Shown here: in pieces, positions 1 to 64,000 of the stretch
Layout: every line of letters starts with the position of its first letter
How positions within the stretch are numbered: the stretch's first letter is position 1
Assembly: GCF_007747995.1 (NCBI RefSeq)
Contig: NZ_CP036276.1
Span: 4,455,001 to 4,519,000, forward strand
From: Symmachiella dynata
GTDB lineage: Bacteria; Planctomycetota; Planctomycetia; Planctomycetales; Planctomycetaceae
Reading direction: 5' to 3'
Length of the DNA stretch: 64,000 nt
Notes under the pieces: model-generated
Databases searched by the model: none
What the model was told of the DNA's origin: nothing
Seen by the model: only the letters and a program-made list of their open reading frames with translations
Position numbers and translations under genes: made by a program

Positions 1-52
1 CAGCGCTACGTAGCGCGCGGATTCCCCTAGGCGTCACAAAAAAGGCCCTCCC

Positions 53-1108
53 ATGTCCTCCAACGACTCGCACAATAATTCGCAATCCAATTCCCAATCT
101 GCTGTGGCACCCCAAGCTCCAAAAACGGGGCAAGGTTGTGCGAACTGCGAATCCACGGACGATTGGGGCCACTCGTCCTGGTGTCCACGGTGCGGCTGGT
201 ACCCGGCTCTCAACACCTGTGTCGAGGTCGATTCCGCTGAGGAAGATGTCCAGCAAGAACAACCGCTGGAATGGTACGAAGTGATTCCTGGCTGGGCTTG
301 GGTTGTGGGCGCCGGCGAAGTCGCCTTGATTGTGCTCAGTATCCTGGGCCGTGTCACGACCGACACGGTCAGCGGCGAACGTGGGCATTGGGCATTGATC
401 CAGTTATTCGTTGGCTTCTGCTCGCTGATGGTTGGGCAAGCCTGGGCCTATATGTATGCCGTGATGAAATCATCCGATTTCGGCCCCACTGATATCTTCT
501 TTCAACCGCTGGCAATTTGGGGGCCGTCGAACCGAATCCTGCCAAAAAGTGCTCCGCGATTGGCCTTGGCCGTCTGGGGCGCCACAGCTGCATTTTTGGC
601 CGTCGCTGTCATCGGTGGAATCAACTACAACGCGTTGTTCGAAGACTGGGGATTTGAAGAACAAGCCCAAGCCAACATGGTCCACGAAATCGTACGACAG
701 GCTCGTGAAGGTGAAGGCGAAGAGTCCCTGGAAGAAGCCATCGACGAATTTGTCGGGGATGAAGAAGACAAAGAAGAGGTCATCATTGAAACCCAGGATC
801 TGGACTGCCTGATCATCGGTTATATCGGGGAGTCGCCTGAAAAATTCACCGGCTTGGTACTGGCCAGTTTGGTGAAGGGTAAACTGCAATACGTCGGCAC
901 CGTCTTCAATGGCATCCCCAAAGAAGACCGCGAGATCCTAGCGGATCGCATGGCAACACTTGGTCGCGACCGGCCGTTTGTTAAAGCCAAAGTGGCAGCC
1001 AACTGGCTACAACCCACACTCATGTGCCGCATCAATTGCGAAGGACTGACCAAACGCAACAAGTTGAAAAAACCGGCCTTCGTGTCGCGGTTGGCAGATG
1101 CAAAATAG
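53..1108 (+). CDS. Zinc-ribbon membrane protein with DNA-ligase-C-like OB domain
   Basis: The 351-residue product has three parts. The N-terminus carries a CxxC pair at C29/C32 and a second at C44/C47, which is a small zinc ribbon. Three hydrophobic segments follow at about 81-101, 112-138 and 169-190. After a Glu-rich linker (about 205-248), residues 249-347 resemble the C-terminal OB domain of ATP-dependent DNA ligases (PF04679 type): a start like DCLIIGYIGES, a central LVKGKLQYVGTV, a WLQPTLMCRI strand and a final LKKPAFVSRLAD. There is no nucleotidyltransferase domain and no KxDG lysine, so it is not a ligase. Function unknown; the OB fold could bind nucleic acid or protein at the cytoplasmic face. 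The start is the first ATG of the frame, with no strong Shine-Dalgarno. It is convergent with the next gene. The OB assignment is from memory of the family pattern. Confidence 0.85.
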   Translation: MSSNDSHNNSQSNSQSAVAPQAPKTGQGCANCESTDDWGHSSWCPRCGWYPALNTCVEVDSAEEDVQQEQPLEWYEVIPGWAWVVGAGEVALIVLSILGRVTTDTVSGERGHWALIQLFVGFCSLMVGQAWAYMYAVMKSSDFGPTDIFFQPLAIWGPSNRILPKSAPRLALAVWGATAAFLAVAVIGGINYNALFEDWGFEEQAQANMVHEIVRQAREGEGEESLEEAIDEFVGDEEDKEEVIIETQDLDCLIIGYIGESPEKFTGLVLASLVKGKLQYVGTVFNGIPKEDREILADRMATLGRDRPFVKAKVAANWLQPTLMCRINCEGLTKRNKLKKPAFVSRLADAK

Positions 1109-1170
1109 TTTCCCTGTCCAATGGCCTCCCCGCTCCAACGGGGAGGCTGCGGGCAGGATCTCTCGACGCA

Positions 1171-2415
1171 TCATTGCGGTGTAGAGCGAGGGTCGCGATG
1201 TGTCGTGGCTTGTGGGGCCGGTTGCGAATTGCTGCTCGATTGGGGACGTTCCCAGATTCCAGCGGAATTGCGTAAGATGCGTTTCGCCAATTCCCGCGCA
1301 TACAGGCGATGTCCCTCTCGCGAATATCCCAACGTCTCTTCTTGGAAGAGCGTAGCGGGGACATCCGAAGCTTGAAACGCCGGCGACGTATCACACATCG
1401 TGATCGTTTCTTGCTGGCAGTAGTCGGCCAAAATCTGAAAAGGCCGACGACTCGCGCAATGCGTCCCAACGGGAACACCGATCTCGTTGCGCAGGGCCTC
1501 CCCACCACTTGCGGTGGGACAAATCTGCCACGGCACAGGACCAGCGGCCACGAGTAGATCGGCGAATAAACCTCGCGTTAGAGTCTTGAGTTGCTGCAGC
1601 GGTTCCATCGATTGCTCAATGTAGGGCGACCAATCGGGTGGATCGTCCTTCAGCCATGCGTAACGGCCAGTGGCGACCGAAATATTGTCAGCCTCCCCAT
1701 CGCCAATGTTGTCCGCCACCAATTCCGAAGCCGTCCGTTTGCCCCATTGCAGCAGCAACAACAATTCGCAATCGGGCGAGGCCCCGGTATTCGGAGCCGG
1801 CAATAATTTGGGATGCGTACAATTCAACGGAAGACCGTCCCGCGACATGGCCGTCATTCGCCGATAGTGGTAATCGTCGGCAACGTCGGACATATCGAAG
1901 TTCATCACAAACACATCAGCTTGCAGCGCAGCCAGTTGATGCTTGACCTGCAAATACGACAGCAATGGACAATAGCCCGGGACACCCGCGTTGACGACCT
2001 CTACGCGTTGTCGCGTGTATTGTTGCAGCAGCGCTTCCAACTGCCCGGCAAAAGTCTCTTCCTCCGGAACCTCAGTGGCCAACGTTCGTTCATCCCCCAA
2101 ACAAACAATCCGATACACGCCAGGAGGCTTGGGCACGACGATTTCGTCTCCCCGCAGCCCTAGACTGTTAATGCGGACCGTAACTCCCGGAGTCTCGCCC
2201 ACCGTTGGCGATTGCTGTGTTTCGGACGGCTTGAGAGCGTGATGCGTCGTCCAAGATCGGTGCACGATCCCTTGATCGAAGATATCACTCCGCGTGATCT
2301 GCCCCGTATAGGAATCGTATATGCGCAACCCGACCTCGCCAAGCACTACAAGAATCAGTAGCGCCAACACCGCGTAAATGAGATGTTTGAGATCTGCTAG
2401 CCGAGTTCGGATCAT
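1171..2415 (-). CDS. Membrane-anchored SGNH-hydrolase-like protein, degenerate active site
   Basis: The start at 2415 gives a 414-residue protein beginning MIRTRLADLKH with one N-terminal membrane anchor (about residues 10-28), as in AlgJ/AlgX-like and DHHW-type SGNH proteins; an upstream in-frame start at 2484 would add a non-hydrophobic leader. The block III-like VVNAGVPGYCP motif supports the fold. The usual GDS nucleophile block reads CLGDERT, with Glu where Ser is expected, and the C-terminal DxxH block reads SREGH, with Ser in place of Asp. The Ser-Asp-His triad therefore appears lost, and an O-acyl-esterase reaction is doubtful. A role in handling or binding exopolysaccharide is possible but is inference. 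The ORF is clearly coding; the function is unassigned. Confidence 0.85.
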   Translation of the reverse strand: MIRTRLADLKHLIYAVLALLILVVLGEVGLRIYDSYTGQITRSDIFDQGIVHRSWTTHHALKPSETQQSPTVGETPGVTVRINSLGLRGDEIVVPKPPGVYRIVCLGDERTLATEVPEEETFAGQLEALLQQYTRQRVEVVNAGVPGYCPLLSYLQVKHQLAALQADVFVMNFDMSDVADDYHYRRMTAMSRDGLPLNCTHPKLLPAPNTGASPDCELLLLLQWGKRTASELVADNIGDGEADNISVATGRYAWLKDDPPDWSPYIEQSMEPLQQLKTLTRGLFADLLVAAGPVPWQICPTASGGEALRNEIGVPVGTHCASRRPFQILADYCQQETITMCDTSPAFQASDVPATLFQEETLGYSREGHRLYARELAKRILRNSAGIWERPQSSSNSQPAPQATTHRDPRSTPQ

Positions 2416-2530
2416 CGGGAAATCGAGCCAGGAATGAAGGCGACACCGCCCGTCGTAGATGAGAGGGGGCGGAGTGTAACCCACAACCTAAAAACAAGAC
2501 AACCCAGCTTTTCCCACAACCATTCTAAGA

Positions 2531-2822
2531 TACCCCAGCGGCTCAGCCGCTTGGTTCGAGCTTCCGCTCGGGTTGTGAGATGCCGCTCCCGGTGGTCGCT
2601 GTGCGTTAGATGCATTGCGTCCGCGGGAGGGCGAAGCTCCTGCTGAGCCGCATCAGCTGGCTAGAATCTGCGATATCTACAAGCAGACAACGCGACTTCG
2701 AAATGCGTGGCTCGGCGCAACCCTCGCCCTCCCGTCACGCTGTTTTCAACGCGCAGCGACCACCGGGAGCGGCCCGTTTGCACTCCGAGCGGCAGCTCGC
2801 ACCAAGCGGCTGAGCCGCCCTA
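2531..2822. repeat. Imperfect ~115-bp inverted-repeat element
   Basis: Two arms (about 2531-2650 and 2707-2822) are imperfect reverse complements around a ~55-bp spacer. Blocks shared by the left arm and the complement of the right arm, in the same order, are CGGCTCAGCCGCTTGGT, CCGCTCCCGGTGGTCGCTG and GGGAGGGCGA. The right arm runs into the stop codon of the LysM gene. No transposase or ORF lies inside. It fills the gap between two divergently pointing gene ends. It resembles the GC-rich palindromic intergenic repeats seen in planctomycetes (recalled, not searched). Confidence 0.85.
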
Positions 2823-3965
2823 GGGTAGTTTAAGGGTCATTCCTTCGCGGATTGCGTTGGGGCTGGACAAGTGCTCAGCGTTTGCGCGAAAGATGTCGAG
2901 AGCCTTGCGTCGCGAACCGTAGAATTTCACGGCGATCCGTTCTAGCGAATCACCACGTCGCACTTTGTATTCTCGCGGCGCAGCTGTCTGCGTCGTACCA
3001 GCCTCCGAATGACCACTCGAATCGCGGACTACATTTCCCAGTGGACGGCTGCTAACGGGAACAAACAGCGAATCCCGACTGCTGGAGCGTTCGCTGCGGC
3101 TGGCTGACGGATTCTCAGCGACGGGGCCGTTGGGTTTCACGATCGGTTTTGCCGGCGCAACATGGCGATTGGGGATAACGATCTTGGTTCCCACGCGGAG
3201 TTGATTGGGATTGGCGAGGACATCGCGATTTGCTTCGTAGATATCGACCGCGCGATGACTGCCATCTAAAAACTTGGCAGCGATGCGCGATAAGGTATCT
3301 CCCGGCTGAATGATGTAGGTTCGCTGTTGAGTCACTTGCGGACGAATCGGGTGCTGCTTCAGTTCCTCAGCGACTGACGGAGCGACGACGTCCCAGCCTT
3401 CATTATGCCGCGGTTGCCGGTCAGTGGTGACCACCGACGGCGTTTCCGATTGAATGGGCGCTGGAATCGCGGTATTGCTTCCGAACGCTTCTTGCGACAG
3501 ATCATCATCGCCAAGGTTCGACACCCACATCTCAGCGTCGTCTCCGGCATTCTCAGCGACGCGGCCGAGCGTATTGCCACTTTCAACCGGGCGCGAGGTG
3601 ATCAGTTTCTGATTCCGGGGAGAGTGTTGTTTCGATTCGCTTGCAGCATCGGTTGCGGTCTGTTTGTTGTCGGAGACCAAGTCCGCATCTGCCGCGTCGG
3701 TCCCGTTCAACCAGCTCAACCACCCCTCATCTTCTGCAGCGGTTTCATCGGCGTTCGGAGCCGCCGGCGCATCGGAAGGACTTTCAAGCCCCGTGAGATG
3801 CGGCGTGTGCGGCCGGTCCAGGATTTCTGCATCGATGTCAGAGAAGTCCTCGTGCGCAGTTTCAGCGCCCGCATCGTCTTGAGATTTACCACACCAAAGG
3901 ACCATGGCTGCGAACCCCAGAAGCATTATGGCTAATGCTGCGGGTACTTTAAGTTCACGATTCAT
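2820..3965 (-). CDS. Membrane-anchored protein with two LysM domains
   Basis: The ATG at 3965 is chosen because it puts a hydrophobic segment (residues 8-25) at the N-terminus; the frame stays open upstream to 4121 but that part is not protein-like. The 381-residue product has a low-complexity acidic linker (about 30-210) and two LysM domains at 215-266 (starts YIIQPGDTLSRIA) and 331-381 (starts YKVRRGDSLERIA). LysM binds the glycan of peptidoglycan or related GlcNAc polymers. There is no catalytic domain, so it is probably a wall-binding scaffold facing the periplasm. It lies downstream of fliA but past a strong terminator, so it is likely a separate unit; a link to flagellar passage through the wall is speculative. 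The last residues end in the second LysM, and the stop sits in the inverted repeat. Confidence 0.9.
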   Translation of the reverse strand: MNRELKVPAALAIMLLGFAAMVLWCGKSQDDAGAETAHEDFSDIDAEILDRPHTPHLTGLESPSDAPAAPNADETAAEDEGWLSWLNGTDAADADLVSDNKQTATDAASESKQHSPRNQKLITSRPVESGNTLGRVAENAGDDAEMWVSNLGDDDLSQEAFGSNTAIPAPIQSETPSVVTTDRQPRHNEGWDVVAPSVAEELKQHPIRPQVTQQRTYIIQPGDTLSRIAAKFLDGSHRAVDIYEANRDVLANPNQLRVGTKIVIPNRHVAPAKPIVKPNGPVAENPSASRSERSSSRDSLFVPVSSRPLGNVVRDSSGHSEAGTTQTAAPREYKVRRGDSLERIAVKFYGSRRKALDIFRANAEHLSSPNAIREGMTLKLP

Positions 3966-4211
3966 GATTGATCCATATGTTTTTGCCTTCCCCTGTATCT
4001 CGAAATATCGACGGCTGGTCCGAAAAACGAGACCAGATTTTGAGATAATCAGCAAAATGACTGCGCCTGCCTCACCGCGCGCACGGCTGGTTGGGTCATG
4101 ACCAAAATAGGGCCGCCCCACAAAATCAACATAACCTGCCGCTATTAACGCACCACTACGACTGTCGAGGTCCCTATGCCTTAGAGTTCAAACGAACACT
4201 CCTCAGCGCAT

Positions 4212-4247
4212 AAAAAATCCCGCCGTAATGTGCGGCGGGATTTTTTT
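4212..4247. terminator. Rho-independent terminator, probably bidirectional
   Basis: A perfect 8-bp stem TCCCGCCG / CGGCGGGA with a 7-nt loop is flanked by six A on the left and seven T on the right, so it reads as a terminator on both strands. It lies 34 bp after the fliA stop and ends the flagellar transcript before the LysM gene. Confidence 0.9.
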
Positions 4248-4280
4248 AAGAATCTTGCGTCTTCCGTCGGCAGCCCCATT

Positions 4281-5060
4281 CTATTGGGCAAACTCCGGAC
4301 GGCGGCGGCGGAGCTGATCTTTCAGGCGGTTCACAATGCTGGAGTGCATTTGGCTCACGCGACTTTCAGACAGCCCGAGCGTGTTGCCGATCTCCTTCAT
4401 CGTCAGTTCCTCATAATAATAGAGGATGATGATCAGCCGTTCGTTACGATTCAGGCCCTTGGTGACCAACTTCATTAGATCGCGACGTTGGATCGATTCG
4501 GTGGGATCCTCTCCCTTGCCATCTTCCAACACATCGATTTCGCGCACGTCTTTGTAGCTATCTGTCTCGTACCACTTCTTATTCAAGCTGACGAGATTGA
4601 CGGCGTTGGCTTCGCTTTTGTGCTTGTTGAACTCTTCGGGCGTGAGTTCCATTTTGGCGGCGATTTCGCTGTCCGTGGGAGGCCGTCCCACTTCGGCTTC
4701 CGCTTTTTTCCGCGCATTCTCCAATTTGCTGGCTTTGCTGCGGACCAAACGCGGGACCCAATCCATCGTCCGCAATTCATCGAGCATCGCTCCCCGAATC
4801 CGCGGTACGCAATAGGTCTCGAACTTCACACCGCGTTCAAGATCAAACGCATCAATGGCATCCATCAATCCAAAGACGCCGGCGGAAATCAGATCGTTCA
4901 GATCCACACCTTCGGGCAATTTGGCCCAGACGCGTTCGGCATTGTAGCGCACCAACGGTAAATACCGTTCCATCAGCTTATTCCGCAACTGTAAATTGGT
5001 CTGGTCTTTTTTATATTCTTGCCAGGTTTCCAAAACGAGCGGATCAATTTTTGTTGCCAT
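4281..5060 (-). CDS. fliA: RNA polymerase sigma factor FliA (sigma-28)
   Basis: This 259-residue group 3 sigma factor directs RNA polymerase to late flagellar and chemotaxis promoters. Region 2 is seen at about residues 30-95 (DLNDLISAGVFGLMDAI, then FETYCVPRIRGAMLDELR). Region 3 follows with VPRLVRSK, and region 4 with its helix-turn-helix closes the protein (ELTMKEIGNTLGLSESRVSQ). Length and motif order fit FliA/WhiG. The start is well marked: AAGGAGGG lies a few bases upstream of ATG 5060. It is the last gene of the flhA-flhF-flhG-fliA run on the minus strand, an arrangement known from many polar flagellates. No anti-sigma FlgM gene is visible in the window. Confidence 0.96.
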   Translation of the reverse strand: MATKIDPLVLETWQEYKKDQTNLQLRNKLMERYLPLVRYNAERVWAKLPEGVDLNDLISAGVFGLMDAIDAFDLERGVKFETYCVPRIRGAMLDELRTMDWVPRLVRSKASKLENARKKAEAEVGRPPTDSEIAAKMELTPEEFNKHKSEANAVNLVSLNKKWYETDSYKDVREIDVLEDGKGEDPTESIQRRDLMKLVTKGLNRNERLIIILYYYEELTMKEIGNTLGLSESRVSQMHSSIVNRLKDQLRRRRPEFAQ

Positions 5061-5233
5061 GCAACCCTCCTTGGTGCGTTACGTTCAACAGACGTGATAT
5101 CGGCGATTAGAATTTAGTGTCGGTGAATCGGTGTTGTGGTCACCGCTCAGTTATACTGATAACAAGATGCTATCTCCCCATACAAAATAACGCGGCGCTC
5201 CTTCAGCTTTTACAAGCCGACTGAAGTCAAGAC

Positions 5234-5467
5234 CTACGACTCCTGAACGGCTGACGGCGCTGTTATGTCGGCGAACTCCGCAACTGCATTTTCTTCGACG
5301 ACCCGACGAGCAATCTCGCCGACAAACAATCCGATGACGAAGAAGCAGACGGCTTTGGTCCCCGCCGCAATTAACGCGGCATGAAATGCTTCGCCTGTCA
5401 CGGCCGACTCGATCACCGAGACCGCGAACATGATTAAAGACAACCGAATTGCAAACTGTTTGGCCAC
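5234..5467 (-). CDS. Small membrane protein in flagellar operon
   Basis: A 77-residue ORF from a GTG codon lies between flhG and fliA on the same strand. Two hydrophobic stretches are visible (about residues 8-20 and 33-51), followed by an acidic tail. I do not recognise a family. Composition and position inside the flagellar run favour a real gene; a weak Shine-Dalgarno and the GTG start weigh against it. The alternative 168-codon frame at 5151-5657 on the same strand is rich in Arg, Cys and Ser and looks non-coding. Function unknown. Confidence 0.6.
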   Translation of the reverse strand: MAKQFAIRLSLIMFAVSVIESAVTGEAFHAALIAAGTKAVCFFVIGLFVGEIARRVVEENAVAEFADITAPSAVQES

Positions 5468-5653
5468 GCGTCAATATCCGATATCCACTACTCGGGAAAT
5501 CGGCATGCCGCGAATCCGTATCCGCGCACAAGATTTCCCCGTTGAGGATATCGGCACTCTGGCCTGAAAACTCTAGCAAAACTTTACTGATCCGCATGCG
5601 CCGCAAACTCGCTAAATAACTTCTAGTCTCGCCAACTTGACAAACAGACCGAT

Positions 5654-6553
5654 TCAAGATGCCTGTGCCGCCTCGCGCGGACGACTCGGCCAGATTCGAG
5701 AAAAGAAATCGCCGCGGGATTGTTTGACCCGTGAGATGTTCTTAATTCGGCGAGCCAATTGTTCGATCGCACGACTGGCAGGACAACGGGGCGCATGTAA
5801 CAAAAATGGTGTTTGAAGATTGACCGCTTCGGGAACAGCCGTGTCATAGGGAACGAAGCCCCCGGCCCCCACCTCAGTTTGTAGGAATAACCGCGATGTC
5901 TCGCCAATCCGTTCTAAAATCCGCGTCGCTTCCTCACGACTGCGCGCCTGATTGACGACCGCTTCTAAAACCGGAATCTCCGGCGACGACATCAACGCCT
6001 TGATTGTAGCGTATGAGTCAGCAATCGAGGTGGGCTCGGGCGTCGTGATGACGAGCACAACATCGGCGGATTCCAAAAACCGCCGCACACGGCGATCGAT
6101 GCCCGACCCGGTATCGATGATTAAATAATCGTGCGAGTGCTCAAGCTCGACTAACTGGCTCAGCATCTTTTTTTGCACCCGCTCGGGACAGTCCGCCACG
6201 TCGACCAAGCCACCTGCTCCCGGGATGACCCGCACACCAGCCGGCCCCGTCCGACAGATCTCGGCCAACGTCCTGACCCCGCTGACCATGTGTGAAAGAT
6301 TCCAATAACTGTTTTCGTGACACAAGACGTCGATGTTTCCTAACCCCAGATTCGCATCCAGCACGCAAACCTCAGCCCCCGATTGCCGCAACGCAATTGC
6401 CATATTCAACGCGAGGTTACTTTTGCCCACCCCTCCTTTACCGCTGGTGATGGCAATCGTCCGTGCGCGCAACGACCTGCCATGCGGGACCACGATGGCA
6501 TCGCTTTCTTGCTGGTCGACCAGACCTCTTAACACGCGTGCTTGGTCGTTCAT
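5654..6553 (-). CDS. flhG: FlhG/YlxH-type MinD-like ATPase
   Basis: This 299-residue MinD/ParA-family ATPase limits flagellar number together with FlhF. The start at 6553 is preferred over 6589 because it yields the N-terminal MNDQARVLRGLV, matching the DQAxxLR helix of FlhG that stimulates the FlhF GTPase. The deviant Walker A is SGKGGVGKSNLA, and a Walker B-like DYLIIDTGSGID follows. The C-terminus is basic and could provide membrane contact. It lies about 100 bp after flhF. Confidence 0.94.
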   Translation of the reverse strand: MNDQARVLRGLVDQQESDAIVVPHGRSLRARTIAITSGKGGVGKSNLALNMAIALRQSGAEVCVLDANLGLGNIDVLCHENSYWNLSHMVSGVRTLAEICRTGPAGVRVIPGAGGLVDVADCPERVQKKMLSQLVELEHSHDYLIIDTGSGIDRRVRRFLESADVVLVITTPEPTSIADSYATIKALMSSPEIPVLEAVVNQARSREEATRILERIGETSRLFLQTEVGAGGFVPYDTAVPEAVNLQTPFLLHAPRCPASRAIEQLARRIKNISRVKQSRGDFFSRIWPSRPREAAQAS

Positions 6554-6656
6554 TGGATTTGATTCACACCTCGGATTGGTGACAGGCATTCATTTGAGCG
6601 ACAGAAACGGAAAAACAGAAAATCTACAACAACGCGGCACGGCAACAGGCAATCGC

Positions 6657-7961
6657 TCAATGATCAAACAGCGACTCACTCCCAAGTACCAACCGCGCCA
6701 TCCGCTCTGCCTCCGCCGTTTCGATATCGTCGGGGACATCCTGGCCGGTGGTCAAATAGCTGACCGGTGCCTCAATCTTCCGGGCTGAGGACAACAATGC
6801 CCCCATGCCGGCTGCCTCATCAAGCTTGGTGAGAATCACCGATGTCGTTCCGGCCACCGCAAATTGCCGAGCAGTCGTTTCCAAACTACGTGCACTCGCC
6901 ACCAAACTCATCACCAAATGCACTTCGTCAACCTTGGCCTCTAACAAGAAGTTCTGCAACTCTTGAATCTTAGGTTCGTCACGTGGACTACGACCGGCTG
7001 TGTCAATCAGCACGAGATCCAACCCGGACAACTCATCCATCGCCCGCCGCATCTCCAAAGGACTAGTGACAACCTTCATCGGCAAATCAATAATCTCGGC
7101 ATAGGTCCGCAGTTGCTCCACAGCGGCAATCCGATAGGTATCGACGGTCACCAAACCCATGCGAATTCCATCACGCAGACGAAAATTCGCCGCCAACTTC
7201 GCAATGGTCGTCGTCTTCCCGACTCCCGTAGGACCCACCAAGGCAACCGTTCTGCGTTGCCCGGGCGTGACGCGAATCGGACCGCTGCAATGCAGCTCGT
7301 TTTGGACCATCTGTGACAAACGCGCCTTGGCGAGTTGCACGTCCTGCAACTCCTCGTCAGTACACTCCGCCTTTAGGCGACAAACCATTTCCTGAGCCAG
7401 TGTGTCCTCGACTTCACCGTCGATCAATTCCGCATAGAGATGAAACAAATCACTTGGAACCTCATCGCTACGTCGCGCCGCCGCGGTTTGACTCAGCGAC
7501 TTGACCATCTGCTCAATCGATCGCAACTGGCTCGAAATCGGCGACGAATCCGCAGCTTGCGAACCCGAGGGCTGCGACACAACTGACGGCAATTCCCTCT
7601 CCGTGACTGGCTCACGCGTCGGAGCCGGCGGCGGTGAGAGCAATTCCGGCGACGGTGCAAACACCTCCGGAGCCGCCGTTCGCGACAAATCGATCTCCAG
7701 CGACACACCGCCGTCATCAACAGGAGCCTTCGGCGGCGAGGCGACTGCGGCGGGTTGAACCGCGCGTGCAGCGGGTGTCCGCACATTCACGCCAGTCCCG
7801 GCAGTGACTTCTACACGCTGGCTGGTACGCCGCCATTTGAGAAACCGCGGTTGCGGGATCTCGCGTGTGTGCAAAATCACCGCATCAGGGCCCAATTCGC
7901 GCCGCACGACATCCAATGCCTGCTGCATTGTTTCCGCTCGATAAGTCCGCACATCCGCCAT
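6657..7961 (-). CDS. flhF: Flagellar SRP-like GTPase FlhF
   Basis: This 434-residue SRP-family GTPase places the flagellum, usually at a pole. It has the typical N-terminus MADVRTYRAETMQQALD, a variable Pro/Ser-rich basic B region (about 55-150), and a C-terminal NG domain: G1 VGPTGVGKTTTIAKLA, G2 DTYRIAAVEQL, G3 LIDTAGRSPRDE and G4 TKLDEA. Length matches the family. It lies between flhA and flhG in a common operon with short gaps. Confidence 0.96.
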   Translation of the reverse strand: MADVRTYRAETMQQALDVVRRELGPDAVILHTREIPQPRFLKWRRTSQRVEVTAGTGVNVRTPAARAVQPAAVASPPKAPVDDGGVSLEIDLSRTAAPEVFAPSPELLSPPPAPTREPVTERELPSVVSQPSGSQAADSSPISSQLRSIEQMVKSLSQTAAARRSDEVPSDLFHLYAELIDGEVEDTLAQEMVCRLKAECTDEELQDVQLAKARLSQMVQNELHCSGPIRVTPGQRRTVALVGPTGVGKTTTIAKLAANFRLRDGIRMGLVTVDTYRIAAVEQLRTYAEIIDLPMKVVTSPLEMRRAMDELSGLDLVLIDTAGRSPRDEPKIQELQNFLLEAKVDEVHLVMSLVASARSLETTARQFAVAGTTSVILTKLDEAAGMGALLSSARKIEAPVSYLTTGQDVPDDIETAEAERMARLVLGSESLFDH

Positions 7962-8028
7962 TGTCTAGATTCCTTCCAATTCTCACTTCGATCCGCTGAA
8001 CTCCGGGACACCCCCAACGGGGCCGTGG

Positions 8029-10149
8029 TTAGCCGGCCGATGCTGCGCCGGCACCCGCAACAGCTTCCACGCCAACCTGACCGATCGCCTCCACCTGTGT
8101 ATCTCGCGTAATTTCGTTCAAACTCAAAACCGCCAACGACGGCAACACCGCAGACGTAATCTGCTTGAGCGTCGCTCGAATCTGTGGGCTGACCACAATC
8201 ACCGGCTGATGACCCGCTGCCGTCAGACGCTGCAACTCCTCAGCCACTCCACGCGTGACCGCTTCGGACACCTGCGGCGAAAGCTTCACCACCGTGCCAC
8301 GCTCACCATGTTCGATCCCCGCCGCGACGAGATCCTCGATCGCCGGATCCATCGTAATGACTCGCAATACGCGATTCTTATCGCGCAACTGCTGACAAAT
8401 CTGCCGCGACAACCCGTGCCGGACATACTCAGTCAGAATGCCTGTATCCTTCGTCCGATCCGCCCAATCCGTTAACGACTCCAGAATCGCCTCCAAATTG
8501 CGAATCGGCACCTGCTCGCGCAACAGATTCGTCAGCACTTGATGCACTTGCGACGTCTTTAACAGGTCAGGAATCAACTCTTCGACCACCTTGGGAGACC
8601 GTTCCTTCAAATTATCAATCAATTGATGCACTTGCTGCCGCGACAACAACTCGTCGCTGTGCTGGCGGACAACTTCAGTCAAATGCGTGACAATCACCGC
8701 CGCCGGCTCAATCACGCTATAACCCATCAACTCTGCCCGCTCCCGCTGTCCGCTTTCAATCCAGACCGCCGGACGCCCAAACGCCGGCTCAACGGTTTCC
8801 ACGCCGGGAACCGTCCCGTTGGTCGCACCGGTATCGATCGCCAACAACCCGTCCGGATACGCATCGCCCCAGGCCACCGCCACATCGTTGATCTTGACTT
8901 GATACTGCCGCTGCTCGAGACGGATATTGTCGCGAATCCGCACCTTCGGCAGAATGATCCCCAACTCCTGCGCCACTTTGTGCCGCACCCGCGTCACCCG
9001 ATCCAGCAAATCGCCGCCCGAATTCACGTCGGCCAAACGGATCAAACCAAAGCCCAATTCCAACTCCATCGGATCAACCAGCAAGTTGTCCTCAGGCTTC
9101 GGCTCCGGCCGTGCCTTCTCTTCTTTTTCCGCATCTGCAGCAACCTGGGCTACCGCTTTATGTTTACGACTTGTCGTGAGCGAATAACCCACACCGGCAC
9201 ACGCAGCCCCCAAGATAAACAACGGAGGCCCCGGCAAACCGGTAAACGACAATGCCACCAAAAACCCGGCAGCAATCCACATCGCTTGAGGCGAACTAAA
9301 GATTTGCCCCACCATGTCGCCCGAAAGGTCACTGTCACTCGACGATCGCGTAATCAACAAGCCGGCTGCTAATGAGATCAAGAACGCCGGTACCTGACTG
9401 ACCAACCCGTCGCCGATCGTCAATTTCGTAAAGGTTTCGATCGCCACCCGAAATGTCATGTCGTTTTCGACCATACCCATGTAGATCCCGCCGACCAAGT
9501 TGATCAACGTAATCACAATCCCGGCAATCGCATCACCACGGACAAACTTACTGGCACCATCCATGGCCCCATAGAAGTCCGCTTGCTGCGAGATCTCTTC
9601 CCGCCGCACTTTCGCCTGCTCGGCGCTAATAATTCCGGCGTTCAGATCGGCATCGATGGCCATCTGCTTACCCGGCATTCCATCCAACGCAAACCGGGCC
9701 GCTACTTCACTAATCCGCGTCGCCCCCTTGGTGATCACCAAGAATTGAATCACGACGATAATAATAAAGATGATCAGCCCCACCGCCACGCTGTCGCCGG
9801 CGACAAACCGCTGAAACGAGGCAATCACCTCTCCGGCGGCAAACTCACCATCGCTGGCACCACGCGTTAAAATCAACCGTGTCGAGGCCACATTGAGCAC
9901 CAACCGCGCCAACGTGGTACCCAACAGCAACGCCGGGAAGACACTAAAATCGAGCGGTTTACGGGCATAAATCGTAGTCAGCAAGACCACAGCACCGACG
10001 GTCAAGTTGCAAGCCAGCAACACGTCCATCGTCCACGCCGGCAGCGGGACCACGAACACAAGGATCGAGGCAAAGATGACCAGCGGGAAGATGAGTTCCC
10101 GATACTTAGCCCACATGACTTCCAAACGATGAGACGCCGCAGTTGGCAT
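8029..10149 (-). CDS. flhA: Flagellar export-gate protein FlhA
   Basis: This 706-residue integral membrane component of the flagellar type III export gate has about eight transmembrane helices in the first ~330 residues and a large cytoplasmic domain that docks chaperone-substrate complexes. The conserved cytoplasmic loop between helices is visible (EVAARFALDGMPGKQMAID, then the AGIISAEQAK region), which is the FHIPEP-family hallmark. The ATG at 10149 has GGGAGG upstream. A charged spacer (about 335-360) joins the two halves. It is the first gene of the flagellar run; fliF, flhB and other structural genes lie outside the window. Confidence 0.96.
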   Translation of the reverse strand: MPTAASHRLEVMWAKYRELIFPLVIFASILVFVVPLPAWTMDVLLACNLTVGAVVLLTTIYARKPLDFSVFPALLLGTTLARLVLNVASTRLILTRGASDGEFAAGEVIASFQRFVAGDSVAVGLIIFIIIVVIQFLVITKGATRISEVAARFALDGMPGKQMAIDADLNAGIISAEQAKVRREEISQQADFYGAMDGASKFVRGDAIAGIVITLINLVGGIYMGMVENDMTFRVAIETFTKLTIGDGLVSQVPAFLISLAAGLLITRSSSDSDLSGDMVGQIFSSPQAMWIAAGFLVALSFTGLPGPPLFILGAACAGVGYSLTTSRKHKAVAQVAADAEKEEKARPEPKPEDNLLVDPMELELGFGLIRLADVNSGGDLLDRVTRVRHKVAQELGIILPKVRIRDNIRLEQRQYQVKINDVAVAWGDAYPDGLLAIDTGATNGTVPGVETVEPAFGRPAVWIESGQRERAELMGYSVIEPAAVIVTHLTEVVRQHSDELLSRQQVHQLIDNLKERSPKVVEELIPDLLKTSQVHQVLTNLLREQVPIRNLEAILESLTDWADRTKDTGILTEYVRHGLSRQICQQLRDKNRVLRVITMDPAIEDLVAAGIEHGERGTVVKLSPQVSEAVTRGVAEELQRLTAAGHQPVIVVSPQIRATLKQITSAVLPSLAVLSLNEITRDTQVEAIGQVGVEAVAGAGAASAG

Positions 10150-10360
10150 CCATGCCTCCCGGGAAAGTCGAATTGGAAGAATTTATCCAATTCGAAGAAA
10201 ATTTAAAGATTTGATTAAAGTTGGCGAAAAAGAGAGCCGGGGGTTGATACTGAAAACTGAGATTACTGTCCAGACGGATTTACTGAGGAGGAGGCGACCC
10301 AGCACGGTTTTGAGATACCCGGGAAGAGTTGACAGACCGCCCCGGCACCGCGACATTCAA

Positions 10361-10381
10361 GGGGAAATTACCCAGTTCCCC
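10361..10381. other. Short inverted repeat upstream of WD40 gene
   Basis: GGGGAA and TTCCCC form a 6-bp stem with a 9-nt loop about 30 bp before the WD40 start. It could be an operator or a 5'-UTR hairpin. There is no U-run, so it is not a terminator. Confidence 0.4.
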
Positions 10382-10412
10382 TTCCCTCCACGCTCAAGAG
10401 TTCACACCCACC

Positions 10413-11339
10413 ATGCCCGATACCCCCGCCACCAAAAAACTCACCGGCCACACCGCTCCGGTGTATGTCGTTGAATATCTCAAATCCAAACCGCAACTCC
10501 TCAGCGGCAGTTTTGACAATACGCTCCGACTGTGGGACACTGCCACGCTGAAACCGCTGGAGACGTTCGGTGGGCATACCGATTTGGTGCTGGCCGTCTC
10601 AATAGCGCCCGATGACAAAACGGCTGCTTCCGGCTCGCAGGATAAAACGATCCAACTCTGGGCGCTCCCCGATGCTCCGCCCGAAGATCCTAACGCACCG
10701 CTCAAGCCGACCGGCGAACTGAAAGGGCACGCGTCGCAGGTCTACAGCGTTGCCTTCAGCTCCGACGGCAAAACGCTCGCCTCCGCCTCAGCCGACAAGA
10801 CCGTGCGTCTGTGGGACATCGCCACGCTCAAAGAAATCCGTGCATTGCCCGAACAAGGCGGCCCGGTCTATAGCGTCGCTTTCAGCCCGGACGGCCAAAC
10901 CATGCTCACCGGCGGCGGCGACAAAACAGTCCGCCTCTACAATGTCGCCGACGGCAAAGAACTGCGGCAATTCCCCGGCGCCGAGGATGCGGTCTATACC
11001 GTCGCGTATCATCCCGACGGAAAAACCATAGCAGCTGCGGGGCTGGACAAGGTCGTACGCACCTGGAATGTCGATTCGGGCGAACCGGCAACAGTCTACA
11101 GCGGCGCGCGAGGCGACATCTATCGCGTGCAATACAACAGCGACGGCAGCCAACTGATGGCGGTCACCTACGCCGCCAACCTCGCCATTTGGAACACGGC
11201 GGACGGCAAACTGCACTTTCAAACGGACCTTCCCGGACGCACCACCTACGGCGCCGCCTGGTCCCCCAACGCCCAACAAATCGCCATCGCCGCCGAAGAC
11301 GGCAACGTCTACCTAATCGACTTGCCAAAACCTGCGTAG
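10413..11339 (+). CDS. Seven-blade WD40 repeat protein
   Basis: The start at 10413 gives a 308-residue protein made entirely of WD40 repeats. Seven blades can be counted from their ends: LRLWD, IQLWA, VRLWD, VRLYN, VRTWN, LAIWN and VYLID, each preceded by a G/A-S-x-D-like turn. One closed propeller is expected. There is no signal peptide or membrane segment, so it is cytoplasmic. Such stand-alone propellers act as protein-protein platforms; partners cannot be inferred here. The open frame upstream to 10329 is not convincing protein. It is divergent from flhA with a ~260-bp gap that holds only a short inverted repeat. Confidence 0.92.
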   Translation: MPDTPATKKLTGHTAPVYVVEYLKSKPQLLSGSFDNTLRLWDTATLKPLETFGGHTDLVLAVSIAPDDKTAASGSQDKTIQLWALPDAPPEDPNAPLKPTGELKGHASQVYSVAFSSDGKTLASASADKTVRLWDIATLKEIRALPEQGGPVYSVAFSPDGQTMLTGGGDKTVRLYNVADGKELRQFPGAEDAVYTVAYHPDGKTIAAAGLDKVVRTWNVDSGEPATVYSGARGDIYRVQYNSDGSQLMAVTYAANLAIWNTADGKLHFQTDLPGRTTYGAAWSPNAQQIAIAAEDGNVYLIDLPKPA

Positions 11340-11351
11340 CGGCGATCATTG

Positions 11352-11552
11352 ATCTGCGCCAAAAAAGGCCGCGCGCAAAGACGCCAAGCCGCAAAGGGTT
11401 GTCCTGCGAAGAGAATCAATTCATTAACACCGATTCCCTTCCCGAGCAGTACGGCGGGAGACTTGCATTCACAATGCATCTTCAAACGCGGCGCGGCAAT
11501 ATCACCACTTTCCTTCTTTGCGGCTCCGCGTCTCTGCGCGCGACCTTTTCGT
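11352..11552. repeat. Inverted pair of short-period (CGCAAAGA-like) repeats
   Basis: The left arm (about 11365-11400) is a run of units like GCGCAAAGA / CGCCAAGC / CGCAAAGG. The right arm (about 11512-11552) is the reverse complement of the same type (GCGCAGAGA / CGCGGAGC / CGCAAAGA). A ~115-bp unique spacer lies between. It occupies the whole gap between the convergent WD40 and plsC genes. No ORF inside is convincing. Confidence 0.75.
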
Positions 11553-11596
11553 AGCAACCAAAACGCGTCACAAATTACTGTGCCCCACGATAGACG

Positions 11597-12235
11597 CTAC
11601 CAAGTTTGTGCAGGCATTTCGCCCGCGAGGGCTTCGATGCGGCCCGTCATTTCGTCCATGAAGGAACCGCGTTCGCCCGTCCAGCGAAACGACTCTCCCA
11701 CGAACACATCGCAGAAGAACGGAACAAGCAGCGCTTCGCCGCGCGGCAGCGCCTTGCCGAAACCGTGCATGAAAATCGGGACCACATCCACATCCGGGTG
11801 CCGTTTCGAAATGTGGGCGACGCCCGTTTTAAAGGTCTCGATCTGCTCCGGTTCGCCGCGGGTCCCTTCGGGAAACAGAATCACGATTTGATTCTTCTCA
11901 ATCGCCTCGTTAATCGGCGCCAATGGATCGCGCCGTGCTGTTTTCACCTGCCGCTGTAGCGGAATGATGCCGATGATCTGGGTCGCGAACCATTTCAGCA
12001 AGCGGTTACGAAAAAAGTAATCCGCCGCCGCCACCGGCTGCACGTGCCGCAACTCCCGCGTGCTATACAATGTCATCAACGCCAACGCATCGAGATGGCT
12101 ATTGTGATTCGCCACAATCACCGCCGGCCCCGACCGCGGCAACCGCTCCGCATGCCGCACGTTCATGCCCAAAATAATCAGCATGATCGGCCGCACCACA
12201 ATCAAGAAAAACAACGCTCGCAAGAAATGATTCAT
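11597..12235 (-). CDS. PlsC-type lysophospholipid acyltransferase
   Basis: This 212-residue membrane-bound acyltransferase is expected to acylate lysophosphatidate or a similar lysophospholipid. The catalytic HX4D motif is ANHNSHLDALAL, and the second signature is FPEGTRGEPEQ. The N-terminus has a hydrophobic anchor (about 4-25). It is the first of five lipid genes in 11.6-18.4 kb and lies 150 bp downstream of the CdsA-like gene on the same strand. In that context it probably supplies phosphatidate for the CDP-diacylglycerol synthase beside it. Confidence 0.93.
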   Translation of the reverse strand: MNHFLRALFFLIVVRPIMLIILGMNVRHAERLPRSGPAVIVANHNSHLDALALMTLYSTRELRHVQPVAAADYFFRNRLLKWFATQIIGIIPLQRQVKTARRDPLAPINEAIEKNQIVILFPEGTRGEPEQIETFKTGVAHISKRHPDVDVVPIFMHGFGKALPRGEALLVPFFCDVFVGESFRWTGERGSFMDEMTGRIEALAGEMPAQTW

Positions 12236-12271
12236 ATGCTTTCGCTGCTGAAAAGTACACCACGGCGGGAA

Positions 12272-12358
12272 TTAGACTGTAGGCTGTAGACTCTAGACTG
12301 TAGGGTTGCACGATCAGATCATTTCCTACGGCCTACGGTCTAAAACCTAAAGCCTTTT
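12272..12358. repeat. Inverted pair of heptamer (TAGRCTG-like) repeats
   Basis: The left arm reads as heptamers TAGACTG, TAGGCTG, TAGACTC, TAGACTG, TAGGG. The right arm, on the complementary strand, reads TAGGTTT, TAGACCG, TAGGCCG, TAGG. The spacer is about 25 bp. It lies between the acyltransferase and the CdsA-like gene. The T-run at 12355-12361 follows the right arm on the plus strand. Confidence 0.8.
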
Positions 12359-12385
12359 TTTGCCTCCGTGGTGATGATGTCGTCG

Positions 12386-13366
12386 TCAAAAATAAAGATG
12401 ATACACAAAGTGAAAAAACAACGGAGCGGTGTAAGTCAAACTGTCTGCCCGATCCAAGATACCGCCGTGGCCGGGAAGAATGCTGCCGGAATCTTTGACG
12501 CCCAGATCGCGTTTGATCGCCGAGATGGAGAGGTCGCCTAGAAACCCGGCAACGCCGATCAACAGACCGGCCAGCAAGGACCACTTCGCATCCATCAACG
12601 TCAACCGCGGACCGATCAGCCAGGCCAACACGACCGTCGTCGCCACGCCTCCTAAAAAGCCCTCGACCGTTTTGCCGGGGCTGACGTTGGGAGCGATCTT
12701 GTGTCGGCCCAATGACTTGCCCCAGACGAACTGGGCGACATCGCCTAACTGCGTGAGCACAACCAGAAAAATCAACAACCCCGGCCCCGGTTGGAGCGCC
12801 GCTTCCACGCTCGGCCATGCCGGTGCAGCGCGGCCCGTTTCGACCGGTTTGAGCACCAACAAATAGGCGGCGTGTGACAGGCTGAACACGGTCGTCATCA
12901 GCCCCCAATGCACGACTCCGGCCGAGCACAAAAATCCCTCGGTGCGGCCGGTGAAGACCATCCGGGTGGGGATCAATAAAAACATGTACACCGGAATGAA
13001 GATGATGAACATCCCGTACCATGACAGGTGCACCCAATAGAACTGCAGCGGAATGCTCAAGTAGGCCCAAAACAGCACGCGGCGATCGGCGCGGCGGGTC
13101 GGAATCAGCGACAGATATTCCTTGAGAGCCAGAAAACTGACAAAGCCCAGGAAGCACAGAAACCCCCATTCCGGCAGCGCCAACGAAATGCCAAACAGCC
13201 CGGCAATGATCCACCACGTCCGCGTCCGCTTGACCAATTCGCTGTGATCGCGCTGCGGCCGGAATTTGCAAACGGCAAAGACCAACACCGAAGAGACGAC
13301 CAAGACCCCCAAAATCCCACCGAGCGCGACACGAACTTCGGGCGTAAGATGATCGAACAGGTGCAT
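12386..13366 (-). CDS. ynbB: Phosphatidate cytidylyltransferase, YnbB/CdsA family
   Basis: This 326-residue polytopic enzyme converts CTP and phosphatidate to CDP-diacylglycerol. The family signature runs from GDVAQFVWGKSLGRHKIAP through SPGKTVEGFLGG to the C-terminal GDLSISAIKRDLGVKDSG and LPGHGGILDRADS, carrying the Asp residues that bind metal. About eight hydrophobic helices are visible. The YnbB label rests on the company of YnbA-, YnbC- and YnbD-like genes; the housekeeping cdsA would be expected elsewhere. An overlapping 377-codon frame (12333-13466) is only a shadow. Confidence 0.9.
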   Translation of the reverse strand: MHLFDHLTPEVRVALGGILGVLVVSSVLVFAVCKFRPQRDHSELVKRTRTWWIIAGLFGISLALPEWGFLCFLGFVSFLALKEYLSLIPTRRADRRVLFWAYLSIPLQFYWVHLSWYGMFIIFIPVYMFLLIPTRMVFTGRTEGFLCSAGVVHWGLMTTVFSLSHAAYLLVLKPVETGRAAPAWPSVEAALQPGPGLLIFLVVLTQLGDVAQFVWGKSLGRHKIAPNVSPGKTVEGFLGGVATTVVLAWLIGPRLTLMDAKWSLLAGLLIGVAGFLGDLSISAIKRDLGVKDSGSILPGHGGILDRADSLTYTAPLFFHFVYHLYF

Positions 13367-13572
13367 CCTGAAAATCCTTTACCATTTCGCCGCTATAGGA
13401 TGTGCGGCATGGACGTCCGGGTTGTTTCAAGGCGTGCATGGTAACGATTTCCTGTTTGGCCTGCATGTCTTAGGAGACAGCAGAATCAGATTGTTTGCGA
13501 AGATTGATTGGGATAGGCTGAGAAGTATCGGCAACCAGTGAATCGCCCAATGCCTAATCCAGGACGCTCACC

Positions 13573-14502
13573 ATGACGGATGAATCCTCAAAACGCCGAC
13601 GCATGCGAATTCGTTTGTTGTTGCTATTTGCCATTTTATTGTTTGTCGTTTGCGCGCCGTGCTTTATGGGTTGTCCGTGGATTGGACGACATATTTATTG
13701 CAACCCGCTGACCGTCGACAAAATTGAGCAGTTGGGGGGATCCGTGGAAGGAATCCAAATTGGTAATCGTCCCTGCCAAGAAGTAGTAACAATCAAGCTC
13801 GACAATACGGCGTTTGATAATGCGGAAATGCATCGACTCCAAGACTTAGGATACCTTGAGGAACTATCGCTCAATAACACTCCGGTAACGGACGCTGGCT
13901 TAGCAAATCTCCAACAACTCACAGGGCTAAAGTCACTCGCACTTTCCGACACGCAAGTTACCAGTGCAGGATTGAACCACATCAAGAGTTTGAACAATTT
14001 GATATCTCTTCACCTGAGCCAGACGCTTGTTGATGATGGCGGATTGCAAAACCTTCGTGAAATGAAAAAACTGCGAATCCTATCGCTCAGTAATACTCAA
14101 GTAGGCGACGCGGGTTTGGAGAACCTCGAATCGTTGACAGACCTCCATCAGTTGTGGCTCGACGAGACTGAAGTTAGCAACACAGGACTGGTCCACCTCC
14201 AAGGGCTAACGAAGCTCGTTTTTCTCCAGTTGAACAACACCGGGATCGGTGATGCAGGATTAGAACGACTGAGCGGACTGACAAATATGTGGTCATTGCT
14301 CCTTCACAATAATCAAATCACCGACAAAGGTTTGGATGCTCTTACGCATATGAGCGAGCTTCGATATCTTCGACTCGATGGCAATCAAGTCACTGAAGTT
14401 GGATTTAAGGATTTGCAGCAGGCACTTCCCGGCTGTCAAATTTATTGGAAGGCGCCACCTCGTGCCCCACTCACCCCTCCCGCACCGCCATCGACACACT
14501 AA
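13573..14502 (+). CDS. Leucine-rich-repeat protein with N-terminal anchor
   Basis: The 309-residue product has a hydrophobic N-terminal segment (about 14-32) followed by roughly eight ~24-residue leucine-rich repeats of the type LxxLxLSxTxVxDAGLxxL, for example LYLEELSLNNTPVTDAGL-like units, ending in a Pro-rich tail. It is probably exported and membrane-tethered, with a binding role. The gene is visibly more A+T-rich than its neighbours. It sits on the opposite strand inside the lipid cluster, separating the acyltransferase/CdsA pair from the YnbC/YnbA pair, and its 3' end overlaps the next gene by 32 bp (14471-14502). These facts suggest a later insertion. Confidence 0.9.
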   Translation: MTDESSKRRRMRIRLLLLFAILLFVVCAPCFMGCPWIGRHIYCNPLTVDKIEQLGGSVEGIQIGNRPCQEVVTIKLDNTAFDNAEMHRLQDLGYLEELSLNNTPVTDAGLANLQQLTGLKSLALSDTQVTSAGLNHIKSLNNLISLHLSQTLVDDGGLQNLREMKKLRILSLSNTQVGDAGLENLESLTDLHQLWLDETEVSNTGLVHLQGLTKLVFLQLNNTGIGDAGLERLSGLTNMWSLLLHNNQITDKGLDALTHMSELRYLRLDGNQVTEVGFKDLQQALPGCQIYWKAPPRAPLTPPAPPSTH

Positions 14503-16261
14503 AAATCCCCTCATCATCCACCAGCGTCTCCAACTTGCGAAATCCCGCCGCCGCCACCAACTGATCCATCTCCACCTGCGTGCGACAGCGCATCACCCAG
14601 GGGTCGCCGTCGCGGTTGGGTAACACGCGGGCAATCATTTCCTGCTGGGGGTGCCACGGCTGATTTGTGTACAGCAACAATCCGCCCGCGGGAATCGCCG
14701 CTGCCAGACCACGGAGTGACTCGCGAATTGGGCCGTTATCGGGAAACAATTCGTACAGCCCGCTGACCACAGCGATATTCGGCCGCGGCGTTTGTGCAGC
14801 GATCGCGTCCGCATCAAACGCGTCGCTTTGGCGATAATCGACCGATGTGATGCCCATCGATTTCGCCAACGCGCGGCCCCAATCCAAACCGCCAACGTCT
14901 CGATCGCACAATACGGTCGACATTTCGACGTCCGCGTGCCGCTGGATCGCCTCCAAGACATACCGTCCCGGTCCGGCAGCAATATCAAGCAACCGCACCG
15001 CTTCGCCGCGCTGGGCCGTTCGCGCGATGGCCCGATCCAACAGTTCAAGCATATGCACCTTGCGCTGCCGAATTCCCCGCCAACCGGGAGAATCCAGATA
15101 GGCCCGGTCAATCATCCGCCCAATGAACGTCGTCCCCTCTGCCCGGTTGCGATAGACATGGTCCAAAGATTCGCCAGAATCAAACCCGGTCCGCCAACCA
15201 ATACGCACCCCGCGACTCAATCGCCCCCCGGTATTCATACCCAATTTTTGGAGGGCATACGCCCACCGTTTCGGGGAGAGCAGCGAAAGCGGTTGCTCCA
15301 AGTCGTCGCAGATCGATTTGGAATACCCCGACTTGTCCGCCTCCAATAAGGACGCGACCGGTGCCGGGTCCTCGAATTGTCGCTCAATAAATTCCCGCGT
15401 CCGTGCGATCGGCAGGTCGCGTTCTTTTTCCCAAAATGTGGAGTGGTAAAACGACGGATACACTTCCCGCTCTTTGACGGCGGACCCGAGCCGATCAAAA
15501 AACTGCTGCTGTGGTTTTGATTCCACCACATAGTCAGCACTGGACGACAGTAACAACGTCGGTGCCACAATCGCGCCGGCGTCTTCGATCAATCGTGTGG
15601 ACGTATGGTGTACATCCAACAGAATGTTCGTGGCGATCTGCGGCGTGATCAATTCATCGTCGGCATACAATTGTGCTTGCTCTTGATCGTGCGTCAGCAT
15701 TCGCGGTTTGACGTAACTGCGAATGAATGACTTGGGCTTTACCTTTCGCAATAATCGCAACCCGGCAATGGCCCCAGGAACATAGAGCTTAATCCGCAGC
15801 GCCGGGGTCGCCAGGACCATCGCCCGTATCGGCGGCGCGTAATCGTGCACCCAAGCGGCCGCCAACACGGCGCCCACGCTTTGAGCGACAACGGCCATGT
15901 CGGCAACGGCAATCCCATGCGTTACCGAGAGATGCCGAACAAATTCATCGGCATCGCGAACCATGCGTCCAAAGCTTTCCGCATAACCTCGTTCGCCCGG
16001 CGAACGACCATGTCCGCGCGCATCGAAGGCAAAAAACCAAGTCTCCTCCATCCCGATGCGGTCGACAACATCCTGCCAGCGGCCTGAATGTTCATGCCCC
16101 CGATGAAACAGCAGCACCGCTTGTGAGGATTTCCCCTGCGGCGCCCACGCCCGATAAAACAACTCAGTGCCGTCACTGGTCGTGAAACAATGTTCCGACG
16201 CAATGCGGGTTGCCGGAAGTTGCGTGGATGTGTTTTCGATTTCCGCAATCAGAGTCGCCAT
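14471..16261 (-). CDS. ynbC: Fused alpha/beta hydrolase - SAM methyltransferase (YnbC-like)
   Basis: The 596-residue protein is a natural two-domain fusion. Residues ~20-300 are a monoglyceride-lipase-like alpha/beta hydrolase: oxyanion region LFHRGHEHSGRW (51-62), nucleophile elbow VAQSVGA with Ser128, candidate acid D243 (SADYVV) and candidate catalytic His273 (FYHSTFW). Residues ~330-596 are a class I methyltransferase with motif I LLDIAAGPGRY (424-434). E. coli YnbC has the same fusion and nearly the same size. The two halves suggest hydrolysis and methylation acting on one lipid intermediate; the substrate is unknown. It overlaps the convergent LRR gene by 32 bp and lies 68 bp after the YnbA-like gene. 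Confidence 0.92.
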   Translation of the reverse strand: MATLIAEIENTSTQLPATRIASEHCFTTSDGTELFYRAWAPQGKSSQAVLLFHRGHEHSGRWQDVVDRIGMEETWFFAFDARGHGRSPGERGYAESFGRMVRDADEFVRHLSVTHGIAVADMAVVAQSVGAVLAAAWVHDYAPPIRAMVLATPALRIKLYVPGAIAGLRLLRKVKPKSFIRSYVKPRMLTHDQEQAQLYADDELITPQIATNILLDVHHTSTRLIEDAGAIVAPTLLLSSSADYVVESKPQQQFFDRLGSAVKEREVYPSFYHSTFWEKERDLPIARTREFIERQFEDPAPVASLLEADKSGYSKSICDDLEQPLSLLSPKRWAYALQKLGMNTGGRLSRGVRIGWRTGFDSGESLDHVYRNRAEGTTFIGRMIDRAYLDSPGWRGIRQRKVHMLELLDRAIARTAQRGEAVRLLDIAAGPGRYVLEAIQRHADVEMSTVLCDRDVGGLDWGRALAKSMGITSVDYRQSDAFDADAIAAQTPRPNIAVVSGLYELFPDNGPIRESLRGLAAAIPAGGLLLYTNQPWHPQQEMIARVLPNRDGDPWVMRCRTQVEMDQLVAAAGFRKLETLVDDEGIFSVSMAVREG

Positions 16262-16329
16262 TGTCTTTGTCCCCTCAAAACTAGGTCAAGTTGCCTGTTA
16301 AGAGAGGGGCGCAGACAGGTAGCCGTATA

Positions 16330-16977
16330 TCACGCGGAATTTGGAGAATTCTCCCCATTTTCAGACGATGCCGCCCGTACTTCCGCCAAACCATGACGGG
16401 CGCGGTTCACGATCGTCAATATAAGCAGAACAATCGCGGCGATGAGCAAGCCGTCCAACCACCGCCCGGTCTTCACACCACAGCCGAGCAACAAGCCAAT
16501 GAAGCCAAACAAAAACGCACGATCGCTCTTCCCCAAGGGACCGTCATAGCGCCGCTCGCTCCCGATTTGCACCGCGATCACGCCGGTCATCTCGCTGATA
16601 ATGCCTTCAATCACCACCAGCACCACCAACGCCGGGTGCACGCCTGGTACCAGCGCGAACGGCAGATACAGCGCAGCATCGGCGATCACATCTCCCAATT
16701 CATTCAGGATCGCCCCCAGCGGCGATTTCATGCCGTGTTCGCGAGCCAACATGCCGTCAACCGCATTGAGCGCCATCCGCACGAATAAAAACGGCGGTAC
16801 CAATAGCAGCGGCCACCGTCGTTCCGGGTAAATCGCAATACAAGCCCCAACTGCAATCGACAACACGGCCGCCGCCACGGTGACCTGATTGGCCGTCACG
16901 CCCGCCGCCGCTAATCCGCGTGTGATCGGTCGTAACAGCGATTGGAACCGCGGCTTCAAATCGTAAATGCTCGGCAT
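16330..16977 (-). CDS. ynbA: CDP-alcohol phosphatidyltransferase (YnbA-like)
   Basis: This 215-residue integral membrane enzyme is expected to transfer a phosphatidyl group from CDP-diacylglycerol to an alcohol. The family motif is present as NAVDGMLAREHGMKSPLGAI followed by LNELGD: N71, D74, G75, A78, R79, G88, N92, D96. In the canonical D-x2-DG-x2-AR-x8-G-x3-D-x3-D motif the first and third Asp would be at 71 and 92; here both are Asn. Spacing is intact, so a variant metal site is more likely than decay. It is divergent from the YnbD-like gene, and both start within ~130 bp, so they probably share a control region. Confidence 0.93.
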   Translation of the reverse strand: MPSIYDLKPRFQSLLRPITRGLAAAGVTANQVTVAAAVLSIAVGACIAIYPERRWPLLLVPPFLFVRMALNAVDGMLAREHGMKSPLGAILNELGDVIADAALYLPFALVPGVHPALVVLVVIEGIISEMTGVIAVQIGSERRYDGPLGKSDRAFLFGFIGLLLGCGVKTGRWLDGLLIAAIVLLILTIVNRARHGLAEVRAASSENGENSPNSA

Positions 16978-17109
16978 AGTTTTCCCATGATATTTGTCAT
17001 TTCACCGCGTCCTAACGAGGGGCGGGCAGCCCAGTCGCTCACTATAGCATGTCCAAACCGCTGCGCAATATTCACAAACCTTGCCCCACCAAATTCCATC
17101 AAGGCAATC

Positions 17110-18441
17110 ATGAGCAACCAATCTACCAAGCATTATCGATCCGATGCCCCGCTATGGAAACAAGCGGCACTCGCCTCCGCTGGGTTGTCGCTGGTGTTCA
17201 TGCTGGTTTATATGACAACAAACTACATCTCGTCGCTCCGCAGCGACGTGGGAACATGGTACTACGACTGGGAACAGATCATTCCATTTGTGCCGATGAT
17301 GATCATTCCCTATATGTCGATCGACCTGTTTTTCATAGCCGCTCCGTTTCTCTGCCGTGATCGTGCGGAACTGCGAATCTTGTCTCGGCGAATTTTGCTG
17401 GCCATTCTGTTAGCAGGTGGTTGCTTTTTGCTGTTCCCACTGCAATTGGCCGTCGAGCGTCCACCGGTCTCAGGGATGCTGGGAGAATTGTTCAATCACT
17501 TTCGCCAATTCGACCTACCCTACAACCTTTGCCCGTCGTTGCACATCGCGCTTCGAAAGATTCTTGCCGTGCATTACGCGCGGCACACCCACGGGGCGGT
17601 CCGCTGGGCTTCGAACTTCTGGTTTAGTTTGATTGGCCTGTCGACATTGCTGACTTATCAACATCATGTCGTCGATGTCGCCGGCGGTTTCGTTTTAGCC
17701 GCAGTCTGCTTCTACCTCGTCCGTTCGACGCCGTTCCGATTACCGGTCGAGCAGAACAGGGCTGTCGGACGGCGGTATGCCTGCGGTGCGTTCGCCTTGG
17801 CCGTTATCGGGATCGGATTCGGTTCGTGGGGGCTTTGGTTATTGTGGCCGGCCGTTTTGGCAGGATTGATCGCTGCGGGGTATTTCGGCATCGGACCAGG
17901 AATTTTTGACAAGCGCGGCGGGCAACTGCCATTCAGTTCGAGGCTCATCCTGGCGCCGATGTTATTCGGGCAATACCTATCGTGGTTACATTACCGCCAA
18001 GAATGTCGTTCGTGGGACAGCGTGACCGAACAGCTTTGGATTGGCCGACGATTGACGGCCCATGAAGCCGACGAGGCGATTAGCGCAGGAGTCACCGCTG
18101 TCGTCGACCTGACCGTTGCATTCTCCGAACCACTCGAATTGCAACGGCTAGATTACCTGCCCCTACCAGTCTTAGATTTGACTGCTCCTACACAGGAGCA
18201 ACTCGAAACGGCGGTTCAGTTCATCGAAATTCAGGCGCAGCACGGAGTCGTTTACGTGCACTGCAAGATCGGCTATTCCCGTAGCGCCGCCGTAGTAGGA
18301 GCTTACCTGCTACATACCGGCATGGCCCGTAACGCAGATGAGGCCATGGCGCAGTTGCGTGCGGCACGTCCAACGATCATGATCCGCCCCGAAGCAGAGG
18401 CAGCCATTCGTGGTTATCACACAGCAAAGCTGGGGGCGTGA
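17110..18441 (+). CDS. ynbD: PAP2-like membrane domain fused to dual-specificity phosphatase (YnbD-like)
   Basis: The start at 17110 has AAGG just upstream and gives 443 residues; the open frame to 16942 overlaps ynbA antisense. The N-terminal ~270 residues are polytopic with PAP2-like motifs PSLH (142-145) and TYQHHVVDVAGG (H185/H186, D189). The C-terminal ~140 residues are a dual-specificity phosphatase with the signature HCKIGYSRS (Cys385, Arg391) and general-acid candidates upstream. E. coli YnbD has the same fusion. A likely task is removal of phosphate from a phosphatidyl-alcohol phosphate, as PTPMT1 does for phosphatidylglycerol phosphate, but this is inference. It is transcribed away from ynbA. 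Confidence 0.93.
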   Translation: MSNQSTKHYRSDAPLWKQAALASAGLSLVFMLVYMTTNYISSLRSDVGTWYYDWEQIIPFVPMMIIPYMSIDLFFIAAPFLCRDRAELRILSRRILLAILLAGGCFLLFPLQLAVERPPVSGMLGELFNHFRQFDLPYNLCPSLHIALRKILAVHYARHTHGAVRWASNFWFSLIGLSTLLTYQHHVVDVAGGFVLAAVCFYLVRSTPFRLPVEQNRAVGRRYACGAFALAVIGIGFGSWGLWLLWPAVLAGLIAAGYFGIGPGIFDKRGGQLPFSSRLILAPMLFGQYLSWLHYRQECRSWDSVTEQLWIGRRLTAHEADEAISAGVTAVVDLTVAFSEPLELQRLDYLPLPVLDLTAPTQEQLETAVQFIEIQAQHGVVYVHCKIGYSRSAAVVGAYLLHTGMARNADEAMAQLRAARPTIMIRPEAEAAIRGYHTAKLGA

Positions 18442-18455
18442 AATGATGGACCAAT

Positions 18456-18496
18456 AAAAAAAGGAACTCCCCTCCCTGTCAAGAGAGGCGAGTTCC
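18456..18496 (-). terminator. Rho-independent terminator of Gly-rich protein gene
   Basis: On the minus strand a hairpin with stem arms GGAACTCGCCTC and GAGGGGAGTTCC (one mismatch) is followed by seven T. It lies about 40 bp after the stop of the 18537-19394 gene. Confidence 0.85.
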
Positions 18497-18536
18497 TCGA
18501 GTTCCGTGAAATCTGTGCTGTGCCAATTGCGTGCAA

Positions 18537-19394
18537 CTACTTTTCGTCGTTGTAGGTCCGCACGCTGTCTCCGCCTTCTTTGGCTTTTTCTTCTTCACGT
18601 TCCTTGGACTTGGTCACCGCTACGGTTACCAAACCTTGAGCTGCTTGGAGTTGACGACCGCTGAAGTACGGCGTGTCCGGACGTCCGATGCGATCAAACT
18701 TCTTTTGCGCCAATTGCTGCCAGCTCATATCGTTGGCAAGATGCCACGCAGCTGCCTGAACGGCGGCAAATTCGCTGTTGCCACGGCTCGAACCATAGCT
18801 TTCCACCAATTCCAACAACGGTCCGTTGCTGGTGAATTCTTCCAATGGTTTGATTTCATATTCCATTTTGGGACGCGGTTCGGCTTTGCCATGTTCGAGG
18901 CAAACCGTTTTGATTTTGATCTTCGCGGTTTTTTCAGCAGGAACGGAAAACAATCCGTTACCACCACCGCCACCACCAAATCCGCCGCCGCCACCGCCGA
19001 ACCCGCCGCCGCCGCCAACCGCTTGGCCGCCACCGCCGCCTTGTCCGCCGAAGCCTCCACCGCCACCGACATTTCCACCGGCCCCACCAATTTGTTTCAT
19101 CACGTGCACAGCCGCGAATGCCTTCGGCATTTGGACCGTCAACGGCTTGTCGCTCGTATTGGTGATGAACAGGTTTCCGCCTTTGGAGTCTTTGGCAATG
19201 TACGAAACGTCCAGTGACTTCTGTTCGATCCCATCAAACAGCGGCACGACATCCGCAGTCGGATCGAGGGTCAATTTGGTAATGGCTCGGGATTTCGACG
19301 CCCCTGTGAGCGTGACAACACCGGCGATTGATAAACAAGTCATCAATAACGCGGTTCGTCCCCGAAACGGCTTGCTAAGGAATCGCGGCAACAT
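18537..19394 (-). CDS. Secreted protein with long Gly-rich segment
   Basis: The 285-residue protein begins with a basic, then hydrophobic leader (about 10-32), consistent with a signal peptide. A beta-rich stretch (about 40-100) is followed by a Gly-rich run at 103-146 with Phe, Gln and Asn interruptions, then a C-terminal part containing AVQAAAWHLANDMSWQQLA, a motif I associate with planctomycete hypothetical proteins. The Gly-rich run is encoded by repetitive GGN codons, so its length could vary by slippage. No enzyme motif is seen; it may be an envelope-associated structural protein. It has its own terminator. Confidence 0.85.
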   Translation of the reverse strand: MLPRFLSKPFRGRTALLMTCLSIAGVVTLTGASKSRAITKLTLDPTADVVPLFDGIEQKSLDVSYIAKDSKGGNLFITNTSDKPLTVQMPKAFAAVHVMKQIGGAGGNVGGGGGFGGQGGGGGQAVGGGGGFGGGGGGFGGGGGGNGLFSVPAEKTAKIKIKTVCLEHGKAEPRPKMEYEIKPLEEFTSNGPLLELVESYGSSRGNSEFAAVQAAAWHLANDMSWQQLAQKKFDRIGRPDTPYFSGRQLQAAQGLVTVAVTKSKEREEEKAKEGGDSVRTYNDEK

Positions 19395-19693
19395 GGAACA
19401 TTTCCTTTCACGGAACGACGGCTATTTGGTTATTCGCCGGAAACTAAGGCACGGAAATCTGCACAGAACTTTTGCTAAAGAAACCGCAGGAACTCAACCA
19501 TCCCCTCTATTTTCCCTAGACTTACACAAAATTGTATCGCGCCGTCGCCGGCTCGATCAACAATAAGTTCAATGAACTTGGGCAATTTTCCCAGATTCAT
19601 CCCTCGTCAAAGCCAAAAAAACGGGATTCGCGGGCTGTCATACACGTTTTTCAGACTGCAATCGCTGCGTCAGCACATCACAGCCAGGTATAA

Positions 19694-19731
19694 GGCAATT
19701 GCGAGCATTGCCCAATGCAGTCGCAATTGCC
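19694..19731. other. Extended near-perfect inverted repeat, possible structured RNA or operator
   Basis: GGCAATTGCGA pairs perfectly with TCGCAATTGCC. Inside it GCATTG pairs with CAATGC around a 2-nt loop, with only AG unpaired on one side. No U-run follows on either strand, so it is not a standard terminator. Confidence 0.6.
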
Positions 19732-20097
19732 GCACAAGCACCCGACGACTTCGCTAAACGCTAACGAAACAACGGAAAAAAGATGGCTTCTCACGATATC
19801 GACGACAACTTGGCGAACCTATGATTTTCCTGCCGCCTATAAACAACTCAACGTAGACAGAGTGTTCGCTTTGCTCGTCCTATCCCGGTTCATAGGTCAT
19901 AACGTAGAAACCCCGAACAATTCACACCGTTTTTTAAGATTTAGCAAATAATCGATTGCCAACGGCGCGGTACACCTTGAACGAGATGAAACAGTCGTCA
20001 AAACCGTAATAACCGAACCGGTCCCGTGCAATGAACTCCAGGCTGTAAACGGCGAGACACTTGATGCCAGATTCCCTGCCGGTATCATGACCAAATT

Positions 20098-20114
20098 GCC
20101 CGGCCTAACCGGGC
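20098..20114 (+). other. Hairpin upstream of the lysine-rich micro-gene
   Basis: GCCCGG and CCGGGC form a 6-bp stem with a 5-nt loop about 40 bp before the ATG at 20155. It could lie in the 5'-UTR. Confidence 0.4.
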
Positions 20115-20154
20115 CATACGCGAAGAATTCGACACGGACATTGAGGAAACCAGC

Positions 20155-20319
20155 ATGACGGGCTACACAGTACACACCGGATCGACGGACGCATTTGCCA
20201 ACAATTACGACCAGATTTTTGGCGCAAAGAAGAAGGCCAAGAAAAAGACCACCCCCAAAAAGAAGTCCCCCAAAGTCGCCGCCAAGAAGAAGAAAAAACG
20301 CTCAAAACCGAAAAAGTAA
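20155..20319 (+). CDS. Lysine-rich 54-residue micro-protein
   Basis: ATG 20155 to TAA 20319 encodes 54 residues. The N-terminal part is MTGYTVHTGSTDAFANNYDQ followed by IFG, and the rest (from residue 25) is almost only Lys with Ala, Thr, Pro, Ser and Arg, in KKK blocks. A GAGG element lies about 8 bases upstream. The sharp split between an ordered-looking head and a basic tail, good initiation signal and isolation in a gene-free region support coding. I recall similar heads (TGYTVHTGS) in planctomycetes but cannot verify it. The tail resembles histone-H1-like or nucleic-acid-binding tails; a DNA/RNA-binding role is inference. Confidence 0.75.
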   Translation: MTGYTVHTGSTDAFANNYDQIFGAKKKAKKKTTPKKKSPKVAAKKKKKRSKPKK

Positions 20320-20375
20320 AACGCGTTTCTCAATGGGGGGGGCAATCCACAGCCCCCGCCAGACTGACGGTCTGC

Positions 20376-21485
20376 TTACGTCTCCAATCCGCTTGGCAAC
20401 GTCACCCAACTCCGGCTGTCGTACGATTCCAACACCGCATCTGCGATCCGCTGCGCACTGGCACCATCGTCGAATCCCGGGACGGCATCGCGCTGTTCGA
20501 TGATCGCCGAGACAAGTTCGTAGACCAGATCGTATCGAAAGACGGTGGCGGGGACACCCTCGCTAGGATCACGCGGGCTGCCGGTCGGCTTGAGAAACTC
20601 CGCAGGGACGTCGACCTTTTCGAGCGACTCGCCCCCCTTGCCTAGCAAAATTGTATTCGGCTCGGTGAGTTGATACACGGCTGAGCCTTCACTGCCATTC
20701 ACCTCGGCCCATTCCCGCCCGAAGCCACCGAAGTGATAGCCCTTCATCACCGTGCTGCCTTCGAACACACCGACTGCGCCTCCAGAGAATTGACCGATCA
20801 ATGCCGACCAATCGTCGACATCCGAGGGCGGACAGGCCTGTCCATCAGCCGTCTTTTCCCGCGTCGCATATTGCGCAATCGCACCGCAGACCGCTGTCAT
20901 CGGCCCCATCAAATCTTGTGCGAAATCAATGCGGTGGATCGTCATGTCAAACAGATCCCCTGCTCCGGCCAATTTTTTTGACTGTCGCCAGCCCCAACTC
21001 GTTTCCGGCAAATCCAAAAAACGTTGGCTGCGAAAATGCCGCGGCACGCCCAGCGCGCCCGTCGCAACCAGATGCTTCAAATACCGCATCGATGGCGCAA
21101 AGCGATACGTAAAAGCGGTCATGTGCCGCACCCCTTGGTCGCGAGCGGCCTGATACATTTCCAACGATTCGGCGAAATTCAGCCCCAACGGTTTTTCGCA
21201 CATCACATGTTTGCCCCCGGCAATACAAGCCAGTGCGATCTCCTTGTGCGTAAAATTGGGGGTGGCAATGATCACCGCATCGACATCGGGATCAGCCGCC
21301 AACTCTTTGTAATCGGTCGTACACCGCGTTGGTCCCCAATCGGTTTGACGCTGCTGCATCAAGTCGGCATTGGGGTCGCAAATCGCCACCAGTTCAGCGC
21401 GGGGATCGATCTTGATGCCGGGAACATGGTGGTAGTCGGAAACAGCGCCGGCACCGATGATGCCGAAACGAATGGGAGCGGGCAT
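20376..21485 (-). CDS. Gfo/Idh/MocA-family oxidoreductase
   Basis: This 369-residue NAD(P)-dependent dehydrogenase-like protein has an N-terminal Rossmann fold with FGIIGAGAVSDYHH (residues 7-20), followed by IIATPNFTHKEIA and the family's EKPLGL motif carrying the catalytic Lys. The C-terminal alpha/beta domain contains GDLFDMTIHRIDFAQDLMG, where an Asp/His pair is expected. Members oxidise sugars, inositols or related polyols; the substrate cannot be told here. Planctomycetes carry many paralogs. There is no signal peptide, so it is cytoplasmic. It is convergent with the micro-gene, with two small hairpins at 20338-20374 in the gap. Confidence 0.92.
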   Translation of the reverse strand: MPAPIRFGIIGAGAVSDYHHVPGIKIDPRAELVAICDPNADLMQQRQTDWGPTRCTTDYKELAADPDVDAVIIATPNFTHKEIALACIAGGKHVMCEKPLGLNFAESLEMYQAARDQGVRHMTAFTYRFAPSMRYLKHLVATGALGVPRHFRSQRFLDLPETSWGWRQSKKLAGAGDLFDMTIHRIDFAQDLMGPMTAVCGAIAQYATREKTADGQACPPSDVDDWSALIGQFSGGAVGVFEGSTVMKGYHFGGFGREWAEVNGSEGSAVYQLTEPNTILLGKGGESLEKVDVPAEFLKPTGSPRDPSEGVPATVFRYDLVYELVSAIIEQRDAVPGFDDGASAQRIADAVLESYDSRSWVTLPSGLET

Positions 21486-21499
21486 GGGAGGAAATAGGC

Positions 21500-21560
21500 C
21501 TTCAGCTGTAGTCTTTAGGAATGCTCAAAGCGGGCGTTTGGCTTTAGACTTTAAGGACGT
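21500..21560. repeat. Degenerate heptamer repeat remnant
   Basis: Units such as TCAGCTG / TAGTCTT / TAGGAAT and, 25 bp on, TAGACTT / TAAGGAC follow the same 7-nt period and theme as the array at 12272-12358, but here both runs point the same way. It lies between the oxidoreductase and the CCA-adding enzyme genes. Confidence 0.45.
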
Positions 21561-21598
21561 TCGTCCGCTTTCGCAAGGATTGGCCGGGTAGCGGCTCG

Positions 21599-22921
21599 TT
21601 ACGAATTCTCTTCGATGGTCTTGCCACTCACGATTTGATCCACAAAGGTAAGCGCCGCTTCACGGGTAGTCATTTCGCCGTCCAATTGGCGATCACGGAT
21701 TGAATCGAGAATCTCTTTGAATCCCGGCCCCGGCGACAATCCGGCCGCAATCAAATCGCCGCCGTTAATCAATTCGTGAGGATTGAGTTCCTCAGCGGGC
21801 GTTTCAGAATAAAACCGTTCTGTGAATTCGACAGCAGTCAAATCCGCCTCGGTCGCGACGGCGGCAATCCGGTTCAGCATGAGCATTTCTTTCGCGCCCG
21901 GTTGAACCAACAACCGTTTAAGCACGTGCAGTGGAAGTTGCGGCGCATCGCGAAGTGCGTGCCTATGCTCGACCAACCAACAGGTCCGTTCGGTTTGCTG
22001 GTTCGATAGTTTCAAACGGCGGCAAATCTGCTCGACCACCTTCGCGCGCGCTGCGTCACGGGCCGCGGAATCATCGTCTTCCTTACACTGCTGGATGGGG
22101 ACCTCCCGCAGCAAGACAGCAAAGGCCAACTCAAACGACATCACTTCAAACTCATCCAGCATCCGCAGTGTCTTACCCCAATGCTCGACGGAATCGACTT
22201 CGTTCAGATTCGGGATGATCTCCGGCAAAATCATCCGCAGTAGCCCCAATTCGCGCAGCGACTCCAACGCCCGTACCCGCCGAGGGCAAACCAGCATGCG
22301 CGCTAATTCGTGCGCGATGCGTTCGACGCTGACGACTGCGATTTCCGTAGCCATTTCCGCAATCGCCGCCGCAGTCGACGGATCGATTGTGAATTCCAAT
22401 GTGGCTGCAATCCGCACCGCGCGGAGCATCCGTAATTTGTCTTCGGTGATGCGATGATGCGCGTCGCCAATCGCTCGCACGATGCCCAACTTCAGATCCT
22501 CCTGCCCACCAACAAAATCCAGGACCTCGTCGTTGATCGGATCGTAGAACATGCCATTGATGGTGAAATCGCGTCGGCGGGCGTCCTCTTCGGGCGTGCA
22601 GTATTGAACGGAATCGGGACGACGGCCATCGAGATACGGGCCTTCTTTGCGAAACGTGGCGACCTCGACGTTGTCTTCGCTACGCGGCGCCGTCACCAGC
22701 ATCACACCGAAACTAGCGCCCACGGGGACCGTGCGATGCCTTCCAAAAACTTTGCGGACCTCCTCCGGACGCGCGTCAGTAGCAACGTCATAATCCGTGG
22801 GCGCGCGCTTTAATAACGCATCCCGCACACAACCACCCGCCCACAAAGCTTGGTAACCCGCTTCATGCAATTCCCGCGCAACGTAGAGGGCAAACTCGCG
22901 GCGGGTATTGCTGTTGTTCAT
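21599..22921 (-). CDS. CCA tRNA nucleotidyltransferase / poly(A) polymerase family
   Basis: The start at 22921 gives 440 residues beginning MNNSNTRREFALYVARELHE; the upstream extension to 23035 is not family-like. The class II nucleotidyltransferase head has GGCVRDALL (29-37) and the metal-binding pair D43/D45 in PTDYDVAT. RRRDFTINGMFYDP and a neck region with RMLRAVRIAATLEF follow, then an HD-less helical body. It adds or repairs the tRNA 3' CCA end, or in some relatives adds poly(A) or only part of CCA. Sequence alone does not separate these. It is single in orientation with its neighbours and lies 300 bp before pfp's stop. Confidence 0.93.
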   Translation of the reverse strand: MNNSNTRREFALYVARELHEAGYQALWAGGCVRDALLKRAPTDYDVATDARPEEVRKVFGRHRTVPVGASFGVMLVTAPRSEDNVEVATFRKEGPYLDGRRPDSVQYCTPEEDARRRDFTINGMFYDPINDEVLDFVGGQEDLKLGIVRAIGDAHHRITEDKLRMLRAVRIAATLEFTIDPSTAAAIAEMATEIAVVSVERIAHELARMLVCPRRVRALESLRELGLLRMILPEIIPNLNEVDSVEHWGKTLRMLDEFEVMSFELAFAVLLREVPIQQCKEDDDSAARDAARAKVVEQICRRLKLSNQQTERTCWLVEHRHALRDAPQLPLHVLKRLLVQPGAKEMLMLNRIAAVATEADLTAVEFTERFYSETPAEELNPHELINGGDLIAAGLSPGPGFKEILDSIRDRQLDGEMTTREAALTFVDQIVSGKTIEENS

Positions 22922-23129
22922 AGTCTCAACTCTCTGGGTGGCTGATTCGCATTTTAGACCGAAGCCGCGGCCGGGCAAAGCCACAGTCGGTGAGACACGC
23001 GCCGCAGCCACTCGGTTCAAGGTTGCCATCGCCAAGAACCTGTTTCAAAACCCGGTTGCGTTTGTTCCGGGAACTTACATCCTATGTATCAGCGAGAGGC
23101 GTTAAAGGGGTTTGAAACGACTTCAAGAC

Positions 23130-23170
23130 AAAAAAACGGCGAGCGGAAACGTGATTGTTCCCACTCGCCG
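23130..23170 (-). terminator. Rho-independent terminator of the phosphofructokinase gene
   Basis: On the minus strand CGGCGAG and CTCGCCG form the base of a 34-nt hairpin followed by seven T. It lies 63 bp past the stop codon at 23233. Confidence 0.85.
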
Positions 23171-23232
23171 AATGCAATTTCCTAATCTGCCGGTCGCCCG
23201 AGTTGGGTGACCGATTCGATGCTACGCAACCA

Positions 23233-24297
23233 CTACGGAGTGTGGTTAGGGTCGGCGTCGTATTTGAAGAATTCTCCCGCTTCGCGCATGAACTCCAGGT
23301 CCAAGGTGCGAAGCGTACCCACCGCTTCAGACAACGGGGCATCGACAATGCCCATGCCCCGCAAGGCGACCATGCGGCCGTATTGACGGTTGAGCACCAA
23401 CCGAGCGGCGTTGATTCCCAAGCGGGTTCCCAACACGCGGTCGTAGGCGCTGGGGGGACCACCGCGTTGCAAGTGCCCTAACGTGACGGCCCGCGTTTCG
23501 ATTCCGGTCCGTTCTTCAATAACTTCAGCCAAGTTATCACCAATCCCGCCAAGTTTTACATGACCAAAGTCATCCACCTCGGCGTCCTGTGTGACCATTC
23601 CGCTTTGCGGCAGCTTGGCTCCTTCGCTGGCGATGATCAGGCCGTACGACTTGCCCTCTGCTCGCCGCGCCTTGAGAATATTGCACATCTCGTCGATGTC
23701 GACTTCGACTTCCGGCACGAGAATAAAGTCGGCAGCGGTCGCAATTCCGGCGAAGCAGGCGATCCATCCGGCGTGGCGTCCCATGGTTTCGATGACCATC
23801 ACGCGACGATGCGATTCGGCAGTCGTCCGCAAACGATCCACCGATTCCATCACAATATTGATCGACGTATCAAAGCCAAACGTAAAGTCGGTGCAGCTCA
23901 AGTCGTTGTCGATTGTCTTGGGAACACCGACCACGGGAAACTTGCGTTCCGAATACAGCCGGCTGGCCACACCCAACGTGTCGTCTCCCCCAATGGCGAT
24001 GAGTGCATCGACATCGAGTTCATCAAACGTCTTGATCAAACGATCCGCCAGTTCGGGGTCATCCGGATCTTTATAAGGATTCGTCCGTGAAGATCCTAAA
24101 ATCGTACCGCCACGAGCGATGATTTCGTCGGTGTCTTGAACGCGGAGATCAGTAAAATTCCCCTCAATCGCGCCGCGCCAGCCTTCAAGCATGCCGATCG
24201 ATTTTCCGCCGGCATTGTGAATCGTGCGAACCACTGCGCGAATCACTGGGTTCAGACCGGGACAATCGCCGCCACCGGTCAATAATGCAACTTTCAT
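23233..24297 (-). CDS. pfp: 6-phosphofructokinase with PPi-type active-site residues
   Basis: The 354-residue protein phosphorylates fructose 6-phosphate to fructose 1,6-bisphosphate. The N-terminus [16 protein letters not shown] and GSSRTNP are family hallmarks. Two positions separate ATP- from PPi-users: the E. coli Gly104 site reads GGDDT here (Asp106) and the Gly124 site reads VPKTIDND (Lys127). Asp plus Lys is the combination of PPi-dependent enzymes, which work reversibly in glycolysis and gluconeogenesis. TIDND carries the catalytic Asp. GRHAGWIA and the later [13 protein letters not shown] match the sugar-phosphate site. Automatic annotation often says ATP-dependent; the residues argue otherwise. 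It has its own terminator. Confidence 0.93.
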
Positions 24298-24418
24298 TTT
24301 CTCACGTCTCTCTTGTTTGACAAAAACTAACGGTCCGTCGCTTTGGACTGATCCATTCCGCCACTCTATGTGGCCTATTGACTTGTGCAGTGGTGCTGAT
24401 CATGACAGGCCCCGCACG

Positions 24419-25756
24419 TTACCATGTTCGTTCAATAAATGTGGTGTCGACTTTACTCTCGGCGAAGGCGTTGTGATCAAAAATCTTACGTGCCAGGGGA
24501 ATTGTGGTGGCGATTCCTTCCACTTCAAATTCCGCCAACGCCCGCTTCATCGTGGCAATCGCCTCGTCGCGTGTGGGACGGTGCACGATCAGTTTTCCGA
24601 TCAAGGAATCATAATACGGTCCAACTGTGTAGCCTTCATGAACATGCGAGTCCCAACGCACGCCAATCCCGCCGGGAACGCGCAATTTTGTAATTTTCCC
24701 TGGCGAGCCGCGAAAACCGTGGTCGGGATCCTCCGCATTCACGCGGACCTCAATCGCGGCTCCTTCGCACGGAATCCCTTTTTGCTTCCAGGGCAACGCT
24801 TCTCCCGAAGCAATGCGAATCTGCTGTTGGATCAAGTCGATGCCGGTCACCATCTCGGTCACCGGATGCTCCACCTGAATCCGCGCGTTCACTTCGATGA
24901 AGTAAAACTGATTGTCCTTGTCGACAATAAATTCAACGGTGCCCGCATTCTGGTACCCCGCCGCTTTGACCAACCGCACAGCCGCCTTACAGATGTCTTG
25001 TCGCACTGCGGTGGGCAAACTCGAAGCGGGGCTTTCTTCGACGACTTTTTGGTGCCGTCGCTGCAAACTGCAATCCCGTTCCCATAGGTGCACCACATTG
25101 CCGTGAGTGTCAGCCAAGATCTGGACTTCGACGTGTCGCGGATGCTCAATGTATTTTTCGAGGTACACGCCGCCATCACTAAAGGCGCTCTCGGCCTCTG
25201 CTGAAGCTGCCTTCAGGCCCGACTTCAGCGTGATGTCGTTCATCGCCACCCGCATCCCTTTGCCGCCCCCACCGGCGGTGGCTTTGATCAGCACCGGATA
25301 ACCAATGCGATTCGCGACCTCTAAGGCCTCCGATTCACTCGTCACCAGCCCGTCGCTGCCGGGGACCACGCTGACCTTGGCTTGCTCCGCAATTCCGCGG
25401 GCCGTTACTTTATCCCCCAACTGCGCCATGGCTTCATGCGGGGGACCGATAAATTCGATATTGCAACTGCGGCACACCTCGGCGAAATGTGCGTTCTCTG
25501 CCAAAAATCCATAACCAGGATGGATCGCTTGGACATTGCCCAGTTCCGCGACGCTGATGATACGGTTGATCATCAGGTAGCTGTCGGTCGCGGCGGCTGG
25601 GCCGATGCAATACGCCTCATCGGCCAATTTCAGATAATGCGCACCGCGGTCCGCCTCGCTGAAGACAGCGACGGACTCAATCTCCAAATCGCGACACGCG
25701 CGGAGGACCCGCAAGGCGATTTCACCCCGATTGGCGACTAGAATTCGTTGAAACAT
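24419..25756 (-). CDS. accC: Acetyl-CoA carboxylase biotin carboxylase subunit
   Basis: This 445-residue ATP-grasp enzyme carboxylates biotin on AccB using ATP and bicarbonate, the first half-reaction of malonyl-CoA synthesis. The ATG at 25756 has AAAGGTG upstream and gives the usual N-terminus [20 protein letters not shown]. Other motifs are [17 protein letters not shown], the Gly-rich ATP loop [24 protein letters not shown], and [20 protein letters not shown] with metal-binding Glu residues. It is downstream of accB on the same strand but separated by 385 bp, which is unusual. Confidence 0.97.
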
Positions 25757-26141
25757 GGCACCTTTGTGGGTCGCGCCCACCTCGCGCTCATTTCGTCTCG
25801 CTCAACGGCACCAGGACCGTTTCACCCGACGTGCGATAGTTCTGTTTTCGACAACTGGTTCCGTAAAACGACTCGACCTCAAAAATCCCTTGGCCGCTGC
25901 GGATTGATGCGTGATGTCTGAAATCGACACAAATCCGGCGACTTAACCTTCATGCGCAGGGTGCGAGCCGTACCGCAGCGCCTCGTCCTCAATTCCTCTT
26001 GCGCAACAATTCCTCTTGCGGCGACTGACACCTCAGAGACATCGCGTGACCTTACGCAATCTTCAATCCCGTCGGTCGTGGCGCGTGGCATCCGGTCGAC
26101 TCTTCGTTTCACCGGTTTCGCATACTGGCCGAAATTGCAAA
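25757..26141. other. 385-bp accB-accC spacer with short direct repeat
   Basis: No convincing ORF is present. A 14-bp direct repeat, CAATTCCTCTTGCG, occurs at 25990-26003 and 26007-26020. The gap may hold a separate accC promoter or leader; nothing else is recognisable. Confidence 0.55.
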
Positions 26142-26624
26142 TCAACCGGGCCGCACACGAAACAACGGCTGACCGAATTCCACCGGATCACCATTTTTGA
26201 CTAGCACTTCAGTAATGGTTCCGGAAACTTCCGCGGGAATCTGGTTGAAGACTTTCATCGCTTCGACAATGCATACAATTGTGTCGCCGGAAACCTTCGA
26301 ACCAATCTTCACAAACGGAGGATCATCCGGCGTCGGCGATGTGAAAAACGTTCCCACTGTCGGGCTGGTGATCTCAATTGTGCCGTCATCCACCGCAGCA
26401 GCTTCCGCAGGCGCACCGGCCGGAGCCGGGTGTGGCGCTGCCGCATAGGCCGCAGCATTGGGAACCATTTGCATGACGTCTTGTGGTCCGCGCCGCAACT
26501 TCCAGCGCTGCTCGCCGTTTTGCACATCGACTTCAGTCAGGCCGTGCGCTTCCATCAATTCGATCAGTTCTGTCAAGCGGGCCAAATCGACCGGGCCTTG
26601 CGTCGACTGATTTTCGTCAGTCAT
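26142..26624 (-). CDS. accB: Biotin carboxyl carrier protein of acetyl-CoA carboxylase
   Basis: The 160-residue protein carries biotin between the carboxylase and carboxyltransferase subunits. The N-terminal ~50 residues (LARLTELIELMEAHGLTEV) match the AccB dimerisation helix. An Ala/Pro-rich flexible linker (about 55-85) leads to the biotinyl domain, with the acceptor Lys in VEAMKVFNQIPAE; the usual EAMKM is EAMKV here. The C-terminus ends with VEFGQPLFRVRPG. It lies between the Xaa-Pro peptidase gene and accC, the order known from many bacteria. Confidence 0.96.
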   Translation of the reverse strand: MTDENQSTQGPVDLARLTELIELMEAHGLTEVDVQNGEQRWKLRRGPQDVMQMVPNAAAYAAAPHPAPAGAPAEAAAVDDGTIEITSPTVGTFFTSPTPDDPPFVKIGSKVSGDTIVCIVEAMKVFNQIPAEVSGTITEVLVKNGDPVEFGQPLFRVRPG

Positions 26625-26762
26625 GTGTTTCGTTCCTATTATTTATTTTGGCGACTCACCAGCGCTTCACCGGACCGCGCTGGGATGCGCCGTTCCGCCA
26701 GACACCGAAAGCCGCTGGAGTTCTAATGAGTTTCGCGTTCTCTGCAAGTTACGCGTTATCGG

Positions 26763-27863
26763 TCAGCTCAAGACAATTTCGTCGAATTTCTTGGGTGAGG
26801 AGGTCAACACGTCGTGCCCATCCTTTGTCACCAACACATCATCTTCGATTCGCACGCCTCCCCAACCGGGAAGGTAAATTCCTGGCTCAACCGTCACCAC
26901 CATGCCCGGCTTCAATTCCATTTCCGTCATGGAATTCAACCGCGGGCCTTCGTGGATATCCAAGCCCAGACCGTGGCCTAGACCATGATTGAATTTCTTC
27001 CCGAAACCGGCATCCTCGATCACTTTTCGAGCGGCCGCATCTACATCGCAGCACCGCGCTCCAGGACGGACATTTCGAATCCCCGCGAGTTGAGCATTTA
27101 ACACAACTCTATATATTTTCTCTAGTTTCGCCGAAATTTTACCGGTCACCAAAACTCGCGTCAAGTCGCTTTTGTACCCCGTTGGCCCATCAGCTCCCCA
27201 GTCGACAAGCACAAAGTCCGCGTCGGAAATCAAGACCCGCCTTGGAGTTGCGTGCGGCAGCGCCGCATGGGCTCCCACCGCCACAATCGGAGCAAAGCTC
27301 GAACCGGTCGCCCCAAAACTCCGCATCGAATGTTCCAGATCGTGCGCCACCTGAAGTTCCGTCTGCTCACCGCGGAGGGTCGCTTTGAGAACCTCAAACC
27401 CTTTCTCCGCCTGCGTCACCGCCTCGCGCAGCGCCGCAACTTCCGAGGCATCCTTACAGAGCCGCAATTCTTCCACAAGCCCTGACACAGGAACGAGTTC
27501 CGCACTCTTAAGCGCTGTGCGCAGCCCCTCAGACTCATCGACCGTCGTCGAGTTGCTTTCGAAGCCCAGGTTCGCGATTTTTGCCCGCGCGGCAATTTTG
27601 GCCGCAGCCGCAACGATCCCGATCTTTTGTGGACGAATATGGACGTCCAATCCGGGACACTCGTCCGCAATCTGTGTCTCATACCGCCCGTCGCTGATCA
27701 AGACCGTGGCGGTTCGGCTCACCAACAGGAAACTGTCGTCCCCGCTAAAACCGGTCAAGTAGGTCACGTTCGTAAAGTTCGTCACCAACAGCGCATCAGC
27801 ACCGACTGCCTTCAACTTGCGCAGCACGCCGTTACGACGCTTGACGAAACGGTCTGTAGCCAT
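26763..27863 (-). CDS. M24-family Xaa-Pro aminopeptidase / dipeptidase
   Basis: This 366-residue pita-bread metallopeptidase cleaves X-Pro bonds. An N-terminal creatinase-like domain (1-130, with TNFTNVTYLTGFSGDDSF) precedes the catalytic domain. The five metal ligands can be placed: Asp in LVDWGAD, Asp in YKSDLTRV, His in NHGLGHGLGLDIHEG, Glu in VVTVEPGIYLPG and Glu in VRIEDDVLV. There is no signal peptide, so it is cytoplasmic. It lies immediately upstream of accB on the same strand, and the peptidase-accB-accC order is widely conserved. Confidence 0.95.
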   Translation of the reverse strand: MATDRFVKRRNGVLRKLKAVGADALLVTNFTNVTYLTGFSGDDSFLLVSRTATVLISDGRYETQIADECPGLDVHIRPQKIGIVAAAAKIAARAKIANLGFESNSTTVDESEGLRTALKSAELVPVSGLVEELRLCKDASEVAALREAVTQAEKGFEVLKATLRGEQTELQVAHDLEHSMRSFGATGSSFAPIVAVGAHAALPHATPRRVLISDADFVLVDWGADGPTGYKSDLTRVLVTGKISAKLEKIYRVVLNAQLAGIRNVRPGARCCDVDAAARKVIEDAGFGKKFNHGLGHGLGLDIHEGPRLNSMTEMELKPGMVVTVEPGIYLPGWGGVRIEDDVLVTKDGHDVLTSSPKKFDEIVLS

Positions 27864-28066
27864 GGGGATCTCCTATCCAAGTGTTCGCGGCTCACCAGTT
27901 GTCGACATTTGAGCAATTACGGCCGAATTATTCAACAACCTTGCCGGGATCGCGACATAACAGCAGCTCTATGGTCGTATTGTGACAGCTAGTTGGTGCG
28001 GCCCCACGTTGTTCGACTTCCCCCAATCCTCCCACGGTATTTGGGGATGGATGGCTTCAGCGCACG

Positions 28067-28097
28067 AAAAAACCGCCGACGCGCGGGCGCCGACGGT
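28067..28097 (-). terminator. Rho-independent terminator of the PEP-CTERM gene
   Basis: On the minus strand ACCGTCGGCGC pairs with GCGTCGGCGGT (11 bp including two G-U) around a 4-nt loop, followed by six T. It is 24 bp after the stop codon. Confidence 0.85.
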
Positions 28098-28120
28098 TGG
28101 AAGTTCTTTGACAATTTGTT

Positions 28121-28825
28121 TCACGCAGCTTGTTGCCGTTTACGTCGCCAGCCGTAGCCGACCAGGGCGAGGCCGCCGATGCCGAGGAGGGCGAATGTGC
28201 TGGGTTCGGGGACAACGGCAGCTGAATCGTTCGTGAATGTGAAGTTATCTAGTACAAAAGCAAAAACGGAATCCCCATTTCCCGATAACGTCACCTGACT
28301 GATGTCGGCCGCACTGCTCTGAAATCCAAAAAATTCCATGCTAGTTGAGTTGGTGACTCCAAAGTTCTGGATGAAATTGGGACCAGATGTGAACTCAATC
28401 GCAATGTCGAAGTCAGTTCCCATCCTATGGTTTGTATCAAACCCAAAAGCTGAAACTGGACTGTCAAACGTAATCGTGAGTTCTCGGTTTGGATCACCTC
28501 CGAAGAATGCATCGAGAAATCCCCCTACGTATGCTCCTCCGCTATCGATGTTAAAGAAAAAATTGTAACCAATCGGAGTCGAATAAGTGACCCCCGCCTG
28601 GATGTCTCCAGGGAATAAGTTGATACCCGGAAGATTGGTGGCCGAATTTAAAACACCTGTACTGATTGGAAAATGGTAGGTATCGGTGAAATCTTCCAAT
28701 GTTGTGGGGAGGGGACTGACCGCTGCATCAAAGTTTGCTCGGTTTGAGTAGGTCGTAATTAAACCTGCATCGGAATAGGAAACCAAACCAAGACTGACTA
28801 AACCGGTAAGAAGAATCTGTTTCAT
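28121..28825 (-). CDS. PEP-CTERM sorting-domain protein
   Basis: The 234-residue secreted protein has an N-terminal signal peptide (MKQILLTGLVSLGLVSYSDA, about 20 residues) and a C-terminal PEP-CTERM tripartite tail: VPEPSTFALLGIGG, a hydrophobic helix and WRRKRQQ. Proteins with this tail are processed by exosortase (EpsH/XrtA-type) during envelope or exopolysaccharide export; no exosortase gene is in the window. The body is beta-rich with DFTDTYHFP, FFNIDSGGAYVGG and a GNGDSVFAFVLDNFTF strand, typical of lectin-like folds, but I assign no specific function. Confidence 0.93.
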   Translation of the reverse strand: MKQILLTGLVSLGLVSYSDAGLITTYSNRANFDAAVSPLPTTLEDFTDTYHFPISTGVLNSATNLPGINLFPGDIQAGVTYSTPIGYNFFFNIDSGGAYVGGFLDAFFGGDPNRELTITFDSPVSAFGFDTNHRMGTDFDIAIEFTSGPNFIQNFGVTNSTSMEFFGFQSSAADISQVTLSGNGDSVFAFVLDNFTFTNDSAAVVPEPSTFALLGIGGLALVGYGWRRKRQQAA

Positions 28826-29278
28826 GATGAAGAATTTTTGAATCGAAGGTGGTGCTGAAAATGAGTCGCTTGCCTATTTCAAGTCACCATTGTGCACCAA
28901 GACAACCCGTATAGCAAATAAAAAAATGGCACAATTTCTACAAACTGCCCAGGTTGAGATATGCGGTGTGGCGTTCGCGGCACAAAAACGGCCCGCGAAT
29001 CGGCAGGCGCTCGCTCCGGTGTTGCCACCGGACTGCCAACTCAGCGGGCCGCGAGTCGGGCAGTGAAACGGCAGGCGTGAAGCAACAACAATCCCCACCG
29101 ACCTTGCAACTCGTCGGCAACCGATAGGGGCAATGCATCCGGGTGTAGGCTACACCCGGCCGCAATTTCAAACGCGGGAAAACCGGGTGTAGCGGGCATT
29201 GATGGCGTGCGCTGCCGAGGAGCGTTTGTGCCGATAAAGGAAGCGGTTCGAGCGACTTTTCGTGATTCTCGAATCCAG
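28826..29278. other. 453-bp gene-free region with strong hairpins
   Basis: No supported ORF. It contains the long minus-strand terminator hairpin at 28984-29051 and, at about 29148-29162, the self-complementary CGGGTGTAGGCTACACCCG. A related GGGTGTAGCGGG lies at ~29180. The left end must carry the promoter of the PEP-CTERM gene. Confidence 0.6.
28984..29051 (-). terminator. Long double-hairpin terminator after the ABC operon
   Basis: CGGCCCGC pairs with GCGGGCCG across ~47 nt, GGCAG with CTGCC inside it, and TCCGGTG with CACCGGA at the tip around TTGC. On the minus strand five T follow the structure. It is the first U-tailed hairpin after the ABC ATPase gene. Confidence 0.75.
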
Positions 29279-29938
29279 TTATTCAACAACCTTACCGGCG
29301 GCCATGTGAATCGTCCTCTTTGCCCGCGATGCGGCTTCATCATCGTGTGTCACCAGCAGCACTGCTCCACCCTCATTCGCAAATTCCGTCAGGTGCCCCA
29401 GCACCGCCTCGGCGTTTTCGCGATCCAGGTTGCCAGTCGGTTCGTCCGCCAAGATCAACTTCGGCTGATTCAAAAGCGCCCGCGCCAGCGCGGTTCGCTG
29501 ACGTTCGCCGACGCTCAATTGTCCCGGCACGTGATGCAGACGATGCTCCAACCCAAACTTGGCTAGTAACTCCGACGCCCGCTGCTTCGCATCGGCCGGA
29601 TGCGTGGGGATTGAGGCGGCGAGCACGTTGTCCAACACGCTGAGATAGGGAATCAAGTGGAACTGCTGGAACACAAAGCCGATTTCTGTCGAGCGGAAGT
29701 GCGCGCGGGCATCGGAGGCCATTTTGTAGGGATCCTGCCCGTTGATCATCACCGTCCCCCCATCGGGGGCCAACAGGCCGCCGGCCAGTAACAAGAGCGT
29801 CGTTTTTCCCGACCCGCTCTGGCCCCGCACCGCGGTAAATTCTCCTGCCCCCAACTCGAGACTGACCCCATCCAAAGCGCGGACGGTACCGTTGGCTGAG
29901 GGATAGATTTTTTGCGCGTCCGTGACTGATAACAGCAT
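29279..29938 (-). CDS. ABC transporter ATP-binding protein, LolD/MacB type
   Basis: The 219-residue ATPase powers the adjacent FtsX-type permease. Walker A is GQSGSGKTTLLLL, the Q-loop is FVFQQFHLIPYLSVLDN, the signature is LSVGERQRTALARAL (Gly replaced the usual GGQ order: LSVGERQ), Walker B is LILADEPTGNLD, and the H-loop is LLVTHDDEAA. The start at 29938 is used rather than 29947. It is last in a three-gene operon with gaps of about 72 and 84 bp. The LolD/MacB class usually drives lipoprotein release, export or mechanotransmission, not classical import. Confidence 0.94.
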   Translation of the reverse strand: MLLSVTDAQKIYPSANGTVRALDGVSLELGAGEFTAVRGQSGSGKTTLLLLAGGLLAPDGGTVMINGQDPYKMASDARAHFRSTEIGFVFQQFHLIPYLSVLDNVLAASIPTHPADAKQRASELLAKFGLEHRLHHVPGQLSVGERQRTALARALLNQPKLILADEPTGNLDRENAEAVLGHLTEFANEGGAVLLVTHDDEAASRAKRTIHMAAGKVVE

Positions 29939-30022
29939 AAGTTGCAAATCGATGTGCTTGAATGTTCACGAAAATCGCCCCGCTAACTAGGGGGACGGTA
30001 CGAATGCAGCGGTCGCGGGAGG

Positions 30023-31369
30023 TTAATCGCCCTGCAAAACAATCGCCGGATCCTGCCGAGCCGCCAACATAGCCGGCAACCAACTGGCCAGTCCCGAAAG
30101 CAACGGCGCGATAATGATCGCCAACAACAGCAACCGGGGTTCAAACAGCCGTGCGGAGTTCACCGAGTTTCTCGCAAAGTCGCTCCAGGAAACGCCGACA
30201 AAGTACCCGGCGGCATAACCCAGCAACGCGCCGGCCAGACCGATCAAGATTGCCTTACCCAGGAAAATCAGCAGAATCTGTGTCGATTTCAAACCAATCG
30301 CCCGCAAAATGCCGATTTCGTTGCTCCGCTGGCGGACGTTCATCAACGCCAAAAACCCAATCCAAACCCCGCAGCCGATCATCACCACCGGCACCAGCAC
30401 GGCGGCAAAATCCTCGGTCTGTTTTTCCACGAGTTGTCGTCCCGCGGCCTCGCGCTCAAGCGCTTCCCGCCCCGCGGCTTGCTCATGTTTTAGCGCCGCT
30501 GCGGCAGTCGCTTGTGCTTTGTTGCGTGCTTCGGCACGAGCCAATGCCGGGGGGCCGCGTTCGATGACTTGTGTGCCGGGCAAGATAGCAGCGATGTCAT
30601 TGCGGATTTCAGCAAGGCGGTCCACCGTGGCGCAGTTGCATTCCAACGCCAATATCGCATTGACGAGATTTTGCATGCCGAGCATTTCTTGCGCTTCGGC
30701 CAAATTCACCCACGCCGTACTATCGTCCGCTGTCCCGCGTTCGGGATAGGTCTCGGTGATTTTGAATTCACGATCCAGCAACGTCACCGTATCGCCGACC
30801 TTCAGCCCCGCCTGCTTGTGCAATTGATATCCCAGCACCATCGTGCCGGCCGGAACATGGTCCAGCAGCGGTTTTTTGGGATCCCGATGCGCCTGCGGAA
30901 CTTCGCCACGGGTGCCGGTCAGCAAGATCGTGCGATCGTACTCATCCCACCGCAGCTTTTTGGAGACGATCGGCAGCAAGTGATTGATGGTCACAATCCG
31001 TGATTCGGCCAGGGTCGTGACAAATGATTCCGGCATCGACTTCGAAGCAGTCCCCTCAACATGCAACTCGTTGAGGTCCTGGTCCTGCGGAAGTATGAGA
31101 ATGTTGAACCCCAGCCCTTTGGTGATCTTCCGCATGGCGTCGTTCAATTTGGCACCGGCGGCGGCGACCTCTTTTTCCTTTTTGGCGATCGCTTTTTCCA
31201 CGTCCGCCTGTTTAGCCGCTAGCAACTCGCCCGTGCGGAGTTCGTTGCCCCGTACCAGCGTCATGGCTCCCACGAGCGAACCCACGGCAACTGCCACCGA
31301 CAGCAGCCCCAGCAGAAAATTGAGTTTGCGATGTGCGATTTCTCGTACGACCAAACGCCAAACATTCAT
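30023..31369 (-). CDS. FtsX/MacB-family ABC permease
   Basis: The 448-residue membrane protein has one N-terminal helix (about 18-40), a large periplasmic domain (about 45-315) with a charged Ala/Glu/Lys-rich coiled-coil portion near 50-75 and again around 285-305, and three C-terminal helices with the FtsX-family region LMNVRQRSNEIGILRAIGLK. This four-helix layout is that of MacB, LolC/E and FtsX. It pairs with the ATPase downstream and follows a gene for a large secreted protein, its likely partner or substrate. Confidence 0.93.
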   Translation of the reverse strand: MNVWRLVVREIAHRKLNFLLGLLSVAVAVGSLVGAMTLVRGNELRTGELLAAKQADVEKAIAKKEKEVAAAGAKLNDAMRKITKGLGFNILILPQDQDLNELHVEGTASKSMPESFVTTLAESRIVTINHLLPIVSKKLRWDEYDRTILLTGTRGEVPQAHRDPKKPLLDHVPAGTMVLGYQLHKQAGLKVGDTVTLLDREFKITETYPERGTADDSTAWVNLAEAQEMLGMQNLVNAILALECNCATVDRLAEIRNDIAAILPGTQVIERGPPALARAEARNKAQATAAAALKHEQAAGREALEREAAGRQLVEKQTEDFAAVLVPVVMIGCGVWIGFLALMNVRQRSNEIGILRAIGLKSTQILLIFLGKAILIGLAGALLGYAAGYFVGVSWSDFARNSVNSARLFEPRLLLLAIIIAPLLSGLASWLPAMLAARQDPAIVLQGD

Positions 31370-31441
31370 GGAATTGATTCTTTAGAGCGAAAACTCGGAG
31401 ACTGCCAGGAGATGACTTTGTACCGCGATTCGAGCGATACG

Positions 31442-32662
31442 TTAAGTCTTCTTGCGAAACAGGAAAATGCTGGCACCAATGATGACTACCACGGCCAAGC
31501 CACCGAACATCAATAAGTTGGTCCACAGCGGACTCAGTTCGGGAAAAGAGTAGACTCTCGTATCGAGGCGATTAAGGCTTTCCTCAGCAGGTTCTGGCGA
31601 TTCACTCGCAACCGATTCGCTTGCAAGGATAGCCACGCTCGTAGTGGGATTTTCCGTAGTGGTTGGATCTGTGGTCGTTGTTTCATCCGTCGTAGCTGTG
31701 GGTTGAATGTCTTCCGTAAAACCGCCCAACCCGGCCAACGGAGGCAATGCTTTGTCGATTTCGACTTCTTGTTCAACAAGTCCATCCCAGTCGACCGCCA
31801 TCACTAAATCGACGCCCGGGTTTTGGTCCTTCACAGTACAGGTGCAGGGGCCGGTCAGATCGACGCCCGCCTGCTGCACGTTCTCAGTTGTGATTCCGCC
31901 GCCGATCAGGGCATACAACACGCGGCCGCGGCCAAAGACCGGAAACGCCATCGGCTCGTTGAGATCGTGGAGATCTTCTTCCGAGCCGAGCAACATCTCG
32001 ACGAACATTTTCTCCGCGGGATCATCCCGAGCGACACGAATCGTCGAAAAGTCGAGTTTTAAGGCGAGTGGATCGACGGAGACTTCGTCCAAATCCTCGG
32101 GAGCAATTTCCGGTAACTTCAAAGTTTGGGCCATTTGCTCCGCATGCGTTTCAACAAGCTTGAAAGCAGCTTCATCCTTTTCCTGGTCCCCGCTTTCCAG
32201 CAACACCAATACCGCCGTGTCGCCGGTGAGCAAACGTCGAGCGATTTCCCGGCGCGTGGGTGAATCCAGCAATCGTTGCACATTTTCTTCAGTCAGCGGC
32301 CCGGCAAATGCATCGACCGGAATGCGTGTGGGGAGCGGATATCGAGCCACCAGCCAAGGCAGCGTCTCGGTTTCTTGAGACTCCCAAATCTTGACCAGCT
32401 GCGGATCCGGATCAGCATCCAAATCGACAAGCGTTAGATTCACATTGGCATGGACCTTACCCGCATGGCCGTCGCTGGAGAGCAAATCGGCAACCGCTTG
32501 TTGATCCTCGGTCAAGGGACCACGATGGTACACAAGCAGTTCATAGGGATCGGACACCCAACGCTCTAGGGCATATCGAAACACCGGCACCGAACAGGCC
32601 AAGGCAGGAACAGCGAGTGCTAAACAGAGCGTCGCAGCGATCACTACAGTCGACTTTTTCAC
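31442..32662 (-). CDS. Secreted, C-terminally anchored protein of an ABC operon, unknown function
   Basis: The GTG at 32662 is chosen: GGAGAG lies about 8 bases upstream, and it starts a signal peptide (KKSTVVIAATLCLALAVPALA). The 406-residue product then begins CSVPVFRYALERWVSDPYEL, a motif I recall in planctomycete and verrucomicrobial proteins of unknown function. The middle has PWLVARYP and RREIARRLLTGDTAVLVLLE segments. A Thr-rich low-complexity stretch (about 335-375 of the open frame) precedes one C-terminal helix and a basic FLFRKKT tail. It is probably a periplasmic protein held in the inner membrane. It is first in the operon with the permease and ATPase. Confidence 0.88.
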   Translation of the reverse strand: MKKSTVVIAATLCLALAVPALACSVPVFRYALERWVSDPYELLVYHRGPLTEDQQAVADLLSSDGHAGKVHANVNLTLVDLDADPDPQLVKIWESQETETLPWLVARYPLPTRIPVDAFAGPLTEENVQRLLDSPTRREIARRLLTGDTAVLVLLESGDQEKDEAAFKLVETHAEQMAQTLKLPEIAPEDLDEVSVDPLALKLDFSTIRVARDDPAEKMFVEMLLGSEEDLHDLNEPMAFPVFGRGRVLYALIGGGITTENVQQAGVDLTGPCTCTVKDQNPGVDLVMAVDWDGLVEQEVEIDKALPPLAGLGGFTEDIQPTATTDETTTTDPTTTENPTTSVAILASESVASESPEPAEESLNRLDTRVYSFPELSPLWTNLLMFGGLAVVVIIGASIFLFRKKT

Positions 32663-32823
32663 AACAGGCTCTCCAGGAGATGCGTGCAGGAATAAACGAG
32701 CGGGAAAATACAAAATAACCACGCCCGTCATTGTACGGTCCCCACGCCTTCACGTCGATGTTCCCAGTCCCCTGCGCTGCGGATATCGCGACCCTTCACA
32801 CTTTATTCATCGAATCATTTCGC

Positions 32824-33210
32824 TTATTTCGCCGACACTGCCGTCAATGCATGTTCCACCATCGAGACCAGCGCATCGACAGTGAGCATGTTTTTAATTC
32901 CCTCGGCCGAAGGATCGCTCCGGAGCTGATCGATATCTAGAAAGGGATAAGCGGTCTGAAACCGCTGAGCAGATGCCGCCGTGAGGTTTCCAGCATCGTC
33001 GGTATCTAAAAACCCAGTGGTGGTCAAATTTTGGAATTTCAGATCGATGCCAAATTTCTTCTGGCACTGAAACGACAGGTCCAACAAATCGATCGATTCC
33101 CCCTGCAAATCGTGAAAGAATCGCGAGGAGGGCTCCACCTCATCCGCATCCAGCCCCAGCACATCCATCAGTGCTTGCTGCATCTCTACATAAATTTCTT
33201 CGCGTGTCAT
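32824..33210 (-). CDS. Atypical acyl carrier protein
   Basis: The start at 33210 (MTREEIYVEMQQALMDVLGL) gives 128 residues, longer than the usual ~80. The ACP helix bundle is clear, with the phosphopantetheine Ser39 in GESIDLLDLSFQ; the usual DSL is ESI. A C-terminal extension (about 80-128) follows the normal end. No ketosynthase or adenylation gene is next to it, so its acyl cargo is unknown. It is not the fatty-acid AcpP type by length and motif. It is divergent from the GT-C gene at 33550. Confidence 0.88.
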   Translation of the reverse strand: MTREEIYVEMQQALMDVLGLDADEVEPSSRFFHDLQGESIDLLDLSFQCQKKFGIDLKFQNLTTTGFLDTDDAGNLTAASAQRFQTAYPFLDIDQLRSDPSAEGIKNMLTVDALVSMVEHALTAVSAK

Positions 33211-33549
33211 CAATAGTCTCCCGAACACAAATGCACATTACAGATATAACTTGATGCATACACTAACGCATCATCACACATCCGTAAAGACGTTCCTGGA
33301 GAGAAATTCAGAACTTCACCAGTCGCCGAACCCCTTATGGCCAGATCCCCACCAAAAAACCGCCTAAGTCAACATCAGGTGGTCCACTTCAGCCACTCAC
33401 GTTATAAATGAAGGAGACCTATTCTCCCGAGATTCGGAGATGCGCGTTGCTGGCGTTACTACCGCCCAATGTCGATAATCCAGATCAGTAGCCCCATCCT
33501 TCCAGTTTCATAGATCCCCCTGCCCCCGCCTAGCGCGGCGGACTAATTC
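33211..33549. other. 339-bp divergent intergenic region
   Basis: No ORF is supported. It must contain the promoters of the divergent ACP and GT-C genes. Only a weak inverted repeat (TCTCC / GGAGA near 33422-33440) is visible. Confidence 0.5.
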
Positions 33550-35421
33550 ATGTCGAACGATCCTCCCCCCACAACCCACCGACGGCGGCTGCTAATCGCT
33601 CAAGTTGTCGCGTACCTGGCGGCTTGGTGCATCTTGCTCCCGGTAGCGATCTGTCGTTGGGGTGAGACGGGGTTGGACAATGTGGATATTCTTGGCTGGC
33701 CTTCCAGTTCTTATTGGGACACGCCGTTGTACCTACCGCTGTTGCTTGTTGCGCCATTGGCGTGGTGGTTCCGCGGGCAGTTGATCGACCGCCGTCGTCG
33801 TCGAGACGACAAAAAACCGCGCACGCCGATGTGGACAACCGATGTTTCGCAAATCGGCACAGCCGGTGTACGGGCTTGGATGATGGCGATCGGTTGCGGC
33901 GTTGTTGCTTTCTCCGTCAGCGCGCTCATCGCACGCCAATTCGAAGGATTGCCGCCGACCTACCACGATGAATACAGCTATCTCTTTCAGGCCCAAACTT
34001 TTCTCGCCGGCAAGGTCTCGTTTCCCAGCCACGAAGCGCCGCGTCTGTTTGATCAGATGCACGTGCTCAATGAAGGGCGGTTTGCCAGCCGCTATTTTCC
34101 GGGAACAGGTCTATGGATGGCGCCGTTTGTAGCCATCGGACAACCCTATTGGGGACACTGGTTCGCCGGAGCAGTGACGGCGTTTTTCGTTTTCTGGACT
34201 GGGCGTGAATTGGGCGGCGACGGAACTGGTTTCGTTGCGGGATTGCTCATCGCCGTTTCGCCCGGTATGGCGTGGTTCAGCAACATGTTGCTGGCGCATC
34301 ATCCGACACTCGTCGGCCTCTCGCTGTTTTTGTTTGCCTTCGTGCGTTGGCGGACGCGAAAACGGATTGGCTATGCCCTGTGTGCGGGAATCGGGTTGAC
34401 GTTTGCAATGTACTGTCGGCCTATGACCGCAGCGGGAGTGGGATTGCCCTTTGGAATTGCGTTCGCCTATTGGTTGGCAACGGCTGGGCGGTCGGCAGCG
34501 GTGCCGCTGAAAACACGTTTTCTGCATGCCATTGCGTTGGGAGGGCCGATTGTTGTGGGCATAGCGGCCATGCTGGCCTACAACCATGCGATTACCGGCA
34601 GCGCTTTGGAAAGTCCTTACCAACTCTATACCGATATCTACACGCCGCGACATGTGTATGGCTTCAATAACGTCGTGCGGGGTGAGCAACGACTCGGTCC
34701 GCGCGTTTTGGATGGCTATGACCGTTGGGCCAAAAACCTAACGCCGAGACTGGCGGCTAAAAACGTCGTGACGCGATCGATTGCCAGTTTACGCTGGACG
34801 CTGGACTTTGTGCCGCTGTGCATGGCAGCCATCGTATTCGTCTTGGCTGTGCCCCGTCGTGACGGTAACGCTTGGTTGATGCTTTGGGCGATTGTTTCAC
34901 TGCATGCTGCGCATATTCCCTACTGGTACGACGGCATTATGCATTGGCATTACGTGTTTGAGTCCGGCCCGCTGTGGTGCATTGTCTTCGCGGTGGCGAC
35001 AGCGCGTCTGGTCCTGTTTTGGAAAGCAGAAGACCGTCCCTGGATGTCCCGTTGGTGGGCGGTCGTTGTACTGTCGGCGGTCTGGATGAGCTACGGTTCT
35101 TTAGATCCGTATTGGGAACCGCGGATTACCGATGAGATCGATTCGGTCAAGTACGGTCGGCGCAAGCATTTTTCGTTTCAACAGTTGATCGCACTGCAGG
35201 CAGTGCCAAAACCAGCGGTCGTTTTTGTCGAAGCCGATCCGGCGGACCGGCACATCGACTTCGTGGTGAACACCCCCGATTTGCAAGCGGATGTTTTAGT
35301 CGCCCACTATCTTCCGGACGAATATTCCACCGCCGAGCTACAGCGACTGTTCCCCGGTCGCAGTTTGTTTCTCTTCCGCGCTCGGACTGGAGATTTTGGA
35401 CCGCTGCCGATGAATCGCTAA
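33550..35421 (+). CDS. Polytopic GT-C-type glycosyltransferase-like protein
   Basis: The 623-residue membrane protein has about eleven to twelve hydrophobic helices. After the third comes GLPPTYHDEYSYLFQAQ with D140-E141; an Asp-Glu pair in the first periplasmic loop is the catalytic hallmark of GT-C enzymes such as ArnT and PMT that use polyprenyl-phosphate sugars. A soluble C-terminal part (about 520-623) follows. An undecaprenyl-phosphate-sugar donor is expected, the acceptor is unknown. Its stop overlaps the stop of the convergent cinA-like gene by 4 bp. The upstream 300 bp is shared with the ACP gene. Confidence 0.85.
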   Translation: MSNDPPPTTHRRRLLIAQVVAYLAAWCILLPVAICRWGETGLDNVDILGWPSSSYWDTPLYLPLLLVAPLAWWFRGQLIDRRRRRDDKKPRTPMWTTDVSQIGTAGVRAWMMAIGCGVVAFSVSALIARQFEGLPPTYHDEYSYLFQAQTFLAGKVSFPSHEAPRLFDQMHVLNEGRFASRYFPGTGLWMAPFVAIGQPYWGHWFAGAVTAFFVFWTGRELGGDGTGFVAGLLIAVSPGMAWFSNMLLAHHPTLVGLSLFLFAFVRWRTRKRIGYALCAGIGLTFAMYCRPMTAAGVGLPFGIAFAYWLATAGRSAAVPLKTRFLHAIALGGPIVVGIAAMLAYNHAITGSALESPYQLYTDIYTPRHVYGFNNVVRGEQRLGPRVLDGYDRWAKNLTPRLAAKNVVTRSIASLRWTLDFVPLCMAAIVFVLAVPRRDGNAWLMLWAIVSLHAAHIPYWYDGIMHWHYVFESGPLWCIVFAVATARLVLFWKAEDRPWMSRWWAVVVLSAVWMSYGSLDPYWEPRITDEIDSVKYGRRKHFSFQQLIALQAVPKPAVVFVEADPADRHIDFVVNTPDLQADVLVAHYLPDEYSTAELQRLFPGRSLFLFRARTGDFGPLPMNR

Positions 35422-36689
35422 TCAGTGGACAGTCCGCCCGTCATGAAGAGACGCAGCAGATTGAGCGCAGCCTTGGCCACACGGGCCCTTGTGATTCCCG
35501 GATCCCCCCCAAGAGTGATCCGCCGCGAAATCGCTTCAGAGTCGCTGGCCAAAGCAATATACGCACAAGGAACCGTTTCGGGTGCGATCTCCTCCGCGCT
35601 GGCGGGGCATTCGGTGACAGCCAGCGCATAATCCGCGCTCAATCGCGTTCGACACCCGACCGCCATCGCTTCGGCCACCTCGCCACTAATTGCGCCGTGT
35701 GCTGCGAGGACGTCGGCGGGCACGGCCAACAAATCGGTTTTTGCTGAGTCTGTCGGTGCAACGATGCCTCCCAAATAGGCCTGGCCGAGCGCATCGATTT
35801 CCGTGAGATGATGCGCCAACAGGCCACCCGTGCCCGACTCAGCCGTTGCCAACGTCTGGCTTCGCTGAGCGAGCAGATCAATGACCACGTGTTGCAGTTC
35901 TTGATCTTCTTCACCGAACACCGATTGGCCCATGCGTTCATAAATCAGTGTTTTGGATTCCTGAATTTTACATTCGCACTCTTCCCTGCTTGCGCCGTGC
36001 GCTGTGATTCTCAGGGTAATGGTGGCCTTGGAGACAGTGATGCCAATTTCTGGATCGCGTCCACGAGCGGTCAGCCCGGCGAGCCATTGCTCGGCTTGCG
36101 ATTCGCCGGGACCGAAACAATTGATGCGTGCGGATCGGATAAATTGCGCCGGCCCGTCTTCGTTCTGCAATTTCGGCACGACCTGCTGCTGGAACATTTT
36201 GTACATTTCGCTGGGAACACCCGGCATCGCGGCGAGTTTGCAATCGGGGCGACCCTGGTCGCGGGGGATTTCCGCCCAGATCCCCGGCGCTGTGCCGCGG
36301 TGATTCGGAATCGGCTGCGTTCCGCGGGGAAACATTGCCTGCACCGAGTTGCGTTCGGGCATCTCACGATTTCGGCTAGCGAATAGTCCCCGAATGAACT
36401 CCAACGACGGCTCATCCAATTCGAGCGGCACGGCCAACATTTCGGCAAGTGCCTCACGGGTCAGATCATCTTGCGTGGGCCCCAAGCCACCGGTGATCAG
36501 CACCACATCCGCGCGGCTAACCGCGGTCGCCAGTACGTCGACGTTGGCAGCCAAGTCATCGGCGACTGTCGTGTGATAGTGCACTGGAATGCCAATACCG
36601 GCGAGTTCTCGACTCAGCCACTGGCTGTTGGTATCCAGCTTAGCGCCGGTGGTCAGTTCTGAACCGATGGAGATAATTTCAGCATGCAT
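35418..36689 (-). CDS. cinA: CinA-family protein with altered NMN-deamidase motif
   Basis: The start at 36689 gives the canonical N-terminus MHAEIISIGSELTTG and 423 residues. Residues 1-170 are the MoCF/COG1058 domain (ITGGLGPTQDDLTREA). Residues ~265-423 are the CinA/PncC domain, which in active enzymes converts NMN to nicotinate mononucleotide. Here ESCTGG is ESGTGG (284-289), the Lys of the NEAK-type motif is kept (K317 in DSAKTDLL), but the conserved TGIAGP is replaced by TECPAS (359-364). Deamidase activity is therefore uncertain. It is last in the nfeD-floA-GT run. Confidence 0.92.
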   Translation of the reverse strand: MHAEIISIGSELTTGAKLDTNSQWLSRELAGIGIPVHYHTTVADDLAANVDVLATAVSRADVVLITGGLGPTQDDLTREALAEMLAVPLELDEPSLEFIRGLFASRNREMPERNSVQAMFPRGTQPIPNHRGTAPGIWAEIPRDQGRPDCKLAAMPGVPSEMYKMFQQQVVPKLQNEDGPAQFIRSARINCFGPGESQAEQWLAGLTARGRDPEIGITVSKATITLRITAHGASREECECKIQESKTLIYERMGQSVFGEEDQELQHVVIDLLAQRSQTLATAESGTGGLLAHHLTEIDALGQAYLGGIVAPTDSAKTDLLAVPADVLAAHGAISGEVAEAMAVGCRTRLSADYALAVTECPASAEEIAPETVPCAYIALASDSEAISRRITLGGDPGITRARVAKAALNLLRLFMTGGLSTD

Positions 36690-36757
36690 GGCAGGGCGAT
36701 ACTCGGTCACTAGCGAAGTACATTCCGGTCGCGGACCGGATTGCACGGGGGCTGTCG

Positions 36758-37876
36758 TTATTTGGTGGTCTTGACGGCGACAGGCGTGGCGAGTTTTTCG
36801 GCATCCAAAATCTCACGGTACAAGCCCGCGGTTTGATCAATCATCTTTTCAATGCTGAATTCGGCAAGCACACGCGCCCGCGCGGCTTCGCCAATCGCGC
36901 GAGCGCGATCGGGATGATTCAACAGATCCAGGATTTTTTCGGCCAACGCCTGACTGTTCGACGGCGGAACCATCAAGCCGGTCCGACCATCCTCGACCAC
37001 ACTATAGACTCCCCCCACGCCGGTCGCAATCACCGGCTTGGCCATCGCCATCGGCTCAAGCATGATCGTGCCCAATCCTTGTTGCAGCGAAGGCAGGCAA
37101 AATATATCCATGGCGGACAACGACTCATTGAGTTCTGAAAAGTTGGGAACGAAGGTCACTTTTTGGGTGATGCCCAATTCGCGCGTCAATCGCCGCAGGT
37201 TGGCCTCTTCCGGACCGGCACCCGCAATCAGAAATTCCACATCGCGTCCGCTCGCCAGAACTTGCTGCGCGGCGCTCAGGAAAAATGGAAAGCCTTTAAC
37301 TGCTTCCAAGGGACCCGCCGTGCCAACGACCGGAACGTGCCCCGGTTGCAGCGGCGGACGCGTCAGACTAACGTCCGGCATGCCGACACCTGTATGGATG
37401 ACGGCAATTTGGTTCTCGGCAAAGGAGGTGCGTTCCAACAGATTGGCTTTGACCGATTCACTGACGGCAATAATCTTACGGCACCACTTGAAATCGACAC
37501 CGAACGTTTCTTTGTCATACAAGTGGTCGTGCACCGTGACGACGTATGGACGTTGCAACCGCCGCGCCAGCCAGCGGCCATCCTGCCACATCTGCCGCGA
37601 TTGGATATGCAACAAGTCGGGCGGCTTCGACTCGACATCCTTATACATCATATGCCGCACCGCGCGTCCCCAAATTGGAGTCGTCAGACGACGATATTCC
37701 CGCAGGCGGACATCGCCCGGCATCTGGCGGCGAATCAGGTCGGCGTCGGTGCAATTCACCGAGACTGTAAAGCCGTTTTTAGGCAGATGCTCAATCAGCC
37801 GCATCGTATACGAACAGGTTCCCCGCAATTGGAACGGTCCAGCAAAGAGCATGATGTGCGGTGGAGATGGTGGCAT
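36758..37876 (-). CDS. GT4-family glycosyltransferase
   Basis: The 372-residue GT-B enzyme starts best at 37876 (MPPSPPHIMLFAGPFQLRG, with the N-terminal Gly-rich donor/acceptor loop). The C-terminal nucleotide-sugar domain has GTAGPLEAVKGFPFFLSAA, the FLIAGAGPEEANLRRL strand and the E-x7-E motif in LEPMAMAKPVIATGVGGVYS. It transfers a sugar from an NDP-sugar; acceptor and product are unknown. It is soluble or peripheral. It is followed by cinA after ~70 bp and preceded by the repeat-bearing membrane protein. Confidence 0.93.
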   Translation of the reverse strand: MPPSPPHIMLFAGPFQLRGTCSYTMRLIEHLPKNGFTVSVNCTDADLIRRQMPGDVRLREYRRLTTPIWGRAVRHMMYKDVESKPPDLLHIQSRQMWQDGRWLARRLQRPYVVTVHDHLYDKETFGVDFKWCRKIIAVSESVKANLLERTSFAENQIAVIHTGVGMPDVSLTRPPLQPGHVPVVGTAGPLEAVKGFPFFLSAAQQVLASGRDVEFLIAGAGPEEANLRRLTRELGITQKVTFVPNFSELNESLSAMDIFCLPSLQQGLGTIMLEPMAMAKPVIATGVGGVYSVVEDGRTGLMVPPSNSQALAEKILDLLNHPDRARAIGEAARARVLAEFSIEKMIDQTAGLYREILDAEKLATPVAVKTTK

Positions 37877-37983
37877 CGGCAATCGACGTTTCAACACGGG
37901 CTGCGCGAACCGCGTGGGCGGCAAAACATGACGCCGGAAGAAAAATCGTCTTTAATAAGGAAAAACGGCAGTGCTCCGCAGCA

Positions 37984-38697
37984 TCAGGATCGCTTAGATC
38001 GCGGCGGCGAGAGAATTTCGTTGAGGAGAATCGCTTGTGCGGCGGATTCAGGATTGGACAGCATCCGTTGCACTTGAGTGATAATCGTCGGCCCCTGTGG
38101 AACAACTTTATCAGACGACTTCGCAGATGTAGAGACTCCGAGATGGGCCGCTACGCTGGCGTCCACATCGTGCCCCAACCGTTTTTCGGTTGCGTCACGC
38201 ACCGAATGCGACTTCATCCGCTCTTCAATATGCCGCGTCAGATTTCCTCCGAGGTCGCGGTTGCCCGGCCCGATTCGCGTGGAGATCTCGTCGCCCGGGC
38301 GTACATGTTTTTCAGGTTTGGGCGGCTCAACTGGTGCAGGTTGAGTCTGACGTGAGCGACGTTCACGAGGTGGGGGTGTCGCCGGGCGCTGCGTGGCTGG
38401 GCGCTGCGTGGCTGGGCGCTGCGTGGTTGTGGTGCGGCGTGCCTGTTGCGGCTTTCTTTGCGGTTGATCGCCCCGCTGGTCGGTCACTTCTTGAATGAAG
38501 ATGTCGATCTCGCTTTGCAGCGAGTCGTCCCGTTTTTTTTGCGGTGGCCGCACGGGACGCGCTGCACGTTCGTTGACCTGTGACTTTTCTTTTAGCGCAT
38601 TGATGATCCACGACACAATCCCGATCAGTACAAAGATCACCGGGAGTATATCTTCGACGCCCAACGCAAAAACGGCATGTGGCATGATATCACTCAT
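37984..38697 (-). CDS. Single-span membrane protein downstream of floA
   Basis: The ATG at 38697 has AAGG upstream and gives 237 residues. One helix (about 16-35) is followed by a long basic, disordered cytoplasmic region rich in Arg, Gln, Pro and Thr, including three copies of ATQRP. The C-terminal ~35 residues (MLSNPESAAQAILLNEILSP) look like an ordered helix and resemble a tail I recall from planctomycete hypothetical proteins. It follows nfeD and floA on the same strand, so it may belong to the flotillin membrane-domain machinery. Function unknown. Confidence 0.85.
   Translation of the reverse strand: MSDIMPHAVFALGVEDILPVIFVLIGIVSWIINALKEKSQVNERAARPVRPPQKKRDDSLQSEIDIFIQEVTDQRGDQPQRKPQQARRTTTTQRPATQRPATQRPATPPPRERRSRQTQPAPVEPPKPEKHVRPGDEISTRIGPGNRDLGGNLTRHIEERMKSHSVRDATEKRLGHDVDASVAAHLGVSTSAKSSDKVVPQGPTIITQVQRMLSNPESAAQAILLNEILSPPRSKRS
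38384..38428. repeat. Three 15-bp tandem repeats within CDS
   Basis: GGGCGCTGCGTGGCT is repeated three times head to tail, the third with one change. On the minus strand it encodes ATQRP repeats in the 37984-38697 gene. The length is a multiple of three, so copy-number change keeps the frame. Confidence 0.9.
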
Positions 38698-38734
38698 TCC
38701 CAAGCCTTATCTCCGATTCTTATGACAATCCGTT

Positions 38735-39775
38735 TCATGCCGGGTTGCTGCCGACACGACCGTCGCTTCCGCTCCCGGCAATCGCCATACGCATTTTGGT
38801 ATCGGCTTGCACGTTATGCAGATCATAATAGTCCATCAAGGCCAATTGCCCCGACTGGAACGCGTCGGCGATGGCTTTGGGGACTTCGGCTTCGGCCAAA
38901 ACGACTTCGGCACGGTTTTGTTGGACTTTGGCAACCATTTCCTGTTCGCGGGCAGCGAATTCCGCCCGCTTCTGTTCCGCCTTGGCTTGGGCAACCCGTG
39001 TATCGGCCTCCGCCTGATCGGCCTGCAACCGCGCGCCGACATTTTCGGAAACGTCGATGTCGGCGATATCGATCGAGACGATTGCAAACGCCGTTTGCGC
39101 TTCCAATCCCATATCCAACACCTTGCGGGAAATCATGTCCGGATTTTCCAGCACGACCTTATAACTATTCGTCGAACCAATGGCCGAAACAATCCCCTGC
39201 CCGACGCGAGCAATGATGGTTTCTTCGGTGGCTCCCCCGATCAGTTGTTTTAAGTTGGTACGCACTGTCACGCGGGCGCGTGCTCGCAATTGAATTCCGT
39301 CACCGGCGACTGCGTCCAAGGTTGATTGCCCCTTTTTCACATCGGGACAGTCGATGACTTTGGGATACACGCTGGTCTGCACCGCTTCCAATACATTCCG
39401 GCCCGCTAAGTCGATTGCTTGAGCGGTCTCCCAGTCGAGTTCGATGTTCGCACGATGGGCTGCAATCAATGCTTGAATCACACGAGGCACGTTGCCGCGT
39501 GCCAAGTAATGCGCCTCGAGTGCCCGCGAACTGATCACGTAGGGCAGCTGTGCTTGGACCGCCATGATCTTACTGCGGACGATCACCGTGGGGTTGATCT
39601 TTTGCAGACTCATCTTCACTAGGCTAAACAGGCCGATCCCGGCCCGCGTCATTTTGCACTGGATCCACAAACTGGCGTAGCGTGCAAACACGGCCATCAG
39701 CAAAATGGCGCCGAAGAAAACCGCCAAGCCGATGATAATGGTCCATTGAGATGATAATTCGGCGAACAGTTCCAT
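38735..39775 (-). CDS. floA: Flotillin-like protein FloA
   Basis: The start at 39775 ([20 protein letters not shown]) is chosen over 39784 for its better spaced GAGAGA; it gives 346 residues. One N-terminal membrane segment (about 10-33) is followed by the FloA/UPF0365 body, including [19 protein letters not shown]-like and [24 protein letters not shown]-like sections, and a long Ala/Glu/Arg/Gln coiled coil (about 255-305, [20 protein letters not shown]). FloA assembles functional membrane microdomains. It follows nfeD, its usual partner. Confidence 0.95.
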
Positions 39776-39841
39776 GTCGGTCATTCTCTCGGCGAAAACG
39801 GTCGAATTGTCCAAAACGCAGTAACCTTGTCTCTCTGCTGT

Positions 39842-40420
39842 TTACCCCTCTGACACATTAAAGTCAAGCGGCTCATCACTCTCTGCATCCTCAAGCCCCG
39901 TCTCAAGATCAGCATCGCGAATCTCGTTGGGATCGATCACACGGACGATTAACCGATTCGATCGGACGCCTACAACGCGGATTGGCTCGTCACGCTCAAC
40001 AATCATGCCTTCACTAGAAGCATGAATGCGCTCGCCGTCAACCACCACAATTCCAGCCGGCATCAGCGGAGAAACCGTGCGGCCCTGTTTTCCGATGAGC
40101 AGCTTCAATTCTCCAGCGGGTGACGTCTTAGTCAATTGTCGTTCCGCATCATCGGCGCGAAATAAGATGCGTTCCCACAACTTCAACATCCAATACCCCG
40201 CCATGGGGAGGGTGATCGCCAGTCCGGCGACGAACCCCCAAAAATAACCGGGGTTGGTTTCCCACCACGCCTGCCAGGCGCAAAACACTGAAGCGGCTAA
40301 ACAGGCGATGGCGGTCACAAAGATCGCCCCGGCTGATGGAATCAAGACTTCACCGAACAACAGCAGCATTCCGATGATCGCGAGCAAGAACGCCCAATGT
40401 TGCGGTCCCCAAGCCGACAT
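39842..40420 (-). CDS. nfeD: NfeD-like membrane protein
   Basis: The ATG at 40420 (MSAWGPQHWAFLLAIIGMLL) has AGGGGG about 9 bases upstream and gives 192 residues. Three to four hydrophobic segments lie within the first ~100 residues. The C-terminal soluble part (about 125-192) is the NfeD OB fold, with LLIGKQGRTVSPLMPAG and RIHASSEGMIVERDEPIRVV strands. No ClpP-like protease domain is present, so it is the short form. NfeD-floA pairs are widespread and act together in membrane microdomains. Confidence 0.93.
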   Translation of the reverse strand: MSAWGPQHWAFLLAIIGMLLLFGEVLIPSAGAIFVTAIACLAASVFCAWQAWWETNPGYFWGFVAGLAITLPMAGYWMLKLWERILFRADDAERQLTKTSPAGELKLLIGKQGRTVSPLMPAGIVVVDGERIHASSEGMIVERDEPIRVVGVRSNRLIVRVIDPNEIRDADLETGLEDAESDEPLDFNVSEG

Positions 40421-41245
40421 GTCTTCGAGCCCCCTCATTATTCTCTATGACCACGGACGCACTGACTGCTTTTCGAGCAGGCGTCCACATACCTCAGTTT
40501 ATCCGTTCCCGTCAGACTGGCAAGGGGCAGCCGAGCGATGAATCGCCGAAGAGACGTCTCTCCCCGGCTCCGAAACCGACGCGGCGGCTATGCGAATTCG
40601 GCGACAATTGTAAAGTCAGAACCACTTTCGTCGCCTGAACCACTTGCTCGATGAGGCTGGTCGTTTCTGGCTGAGACGCGGGTGTTCCCCCCACAAATCG
40701 TGTCGAAATGCACGCAACCCTATTGTTGGTTTTGACTTCCTGGCTCTCAAAATTGCCTTCAGCCGCAACAGGCAGTCTGTTTTGAGTTAGGGCGAGCCAT
40801 GAACCTACCCAAATCTGTCGAAATAATCGGAAAAATTTGTCCAATCGAACCGAGACAGCCGATCTATACAGTGAGTCCCGAACCAGCCTTGCGCCGGTTC
40901 TTGATCAGTGGCTTGAGACGTAGACGATGCCAACGACCCTCCGGCAATGACCGGTGGACGTGGAAACAACCACGACAGCACTGTCATTCGAACCAAGTCC
41001 TGGACATGACGAACTCGAAAGGAATGGCGTTCAACAGACGGCACGGGACTGCCGCGACCGAAACGCCGAAGCTGACTTTGCGATGATTACCGTCGCGTTT
41101 TTGAAGAGACACGAACGTGTCACCAGAGAAAAAGTAGACGAGGCGGCAGAGCATCACAAGGATTTCGCCGACGAGTCGTGTTCAACTGAACTGGCTGGCC
41201 CCAATGCCAAGCTGAACGTAAAGAAACTATCAAGGAGAGCATTTC
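40421..41245. other. 825-bp gene-free region
   Basis: Open frames here (for example 40512-40844 minus and 40954-41337 plus) lack protein-like composition or conserved motifs. The region holds the promoter of the nfeD run on the left and of the BON-protein gene on the right. I see no strong hairpin. Confidence 0.55.
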
Positions 41246-42079
41246 ATGCGACGTTACCACTTTTGGTTGCTGGCGCTGGGACTCATGGCGATGACTCCCG
41301 CGGTCACGGAAGCCGGTTGGTTCAGCAAAAAGTCTGACAAACCGACAGCCGACAGCAAAGCAGTCAAATCGAATCAACAAGTTGCCGAGCAAATCGGCAA
41401 GGCTTTGCGGACTCAGGACTTGAAAGGGCATGACATCTCCGTCGAGTATAAGGGCGGTGTGGCACGTTTGACCGGACATGCCCCGAGCCTGCGTCACAAA
41501 GCGGCCATCACCAAGGTGGTCAACGGCGTCTCGGACGTCAAACGGGTTGATAACCAACTGCGGATTTCAGCACCGCGACCGGCCGCAACGGCCCGCACGG
41601 CTGCACAACGCCCGACGGCACCGCGTCGTGCGGCTCGGCCTGCAAATCCGTCTGGTATCCAACTCGCCTCAGCTGAGGAAATGCCGCATCACGGCCGCGT
41701 AACCCGCGTCCCGACTTCGGTTCCTCGCGAAGCTGTCCAACAGGTCCAACACGTTCAGGGAATGCAACCGCCGGCCGGTGCACCGATCCCGTCGTATGGT
41801 GCCATGGCTACCCCCGCCTCACACGCGGTGCAAGACATGCCCAACCTGCCGACGCACGCTTGGCCTGCCTATGCCTCCCACCCTAACTACTCCCAAGTTA
41901 CGTATCCCAAAGAGTACAGTGCCGCAGCATGGCCGTACATTGGGCCGTTCTACCCCTATCCCCAGGTACCGTTGGGATGGCGGAAAGCACAACTGGAATG
42001 GGATGACGGTTACTGGAAGCTGAACTTCAGCCCCCGGACCGAAAAATGGTGGTGGTTCTTGGCTCCCAAGAACTGGTAA
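41246..42079 (+). CDS. Secreted BON-domain protein
   Basis: The 277-residue protein has a signal peptide (MRRYHFWLLALGLMAMTPAV, then TEAGW). Residues ~38-108 form a BON domain, with QVAEQIGKALRTQDLKGHDI, the Gly-containing ARLTGHA turn and VKRVDNQLRI. BON domains bind phospholipid membranes. The rest is Ala/Pro/Arg-rich and then Tyr/Trp/Pro-rich, ending in EKWWWFLAPKNW. AAGGAGAG precedes the ATG. It is probably periplasmic or outer-membrane associated. A strong terminator follows the stop by 50 bp, so it is monocistronic. Confidence 0.92.
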   Translation: MRRYHFWLLALGLMAMTPAVTEAGWFSKKSDKPTADSKAVKSNQQVAEQIGKALRTQDLKGHDISVEYKGGVARLTGHAPSLRHKAAITKVVNGVSDVKRVDNQLRISAPRPAATARTAAQRPTAPRRAARPANPSGIQLASAEEMPHHGRVTRVPTSVPREAVQQVQHVQGMQPPAGAPIPSYGAMATPASHAVQDMPNLPTHAWPAYASHPNYSQVTYPKEYSAAAWPYIGPFYPYPQVPLGWRKAQLEWDDGYWKLNFSPRTEKWWWFLAPKNW

Positions 42080-42129
42080 CCCCCGAAGGGTTAACAGCCA
42101 TGTAGCAACGATTCAATTGGTGATCTTCA

Positions 42130-42165
42130 AGATCTCCGGGAGCACCTCTCCCGGAGATCTTTTTA
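42130..42165 (+). terminator. Rho-independent terminator after BON gene
   Basis: AGATCTCCGGG pairs perfectly with CCCGGAGATCT (11 bp) around a 9-nt loop, followed by TTTT and ATT. Confidence 0.93.
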
Positions 42166-42392
42166 TTACCACAACTTGGAAACATCACACGCCGGCATCC
42201 TAAAACTTGACCGCGCCTCCAACGAGATGATTGTGTTGCAAGATGGACGAGACCTCGAGAACCGACAAAATCGGCAAAATCGGAAGATTTTCACAAGTTG
42301 TGGACTGTCGATTCACGATAACAGTAGCAGGGAAATTAAGTATCACCCAACCAACCGGATCGCCTGATCGGAATCTTTCGGAGAACATTTCC

Positions 42393-43004
42393 ATGAAGAG
42401 GCTCAATAAGCTGACGCAAAGGCTGACACTGCTGACCGCGGTGTGCCTCGTCACCTTCACGAGTAGCGGCTGTACATTGGCACGAGGATTCCTCTGGGAC
42501 CACGCGCTTGTGGCTTCCAAGTTCTGGAAGGCAACGCCGATCATCCCGGTTAGTCCTTACTTCAGCCAATTGATTGAAGATTCATACTGGGAAGAAGAAC
42601 GGTACAATCGCGTGCCGATTCTGGATCCAGTCGAAGGAGAGAATGCTCCTTTGTTCTGTCAAGATCCACCGTCTGAGGACGAAGTCATGCGGGCTCTGCC
42701 GGATGACGTGGGCGGAGGCCTGCCCTTCGTTGCCGAGACGGTTCGCAACAACGTCCGCATCGTCGTAGAGCCCTGTGTCGACCACGTCGGCGAATGTCGG
42801 TTCTATCCGATGGCCGGACCGGCAAAATTGCACAAGTGTCACTACAAGTGCACTGTCTACTATGACAAAGTCAAACGTTCGGATTGGCCGATTCCGTTCA
42901 CGACCGAAGATGCAACCGTGCAAGTGGTCTACATCGACCATGACCACCTGATTCGCTGTGCCGGCGGACCTTCGGACATCTGCGGCGAAGGTTGCGTAGA
43001 GTAA
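42393..43004 (+). CDS. Putative lipoprotein, Cys-rich
   Basis: The start at 42393 (CGGAG about 10 bases upstream) begins MKRLNKLTQRLTLLTAVCLV and reaches a lipobox-like TSSGC, so lipidation at Cys27 is likely; the frame is open upstream but not protein-like. The 203-residue product has further Cys residues in its C-terminal half (CVDHVGECRFY, HKCHYKCTVYY, CAGGPSDICGEGC), suggesting disulfides. No family is recognised. It has its own terminator, so it is separate from the TPR gene downstream. Confidence 0.88.
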   Translation: MKRLNKLTQRLTLLTAVCLVTFTSSGCTLARGFLWDHALVASKFWKATPIIPVSPYFSQLIEDSYWEEERYNRVPILDPVEGENAPLFCQDPPSEDEVMRALPDDVGGGLPFVAETVRNNVRIVVEPCVDHVGECRFYPMAGPAKLHKCHYKCTVYYDKVKRSDWPIPFTTEDATVQVVYIDHDHLIRCAGGPSDICGEGCVE

Positions 43005-43529
43005 GTTCACTAGTAGTTTCGTTTACCTTAAAAGTAGGGAATGGCAATCACGATGAAACACTTTCGCGATCGAGCCTTCAACCAAACTTTCGGGGCGATT
43101 GGATAACGACGGACGACACGACTATTGACTCAAAAGCCGCGTCGGCGACATTGCCGACGCGGCTTTTTGTCTTGAGTTCGACAACGACGTCTCGGCCAAC
43201 GAATACAGACCTATCGTCTTGAAACCGTGATTGCACATATAGCCGTTCAGGGAATGACGTGGCTGTATTATGTTGCCTAGGGATCTAATTTGTGGATTGC
43301 TAAGACCAGACCGTTCTCACCAACCACCACCCTTCAAACACGATCCCGCTTGCCGAGTCAGCCTGAATACAGGTAACATAACCAGCTCCGAAGCGGTATT
43401 TCTTGCAGTAATTCGACATCACCGCGGACGGGGACGATCGTCGCCCGACTCCGGCACGAAGCAGATCTAGACTTCGCGACGAAAACGTTTTCACGTTTTA
43501 AACGGTCAGAGACAGTTAAGGTGAAGGGA
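43005..43529. other. 525-bp intergenic region before TPR gene
   Basis: It contains a perfect terminator (43132-43168). The remaining ~360 bp holds no supported ORF, tRNA or repeat; the promoter of the TPR gene must lie here. Confidence 0.6.
43132..43168. terminator. Perfect 15-bp-stem terminator
   Basis: AAAAGCCGCGTCGGC pairs perfectly with GCCGACGCGGCTTTT around GACATT-like loop sequence, ending in five T. It terminates the lipoprotein gene and could act on both strands. Confidence 0.93.
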
Positions 43530-46500
43530 ATGGCACAAGTCGCATCGAAACGATTCCACACCCTGTTCAACAAGTCGATTTTAGTGCTCGCCTGCGCGAC
43601 CACTGCTTGCTTGGCATTGGCTGATACTGCATCCGCCGCAGGTCTAGAAAGCTACCGGCTCGCGACGGGATATTATCAACGCGGCAAATGGGCGCTTTCG
43701 GTTGATGAATTCCGTACCTTCCTCAAAGATATGCCGGACCACCCCAAGGCGGAAAAGGCCGAGGTTTTTCTGGGGATGGCGTTGGTCAATCTCAAGGAAT
43801 TCAAACAGGCCCGTGAAGTCTTTCGGTCCTTCATTGCCAAGCACCAAGACAGCCGTTACCTCAGCCACGCCATGTACCGTGTGGGCGAATGTAGTTTCTT
43901 GCTGGATGACTATCAGTCGGCTGATGGCGAACTCAATCAGTTTCTGCAAAAGTTCCCCAACGATCCCCTGGCCACCCGCGCGACCTACAATCGCGCCGAA
44001 GCGCAATTGGCACTCGCCAAACCGGCAGAAGCAATCGAACTCTACAATACGGTCGCCGCAAACAAAGTCGACCAAGCGTTGGCCAACCAAGCCAAATTCG
44101 GTTTGGCGAAGGCCTACGGCCAAATGCAAAAAATGGCTGAAGCCGAAGCAATCTACGCGGAATTGTCGCGGGAGCTAACCGGCGAAGCGGCTGCGGAAGC
44201 GCGCATGCTGTTGGCTGACCTCTATTTCGATCAAAACCATCACGACAAAGCAGCGACAGCCTATGCAGGCGTGGTCGAGGAATTTCCCGACAGCCCGTTG
44301 GTTGCCAATGCTCAATTAAAACTCGGCAAATCGCTTTTCGGAATTGGTGACTACCTGCGGGCCGCTGACGTTTTAAGCCGTTTGGCGGAAAACGAGCAGC
44401 TTTCCGGTGACGCAGGATTTTGGCAAGGCGCTAGTTTGAAATCGGCAGGCCAGTACGCCAAGGCGGCGGAAGTCCTGGCCGCGAATTACGCACAGCTCGG
44501 AGACGCCCCCGAAGCCGCCCGCACGTTGTATCACTGGGCCGACACCGAACAGCGACTCAACGAGACCGACAAGTCGGTGGCGCATTATTTAGAACTAATC
44601 CGGCGTTGGCCCGAGCATGCGTTGTCCGACGATGCCTTGCACGCTGCGGCGCTGGCGGCACTCAAAGGCAACAAGCATGCTCAAGCCGAAGAACTCATTG
44701 CTCGATTCTCGCAAGAATTTCCCACCAGTGGATTGAGATATCGCCAACGCCTGGTCCAAGGACGCATCAATCTGGCGCTGGCCAAGTCGGGGGATCCCAA
44801 GCAGACCGCTGAGCGATTCGCCGCCGCGGAACAAGAATTCCGCACTGTGATGCAAGAAAGCGAAATTGAGACGACGCAATTACGAGCGCGTTATTTTCTC
44901 GCGTATACGATGTATGAGTTGGGAAAATACCAGCAAGCTCTGGAAGTGATCGCCCCACTGATCGCACAGTTGGATAAAAACCCGACCGACACCGCATACG
45001 CTGATGCCTATGTATTGGACGCCCTGTGCCATCTGAAATTGAAGAAATACGGACCAGCCGGAACGTCGGTTTCCGCTTATCTGAAAATGCTGCCAGAGGG
45101 CGAATTCGTCTCACAAGCCTTAGGGATCCGCGCACGGGCCGCCGCTAACTTGGGGGATAAAGCCACCGCTGTCGCCGACCATACACAACTCAAATCACGC
45201 TGGCCAGACAGCGTAGATTTTGCACGGACGACCGAAGAATTGGCCAATATTGCTTACGACAACAGCGACTTCCCCTGGGCTGCCGAGTTGTATGGGCTTT
45301 TAGCCGGAATGGACAAGGATTCGAAATACCGGCCGGTCGGCCTTTCTGGCTTAGGATGGGCGCAATACCAACAAAAACAATACGAACTATCGGCCACCTC
45401 CTTCGCCACCTTTGTCACCGATTATCCCGATCACATCCTCGCTGCAGAGTCGGGGTTCAAACATGGTGCCAGCCTGCGCGAACTGGGCAAGACTAAAGAA
45501 GCTGCTCAAGTCTTCAAAGATATTTTTGAGACATACACTCCGTCCGCCAAGGCCTTCGTAGCTGGACTGGCAGCGGCGCGGCAGTTGCGAGCCTCGCAGC
45601 GCATCGACGATGCCGATGCCATGTACGCTGCTTTGATTGAAAAATATCCCCAGCAAGTCGACTTGGACAAACTGCTCAACGAATGGGCCGTCATGCAGCA
45701 TGGGGCGGAAAACTACGAACGCAGCGACGCCGTTTGCCGCCGTATTGTGGCAGAATATCCTGACAGCCCGCTCGCCAACGATGCTCGATTGCAATTGGCC
45801 ATCAGCGATCTGATCGCCGGAAAGTTGGCCGAGGCGCGGCCGGTATTTCAAAAACTCGAATCGAATCCAGACATCACCGATAAAATTCGCGAAGAGGCGC
45901 TCTTTCGTTTGATTGCTCTCAATGTCATTGAGGAACAATGGGAGGCGGCCCGTGCGTTGAGCGAACGGTCGCTGGCCGATTTCCCCCAAGGCAAACATCA
46001 ATGGGACGCGCGGTTTCGAGCGGCCCAGGCCTACTATGAGTTGCGGCAATTCGACAAGGCCCGCCCTGCCCTGGAGGAATTACGAAAAGCCCGCACCAAA
46101 CCGGCGGTGGCCGACGGCGAATCGACCGGCGGCGAAACCATTGAGACGCTGGATTGGTTCCCTTCGGTTTGGCTGCTCCTGGCTGAGATTCATCTTCAAG
46201 AAAAACGTTACGACGATGTCGAGGCCACGGTCGCCGAATTTCGCTCCGTCGCTCCCGACTCTCCCTATCTGTATCAGGCCGATGAAGTGCTCGGACGCAG
46301 CTTAAATAACCAAGCCAAATTTAACGAAGCCCGTGAAGCGTTTCGTCGGGTTACAGAAAGCGAATCGGGGCAAAAGACCGAAACAGCTGCCAAGAGTCAA
46401 TTCATATTGGCGAATACCTATTTTCATCAAAAGGACTACGAGCAGGCAATTGCCGAGTTGTTGAAGGTGGACATCCTCTATGATTTTCCCGAATACCAAT

Positions 46501-46661
46501 CCGCCTCGCTGCTGAGCGTCGGCATGTGCGAAGAAAAGCTCAATCGCTGGGACAAGGCCGCTGAAGCGTATGAGGAGTTGTTGAAACGATTTCCCAAGAG
46601 TAAACATGCCGAGAGTGCGAAAGCTCGACTCGCCGATGCCCGCTTGAAAGCATCCCGTTAA
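43530..46661 (+). CDS. Large periplasmic TPR protein
   Basis: The ATG at 43530 (TAAGGTGA upstream) is preferred over GTG 43521. The 1043-residue protein has a signal peptide (about 10-35, ending ADTASAAG) and then TPR units to its end. Typical pieces are YYQRGKWALSVDEFRTFLKD, YRVGECSFLLDDYQSADGEL and NQAKFNEAREAFRRVTESES; I estimate 20 or more repeats. It resembles a very long YbgF/CpoB- or BamD-like scaffold. The 170-bp gap to exbB and shared strand suggest a functional unit with exbB-exbD, much as CpoB goes with Tol-Pal. Confidence 0.92.
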   Translation: MAQVASKRFHTLFNKSILVLACATTACLALADTASAAGLESYRLATGYYQRGKWALSVDEFRTFLKDMPDHPKAEKAEVFLGMALVNLKEFKQAREVFRSFIAKHQDSRYLSHAMYRVGECSFLLDDYQSADGELNQFLQKFPNDPLATRATYNRAEAQLALAKPAEAIELYNTVAANKVDQALANQAKFGLAKAYGQMQKMAEAEAIYAELSRELTGEAAAEARMLLADLYFDQNHHDKAATAYAGVVEEFPDSPLVANAQLKLGKSLFGIGDYLRAADVLSRLAENEQLSGDAGFWQGASLKSAGQYAKAAEVLAANYAQLGDAPEAARTLYHWADTEQRLNETDKSVAHYLELIRRWPEHALSDDALHAAALAALKGNKHAQAEELIARFSQEFPTSGLRYRQRLVQGRINLALAKSGDPKQTAERFAAAEQEFRTVMQESEIETTQLRARYFLAYTMYELGKYQQALEVIAPLIAQLDKNPTDTAYADAYVLDALCHLKLKKYGPAGTSVSAYLKMLPEGEFVSQALGIRARAAANLGDKATAVADHTQLKSRWPDSVDFARTTEELANIAYDNSDFPWAAELYGLLAGMDKDSKYRPVGLSGLGWAQYQQKQYELSATSFATFVTDYPDHILAAESGFKHGASLRELGKTKEAAQVFKDIFETYTPSAKAFVAGLAAARQLRASQRIDDADAMYAALIEKYPQQVDLDKLLNEWAVMQHGAENYERSDAVCRRIVAEYPDSPLANDARLQLAISDLIAGKLAEARPVFQKLESNPDITDKIREEALFRLIALNVIEEQWEAARALSERSLADFPQGKHQWDARFRAAQAYYELRQFDKARPALEELRKARTKPAVADGESTGGETIETLDWFPSVWLLLAEIHLQEKRYDDVEATVAEFRSVAPDSPYLYQADEVLGRSLNNQAKFNEAREAFRRVTESESGQKTETAAKSQFILANTYFHQKDYEQAIAELLKVDILYDFPEYQSASLLSVGMCEEKLNRWDKAAEAYEELLKRFPKSKHAESAKARLADARLKASR

Positions 46662-46833
46662 ACCACCATTCATTCAAAAACCAGTCGCTCGAGACGGATC
46701 TCGCCGCTCGTGCCTTGAGATAAGACCTTTGAACGAAGCAATGCGCGCTTCAGCGAACATTGCCCGACTCCGTCACCGGTGCTGAACAACGCCGCGTGGC
46801 ATTTCCGCGAGCTTCTCGCAAAACGTGATATCG

Positions 46834-47766
46834 ATGGAATCGATCATGTCTTGGAAATACATTGCACCTCTTCGTCTGCCCAGAGGTCATTTCGTCGCCA
46901 TCATCGTCGGTTGTTGGCTATTGGCGATCATTCCCGGGGTGACATTTGCTCAAGGGACGGGCGAACCTGCGACCGAAACGGAACCGGCGCCGGCGACCGC
47001 TCCAGCACAGGCACCCGGTGACGATGCTGCGAATGAGGCAAGTACGCCCGATGCGGCAGCACGCCCGGCGACGTTGTTTGAAAAACTAACCGCTGGCAAC
47101 ATGACTTGGTTCATGCTGCCGATTGTGATTGCCTCGATCATTGCGACCTGGTTTTCGATCGAACGCTTGATGGTACTGCGTCGTCGCACCGTGATCCCCT
47201 ATGCCTTTGTGACGCGATTTTTAGAACACCTCGAACAAGATCGACTCGACCCGCAATTGGCGGTCAAGTTGTGCGAAGAAAACGGCAGCCCCATTGCACA
47301 GGTATTCGCCCACGGCGTCCGCAAATGGGGCAAACCGAGCGTCGAAATCGAACAGGCTATTATCGATGGCGGTGAGCGGCAGGTCTCGAATTTGCGACGG
47401 CATTTGCGGGTCCTCAACGGTGTCGCCACGGTGGCGCCTTTGCTCGGGCTATTGGGCACAGTCGTGGGCATGATCATGGCCTTTGATCAAATCGCCGGAG
47501 GAACGGCAATGGGCAAGGCCGAACAACTCGCCGGCGGTATTGGTGTGGCACTACTGACGACGGCTGGCGGATTGACCGTCGCGATTCCCTCGTTAATTCT
47601 CTACATGTACCTCTCCGGCCGCGTTGACATTCTTGTGATGGAAATGGATGCCCTTGCGCAAAAGGTGGTCGGATTGATCTCCGCGGAGTCGATTGCCGAA
47701 CGCCGCGAAAATGATCGGCCCTCGCGTAAGAAAGCCAAAGACAAAGTCACGGCCGAATCCGCTTAA
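46834..47766 (+). CDS. exbB: ExbB/TolQ/MotA-family proton channel
   Basis: Starts at 46834 or 46846 are both possible; no clear Shine-Dalgarno decides. The ~310-residue protein has a cleavable-looking leader ([20 protein letters not shown]), a Pro/Ala/Glu-rich stretch, then the ExbB core with three helices (about 95-115, 200-220, 240-265) and the family motif [20 protein letters not shown] followed by [15 protein letters not shown]. The periplasmic N-terminal extension is common outside Proteobacteria. It makes the pentameric proton channel with ExbD that powers an envelope protein. Confidence 0.94.
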
Positions 47767-47823
47767 GCGTTCGTTAATGTCCATCTACCGCACTCGCCGG
47801 GCATTGACGCCGGGGGATGAGTT

Positions 47824-48246
47824 ATGCCACTGAAAGTTCGAGAACACGAAGAACCGACGTTGAACCTGACGCCGATGATCGACGTCGTATTCCTGTTGAT
47901 CATCTTCTTCATGGTGGGCGCCCGGTTTACGGAGTTGGAACGAGAATTCGACATCAACCTGCCCACCGTCAGCGAAGCGCGGCCGTTGACCAATCCGCCC
48001 GACCGTATCGAAGTCAATGTGTTTCGCAACGGCCGCATCAAAGTGGCTGGTCAGTTTCTAACCATCGATGAACTCAACGTACGGTTGCAACAAGCCCAAC
48101 AACGTTACGCCGATCAGGCAGTGATGATTCGCGCAGATGGCAGCAACGCCTATCAACAGGTGATTGACGTTCTGAGTGTTTGTGAACAGGCCCAAATCAA
48201 ACATTTCACATTGGCCGCACGCGTCGAAGGTGAGGAACCGCAATGA
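47824..48246 (+). CDS. exbD: ExbD/TolR-family protein
   Basis: The 140-residue protein has one helix (about 19-38) containing the proton-carrying Asp in NLTPMIDVVFLLIIFFMVGA, and a periplasmic domain with INLPTVSEA and VMIRADGSNAYQQVIDVLSV, the standard ExbD/TolR features. GGGGAT lies just upstream of the ATG. Its stop overlaps the next start (ATGA, 48243-48246), so translation of the downstream protein is probably coupled. Confidence 0.95.
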   Translation: MPLKVREHEEPTLNLTPMIDVVFLLIIFFMVGARFTELEREFDINLPTVSEARPLTNPPDRIEVNVFRNGRIKVAGQFLTIDELNVRLQQAQQRYADQAVMIRADGSNAYQQVIDVLSVCEQAQIKHFTLAARVEGEEPQ

Positions 48247-50477
48247 GTGCGACAATTTTCACCGAACTCGAGAACTGGTTGCCCTCGCTATCATCCAACA
48301 ATTGGTTGTTGAACGGAGCCTGGGTGGCGCTGGGGTTGGCCACGGTGATTTTGGCATTTATGTTCATCACCGGCCATGGCAATGCGCGGCAAGTGCGGAT
48401 CTCATTAATGATTTCGATCATTGCCCACTGCGCGCTGGCACTCGGTACGGACAAGATCCCCATTGCCGGCGCCGACATCCGTGTTAAACCCAAAGAGCCA
48501 TCCTTTGAGATTGAGCAATTGGTGTTCACCGCAATCGACGACCAACAACAAGTCGCCGATCCCAATGCGCCAGCCTGGGATGCCCTAACCCCGACACCGC
48601 TGCCCGCCACGCAGCGTCAAAGTTACGAAGATGCGACCGAGGAACTCCCGGAGATTGCCCGTGAAGAGCAGTCGCTGCAAGACCCCGAAACAGTGGCGCT
48701 TGCTGATGTTCCCGACGAAATGCCAGAGGACCAACTAGAAATCCCACGCGCCGAAAGCAGTGTCCCGGCGACCGAACGGACAGCCGACGGAACCCAACTC
48801 GACAATTACGAAGAAACAGTCGAATCGCGTCCCGATTTGGACATCCCAACACCCCGCTCCGGAGAGCGGCGACCGGAGGACCAAGGGGTGGCGAAATCTG
48901 AAATCGAACGCGAAAGTCGACGCGGCCGCACAGAAGACCCCACCGCCAACTTGCGGGAAAGTCAGCGAATGGAAGTGGCCGACGCCACGACAGACCCGAC
49001 ATCACAATTGCAACGCGGTCCGAATTCCGAGGCGGCCAATCGTCGCAATGCGGATGCCGCCGAGACTTTATCAGCAGATGACCCCGGTGCACAGACCGCC
49101 CAACGCCGCGAAGAGGTCGGCAAAGGGCGTCCCAAATCTAAGGCCTTTACTCGTCGTGACAATCCCGGAACACCCCCCAGCACGCCTGGATTGGACGACG
49201 ACGTCGAACGGAATCCTCGACCAGAAAGCGACGATGAACCCGACACGCGATTAGCGACGCGCGAGGGTGGACCACAACCGATTTCCGAAGACGCAAAATT
49301 GCGTCTCACTCGCACTGAAACAACGCGATCCGGCGATCAGCGACGTGTGGCCCGCCTGCCCGCCACGTATCAACTTCGCAATGTCGACAACCGTGAGCGA
49401 GTCGCCATCCGCCACGGAGCGACCACCGCTTCTGAAGAGGCGGTGGAAGACAGCCTGCAATGGTTGGCCGCGCATCAAAGCGCCGCCGGATTTTGGGATG
49501 CCAATGGCTTCACGGAAAATTGCCCCACAGGCGGCGACGTCTGTTGGGGACTGGCCGGACTCAAAGGACACCAGGGTTCCGAAAAAGACAACGTCCCCAA
49601 GTCGGGCGTCCAGGCGGACTCGGGGCTGACCGGGTTGGCTGTGTTAGCATTTCTCGGCGCGGGCTATACTCACGAAGAAGGCATCTACGCCGACCAGGTC
49701 GACCATGCCTTGCGTTGGTTGATTCGCCAACAAGACGGGGACGGATTTCTCGGCGGCAACGCCACGCATTATGCCAAGATGTATTGCCATGGGATGGCGA
49801 CGATCGCCCTGGGTGAGGCCTATGGCATGACACAGGATCCCACGCTCCGCGAACCATTGGAAAAGGCGATTGCTTTCATCGTGGGACGGCAGAATCCCAA
49901 GGATGGCGGTTGGCGATATACGCCCGGCAAACTGGGCGACGTCAGCATGTTCGGCTGGCAATTGATGGCGCTCAAAAGCGCCGAAACGGCGGGACTCACC
50001 TTTCCCGCTGAAACACGTAGCCTGACGATCAATTTTCTCGTCAGGCATTCCCGCGGAAAAAAAAGAGGGCTATCCGCATATCGTCTTGACGACAAAGTCA
50101 CCCCCGCCATGACCGCCGAAGCACTGTTTTGCAAACAGGTATTGGGCATCAAACGCGAAAACTCGCAAAGCGCCGCCGCCGTCGAATACCTGATGCAGCA
50201 TTTGCCGAAACAGTCGGAACAAAATTTGTATTACTGGTATTACGGCACGTTGGCCATGTTTCAATACGGCGGGGAGCCGTGGGAACAATGGAACGAACGC
50301 GTCCGCGAAACGTTGGTGGAAACACAACGCAAAGACGGACACGCAACCGGCAGTTGGGACCCGCGACCGCCTTGGGGCGACTATGGAGGACGCATCTATT
50401 CCACCGTGCTCAGCACGCTCTGCTTGGAAGTCTATTACCGCTTCCTCCCCATGTACCGCGCCGGCGACACCGAGTAA
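48243..50477 (+). CDS. Two-TM protein with disordered linker and terpenoid-cyclase-like C-terminal domain
   Basis: The 744-residue product has two helices (about 22-43 and 53-68) joined by a basic loop (HGNARQVR), which by the positive-inside rule puts both ends in the periplasm. Residues ~80-390 are charged, Arg/Glu/Asp/Pro/Thr-rich and likely disordered. Residues ~395-744 look like an alpha-toroid of the prenyltransferase/squalene-cyclase/alpha2-macroglobulin TED superfamily: SLQWLAAHQSAAGFW, RWLIRQQDGDGFLGG, FIVGRQNPKDGGWRYTPGK and SWDPRPPWGDYGG. The catalytic DxDD of squalene-hopene cyclases is not seen. The gene overlaps exbD by 4 bp. Anchor-linker-domain order copies TonB and TolA. Confidence 0.9.
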   Translation: MSATIFTELENWLPSLSSNNWLLNGAWVALGLATVILAFMFITGHGNARQVRISLMISIIAHCALALGTDKIPIAGADIRVKPKEPSFEIEQLVFTAIDDQQQVADPNAPAWDALTPTPLPATQRQSYEDATEELPEIAREEQSLQDPETVALADVPDEMPEDQLEIPRAESSVPATERTADGTQLDNYEETVESRPDLDIPTPRSGERRPEDQGVAKSEIERESRRGRTEDPTANLRESQRMEVADATTDPTSQLQRGPNSEAANRRNADAAETLSADDPGAQTAQRREEVGKGRPKSKAFTRRDNPGTPPSTPGLDDDVERNPRPESDDEPDTRLATREGGPQPISEDAKLRLTRTETTRSGDQRRVARLPATYQLRNVDNRERVAIRHGATTASEEAVEDSLQWLAAHQSAAGFWDANGFTENCPTGGDVCWGLAGLKGHQGSEKDNVPKSGVQADSGLTGLAVLAFLGAGYTHEEGIYADQVDHALRWLIRQQDGDGFLGGNATHYAKMYCHGMATIALGEAYGMTQDPTLREPLEKAIAFIVGRQNPKDGGWRYTPGKLGDVSMFGWQLMALKSAETAGLTFPAETRSLTINFLVRHSRGKKRGLSAYRLDDKVTPAMTAEALFCKQVLGIKRENSQSAAAVEYLMQHLPKQSEQNLYYWYYGTLAMFQYGGEPWEQWNERVRETLVETQRKDGHATGSWDPRPPWGDYGGRIYSTVLSTLCLEVYYRFLPMYRAGDTE

Positions 50478-50649
50478 TGCACACACTTTAGTACGACAAC
50501 GCTACTTAAAATATCAGGTCATCCCGTTCAGGGGTGCCGTAACTTGATAAGCGATAGACGATACCGGCATTTCGATAATTTAACTTTGCACTTTCGGATT
50601 CACTTACTAACTGTTGATTTCCCGCCCTTCCCTTTTGATACGCGTGCCC

Positions 50650-52155
50650 ATGACCTCCTACGATTCACTGCTCACAGAACTCCGCTCAATCGCCTTATTA
50701 GAATCTTGTGGCCACGTCCTCGGTTGGGACGAACAGACCTATATGCCACCCGGTGGTGCGGAACATCGTGCGAATCAACTCTCGCTGCTCGCTGGAATGG
50801 TGCACGAACGGGCAACGTCTCCACAATTGGGCGACCTGCTCGCCTCAGCCGAACAAAATGAGAAGTCGGACGACCCTGATTCTCCTACGGCAGCCAATCT
50901 TCGCGAAGCTCGGCGGAAGTACGATCGTTCGACGAAACTCCCTCGCAGATTGGTCGAAGAACTCTCACGCGTCTGCACCTTGTCACAACAAGCCTGGGTG
51001 CAAGCTCGCAAGGATTCCAAATTTGCCGACTTCCTTCCTTGGTTGGAACAGGTCGTTGCACTTCGCCGCGAGGAAGCCGACGTAGTGGGCTACGGCGATG
51101 GTGTGCCCTACGACGCATTGTTGGATGAATACGAACCGGGGATGACCGCCGCTGAGGTGACCACGCTGTTCGCCGGGCTGCGCGACGAATTGGTGCCGTT
51201 GATCGCTGAAATCGTCGACTGCGGCCGACAACCGGACATTTCTATTTTGCAACGCAGTTATCCGGTCGATAAACAACGCGACTTCGGCACAGCCGCCGCG
51301 ACCGCAATTGGTTTTGACTTTCACAAAGGCCGATTGGACGAAGCGGCACACCCCTTTTGCAGCGGCTTCGGCCCGGGCGATACGCGGTTAACCACGCGGT
51401 ATGATGAACATCATTTCCCCGGCGCATTTTTCGGCACATTGCACGAAGCGGGGCACGGGATCTATGAGCAGGGACTCAATCCCGCCGAATTCGGCACGCC
51501 GATGGGGACCTACACTTCGCTCGGCATCCATGAATCGCAATCGCGGTTGTGGGAAAACTTCGTCGGCCGTAGTCGCGCGTTCTGGAATCACTACTACTCC
51601 GCCGCACAGCAAACCTTTTCCACCGCCCTGACCGATGTCTCTGAAGAGACGTTTCTGTGGTGCGTAAACGATGTGCGGCCGACATTCATTCGTGTCGAAG
51701 CCGACGAAGCGACCTATAACCTGCACATCTTGTTGCGGTTTGAGCTGGAACAACCACTCGTCTCGGGCGATCTCAAACCGGCCGACGTTCCGGCCGCTTG
51801 GAACGAAAAGTTCACGCAATATTTCGGCATTACGCCCCCCACCGATGCCATGGGCTGCCTGCAAGACATTCACTGGAGCGGCGGCGGAATTGGATATTTC
51901 CCCACGTATTCATTGGGGAACATGTACGCCGCCCAATTCTTCGAAGCGGCCCGCCGCGATCTCGGCGACCTGGACGAACAATTCGCCGCCGGAGATTTCG
52001 CGCCGTTAAAAACGTGGCTGAACCAAAACATCCACCAACGCGGCCAACAGTACCGGGCCAACCGACTGGTTGAGGTGGTCACGGGGGAACAATTGGACTA
52101 TCGACCGCTGGTGCAACATCTTCGCGCGAAGTTTTCTGAGTTGTACGGCCTTTAG
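50650..52155 (+). CDS. M32-family carboxypeptidase (Taq type)
   Basis: The start at 50650 (MTSYDSLLTELRSIALLES) gives 501 residues, the normal size for thermostable carboxypeptidase 1. The zinc site is the HExxH motif in GTLHEAGHGIYEQG, with the following Glu in GIHESQSRLWENFVGRS. DPRPTFIRVEADEATYN-like sequence and WSGGGIGYFPTYSLGNMYA match the substrate site of the family. It removes C-terminal residues except proline in the cytoplasm. It is not clearly part of the upstream operon (172-bp gap). Confidence 0.95.
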   Translation: MTSYDSLLTELRSIALLESCGHVLGWDEQTYMPPGGAEHRANQLSLLAGMVHERATSPQLGDLLASAEQNEKSDDPDSPTAANLREARRKYDRSTKLPRRLVEELSRVCTLSQQAWVQARKDSKFADFLPWLEQVVALRREEADVVGYGDGVPYDALLDEYEPGMTAAEVTTLFAGLRDELVPLIAEIVDCGRQPDISILQRSYPVDKQRDFGTAAATAIGFDFHKGRLDEAAHPFCSGFGPGDTRLTTRYDEHHFPGAFFGTLHEAGHGIYEQGLNPAEFGTPMGTYTSLGIHESQSRLWENFVGRSRAFWNHYYSAAQQTFSTALTDVSEETFLWCVNDVRPTFIRVEADEATYNLHILLRFELEQPLVSGDLKPADVPAAWNEKFTQYFGITPPTDAMGCLQDIHWSGGGIGYFPTYSLGNMYAAQFFEAARRDLGDLDEQFAAGDFAPLKTWLNQNIHQRGQQYRANRLVEVVTGEQLDYRPLVQHLRAKFSELYGL

Positions 52156-52202
52156 TATCGACCTGTGGCTGGAGACGGAGCGACACCCATTGGGATGCGA
52201 AG

Positions 52203-53906
52203 CTAGTGCATCTGCACTTCCAGTATGGTCGCTTCGGGTAGATCCTCCGTGGCGGATTCGCTGTCGGGGGCGGATTCTGGGGGGAGTTTGGCCCACCACG
52301 ATCTTGCTGCTGCCGTGGTCCACGCACCGGCGTCGTCACACGCGGCCAATGCTTCCTCCAATTCCACGGCAGACTGAAACCGGTCCTGCGGTGTCTTGGC
52401 TAAACATCGCATGACAATTGCTTCCAAATCGGTGGGTATGTCGTCATAGAAGGTTGAAGGGGGCACGACATCCTGATGCACATGCGCGAACAGGGCTTTG
52501 ATCGGCTTGCTCTCCACAAAGACCGGCTGCGCGGTTAGCAGATAGTAGGCCACCGCACCCAACGAATAGATGTCGCTACGGGAATCGGCCGCTTGATCAC
52601 CGGTGACGGTTTCGGGGGGAGCGTACAGCGGTGATCCCACTAGGGCGCCGTCTAATGTCAAATCCGGCGACCCTTTGGTCGGCAGCGCGGTTTTCACCAA
52701 ACCGAAATCTAAAAGCTTAGCGACGTCATGCACACCGCCCCGCTGCGCCGCAAAAATATTGCCCGGCTTAATGTCCCGGTGAACCAACCCGCTGGCGTGC
52801 GCTTCTTCCAGAGCCGAGGCCACTTGTTTCAGCAAATGAATCACCCGCGCCGCCGGCAATCGACCGTACCGCTCGACGAGTTCCTGCAAGCTCAAGCCGG
52901 GAAGGTACTCCATGGCGTAATAAAAGGTGCCGCTATCTGTGTGCCCGTAGTCGTAGATTTCAATCGTGTTTTGATGGGTCAGTTGGGCAGCCGCTTGAAC
53001 TTCACTTTCAAATCGCGCGATGGCTTCGGGATCCTGTTCGCGGTCACGGCGAATCAACTTCACAGCGCACGGCCGTTTGAGCAATCGATGCTCGGCCAGA
53101 TAAACTTCACCCATGCCCCCTTCGCCAAGCTTTTTGCGCAATGCATACGAGCCAATTTGGCGGGCATTGACGAAGCTGCGGCGCAGGTCGCCGATTTTGT
53201 GCGACCCATAGACCGATGCGACCGCCGCCATGATTAGCCACAACAGCATCCACAAAAATTCGCCGTGACTGAGCAAGTCGACTGGATGCCCTCGCGTTGC
53301 TGCCGCCGCGACAGTGACGGCAACTGGTGCTGCCACCATCAGTCCGGTGGCGACCGCCGCGCGCTTCCAAGTGTTGGGAATGAACAGCCCATACAGGTAG
53401 ATCAACGTCACCCACTCAACAGCGGCATCGGCAGCGAAGAGCGTTAAGAAGACCTTCATCGCACCTGCATGCTGGATACAGAGACAGGCTTCGTCGAATT
53501 GTTCCCAGGCAAAATAGGCGCCGGCCAGGCCAAACACGCCGACTTCCACTTTTCGCAGTTGGCACAGCGTGGGGCACCATCGGCTCCACAACAAGAGACA
53601 AAACGCCCCCATGCCGACCGTAGTCAGCACGTGCGACGTGAGCATCGTGTCGCTCTCAATTTCTCCAACTGGCGTGTAGGCGAGGTCCAGGACCAAAAAA
53701 GCGATAAAGCCGATAAACATCAGCAACGTGGCCGCTTTGAGCCGCACTTTCAAAAGCGTCAGATTTTCGGCCGACAGTTGGGTCGATGCGGCGTTCCCCG
53801 CGCCCAACATGGGACAGAACTGCCCCGAAGCAGAAAGTGGGGCTGCGAGACGGTTGCTGACTCTGTCATCCAAGTCGCCGGGAGTTGCCCCAGTATCGCT
53901 AACCAT
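52203..53906 (-). CDS. Ser/Thr protein kinase with N-terminal membrane domain
   Basis: The 567-residue protein starts at 53906 after AAGGAAAG. The N-terminal half (about 55-235) holds around six helices; the kinase domain (about 252-530) follows. Key residues are the Gly loop LGEGGMGEVYLAEH, K283 (CAVKLI), HRDIKPGN with D377, LLDFGLVK with D399, and SPLYAPPE. All catalytic residues are kept. Most planctomycete Hanks-type kinases have the kinase first and the membrane part after; this order is reversed. The signal sensed and the substrates are unknown. Confidence 0.95.
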   Translation of the reverse strand: MVSDTGATPGDLDDRVSNRLAAPLSASGQFCPMLGAGNAASTQLSAENLTLLKVRLKAATLLMFIGFIAFLVLDLAYTPVGEIESDTMLTSHVLTTVGMGAFCLLLWSRWCPTLCQLRKVEVGVFGLAGAYFAWEQFDEACLCIQHAGAMKVFLTLFAADAAVEWVTLIYLYGLFIPNTWKRAAVATGLMVAAPVAVTVAAAATRGHPVDLLSHGEFLWMLLWLIMAAVASVYGSHKIGDLRRSFVNARQIGSYALRKKLGEGGMGEVYLAEHRLLKRPCAVKLIRRDREQDPEAIARFESEVQAAAQLTHQNTIEIYDYGHTDSGTFYYAMEYLPGLSLQELVERYGRLPAARVIHLLKQVASALEEAHASGLVHRDIKPGNIFAAQRGGVHDVAKLLDFGLVKTALPTKGSPDLTLDGALVGSPLYAPPETVTGDQAADSRSDIYSLGAVAYYLLTAQPVFVESKPIKALFAHVHQDVVPPSTFYDDIPTDLEAIVMRCLAKTPQDRFQSAVELEEALAACDDAGAWTTAAARSWWAKLPPESAPDSESATEDLPEATILEVQMH

Positions 53907-54466
53907 CGTCTTTCCTTTTCCAACTCACGCACATGGCGTGGGAGCGATCCCTCGCCTGAATCATGGAGATGCGTCAACCCAGCCTTGGCACGCGTTTCCC
54001 GTGGAAAACGCCTCAAGTAAGGGAGTATTCGCCAGGTTTTCCATCACCTTAGATTTCCTGCCATTATAGGCAAAATCAATCCCCCAGGCGAGCGTAAGTA
54101 GCACGCCATGCCACAGGGGGCGTGCTTCGAGCGGTCACTGGGGTCTCCATTTTATTTTTGTACGCCGAAAACGAAGAAAACGATTGATTCATCCCTGTCG
54201 ATTTTGCCGATAACATAAAACAGGCAATTTGGTGTTTTTTGTGTGCCGGTAATCCGCCGGCCGTTTTGAGACATCGATAACCTATTGTCAACGAGATTCC
54301 CCATTGAGGCTGTGCGATAAGGCACACAATGAGGATTTACTGAGCGACGCGACGTACTGCGAAATCATCCATCTGCAGATGCTTTCAGACCGCAAAAACT
54401 ATTCGGTCGAAGACTTACACAGGTCGCGAAATATTGTTTGTTCGTAGCATGAGAAGGAACGGCAAC
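53907..54466. other. 560-bp divergent intergenic region
   Basis: No supported ORF. It carries the promoters for the kinase (left) and the small lipoprotein (right). A small CCGG-type inverted repeat (CCGGTAATCCGCCGG, about 54246-54260) is visible; nothing else is recognisable. Confidence 0.55.
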
Positions 54467-55063
54467 ATGCGATACCGGCTCAATTTGATTCTGTTCGGCA
54501 GCCTGATCTGGGTCGCCACCGGCTGTTGCTGCTGTTACGACCAGTGTTGCAACTACGGCGGATACGGTTATACCCCAACGGCTTATAACTATGGCGGCGG
54601 GTACAACACGGTCGCTACGACGGGCAACACGATGACGCAGACCACTGCCAACTCATCGTACATTGCCAGCAATCAAACCAACTACAATGCGACCGCCGGC
54701 GCAGCGACAAACTACGCACCGGTCAATGGCACCTACACCACTCCCAACAACCAAACCATCATGCCACAACAGCAGAGCTCCACGACCGGCAATCTCTGCC
54801 CCTGCGAAACGTCGGACTTCAGCAGCGAGACGATTATGCAGGACGTCAACGGGATGTCGATGCCCATGGAAGGTGTGGTGTATGATGCTTCGGATATGTA
54901 CATGCCGATGATGACGGCACCGCCGACAACGGCAGCGGAACTGAAAACCGAATCGACCAAACCGGGCGAACTCATTCCGGTTCCGCAACCGGAGATTGGC
55001 ATTCCGACCAGCACGGACGGTCGTCCGCTCGTTCCGCCCGCCCCTGCTCCGCTGGACAAATAG
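54467..55063 (+). CDS. Small lipoprotein, Tyr/Gly/Asn/Thr-rich
   Basis: The ATG at 54467 has AAGGA upstream. The leader MRYRLNLILFGSLIWVATGC ends in a lipobox, followed by CCCYDQCC, an unusual Cys cluster. Then comes a low-complexity YGGYGYTPTAYNYGGGYNT region and a Thr/Asn/Gln-rich stretch, with a Met-rich segment (SMPMEGVVYDASDMYMPMM) and a Pro-rich tail. The 198-residue product is likely a surface or periplasmic lipoprotein; the Cys, Met and acidic content might bind metal, which is speculation. Confidence 0.85.
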   Translation: MRYRLNLILFGSLIWVATGCCCCYDQCCNYGGYGYTPTAYNYGGGYNTVATTGNTMTQTTANSSYIASNQTNYNATAGAATNYAPVNGTYTTPNNQTIMPQQQSSTTGNLCPCETSDFSSETIMQDVNGMSMPMEGVVYDASDMYMPMMTAPPTTAAELKTESTKPGELIPVPQPEIGIPTSTDGRPLVPPAPAPLDK

Positions 55064-55115
55064 TTGTCCACACAGGTCAGCTGAAATCTCTTGCCACGCG
55101 CAGGAATCACTCCGC

Positions 55116-55589
55116 TTAAGGGACAGGGTCGGCTTTCACGAACAATGCCTTGGGCGGCGCCGTGTAATACTGAAACAAGGCCGGACAGATCCAGCCTTCC
55201 ATCGGCGGATCATCGAGACGGTAGTAGTTGCCCGTCCCGTCGCTGCGCGTCCAGGTGAGTTTCTTTTCATACCCGGGAAATTCGGCGGCGGAAAACGTCA
55301 ATCGAAAGCCCTGCTCTGCGTCGGGAATGTCGGCGACAAGCGCGTCGATCATTTCCGGCACGCCAGCAACGAATGGCTCGCGGACCAGCCCCACCGATTC
55401 ATCATCGAACACCCAAGTGCCCGCGTAGCGGTACGGCTGGATGATCATCACGGAGTTGGAATTCGGCGAATTGCGCGCATCGCCGTTCATCCCATAATAC
55501 CACGTCAGTCCGCCGGCGATTGCAAGCGCCAAGAAGGAATAAACGATCACACGTCGTGAATCGACAACGGGACGTTTGGACTCGTTCAT
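55116..55589 (-). CDS. DUF6717-type single-span protein
   Basis: The start at 55589 is used: MNESKRPVVDSRRVIVYSFL leads into one helix (about 14-32). The frame remains open to 56228 but runs antisense to the MFS gene. The 157-residue product has the pattern IIQPYRYAGTWVFDDESVGL, REPFVAGVPEMIDALVADIP, FPGYEKKLTWTR and YYRLDDPPMEGWICPALF, which I recognise as the DUF6717 family. Function unknown. It is probably an extracytoplasmic domain on a membrane anchor. Confidence 0.9.
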   Translation of the reverse strand: MNESKRPVVDSRRVIVYSFLALAIAGGLTWYYGMNGDARNSPNSNSVMIIQPYRYAGTWVFDDESVGLVREPFVAGVPEMIDALVADIPDAEQGFRLTFSAAEFPGYEKKLTWTRSDGTGNYYRLDDPPMEGWICPALFQYYTAPPKALFVKADPVP

Positions 55590-55814
55590 AGCGAGACTCC
55601 GTAGTGGCAAGCGGGATGTGGCAACTGCTTCGTACAGTCTCTCACCTATCGCGACAACAGTCAAATCGAACCCAGCGAAGATGGGCGATTCCCAATGCGC
55701 TAGCAGTGCCAACTTGCCGTGACCGCTGCCGACCTTTAGGATGCACGGATCGCATTTCACCGGCAGCCCATTTCCCCGACGCTGTCGTGTTCCACAATAG
55801 AAATCGGACCGTGT

Positions 55815-57155
55815 ATGGAAGATGGAAAACCCACCAACGTCCGTTGGACAGTGCTGGCCTTGGCCTGTTTCACGTCGTGGTTTTTGTACTTGCACCGCTA
55901 CACGTGGAATTTCATCGGCCCGGCATTGGAAACGGAATACGGCTTTAACAAGGCCGAGACGGGGAGTTTGGCGGCTTTTTTTAATATCACCTACGGAATC
56001 GGACAAGTCCCGTCGGGCATCTTGAGCGACTTCATGGGGCCGCATTTTTTCCTGGGGCTGATCATCATCGTCTGGTCGTTGGTGTTGCCTTGTCAGGGAT
56101 GGGTGACGAGCTTTCCCGGACTGGCGACCACACGCTTGGCGTTTGGAGCTGCACAAGCCGGCGCCTATCCCAGCTTGGCCAACGTCTCGCAAGCGTGGTT
56201 TCCGCTCTCCAGCCGAACGATCATGCAATCGATCATTGCCACGCTGTTTGGCCGCGGCGGGGGAGCGATGTCCTCCATCATTTTGGCGTCCGTCTTAATG
56301 GACTGGTGTGGATTGACTTGGCGAGCCGGATTGCTGGTCATGGGGGGAGTCGGCGCGCTCTTTGGTATTGCCTTCTTGATACTGTTTCGTAACTCGCCAC
56401 ATCATGACCCCCGCGTAAACGATGCGGAACGCGCGCTCATCGACGAAGGCCGGCTTCCCTCAGCTGCCGGAGCGCCGCGCGTCTTACCTTGGCATGTCGT
56501 GCTCAAAAACCGCAGCATGTATTTTTTCGTCATCCAGCAATTCACCAGCGCCGGCGCCGACATGGTCTACAGCCTGTTCATGGGGGATTACTTTTTAAAC
56601 ACCAAAGGCTTCTCGCTTGGGAAGACGGGATTGTTGGTCAGCTTGCCGTTGTGGGGAGGAGCCATCGGTGGCGTGCTGGGTGGTTTTTGTAATGACTTTC
56701 TGATACGCGTCACGGGGAGCCGACGTTGGTCGCGTAGCGCTGTCGGATTTCTGGGTAAGTTTGTGGCCTGCATGTTGATGTTTGTGGTCATCTCCCGCGA
56801 GAGCGGCGTTGCCGCCGGTTGGGCGTTGTTTGCGGTCAAATTCTTCAGCGACTGGAGCCAACCAACGGTCTGGGGGGCATGCACCGATCTGGGGGGACGG
56901 TATTCAGCAACAGTCTTTAGCATCATCAATACGTCAGGTACGGTCGGAGGTGTCGTCGCACCGGCGATTTTTGGGGCAGTTCTGGACTTCAACTCGGTGG
57001 CGACCATGGTTGAAGGCAAGGAGAAGATGATTGCGAATTACGACGCGCTGTTCTATCTGGTGGCCGCCCTTTACCTAGTCAGCGCCGCCTGTTGGCTATT
57101 CATCAATTGCACCGACTCCCTGGAGCGTCATGGAGCCGACGCCAAGGAGGCTTGA
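55815..57155 (+). CDS. Major facilitator superfamily transporter (ACS-like)
   Basis: The 446-residue protein has about twelve helices and resembles the anion:cation symporter family (GlpT/ExuT-like). The N-terminal half contains GYGFNKAETGSLAAFFNITY-like and GQVPSGILSDFMGPHFFLG sections and LATTRLAFGAAQAGAYPSLA, matching the helix 4/5 signature; a soluble mid-loop (about 195-225) links to the second half. Substrates in this family are organic anions and sugar acids; the specific one is unknown. It is convergent with the MshEN-like gene. Confidence 0.92.
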   Translation: MEDGKPTNVRWTVLALACFTSWFLYLHRYTWNFIGPALETEYGFNKAETGSLAAFFNITYGIGQVPSGILSDFMGPHFFLGLIIIVWSLVLPCQGWVTSFPGLATTRLAFGAAQAGAYPSLANVSQAWFPLSSRTIMQSIIATLFGRGGGAMSSIILASVLMDWCGLTWRAGLLVMGGVGALFGIAFLILFRNSPHHDPRVNDAERALIDEGRLPSAAGAPRVLPWHVVLKNRSMYFFVIQQFTSAGADMVYSLFMGDYFLNTKGFSLGKTGLLVSLPLWGGAIGGVLGGFCNDFLIRVTGSRRWSRSAVGFLGKFVACMLMFVVISRESGVAAGWALFAVKFFSDWSQPTVWGACTDLGGRYSATVFSIINTSGTVGGVVAPAIFGAVLDFNSVATMVEGKEKMIANYDALFYLVAALYLVSAACWLFINCTDSLERHGADAKEA

Positions 57156-57361
57156 GACACATAACCCCTTTACACTCATTCACTTGCGACATCCGCGCAA
57201 CTGACCATCGATTCTCTAATAAATTCGCAAATTCCCAGAAATTCCCCCCACACATCGTCCGACTATGGCGTATTAAATGTGGGAAACTGAAGAACGAAAG
57301 CAGAAGTCTCTTCGCATTTAGCTCGCATTAGTCAGCCAAATCGAGGAAGAATACGACGTGT

Positions 57362-57385
57362 AAAAGCCGCCTCCGGGCGGCTTTT
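57362..57385. terminator. Bidirectional Rho-independent terminator
   Basis: AAAAGCCGCC pairs perfectly with GGCGGCTTTT around TCCG. The ends give T-runs on both strands. It lies 60 bp after the minus-strand gene stop and 200 bp after the MFS stop. Confidence 0.9.
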
Positions 57386-57444
57386 GCATGCGCGGATCGC
57401 TTTTGGGGAATGCAGCCTGACGGTAGTAGTTTACGAGCGGAGCG

Positions 57445-57948
57445 TTAACGGGGATCGTCAGGATACTCAACCCAGATGCTCCAACAGCTGTCGGGTTCGC
57501 CACGGTCAACGTAGTGTTTTTCGATGGCCGCATGAATGACGCGAGGGGCCGCTTGAACCAAGCGGATGTCGCGGTCTAAGATGAACTCCATCGCTTTCAG
57601 CGTCCGCTGGGCATCGTCATTGACCGCTGCCCCAGGCGCGGCGATCCATAACTCCTCACCATGCAAAGCAATGGGAATGATCGTGTTTTCTCGCGCGATC
57701 GATTCCGGAATCATCTCAATAACCTGCATCGAAATCGGATGTTCCTGGAGCATCGATGCGACTTCTTGCTCAGACGGATCTTCGCTTGAATCGCCCTGGA
57801 GATACGAATTCGCCCCAAACCACAGCAAACATCCGCAGTGTGGACAAGGTGCATCGCCGGAGGGCTGTGACGGTTCGATGACGACCGGTTTTCCGCAAAT
57901 CGCGCAACGGTTGTCATCCCCTTCCGGGGTTCGCGACGAGATTTCCAT
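57445..57948 (-). CDS. Zinc-ribbon protein with GspE/MshEN-like domain
   Basis: The start at 57948 (MEISSRTPEGDDNR, with GGGGGC upstream) gives 167 residues; 57993 is an alternative. A zinc ribbon has CAICGKPVV and CPHCGCLLW (two CxxC pairs). The second half has MIPESIARENTIIPIALHGE and LWIAAPG, the pattern of the N-terminal domain of type II secretion ATPases (MshEN fold, which can bind cyclic di-GMP). No ATPase domain is attached. It may be a stand-alone regulatory module; ligand binding is unproven. Confidence 0.85.
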   Translation of the reverse strand: MEISSRTPEGDDNRCAICGKPVVIEPSQPSGDAPCPHCGCLLWFGANSYLQGDSSEDPSEQEVASMLQEHPISMQVIEMIPESIARENTIIPIALHGEELWIAAPGAAVNDDAQRTLKAMEFILDRDIRLVQAAPRVIHAAIEKHYVDRGEPDSCWSIWVEYPDDPR

Positions 57949-58213
57949 GACGCCCCCTTCGAGAGTGATTGGCTGCCTCAATTCTACGGGCATTTTCAAT
58001 CGGCGGGCAAGTTTTTTTCGGGAGTCTGCCGACTTATTCCACTTCCCGCGACCGGCCAGCGGGTGGGGTTTCCACTTGCGTCGTTCCCAATGTCTATGGT
58101 ACACGAACCGGTACGTGACACGCAGACCATGGCTAAGTTACACTTGCTGTAGCGGCGAAATTCCATTCATTTCTCAGCCGTGCCGCAATTATTGACGTGA
58201 AGGTGCAGGTAAG

Positions 58214-59443
58214 ATGAGTTCATTTGATGCTGCCCGGTTATATTTTGAGCAGGCCGCGGAGCACATGGGCCTGTCTCAAAACATGCGAACGTTGTTGTTG
58301 ACCCCCGAACGAGAACTCAAGGTCCAGGTCGCCATCGAACGCGACAATGGCGAGATCGGGACGTTTATTGGTTATCGCATACAGCACAACAGCGCGCGGG
58401 GCCCGATGAAGGGAGGCCTACGGTTTCACCATGAGGTCAATGCCGATGAAGTGTTGACGTTGGCATCGCTGATGACGTGGAAAACCGCGCTGGTCAATAT
58501 TCCTTACGGCGGAGCCAAGGGTGGGGTCTCGGTCAATGTCCGCAACTTGAGTCCGGGTGAGTTAGAACGACTCACGCGCAAGTTTGTGGATGAGATCCAT
58601 GACTTCATTGGTCCCGATAAGGATATTCCGGCACCCGACATGGGAACCGATGCCCAGGTCATGGCCTGGATCATGAATCAGTACTCCAAATATCATGGCT
58701 TCAACCCCGCCTGCGTCACCGGCAAGCCGTTAGAATTGCATGGAGCAGACGGACGCACCGAAGCCACCGGCCGTGGCGTTGGATTGTGCACGGCGGAGGT
58801 CTTGCGCCGTAAAAAAATGGACATCAAAGGCACAACGATCGCGATCCAAGGCTTCGGGAACGTCGGTACGTTCACGGCCAAGTTTCTGCACGACCAAGGC
58901 GCCAAGATTGTGGGAGTCACCGATGTTTCCGGCGGTGTCTGGAATCCAGAGGGTTTGGATGTCCCGGAGCTGATCCGTTACGCCCAAGAACATCGCGGCA
59001 TTGCCGGGTTTGAAGGGACCGAGCCAATCAGTAACGACGATTTGCTCACCAGCGAAGTCGATGTGTTGATTCCCGCAGCTGTCGGCGGCGTGTTGAATGT
59101 AGAAAACGCCCCGCACGTGCGAGCCAATATCATTATTGAAGCGGCCAACAACCCGACTGTTCCCGAGGCGGACGAGAGTTTCAATGAACGGGAAATATTA
59201 ATTCTCCCGGACATTTTGGCAAATGCCGGGGGTGTGATCGTTAGTTATTTTGAATGGGTGCAAAACCGCCAACATTTCCGCTGGGACTTGGAACGGGTGC
59301 GTAAAGAACTGGATCGCATCATGCTGGAGAGTCTCAATAAGGTTTGGAAAATTGCTGAGGAAAAAGGAGTGTCGCTCAGGACCGCTTCGTACATTATTGG
59401 ATTGGGGCGTGTGGGCCGCGCTACCGTGTTGGGAGGAATGTAA
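58214..59443 (+). CDS. Glu/Leu/Phe/Val dehydrogenase family, glutamate dehydrogenase
   Basis: This 409-residue enzyme interconverts glutamate and 2-oxoglutarate with ammonia, linking carbon and nitrogen metabolism. The substrate-binding and catalytic lysines are K66 ([13 protein letters not shown]), K90 ([13 protein letters not shown]) and K102 (GGAKGGV). The dinucleotide-binding Rossmann motif is [20 protein letters not shown]. Length fits the hexameric bacterial class. The next gene begins 3 bp after the stop, so the two are cotranscribed. Confidence 0.96.
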
Positions 59444-59446
59444 AAC

Positions 59447-59974
59447 GTGTCGAAATACACCGCGGCTGATTTTATCGACTGTCCGATTTTCGTGAACATG
59501 TCGACCGAGGAATTGCAAAAAGTCGTCAACCTGATGTCGATCGAGGACTACAGAGCCGGAGAGACGATTTTTTCCGAAGGGGACTCGCACGCAGTCATCT
59601 GGATCATCATCGAGGGACGTTGCAAAGTCACCAAAAAAACACGCGACGGCGGGCAGCGCGATCTAGCAGTGCTGGCACGGATGCGGACGTTCGGCGAGAT
59701 GTCGTTTTTCCACCCCGCCCCGCATTCAGCCACCGTCACCGCCGAAACCGATGTGACCGTTGCCCGGCTCGATCGAGCGCGGTTCCACAGTCTGGTCGAC
59801 CTGGGTTCCCAAGCGGCGCTGAAGATCGCCTACAACACCATCGCCGTCGTCTCGGAACGTTTACGGGCGATGGACGAATACGTTGGGCAAATCATCAAAT
59901 CGGGCGAAACGCCTCGCAGCGGCCAAGAATGGGGTGAGTTCCGCGCGAAGCTCTACAGCGAATGGCAGTTTTGA
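59447..59974 (+). CDS. Cyclic-nucleotide-binding-fold protein without HTH
   Basis: The GTG at 59447 begins a 175-residue protein that starts 3 bp after the glutamate dehydrogenase stop. Residues ~15-135 form a cNMP-binding jelly roll with the phosphate-cassette FGEMSFFHPAPHSATVTAET; the Arg that normally contacts the cyclic phosphate in FGE-x-RxA is replaced (HSA). So it may bind another ligand or none. No DNA-binding domain follows, so it is not a Crp-type regulator. The coupling to gdh suggests allosteric control of that enzyme; this is inference. Confidence 0.9.
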   Translation: MSKYTAADFIDCPIFVNMSTEELQKVVNLMSIEDYRAGETIFSEGDSHAVIWIIIEGRCKVTKKTRDGGQRDLAVLARMRTFGEMSFFHPAPHSATVTAETDVTVARLDRARFHSLVDLGSQAALKIAYNTIAVVSERLRAMDEYVGQIIKSGETPRSGQEWGEFRAKLYSEWQF

Positions 59975-59992
59975 GCCGCGGGAAAACCCGCC

Positions 59993-60994
59993 TCATTCTG
60001 CAACATCCGCATCGGTAACATCCGCATCGGTCCCGGCAACCTGTTTGATCGGCTGTGCGGTCTCATCGGACTGCCGAGCCTGCTGCGGGGTTATGAAGAT
60101 CCCCTTCACGCGCTGCTGCGTACGGCAGAGTGTGAGGCCGTATTTGCGCAAGCTCTTGTCGATGTCTTCCAATCGCCGACGACGAAGCTCAACCAGCGTT
60201 TCGGCGCTATAGTAATCGTAGTCGGAATCATCGACATCCGGGACGGTTTCGTGATCGAATTTCAGCGTGACTTGTCCGCTCAGCTCGATCGTATTGACCA
60301 CAGCCTCGCCAAGTTCTTCCTCAAGGTACTCGACAAAACTGGCGAGACTTCCTTGGTATTCAACCTCCGTCACGCCGTCGCCGTCAGAACTGGTACTCAC
60401 ACTTTGCGAATGATCGTCATCTTTGCGGTTTTCGAGCTTCTTACCAATGTTCCCCGCAGCTTCTTTGAGCGGCATCAGCGTAAGGACGGGAATTGGGCGG
60501 ACTTCGCGGACAATCTTGATGTCGAACGACGTCTCCAAAGTGCGGCACAATTGGTCGGCCGCATAGGCGCGGGAACCGTTCTTGGGTAGCCCCTTGATGA
60601 CGACATTGTAACGCCCCTCGGGAAGGCGATTTCCGCCAAAAACGCGCAAGGGCGAAATGCGGCATTCGCCGCAGAGCAACTGCAACAGCAATTCGTCTTT
60701 CACACGCAAACGACCGAAGCGATGATCACGTTGTTCTTGCTTCCAGTAACCATGGTGGTTGTCCCAAATGTCATCGTCAGCGTCGCTTTCTTCGATACGG
60801 ATGATGCTCACATCTTTGGTGCGCGACAGCTCCGTGTCGATGGGCGGCGGCGGTTGGAAGCGCTGTACGTCGGTGGGATCCTCCGCACGTCCGACAATGG
60901 AAACGCTGCAGAAAACCAGCAATGCTCCAACCACTTGAAGATAGGGGCGGCATTGTCGTTTTGCAGTTTGCAGCGTGAGGCGGGAGACGGACAT
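59993..60994 (-). CDS. DUF3738-like secreted protein (TIGR03435 type)
   Basis: The ATG at 60994 (GGAG upstream) begins a signal-peptide-like leader (about 18-36 in MSVSRLTLQTAKRQCRPYLQ plus VVGALLVFCS); the frame is open further upstream but not protein-like. The 333-residue product has features I recall from DUF3738: LCRTLETSFDIKIVREVRPI, VVNTIELSGQVTLKF and a final LRKYGLTLCRTQQRVKGIFI. These proteins are frequent in Acidobacteria and planctomycetes, often secreted. Role unknown. It is followed by the PQQ-type gene upstream on the same strand. Confidence 0.85.
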   Translation of the reverse strand: MSVSRLTLQTAKRQCRPYLQVVGALLVFCSVSIVGRAEDPTDVQRFQPPPPIDTELSRTKDVSIIRIEESDADDDIWDNHHGYWKQEQRDHRFGRLRVKDELLLQLLCGECRISPLRVFGGNRLPEGRYNVVIKGLPKNGSRAYAADQLCRTLETSFDIKIVREVRPIPVLTLMPLKEAAGNIGKKLENRKDDDHSQSVSTSSDGDGVTEVEYQGSLASFVEYLEEELGEAVVNTIELSGQVTLKFDHETVPDVDDSDYDYYSAETLVELRRRRLEDIDKSLRKYGLTLCRTQQRVKGIFITPQQARQSDETAQPIKQVAGTDADVTDADVAE

Positions 60995-61187
60995 GCGTCT
61001 CCTCGGTACTGATTGGAACGTGTTGCCCATGTCTCGACTGCCTCCTGCTCCACTCATGCCGCGTATTCTGATGCCGCGAAATTCAAGCGTCCGCCACCTT
61101 TGCTCGCATTCTACCCAGGCAGACCGAACGAATGCAAAGAGAATCCGGCAGGGTCGAGCGAAAGCAGGCCGAGAATCGCCGACAAAG

Positions 61188-62507
61188 TCATTCCGCCAGA
61201 TCGACCCGAATAATCTCCTTGTCATTGCGGATAAATGCCGATTTCTCGGCAAAGGCGGGATGCGACCAGACCACCGGGCGGCCAAACGCTTCATTCGTCG
61301 GTTCGATGGCGTGGAACCGGCTGATTTCGTCGTACCCCTCGGGCGATAATTTGGCGATGATCAAGTCACCGGTTTCACTGAAGAGGAAATACCGGTCTTC
61401 CTGTTTGACCAAAAACACAGTGCCGTGATCGGCGCGGCGTTTGCCGCCACTGGTCGGCACGCGGGTTTGCCACAGTCGCTCCCCATCCTCGATGCGGGCA
61501 CCAACCAGTGCTCCGTCGTGGCAATCGACGCCGTAGATCATCCCGTCCTCAAGAATCGGCGTCGCTTCGGCGGAATAAACGGCCTTCTTGGCTTTTCCCC
61601 GCCACAGTTCGCTCACGCCTGGTTTCTCGTAATCCAGTTTCAGCATGACTCCTACGCGACCAATTCCACTGGCAAACAACAAATCGCCTGACTGCCGCGG
61701 CGCGATGATCGACATTTCATAGGCGGGTTGCAGCGGTACGCTCCACAATACTTTACCCGACTTGGGGTCTAAGCTATTGAGTTTGTACGGATCCCAGATC
61801 AAGAGTTGTTTGATGCCGGCCGCTTCGATCATTGTCGGCGGACAGTAGCCTTGCGGATCAGCAGACAGCGCCCGCCAGACTTCTTTGCCGGTATCCTTAT
61901 TAAACGCAACTGCCACGCTCCCTTTGCCCCCCACGAGGCAGTACAACAAATCCCCATCCACCAACGGATGCCCGGAGAAACCCCAGATCGGGGCGGTCGT
62001 GTTGTATTCTTTGGTCAGGTCCTTCCGCCAGACAAGTTCTCCCTTGTCCGCGGTCAGACAAACCAAGTCCCCCTCGGCGCCCAGTGTGTAGACTTCCCCC
62101 CCCGCCACGGTCGGTGTGCAGCGGGGACCAGCGGCATAGGAGAGGTTGTAAGTCCGATCGTATTCGTACTTCCATAGCTCTTCACCCGTTTCGGCCGAGA
62201 AACAGAGCACGCGTTCTTTTCCCTTCAGTTTGTTCCGACCGCCCGGGCTGTTGACGATGTCGCCTGACTCTTTGACATAGTCGGTCACAAACACGCGCCC
62301 GTCGGCGACCGCCGGTCCGGAATACCCCAAGTCGACCGGCATCCGCCATTTCACCGGTGGTCCATCGGCTGGAAATTTGTCGATGATCCCCGTTTCCCGC
62401 CAAATACTATCCCGCTCCGGCCCCAACCATTGCGGCCAGTCGTCGGCATAACCAAACCGAGACAAACTGAGCACCACAATAAAAGCCAACAATTTCGTCT
62501 GTCGCAT
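61188..62507 (-). CDS. Secreted PQQ-type beta-propeller protein
   Basis: The 439-residue protein has a signal peptide (MRQTKLLAFIVVLSLSRFGY, then AD) and starts the mature part with DWPQWLGPERDSIWRETGI, a phrase usual in planctomycete PQQ-like propellers. Repeats contain the W-motif cores, e.g. TGEELWKYEYD, KGELVWRKDL, TGKEVWRALS, SGKVLWSVPL and DGERLWQTRV. The repeats resemble BamB and PQQ dehydrogenases, but no PQQ-binding acidic triad or cysteine pair is evident. It is likely a periplasmic binding scaffold. Confidence 0.93.
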   Translation of the reverse strand: MRQTKLLAFIVVLSLSRFGYADDWPQWLGPERDSIWRETGIIDKFPADGPPVKWRMPVDLGYSGPAVADGRVFVTDYVKESGDIVNSPGGRNKLKGKERVLCFSAETGEELWKYEYDRTYNLSYAAGPRCTPTVAGGEVYTLGAEGDLVCLTADKGELVWRKDLTKEYNTTAPIWGFSGHPLVDGDLLYCLVGGKGSVAVAFNKDTGKEVWRALSADPQGYCPPTMIEAAGIKQLLIWDPYKLNSLDPKSGKVLWSVPLQPAYEMSIIAPRQSGDLLFASGIGRVGVMLKLDYEKPGVSELWRGKAKKAVYSAEATPILEDGMIYGVDCHDGALVGARIEDGERLWQTRVPTSGGKRRADHGTVFLVKQEDRYFLFSETGDLIIAKLSPEGYDEISRFHAIEPTNEAFGRPVVWSHPAFAEKSAFIRNDKEIIRVDLAE

Positions 62508-62999
62508 CGCGGATCATCTCCGGGGATTTTAATGTTGCTGAAGAACCGAGCCCGACCTTTGGCCGCAACCACGGAAGATTTGTAACAGTGAATAAACGAG
62601 AGGAACTGACTTTGATTAACCCAAGATTGTTTTAGTCTGAACCCCAGCACAGCAGTTTGTTGCCGTTGGCGTTTTGCATTGATTTCGATCTGCCAATATC
62701 CCAAACCTTCCCGTCACGCGCAGAATCTTGATTTTACCCAAGAACGCTTTACCACGAAAGCAGCGAAAAACACGAAACAAATATCAGAGCAACGGCGAAG
62801 ACTTGTGGCGCTTGAGTTGAACTCTTTACAAAAGTTTGGATGAAGAAACGTAAGTTCTTTTTCGTTTCTTTCGTCTTTTTCGTGGTTTATCTTTTCTGAG
62901 TACGCCAGACGGCAGTCGTGCAAGCAATGCGCTCACATTGTGCCAACCGCTGCCCAGCCTGTCAAAGCGGATAGGCAGCTGAGTGGCACTTGTGGCAAG
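62508..62999. other. 492-bp gene-free region
   Basis: It contains the short-period inverted repeat at 62745-62900. Outside that no ORF, RNA gene or terminator is convincing. It carries the promoter of the PQQ-type gene on the left. Confidence 0.6.
62745..62900. repeat. Inverted pair of nonamer (ACGAAARAR-like) repeats
   Basis: The left arm (about 62750-62780) is CACGAAAG / CAGCGAAAAA / CACGAAAC. The complement of the right arm (about 62860-62890) is ACGAAAAAG / ACGAAAGAA / ACGAAAAAG. The spacer is about 85 bp. The layout is the same as at 11352-11552 and 12272-12358, but with a different unit. Confidence 0.75.
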
Positions 63000-63893
63000 C
63001 TATGCCCCCAGAGCAGCGACGCGACGCGTGATTTCGTTGTATAGCTCTGCGGGTAAAGCGCCTTTTTCGATGGCGGCGACGTTTTCCGTCAGATGATCCG
63101 CATTGCAGGTGCCGACGATCGTGGTATCGCAGTGCGGGTGCGAAATCGTGTACCGCAGGATGAGTTCGGCGCGGTTCATGCCCTCGGTGAGAAGTTCATC
63201 CAGCCGGGCGCCGGTCCAGACATCGTTGAGCGCATCGCGTTGAATCTCCGCATCGGGGCCGCCGTGCGCAATTCCCCCGCGAATGATAATCCCGGCGCCG
63301 GTCTCGGCTGCTTTCGTAATCCAATCGTGATGCCCCGGTGCGAGGCAGGAATAGGGGATCTGAAATGTGTCGAACACACCCAATTCGATCAGTGCGGGAA
63401 GACGGGGTAAGGAACTGGAGGATCCAATAAAGCGAATCACGCCTTGTTCGCGATAGTCCATCATCAAGTCGATCAATCCTGCGTTTTGCAGTCCCTCGGC
63501 ATCACCTCCGTGGAATTGGAGCAGATCGATATGATCGGTTTGCAGTCGCTCAAGACTCGTTTCGATGTTCCGCTGCACCACCTCTTTGGTCCAAACGTGA
63601 TCGATCTCGATGTGATCGTCATGTTGCGTATAGGCACAACCGCACTTGGTCGCTAGATAATACTCGTTGCGGCGGGAACCGATGTATTGGCCGATGCGTT
63701 GTTCGCTGATTCCGTAATCAGGGGCGGTGTCGATGAAATTGATTCCCACATCCAGCACCGCATTCAGAAACAACTCGGCCGCGGCTTCATCGACCGTGCG
63801 GACGCCCCAGGTGTTCGGTCCCCGCAGCCCCATGCTGCCATAGCCGAGTTGTGTGACTTCCAGACCGGTGCGGCCTAATGTTTTTTTAATCAT
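63000..63893 (-). CDS. Aldo/keto reductase
   Basis: The 297-residue NADPH-dependent oxidoreductase has the family tetrad: Asp and Tyr in VLDVGINFIDTAPDYGISE, Lys in YLATKCGCAYTQHD and His in IDLLQFHGGDAEG. GSMGLRG near the N-terminus is part of the first strand. It lies on the minus strand at the window's end. Substrate unknown; relatives act on aldehydes, ketones and sugars. There is no signal peptide. Confidence 0.95.
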   Translation of the reverse strand: MIKKTLGRTGLEVTQLGYGSMGLRGPNTWGVRTVDEAAAELFLNAVLDVGINFIDTAPDYGISEQRIGQYIGSRRNEYYLATKCGCAYTQHDDHIEIDHVWTKEVVQRNIETSLERLQTDHIDLLQFHGGDAEGLQNAGLIDLMMDYREQGVIRFIGSSSSLPRLPALIELGVFDTFQIPYSCLAPGHHDWITKAAETGAGIIIRGGIAHGGPDAEIQRDALNDVWTGARLDELLTEGMNRAELILRYTISHPHCDTTIVGTCNADHLTENVAAIEKGALPAELYNEITRRVAALGA

Positions 63894-63937
63894 GGTTCAT
63901 TTCGCGGATAGTGAAACAACGTACCTAAGAATTCCCG

Positions 63938-64000
63938 CACAGAACCCCGAAGGGGTCGAACATCATAGCCCAGGGGAAACGGCGAAGCCGTGCCCCCCTG
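63938..64000. repeat. Palindromic intergenic repeat, cut by window end
   Basis: CCCCGAAGGGGTC is followed by CATCATAGCCCAGGGG, then ACGGCGAAGCCGT and CCCCCTG. CAGGGG pairs with CCCCTG around the small hairpin. This layout is known to me from planctomycete intergenic regions. It continues beyond the window. Confidence 0.7.

Follow-up and report, generated by a model that had tools for sequence, protein, structure and literature searches.

A YnbABCD-type lipid gene set with a PlsC acyltransferase in Symmachiella dynata: a candidate pathway for a modified phospholipid

The closest described system to the locus reported here is the ynbABCD operon of E. coli K-12 (b1408-b1411), four genes on one strand without a PlsC gene. 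A Bacteroides inositol-lipid cluster, in which inositol phosphate is made locally, reportedly uses a CDP-alcohol phosphotransferase to make a phosphorylated lipid and then a phosphatase, the same succession that we propose below. Two component enzymes also have well-described counterparts, the monoacylglycerol lipases (human MGL and M. tuberculosis Rv0183) and PTPMT1, the mitochondrial phosphatidylglycerophosphate (PGP) phosphatase. Among the matches listed from open-licence papers none gives a product for E. coli ynbABCD, and in the accessible text of PMC13313352 ynbC is an entry in a table of mutated genes. Here we describe the gene content, orthology, co-inheritance and active-site conservation of a related set in Symmachiella dynata, together with the substitutions and retained arginines of its YnbA.

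The window, the whole 64,000-nucleotide stretch of DNA that was analysed, contains orthologues of YnbA, YnbB, YnbC and YnbD together within 7 kb, and both fusions (hydrolase-methyltransferase and PAP2-DUSP, from Pfam domains and predicted models) are as in E. coli, with sizes that are similar. The preliminary description had reported five lipid genes, and all five lie where it placed them with their domains confirmed by Pfam (Table 1), but a single operon is ruled out: YnbD is divergent from YnbA, and a leucine-rich-repeat gene intervenes between CdsA and YnbC. Unlike the E. coli operon, the set includes PlsC. The motifs of PlsC (H-x4-D and FPEGTR) are intact.

Table 1. Features of the lipid gene set in the window (aa, amino acids).
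Feature	Coordinates	Strand	Basis or remark
PlsC-type lysophosphatidate acyltransferase, 212 aa	11597..12235	-	Pfam PF01553 3.7e-24; HNSHLD and FPEGTR motifs
YnbB-type CDP-diacylglycerol synthase (CdsA), 326 aa	12386..13366	-	Pfam PF01148 4.1e-62; signature matched
Leucine-rich-repeat (LRR) protein	13573..14502	+	Pfam LRR families; left out of pathway count
YnbC, 596 aa, hydrolase-methyltransferase fusion	14471..16261	-	Pfam Hydrolase_4 and Methyltransf_20
YnbA, 215 aa, putative variant CDP-alcohol phosphotransferase	16330..16977	-	Pfam PF01066
YnbD, 443 aa: PAP2, two further helices, DUSP domain	17110..18441	+	Pfam PAP2_3 and DSPc
YnbA/YnbD divergent intergenic region	16978..17109	.	Sequence read; presumed site of both promoters

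The open frame of YnbD opens with TTG at 16942, and the likely start is the ATG at 17110. A sigma-70 scan of 11300-18700 gives five sites against 4.0 (sd 2.4) in shuffled sequences, and because this is about the shuffle level the YnbA and YnbD promoters are presumed only; neither this nor a repeat scan of the same interval revealed a feature that could be linked to the lipid genes. The LRR gene has a 90% identical copy at the same position in a sister species (G001/L135) and is unmatched in loci L006, L007, L011, L136 and L137; it is unrelated to the lipid set. Elsewhere in the host genome there are a second CdsA and two other CDP-alcohol phosphotransferases, both with canonical aspartates, and the window set is therefore additional to these.

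The kinship with YnbABCD noted earlier is borne out by four near-full-length orthologues: YnbC is 49% identical to its E. coli counterpart over 580 aa, YnbA 46% over 194 aa, CdsA 45% to YnbB over 290 aa, and YnbD 34% over 405 aa. In a quick tree of YnbC (38 thinned rows of 90) the window protein falls among planctomycetes and E. coli YnbC among proteobacteria, and we reject the idea that E. coli and planctomycetes exchanged the set recently. In the other four gene trees the two rows nearest to the window's are planctomycete or from the metagenome contig L005, with the place of the window's YnbA lacking starred support. The occurrence of the same set in distant phyla supports the earlier suggestion that it is old or widely transferred.

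YnbA departs from the described members of its family. The window protein reads N71-x2-D74-G...G88-x3-N92-x3-D96-x3-D100, followed by R153 and R192, and does not match the family signature D1-x2-D2-G-x2-A-R-x8-G-x3-D3-x3-D4. By column counts both D1 and D3 are asparagine in 33/33 members, with D2, D4, both glycines and the alanine kept in 33/33 and the arginine in 27/33. As YnbA nevertheless scores 35.9 bits on PF01066 against a cut-off of 22, it appears to represent a variant lineage and not a canonical member, and this assignment of YnbA as a putative variant CDP-alcohol phosphotransferase, made from sequence, is new in this analysis. According to the available part of PMC4634129, D1-D3 bind metal, so YnbA may have low activity, work with a different metal or catalyse some other reaction.

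The closest structures and models to YnbA are MtPIPS, RsPIPS and archaetidylinositol-phosphate synthase, the model for the latter matching 33/33 members; the window protein scores 69 of 180 bits on it and 45 of 170 bits on the phosphatidylinositol-phosphate (PIP) synthase model. YnbA R153 (33/33) and R192 (32/33) align with R155 and R195 of MtPIPS, both of which are assigned by mutants to the phosphate of the acceptor, as far as the accessible text goes (PMC4634129). The R155 motif also aligns in CEPT1, an enzyme with a lipid acceptor (same text), and R153 is therefore no proof of a phosphorylated acceptor. Unlike YnbA, the PIP synthases have canonical aspartates at D1 and D3, and the lysine that the same excerpt places near the inositol ring (MtPIPS K135) is lost, its position being Gly or Ala in YnbA in either alignment register. 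The position of MtPIPS S132 is Gly or Glu; HMMER confidence is low around both residues, where the registers of the Mt and Rs enzymes differ by three residues and where a conserved YnbA arginine, Arg142 (32/33), lies nearby. On the NCBIfam model of the Bacteroides enzyme (PIPSynBT1523) the window YnbA scores only 15.8 of 350 bits.

We lean towards reading the set as a dedicated pathway, distinct from the housekeeping genes of phospholipid synthesis, that makes a minor and modified glycerophospholipid, and infer its reactions, their order, the membrane topology and the novelty of the product. PlsC would supply phosphatidate and the YnbB-type CdsA would convert it to CDP-diacylglycerol, whose phosphatidyl group YnbA would join to X-P, a phosphorylated small alcohol other than inositol phosphate, giving phosphatidyl-X-phosphate. 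The predicted cytosolic, PTPMT1-like DUSP domain of YnbD would then strip the phosphate to leave phosphatidyl-X, whose headgroup the methyltransferase of YnbC may methylate, and the lipase-like domain of YnbC may also, or instead, remove or transfer an acyl chain; the PAP2 domain, with a site predicted on the outer face, may act on the flipped lipid or on a by-product. The preliminary description had joined the activities into one such route. The retention in YnbA of the arginines with which PIP synthase binds phosphate (available text of PMC4634129) strengthens the case for the order given there, from phosphatidate through CDP-diacylglycerol and a phosphatidyl-alcohol phosphate to a dephosphorylated lipid.

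The first half of YnbC is predicted to have the fold of a monoacylglycerol lipase. Its AlphaFold model (pLDDT 92.4) is matched by Foldseek to the human and M. tuberculosis enzymes with TM-scores by target of 0.81-0.90, and Ser128, Asp243 and His273, which by position from MGL we take to be the catalytic triad, are invariant in 28 rows (His273 is at least 90% conserved in a wider set of 34). In contrast to these lipases, YnbC is fused to a methyltransferase, and its nucleophile motif in the window is AQSVG, not the usual GxSxG elbow, although all 34 rows keep Ser128 and Gly130. The second half is a class I methyltransferase (PF12147, 8.3e-119) with the SAM motif D426-x-A-x-G430, of which D426, A428 and G430 are invariant in 34 rows; its fold is absent among the 50 Foldseek matches listed, and by sequence it matches solved structures weakly (best 1.5e-7). 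The grouping of the hydrolase with monoacylglycerol lipases, and the two phosphatase sites of YnbD, would also suit a salvage or remodelling system in which phosphatases and lipase dismantle lipids that PlsC and CdsA rebuild, and disruption of ynbC in E. coli increases polyphosphate, which its authors link to cell stress in the part of PMC2435150 available. However, salvage leaves unexplained why one set should retain both a methyltransferase and a CDP-alcohol phosphotransferase of its own, and why a second methyltransferase adjoins YnbC in four loci, and we consider it unlikely.

YnbD (AlphaFold pLDDT 91.9) carries the motifs HC-x5-R and PSxH...HxxxD. The first Foldseek match to its DUSP domain is PTPMT1 (3rgo), narrowly ahead with E 1.6e-7 against 2.1e-7 for DUSP23; PTPMT1 shares the HC-x5-R motif but is not fused to a PAP2 membrane domain. 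All three PAP2 motifs (R-P, P-S-x-H and H-x3-D) are present in the window protein, and 25 rows share Pro118, Ser143, His145, His185 and Asp189 without exception, with the arginine of the first motif variable. PAP2_3 matches 23/24 members and PAP2 19/24, and the weak matches of this domain among solved structures are phospholipid phosphatases; it may be a hydrolase or a transferase. The usual membrane topology of PAP2 domains is known, and the DUSP and PAP2 sites are predicted to lie on opposite sides of the membrane, cytosolic and outer respectively.

The PTPMT1-like fold, the phosphate-binding arginines of YnbA and the ready supply of glycerol-3-phosphate, a common metabolite, are all compatible with a back-up route to phosphatidylglycerol in which YnbA is a second PGP synthase and YnbD its PTPMT1-type phosphatase. 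However, in the accessible text of PMC7413402, which does not state whether the protein was made, a strain lacking all PGP phosphatases is not rescued by YnbD of E. coli, whether inducer is added or not; unlike PTPMT1, E. coli YnbD gives no PGP phosphatase activity in vivo in that test. The pgsA model TIGR00560 scores 20 bits on the window YnbA against a cut-off of 109, and it matches 23/33 members (E ≤0.001) as against every member for archaetidylinositol-phosphate synthase; with the lipase-methyltransferase also superfluous, we regard this route as distinctly unlikely.

The genes of the set are found together across many loci. Taking the 80 best of 437 YnbC relatives (45/80 alphaproteobacterial) and ignoring matches below 50 bits, no more than 5 kb from YnbC we find YnbA in 78/80 loci, YnbD in 77/80, PlsC in 56/80 and CdsA in 55/80, with all four in 52/80; thinning to 31 diverse loci (more than 20% difference) gives YnbA in 29/31, YnbD in 28/31, CdsA and PlsC each in 26/31, and all four in 23/31. 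CdsA is unlinked in 24 loci, and a YnbB-type CdsA was found elsewhere in 8/8 of the genomes searched for it. Pairwise gene distances co-vary for all pairs, with 0/999 permutations (host relatedness ignored) reaching the observed value, those of YnbA correlating less well with the other genes (r 0.42-0.60). The first of these distance tests excluded L001, L085, L086, L087, L132 and L133 as duplicate loci, together with any homologue of under 80% profile coverage, and thinned at 15% difference; the later one also barred L011, L092, L138 and L141 and used 26/51 loci.

Among 369 genomes of the class of genome G460, which was preselected as a carrier, ten have Methyltransf_20, and 9/9 of the carriers other than G460 have another gene of the set within the 3.8-3.9 kb examined. 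YnbD is matched over both its PAP2 and DUSP halves in 5/392 Planctomycetota genomes, the host included and with at most four candidates scored per genome, and all five have Methyltransf_20. YnbA and YnbC are fused in a single reading frame in two lineages. L038 and L072 lack YnbD, genomes G241 and G075 give no match to it, and in L011, L092 and L138 a divergent relative with 24-26% identity takes the place of YnbA. The preliminary description had put the common inheritance of the five genes up for checking by phylogeny, and they proved not to be separately inherited: the genes are linked and co-vary, their trees are consistent with their belonging together, and the gene set is co-inherited.

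These data bear on the view that the genes are neighbours with unrelated substrates and no single route, the DUSP domain being a protein phosphatase. Other DUSPs act on proteins and fit YnbD almost as well as PTPMT1, and gene order varies between loci; but adjacency in most loci, the co-variation, the single YnbA-YnbC frames and the restriction of whole YnbD to surveyed genomes with Methyltransf_20 make this quite improbable.

A small membrane gene, which we call YnbX, lies directly 3' of YnbD as a sixth gene in 67/80 loci (the best 80 of 437, mainly proteobacterial), and a profile search without a positive control found none in six planctomycete genomes. Three standalone relatives of the methyltransferase (L157-L159) have no common neighbours by eye in the frame list. 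The set might instead feed a glycolipid through YnbB, for example MPIase in E. coli, and make no new phospholipid: the available part of PMC6362211 reports that YnbB overproduction raises MPIase and that YnbB cannot replace CdsA, but also that ynbB deletion causes no significant change, and on inspection no group of neighbours that recurs at the set loci resembled a glycosyltransferase, so that we hold this reading very improbable. Phosphatidylinositol synthesis, with YnbA as PIP synthase and YnbD as its phosphatase, we set aside as barely credible: the best named models and nearest solved structures for YnbA point that way, 2/30 YnbC genomes have inositol-1-phosphate synthase and inositol could be imported, but YnbA is far under the curated cut-offs, the inositol-ring lysine is gone, and this precursor enzyme (PF07994) was not found in the host, in E. 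coli or in 28/30 YnbC genomes, with drafts and metagenome assemblies among the latter.

Returning to the dedicated pathway, a bolder form of it seems to us possible though somewhat doubtful: that YnbA is the first recognised member of a separate CDP-alcohol phosphotransferase lineage using a non-inositol phosphorylated alcohol, and that, together with the two-faced PAP2-DUSP protein and the lipase-methyltransferase, it produces a class of methylated phospholipids that lipidomics has missed in planctomycetes, acidobacteria and rhizobia as well as in E. coli K-12. Phospholipid synthesis has been studied in E. coli K-12 as closely as in almost any organism, and still four lipid-enzyme genes of this set are present there. 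The residues of YnbA make the question of its acceptor directly testable with phosphorylated alcohols other than inositol phosphate, and a product, if found, would mean a further headgroup among bacterial membrane lipids and would reveal how a CDP-alcohol phosphotransferase functions with asparagines in its metal site.

The single 7.77 Mb contig of the host genome encodes, within the window, PlsC, a YnbB-type CdsA, YnbC and YnbA, with YnbD divergently oriented. The lipid gene set claimed in the preliminary description is borne out, with every domain recovered by Pfam and with BLAST matches to the E. coli K-12 ynbABCD operon at 45% identity for CdsA (against YnbB), 46% for YnbA, 49% for YnbC (580 aa aligned) and 34% for YnbD (405 aa aligned); no counterpart of PlsC was found among the operon proteins. 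An intervening leucine-rich-repeat (LRR) gene (see table) is not counted among the pathway genes. The arrangement is identical in the sister species, where the LRR gene is 90% and the set 88-97% identical to those of the window, and the LRR insertion thus predates the split of the two species. Immediately beyond plsC, on its 3' side (window 11363-11549), lies a 34-nt inverted repeat, 88% complementary, with its arms 119 nt apart.

Features in the window and at compared loci
Feature	Locus	Coordinates	Position and remarks
LRR gene	window	13573-14502	antisense to the set, between CdsA and YnbC; overlaps YnbC end by 32 bases
Second phosphotransferase, YnbA's Asn pattern	L163 (rhizobial)	231-857	before PlsC and CdsA, apart from ynbACD
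Second phosphotransferase, YnbA's Asn pattern	L161 (rhizobial)	3038-3817	before PlsC and CdsA, apart from ynbACD
Sixth gene	L015	13117-13560	after YnbD
Sixth gene	L077	14185-14595	after YnbD
Sixth gene	L020	13073-13504	after YnbD
Second, O-methyltransferase-type gene	L038	11737-12720	adjoins YnbC
Second, O-methyltransferase-type gene	L072	11817-12788	adjoins YnbC
Second, O-methyltransferase-type gene	L140	7005-7979	adjoins YnbC
Second, O-methyltransferase-type gene	L142	5676-6692	adjoins YnbC

Scanning one genome per species with two short peptide patterns gave 437 YnbC relatives, of which the best 80 were kept (71 Pseudomonadota, 45 of them alphaproteobacterial, three Planctomycetota, three Acidobacteriota and three others). 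Within 5 kb of YnbC at these 80 loci are YnbA in 78, YnbD in 77, CdsA in 55, PlsC in 56 and all four in 52; after thinning to 31 loci that differ by more than 20%, the corresponding numbers are 29, 28, 26, 26 and 23. All are lower bounds because certain loci lie on short contigs. The picture is the same in two samples with less bias. Methyltransf_20, the YnbC methyltransferase domain, occurs (E up to 1e-20) in 10 of 369 genomes in the class of the gammaproteobacterium Limnobaculum; leaving out Limnobaculum itself, which was picked as a known carrier, at least one further set gene is present in all nine others (3.8-3.9 kb examined in each). Among 392 Planctomycetota genomes, counting that of the window, the domain is found in 11, and in full in seven. 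A YnbD profile, with at most four candidates scored per genome, matches 31 of the 392: 22 by the DUSP half only (full or part), four by the PAP2 half only and five across both. These five (the host, G430, G271, G415 and G212) all have a Methyltransf_20 match, that of G415 spanning only 58 positions. The set is thus patchy in distribution, yet its genes travel as a group. The host also has a separate protein resembling the C-terminal half of YnbD including the DUSP (34%; G000:C1:5381599-5382186).

Joint inheritance, on which the proposed pathway had been made to depend, holds for all gene pairs: at 26 thinned loci that carry the complete five-gene set (from 51; wider sets were also run) the distance matrices co-vary, with none of 999 permutations matching any observed value, host kinship not being factored out. 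Correlations are 0.92 for YnbC-YnbD, 0.97 for CdsA-PlsC and 0.42-0.60 for pairs with YnbA. A YnbC tree built by a quick method places the window with other planctomycetes and L005, and E. coli inside the proteobacteria; L005, on a contig labelled Deltaproteobacteria, has a YnbC with 76% identity to that of the window and is possibly a misbinned planctomycete. In each of the four remaining trees the two rows closest to the window are planctomycetes or L005; in the YnbA tree proteobacterial rows come next, and the window's grouping there is without starred support. In a Planctomycetia genome (L006 and L137, one contig judging by length) and an Acetobacteraceae contig (L046), both metagenome assemblies, a single frame runs through YnbA and YnbC without a break. 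This is a classical sign of consecutive steps, though the two parts may be translated separately, using an inner start.

For 24 loci CdsA is missing from the examined stretch; all eight of their genomes that were searched, mostly Rhizobium, encode a YnbB-type CdsA elsewhere (42-56% identical to the L013 protein). PlsC directly precedes CdsA in all four loci from this search, all rhizobial, and in two of them (L161 and L163) a second YnbA-like gene lies ahead of PlsC. A more distant phosphotransferase group with the same Asn pattern is present in L161 and L163 and within clusters L011, L092 and L138; it adjoins PlsC and CdsA in L161, L163 and L138, and the L092 member does so in L140, a longer stretch. 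This placement suggests that an Asn-type phosphotransferase lineage with PlsC and CdsA forms a core module, to which YnbC and YnbD are later additions.

In all 33 YnbA members the first and third aspartates of the CDP-alcohol phosphotransferase signature are Asn; the second and fourth, Asp100 and Arg153 are invariant, and Arg192 is present in 32. The first three aspartates hold metal (stated in part of PMC4634129), and the chemistry may therefore differ. Two other host phosphotransferases, which by eye look like PgsA and PssA, have canonical aspartates. The closest solved structures are PIP synthases of M. tuberculosis (MtPIPS) and R. salmoninarum. In a hand-read alignment Arg153 and Arg192 match MtPIPS R155 and R195, to which, in passages of PMC4634129, mutants assign the binding of the phosphate of inositol phosphate, K135 lying next to the inositol ring; the same paper notes that CEPT1, a lipid-acceptor enzyme, can likewise be aligned over the motif of the first arginine. 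The K135/S132 stretch aligns with low confidence, the two structures giving registers three residues apart, and in both K135 is replaced by Gly/Ala (G132 in 33/33, or position 135 Gly/Ala in 31/33), with S132 becoming Gly or Glu129 (30/33) by register. Since the phosphate arginines are kept and the ring lysine is replaced, we read the YnbA acceptor as probably phosphorylated and other than inositol phosphate. Precursor supply agrees: inositol-1-phosphate synthase (PF07994) was not found in the host genome, the E. coli control or 28 of 30 YnbC-bearing genomes; both exceptions are Acidobacteriota (L012, L016).

The YnbD AlphaFold model (pLDDT 91.9) has eight long helices, taken to cross the membrane, with the DUSP at the C-terminus. 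If the N-terminus is inside, the predicted topology would put the PAP2 motifs outside and the DUSP inside, with which loop charges agree weakly. All 25 aligned rows keep Cys385, Gly388, Arg391, Ser143, His145, His185 and Asp189. In the fold comparison PTPMT1 ranks first, by a narrow lead, and in the sequence comparison it comes fourth of 120. A passage of PMC7413402 reports that growth of strains without PGP phosphatases, or without undecaprenyl-pyrophosphate phosphatases, was not rescued by E. coli YnbD. In L146 (141-2642) an 834-aa frame contains, mid-protein, a PAP2 stretch like that of YnbD, and its N-terminal part resembles, by eye, a fatty-acid desaturase.

Directly after YnbD is a sixth gene, at 67 of the best 80 of 437 loci and 21 of the 31 thinned ones, encoding a small (~140 aa), divergent, membrane-like protein with Leu16, Asp74, Asp96 and Arg117 invariant in 21 rows and no Pfam family in three members scanned. 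It is absent from the three Planctomycetota loci among the 80, and a profile search without a positive control did not find it in six planctomycete genomes.

The YnbC model (pLDDT 92.4) shows a monoacylglycerol-lipase fold, its Ser, Asp and His suitably positioned, fused to a class I methyltransferase. In L159 (2662-4790) a 437-aa frame, hydrolase-like by eye, and a methyltransferase resembling that of YnbC are adjacent, unfused genes. At four loci, of which two are planctomycete, a second, O-methyltransferase-type gene adjoins YnbC, an arrangement that speaks for a methylated product. In L072, an unclassified bacterium, the lipid cluster has as neighbours a TMEM164-family protein (7461-8180; 1.8e-34) and an MMPL-family transporter (13372-15591).

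By gene and family names, no product is assigned to the ynb set among the matches listed from open-licence PMC literature. Part of PMC6362211 reports that YnbB overproduction raises the glycolipid MPIase and that YnbB does not replace CdsA, and part of PMC2435150 that ynbC disruption in E. coli leads to polyphosphate accumulation, with polar effects possible; the literature matches listed include no further ynbC phenotype. It is highly likely that the genes of the set act together. In the best-supported route, phosphatidate would be converted to CDP-diacylglycerol and then to phosphatidyl-X-phosphate, X being a small alcohol headgroup, which would be dephosphorylated to a phosphatidyl-X that may be methylated, acyl-edited or both.
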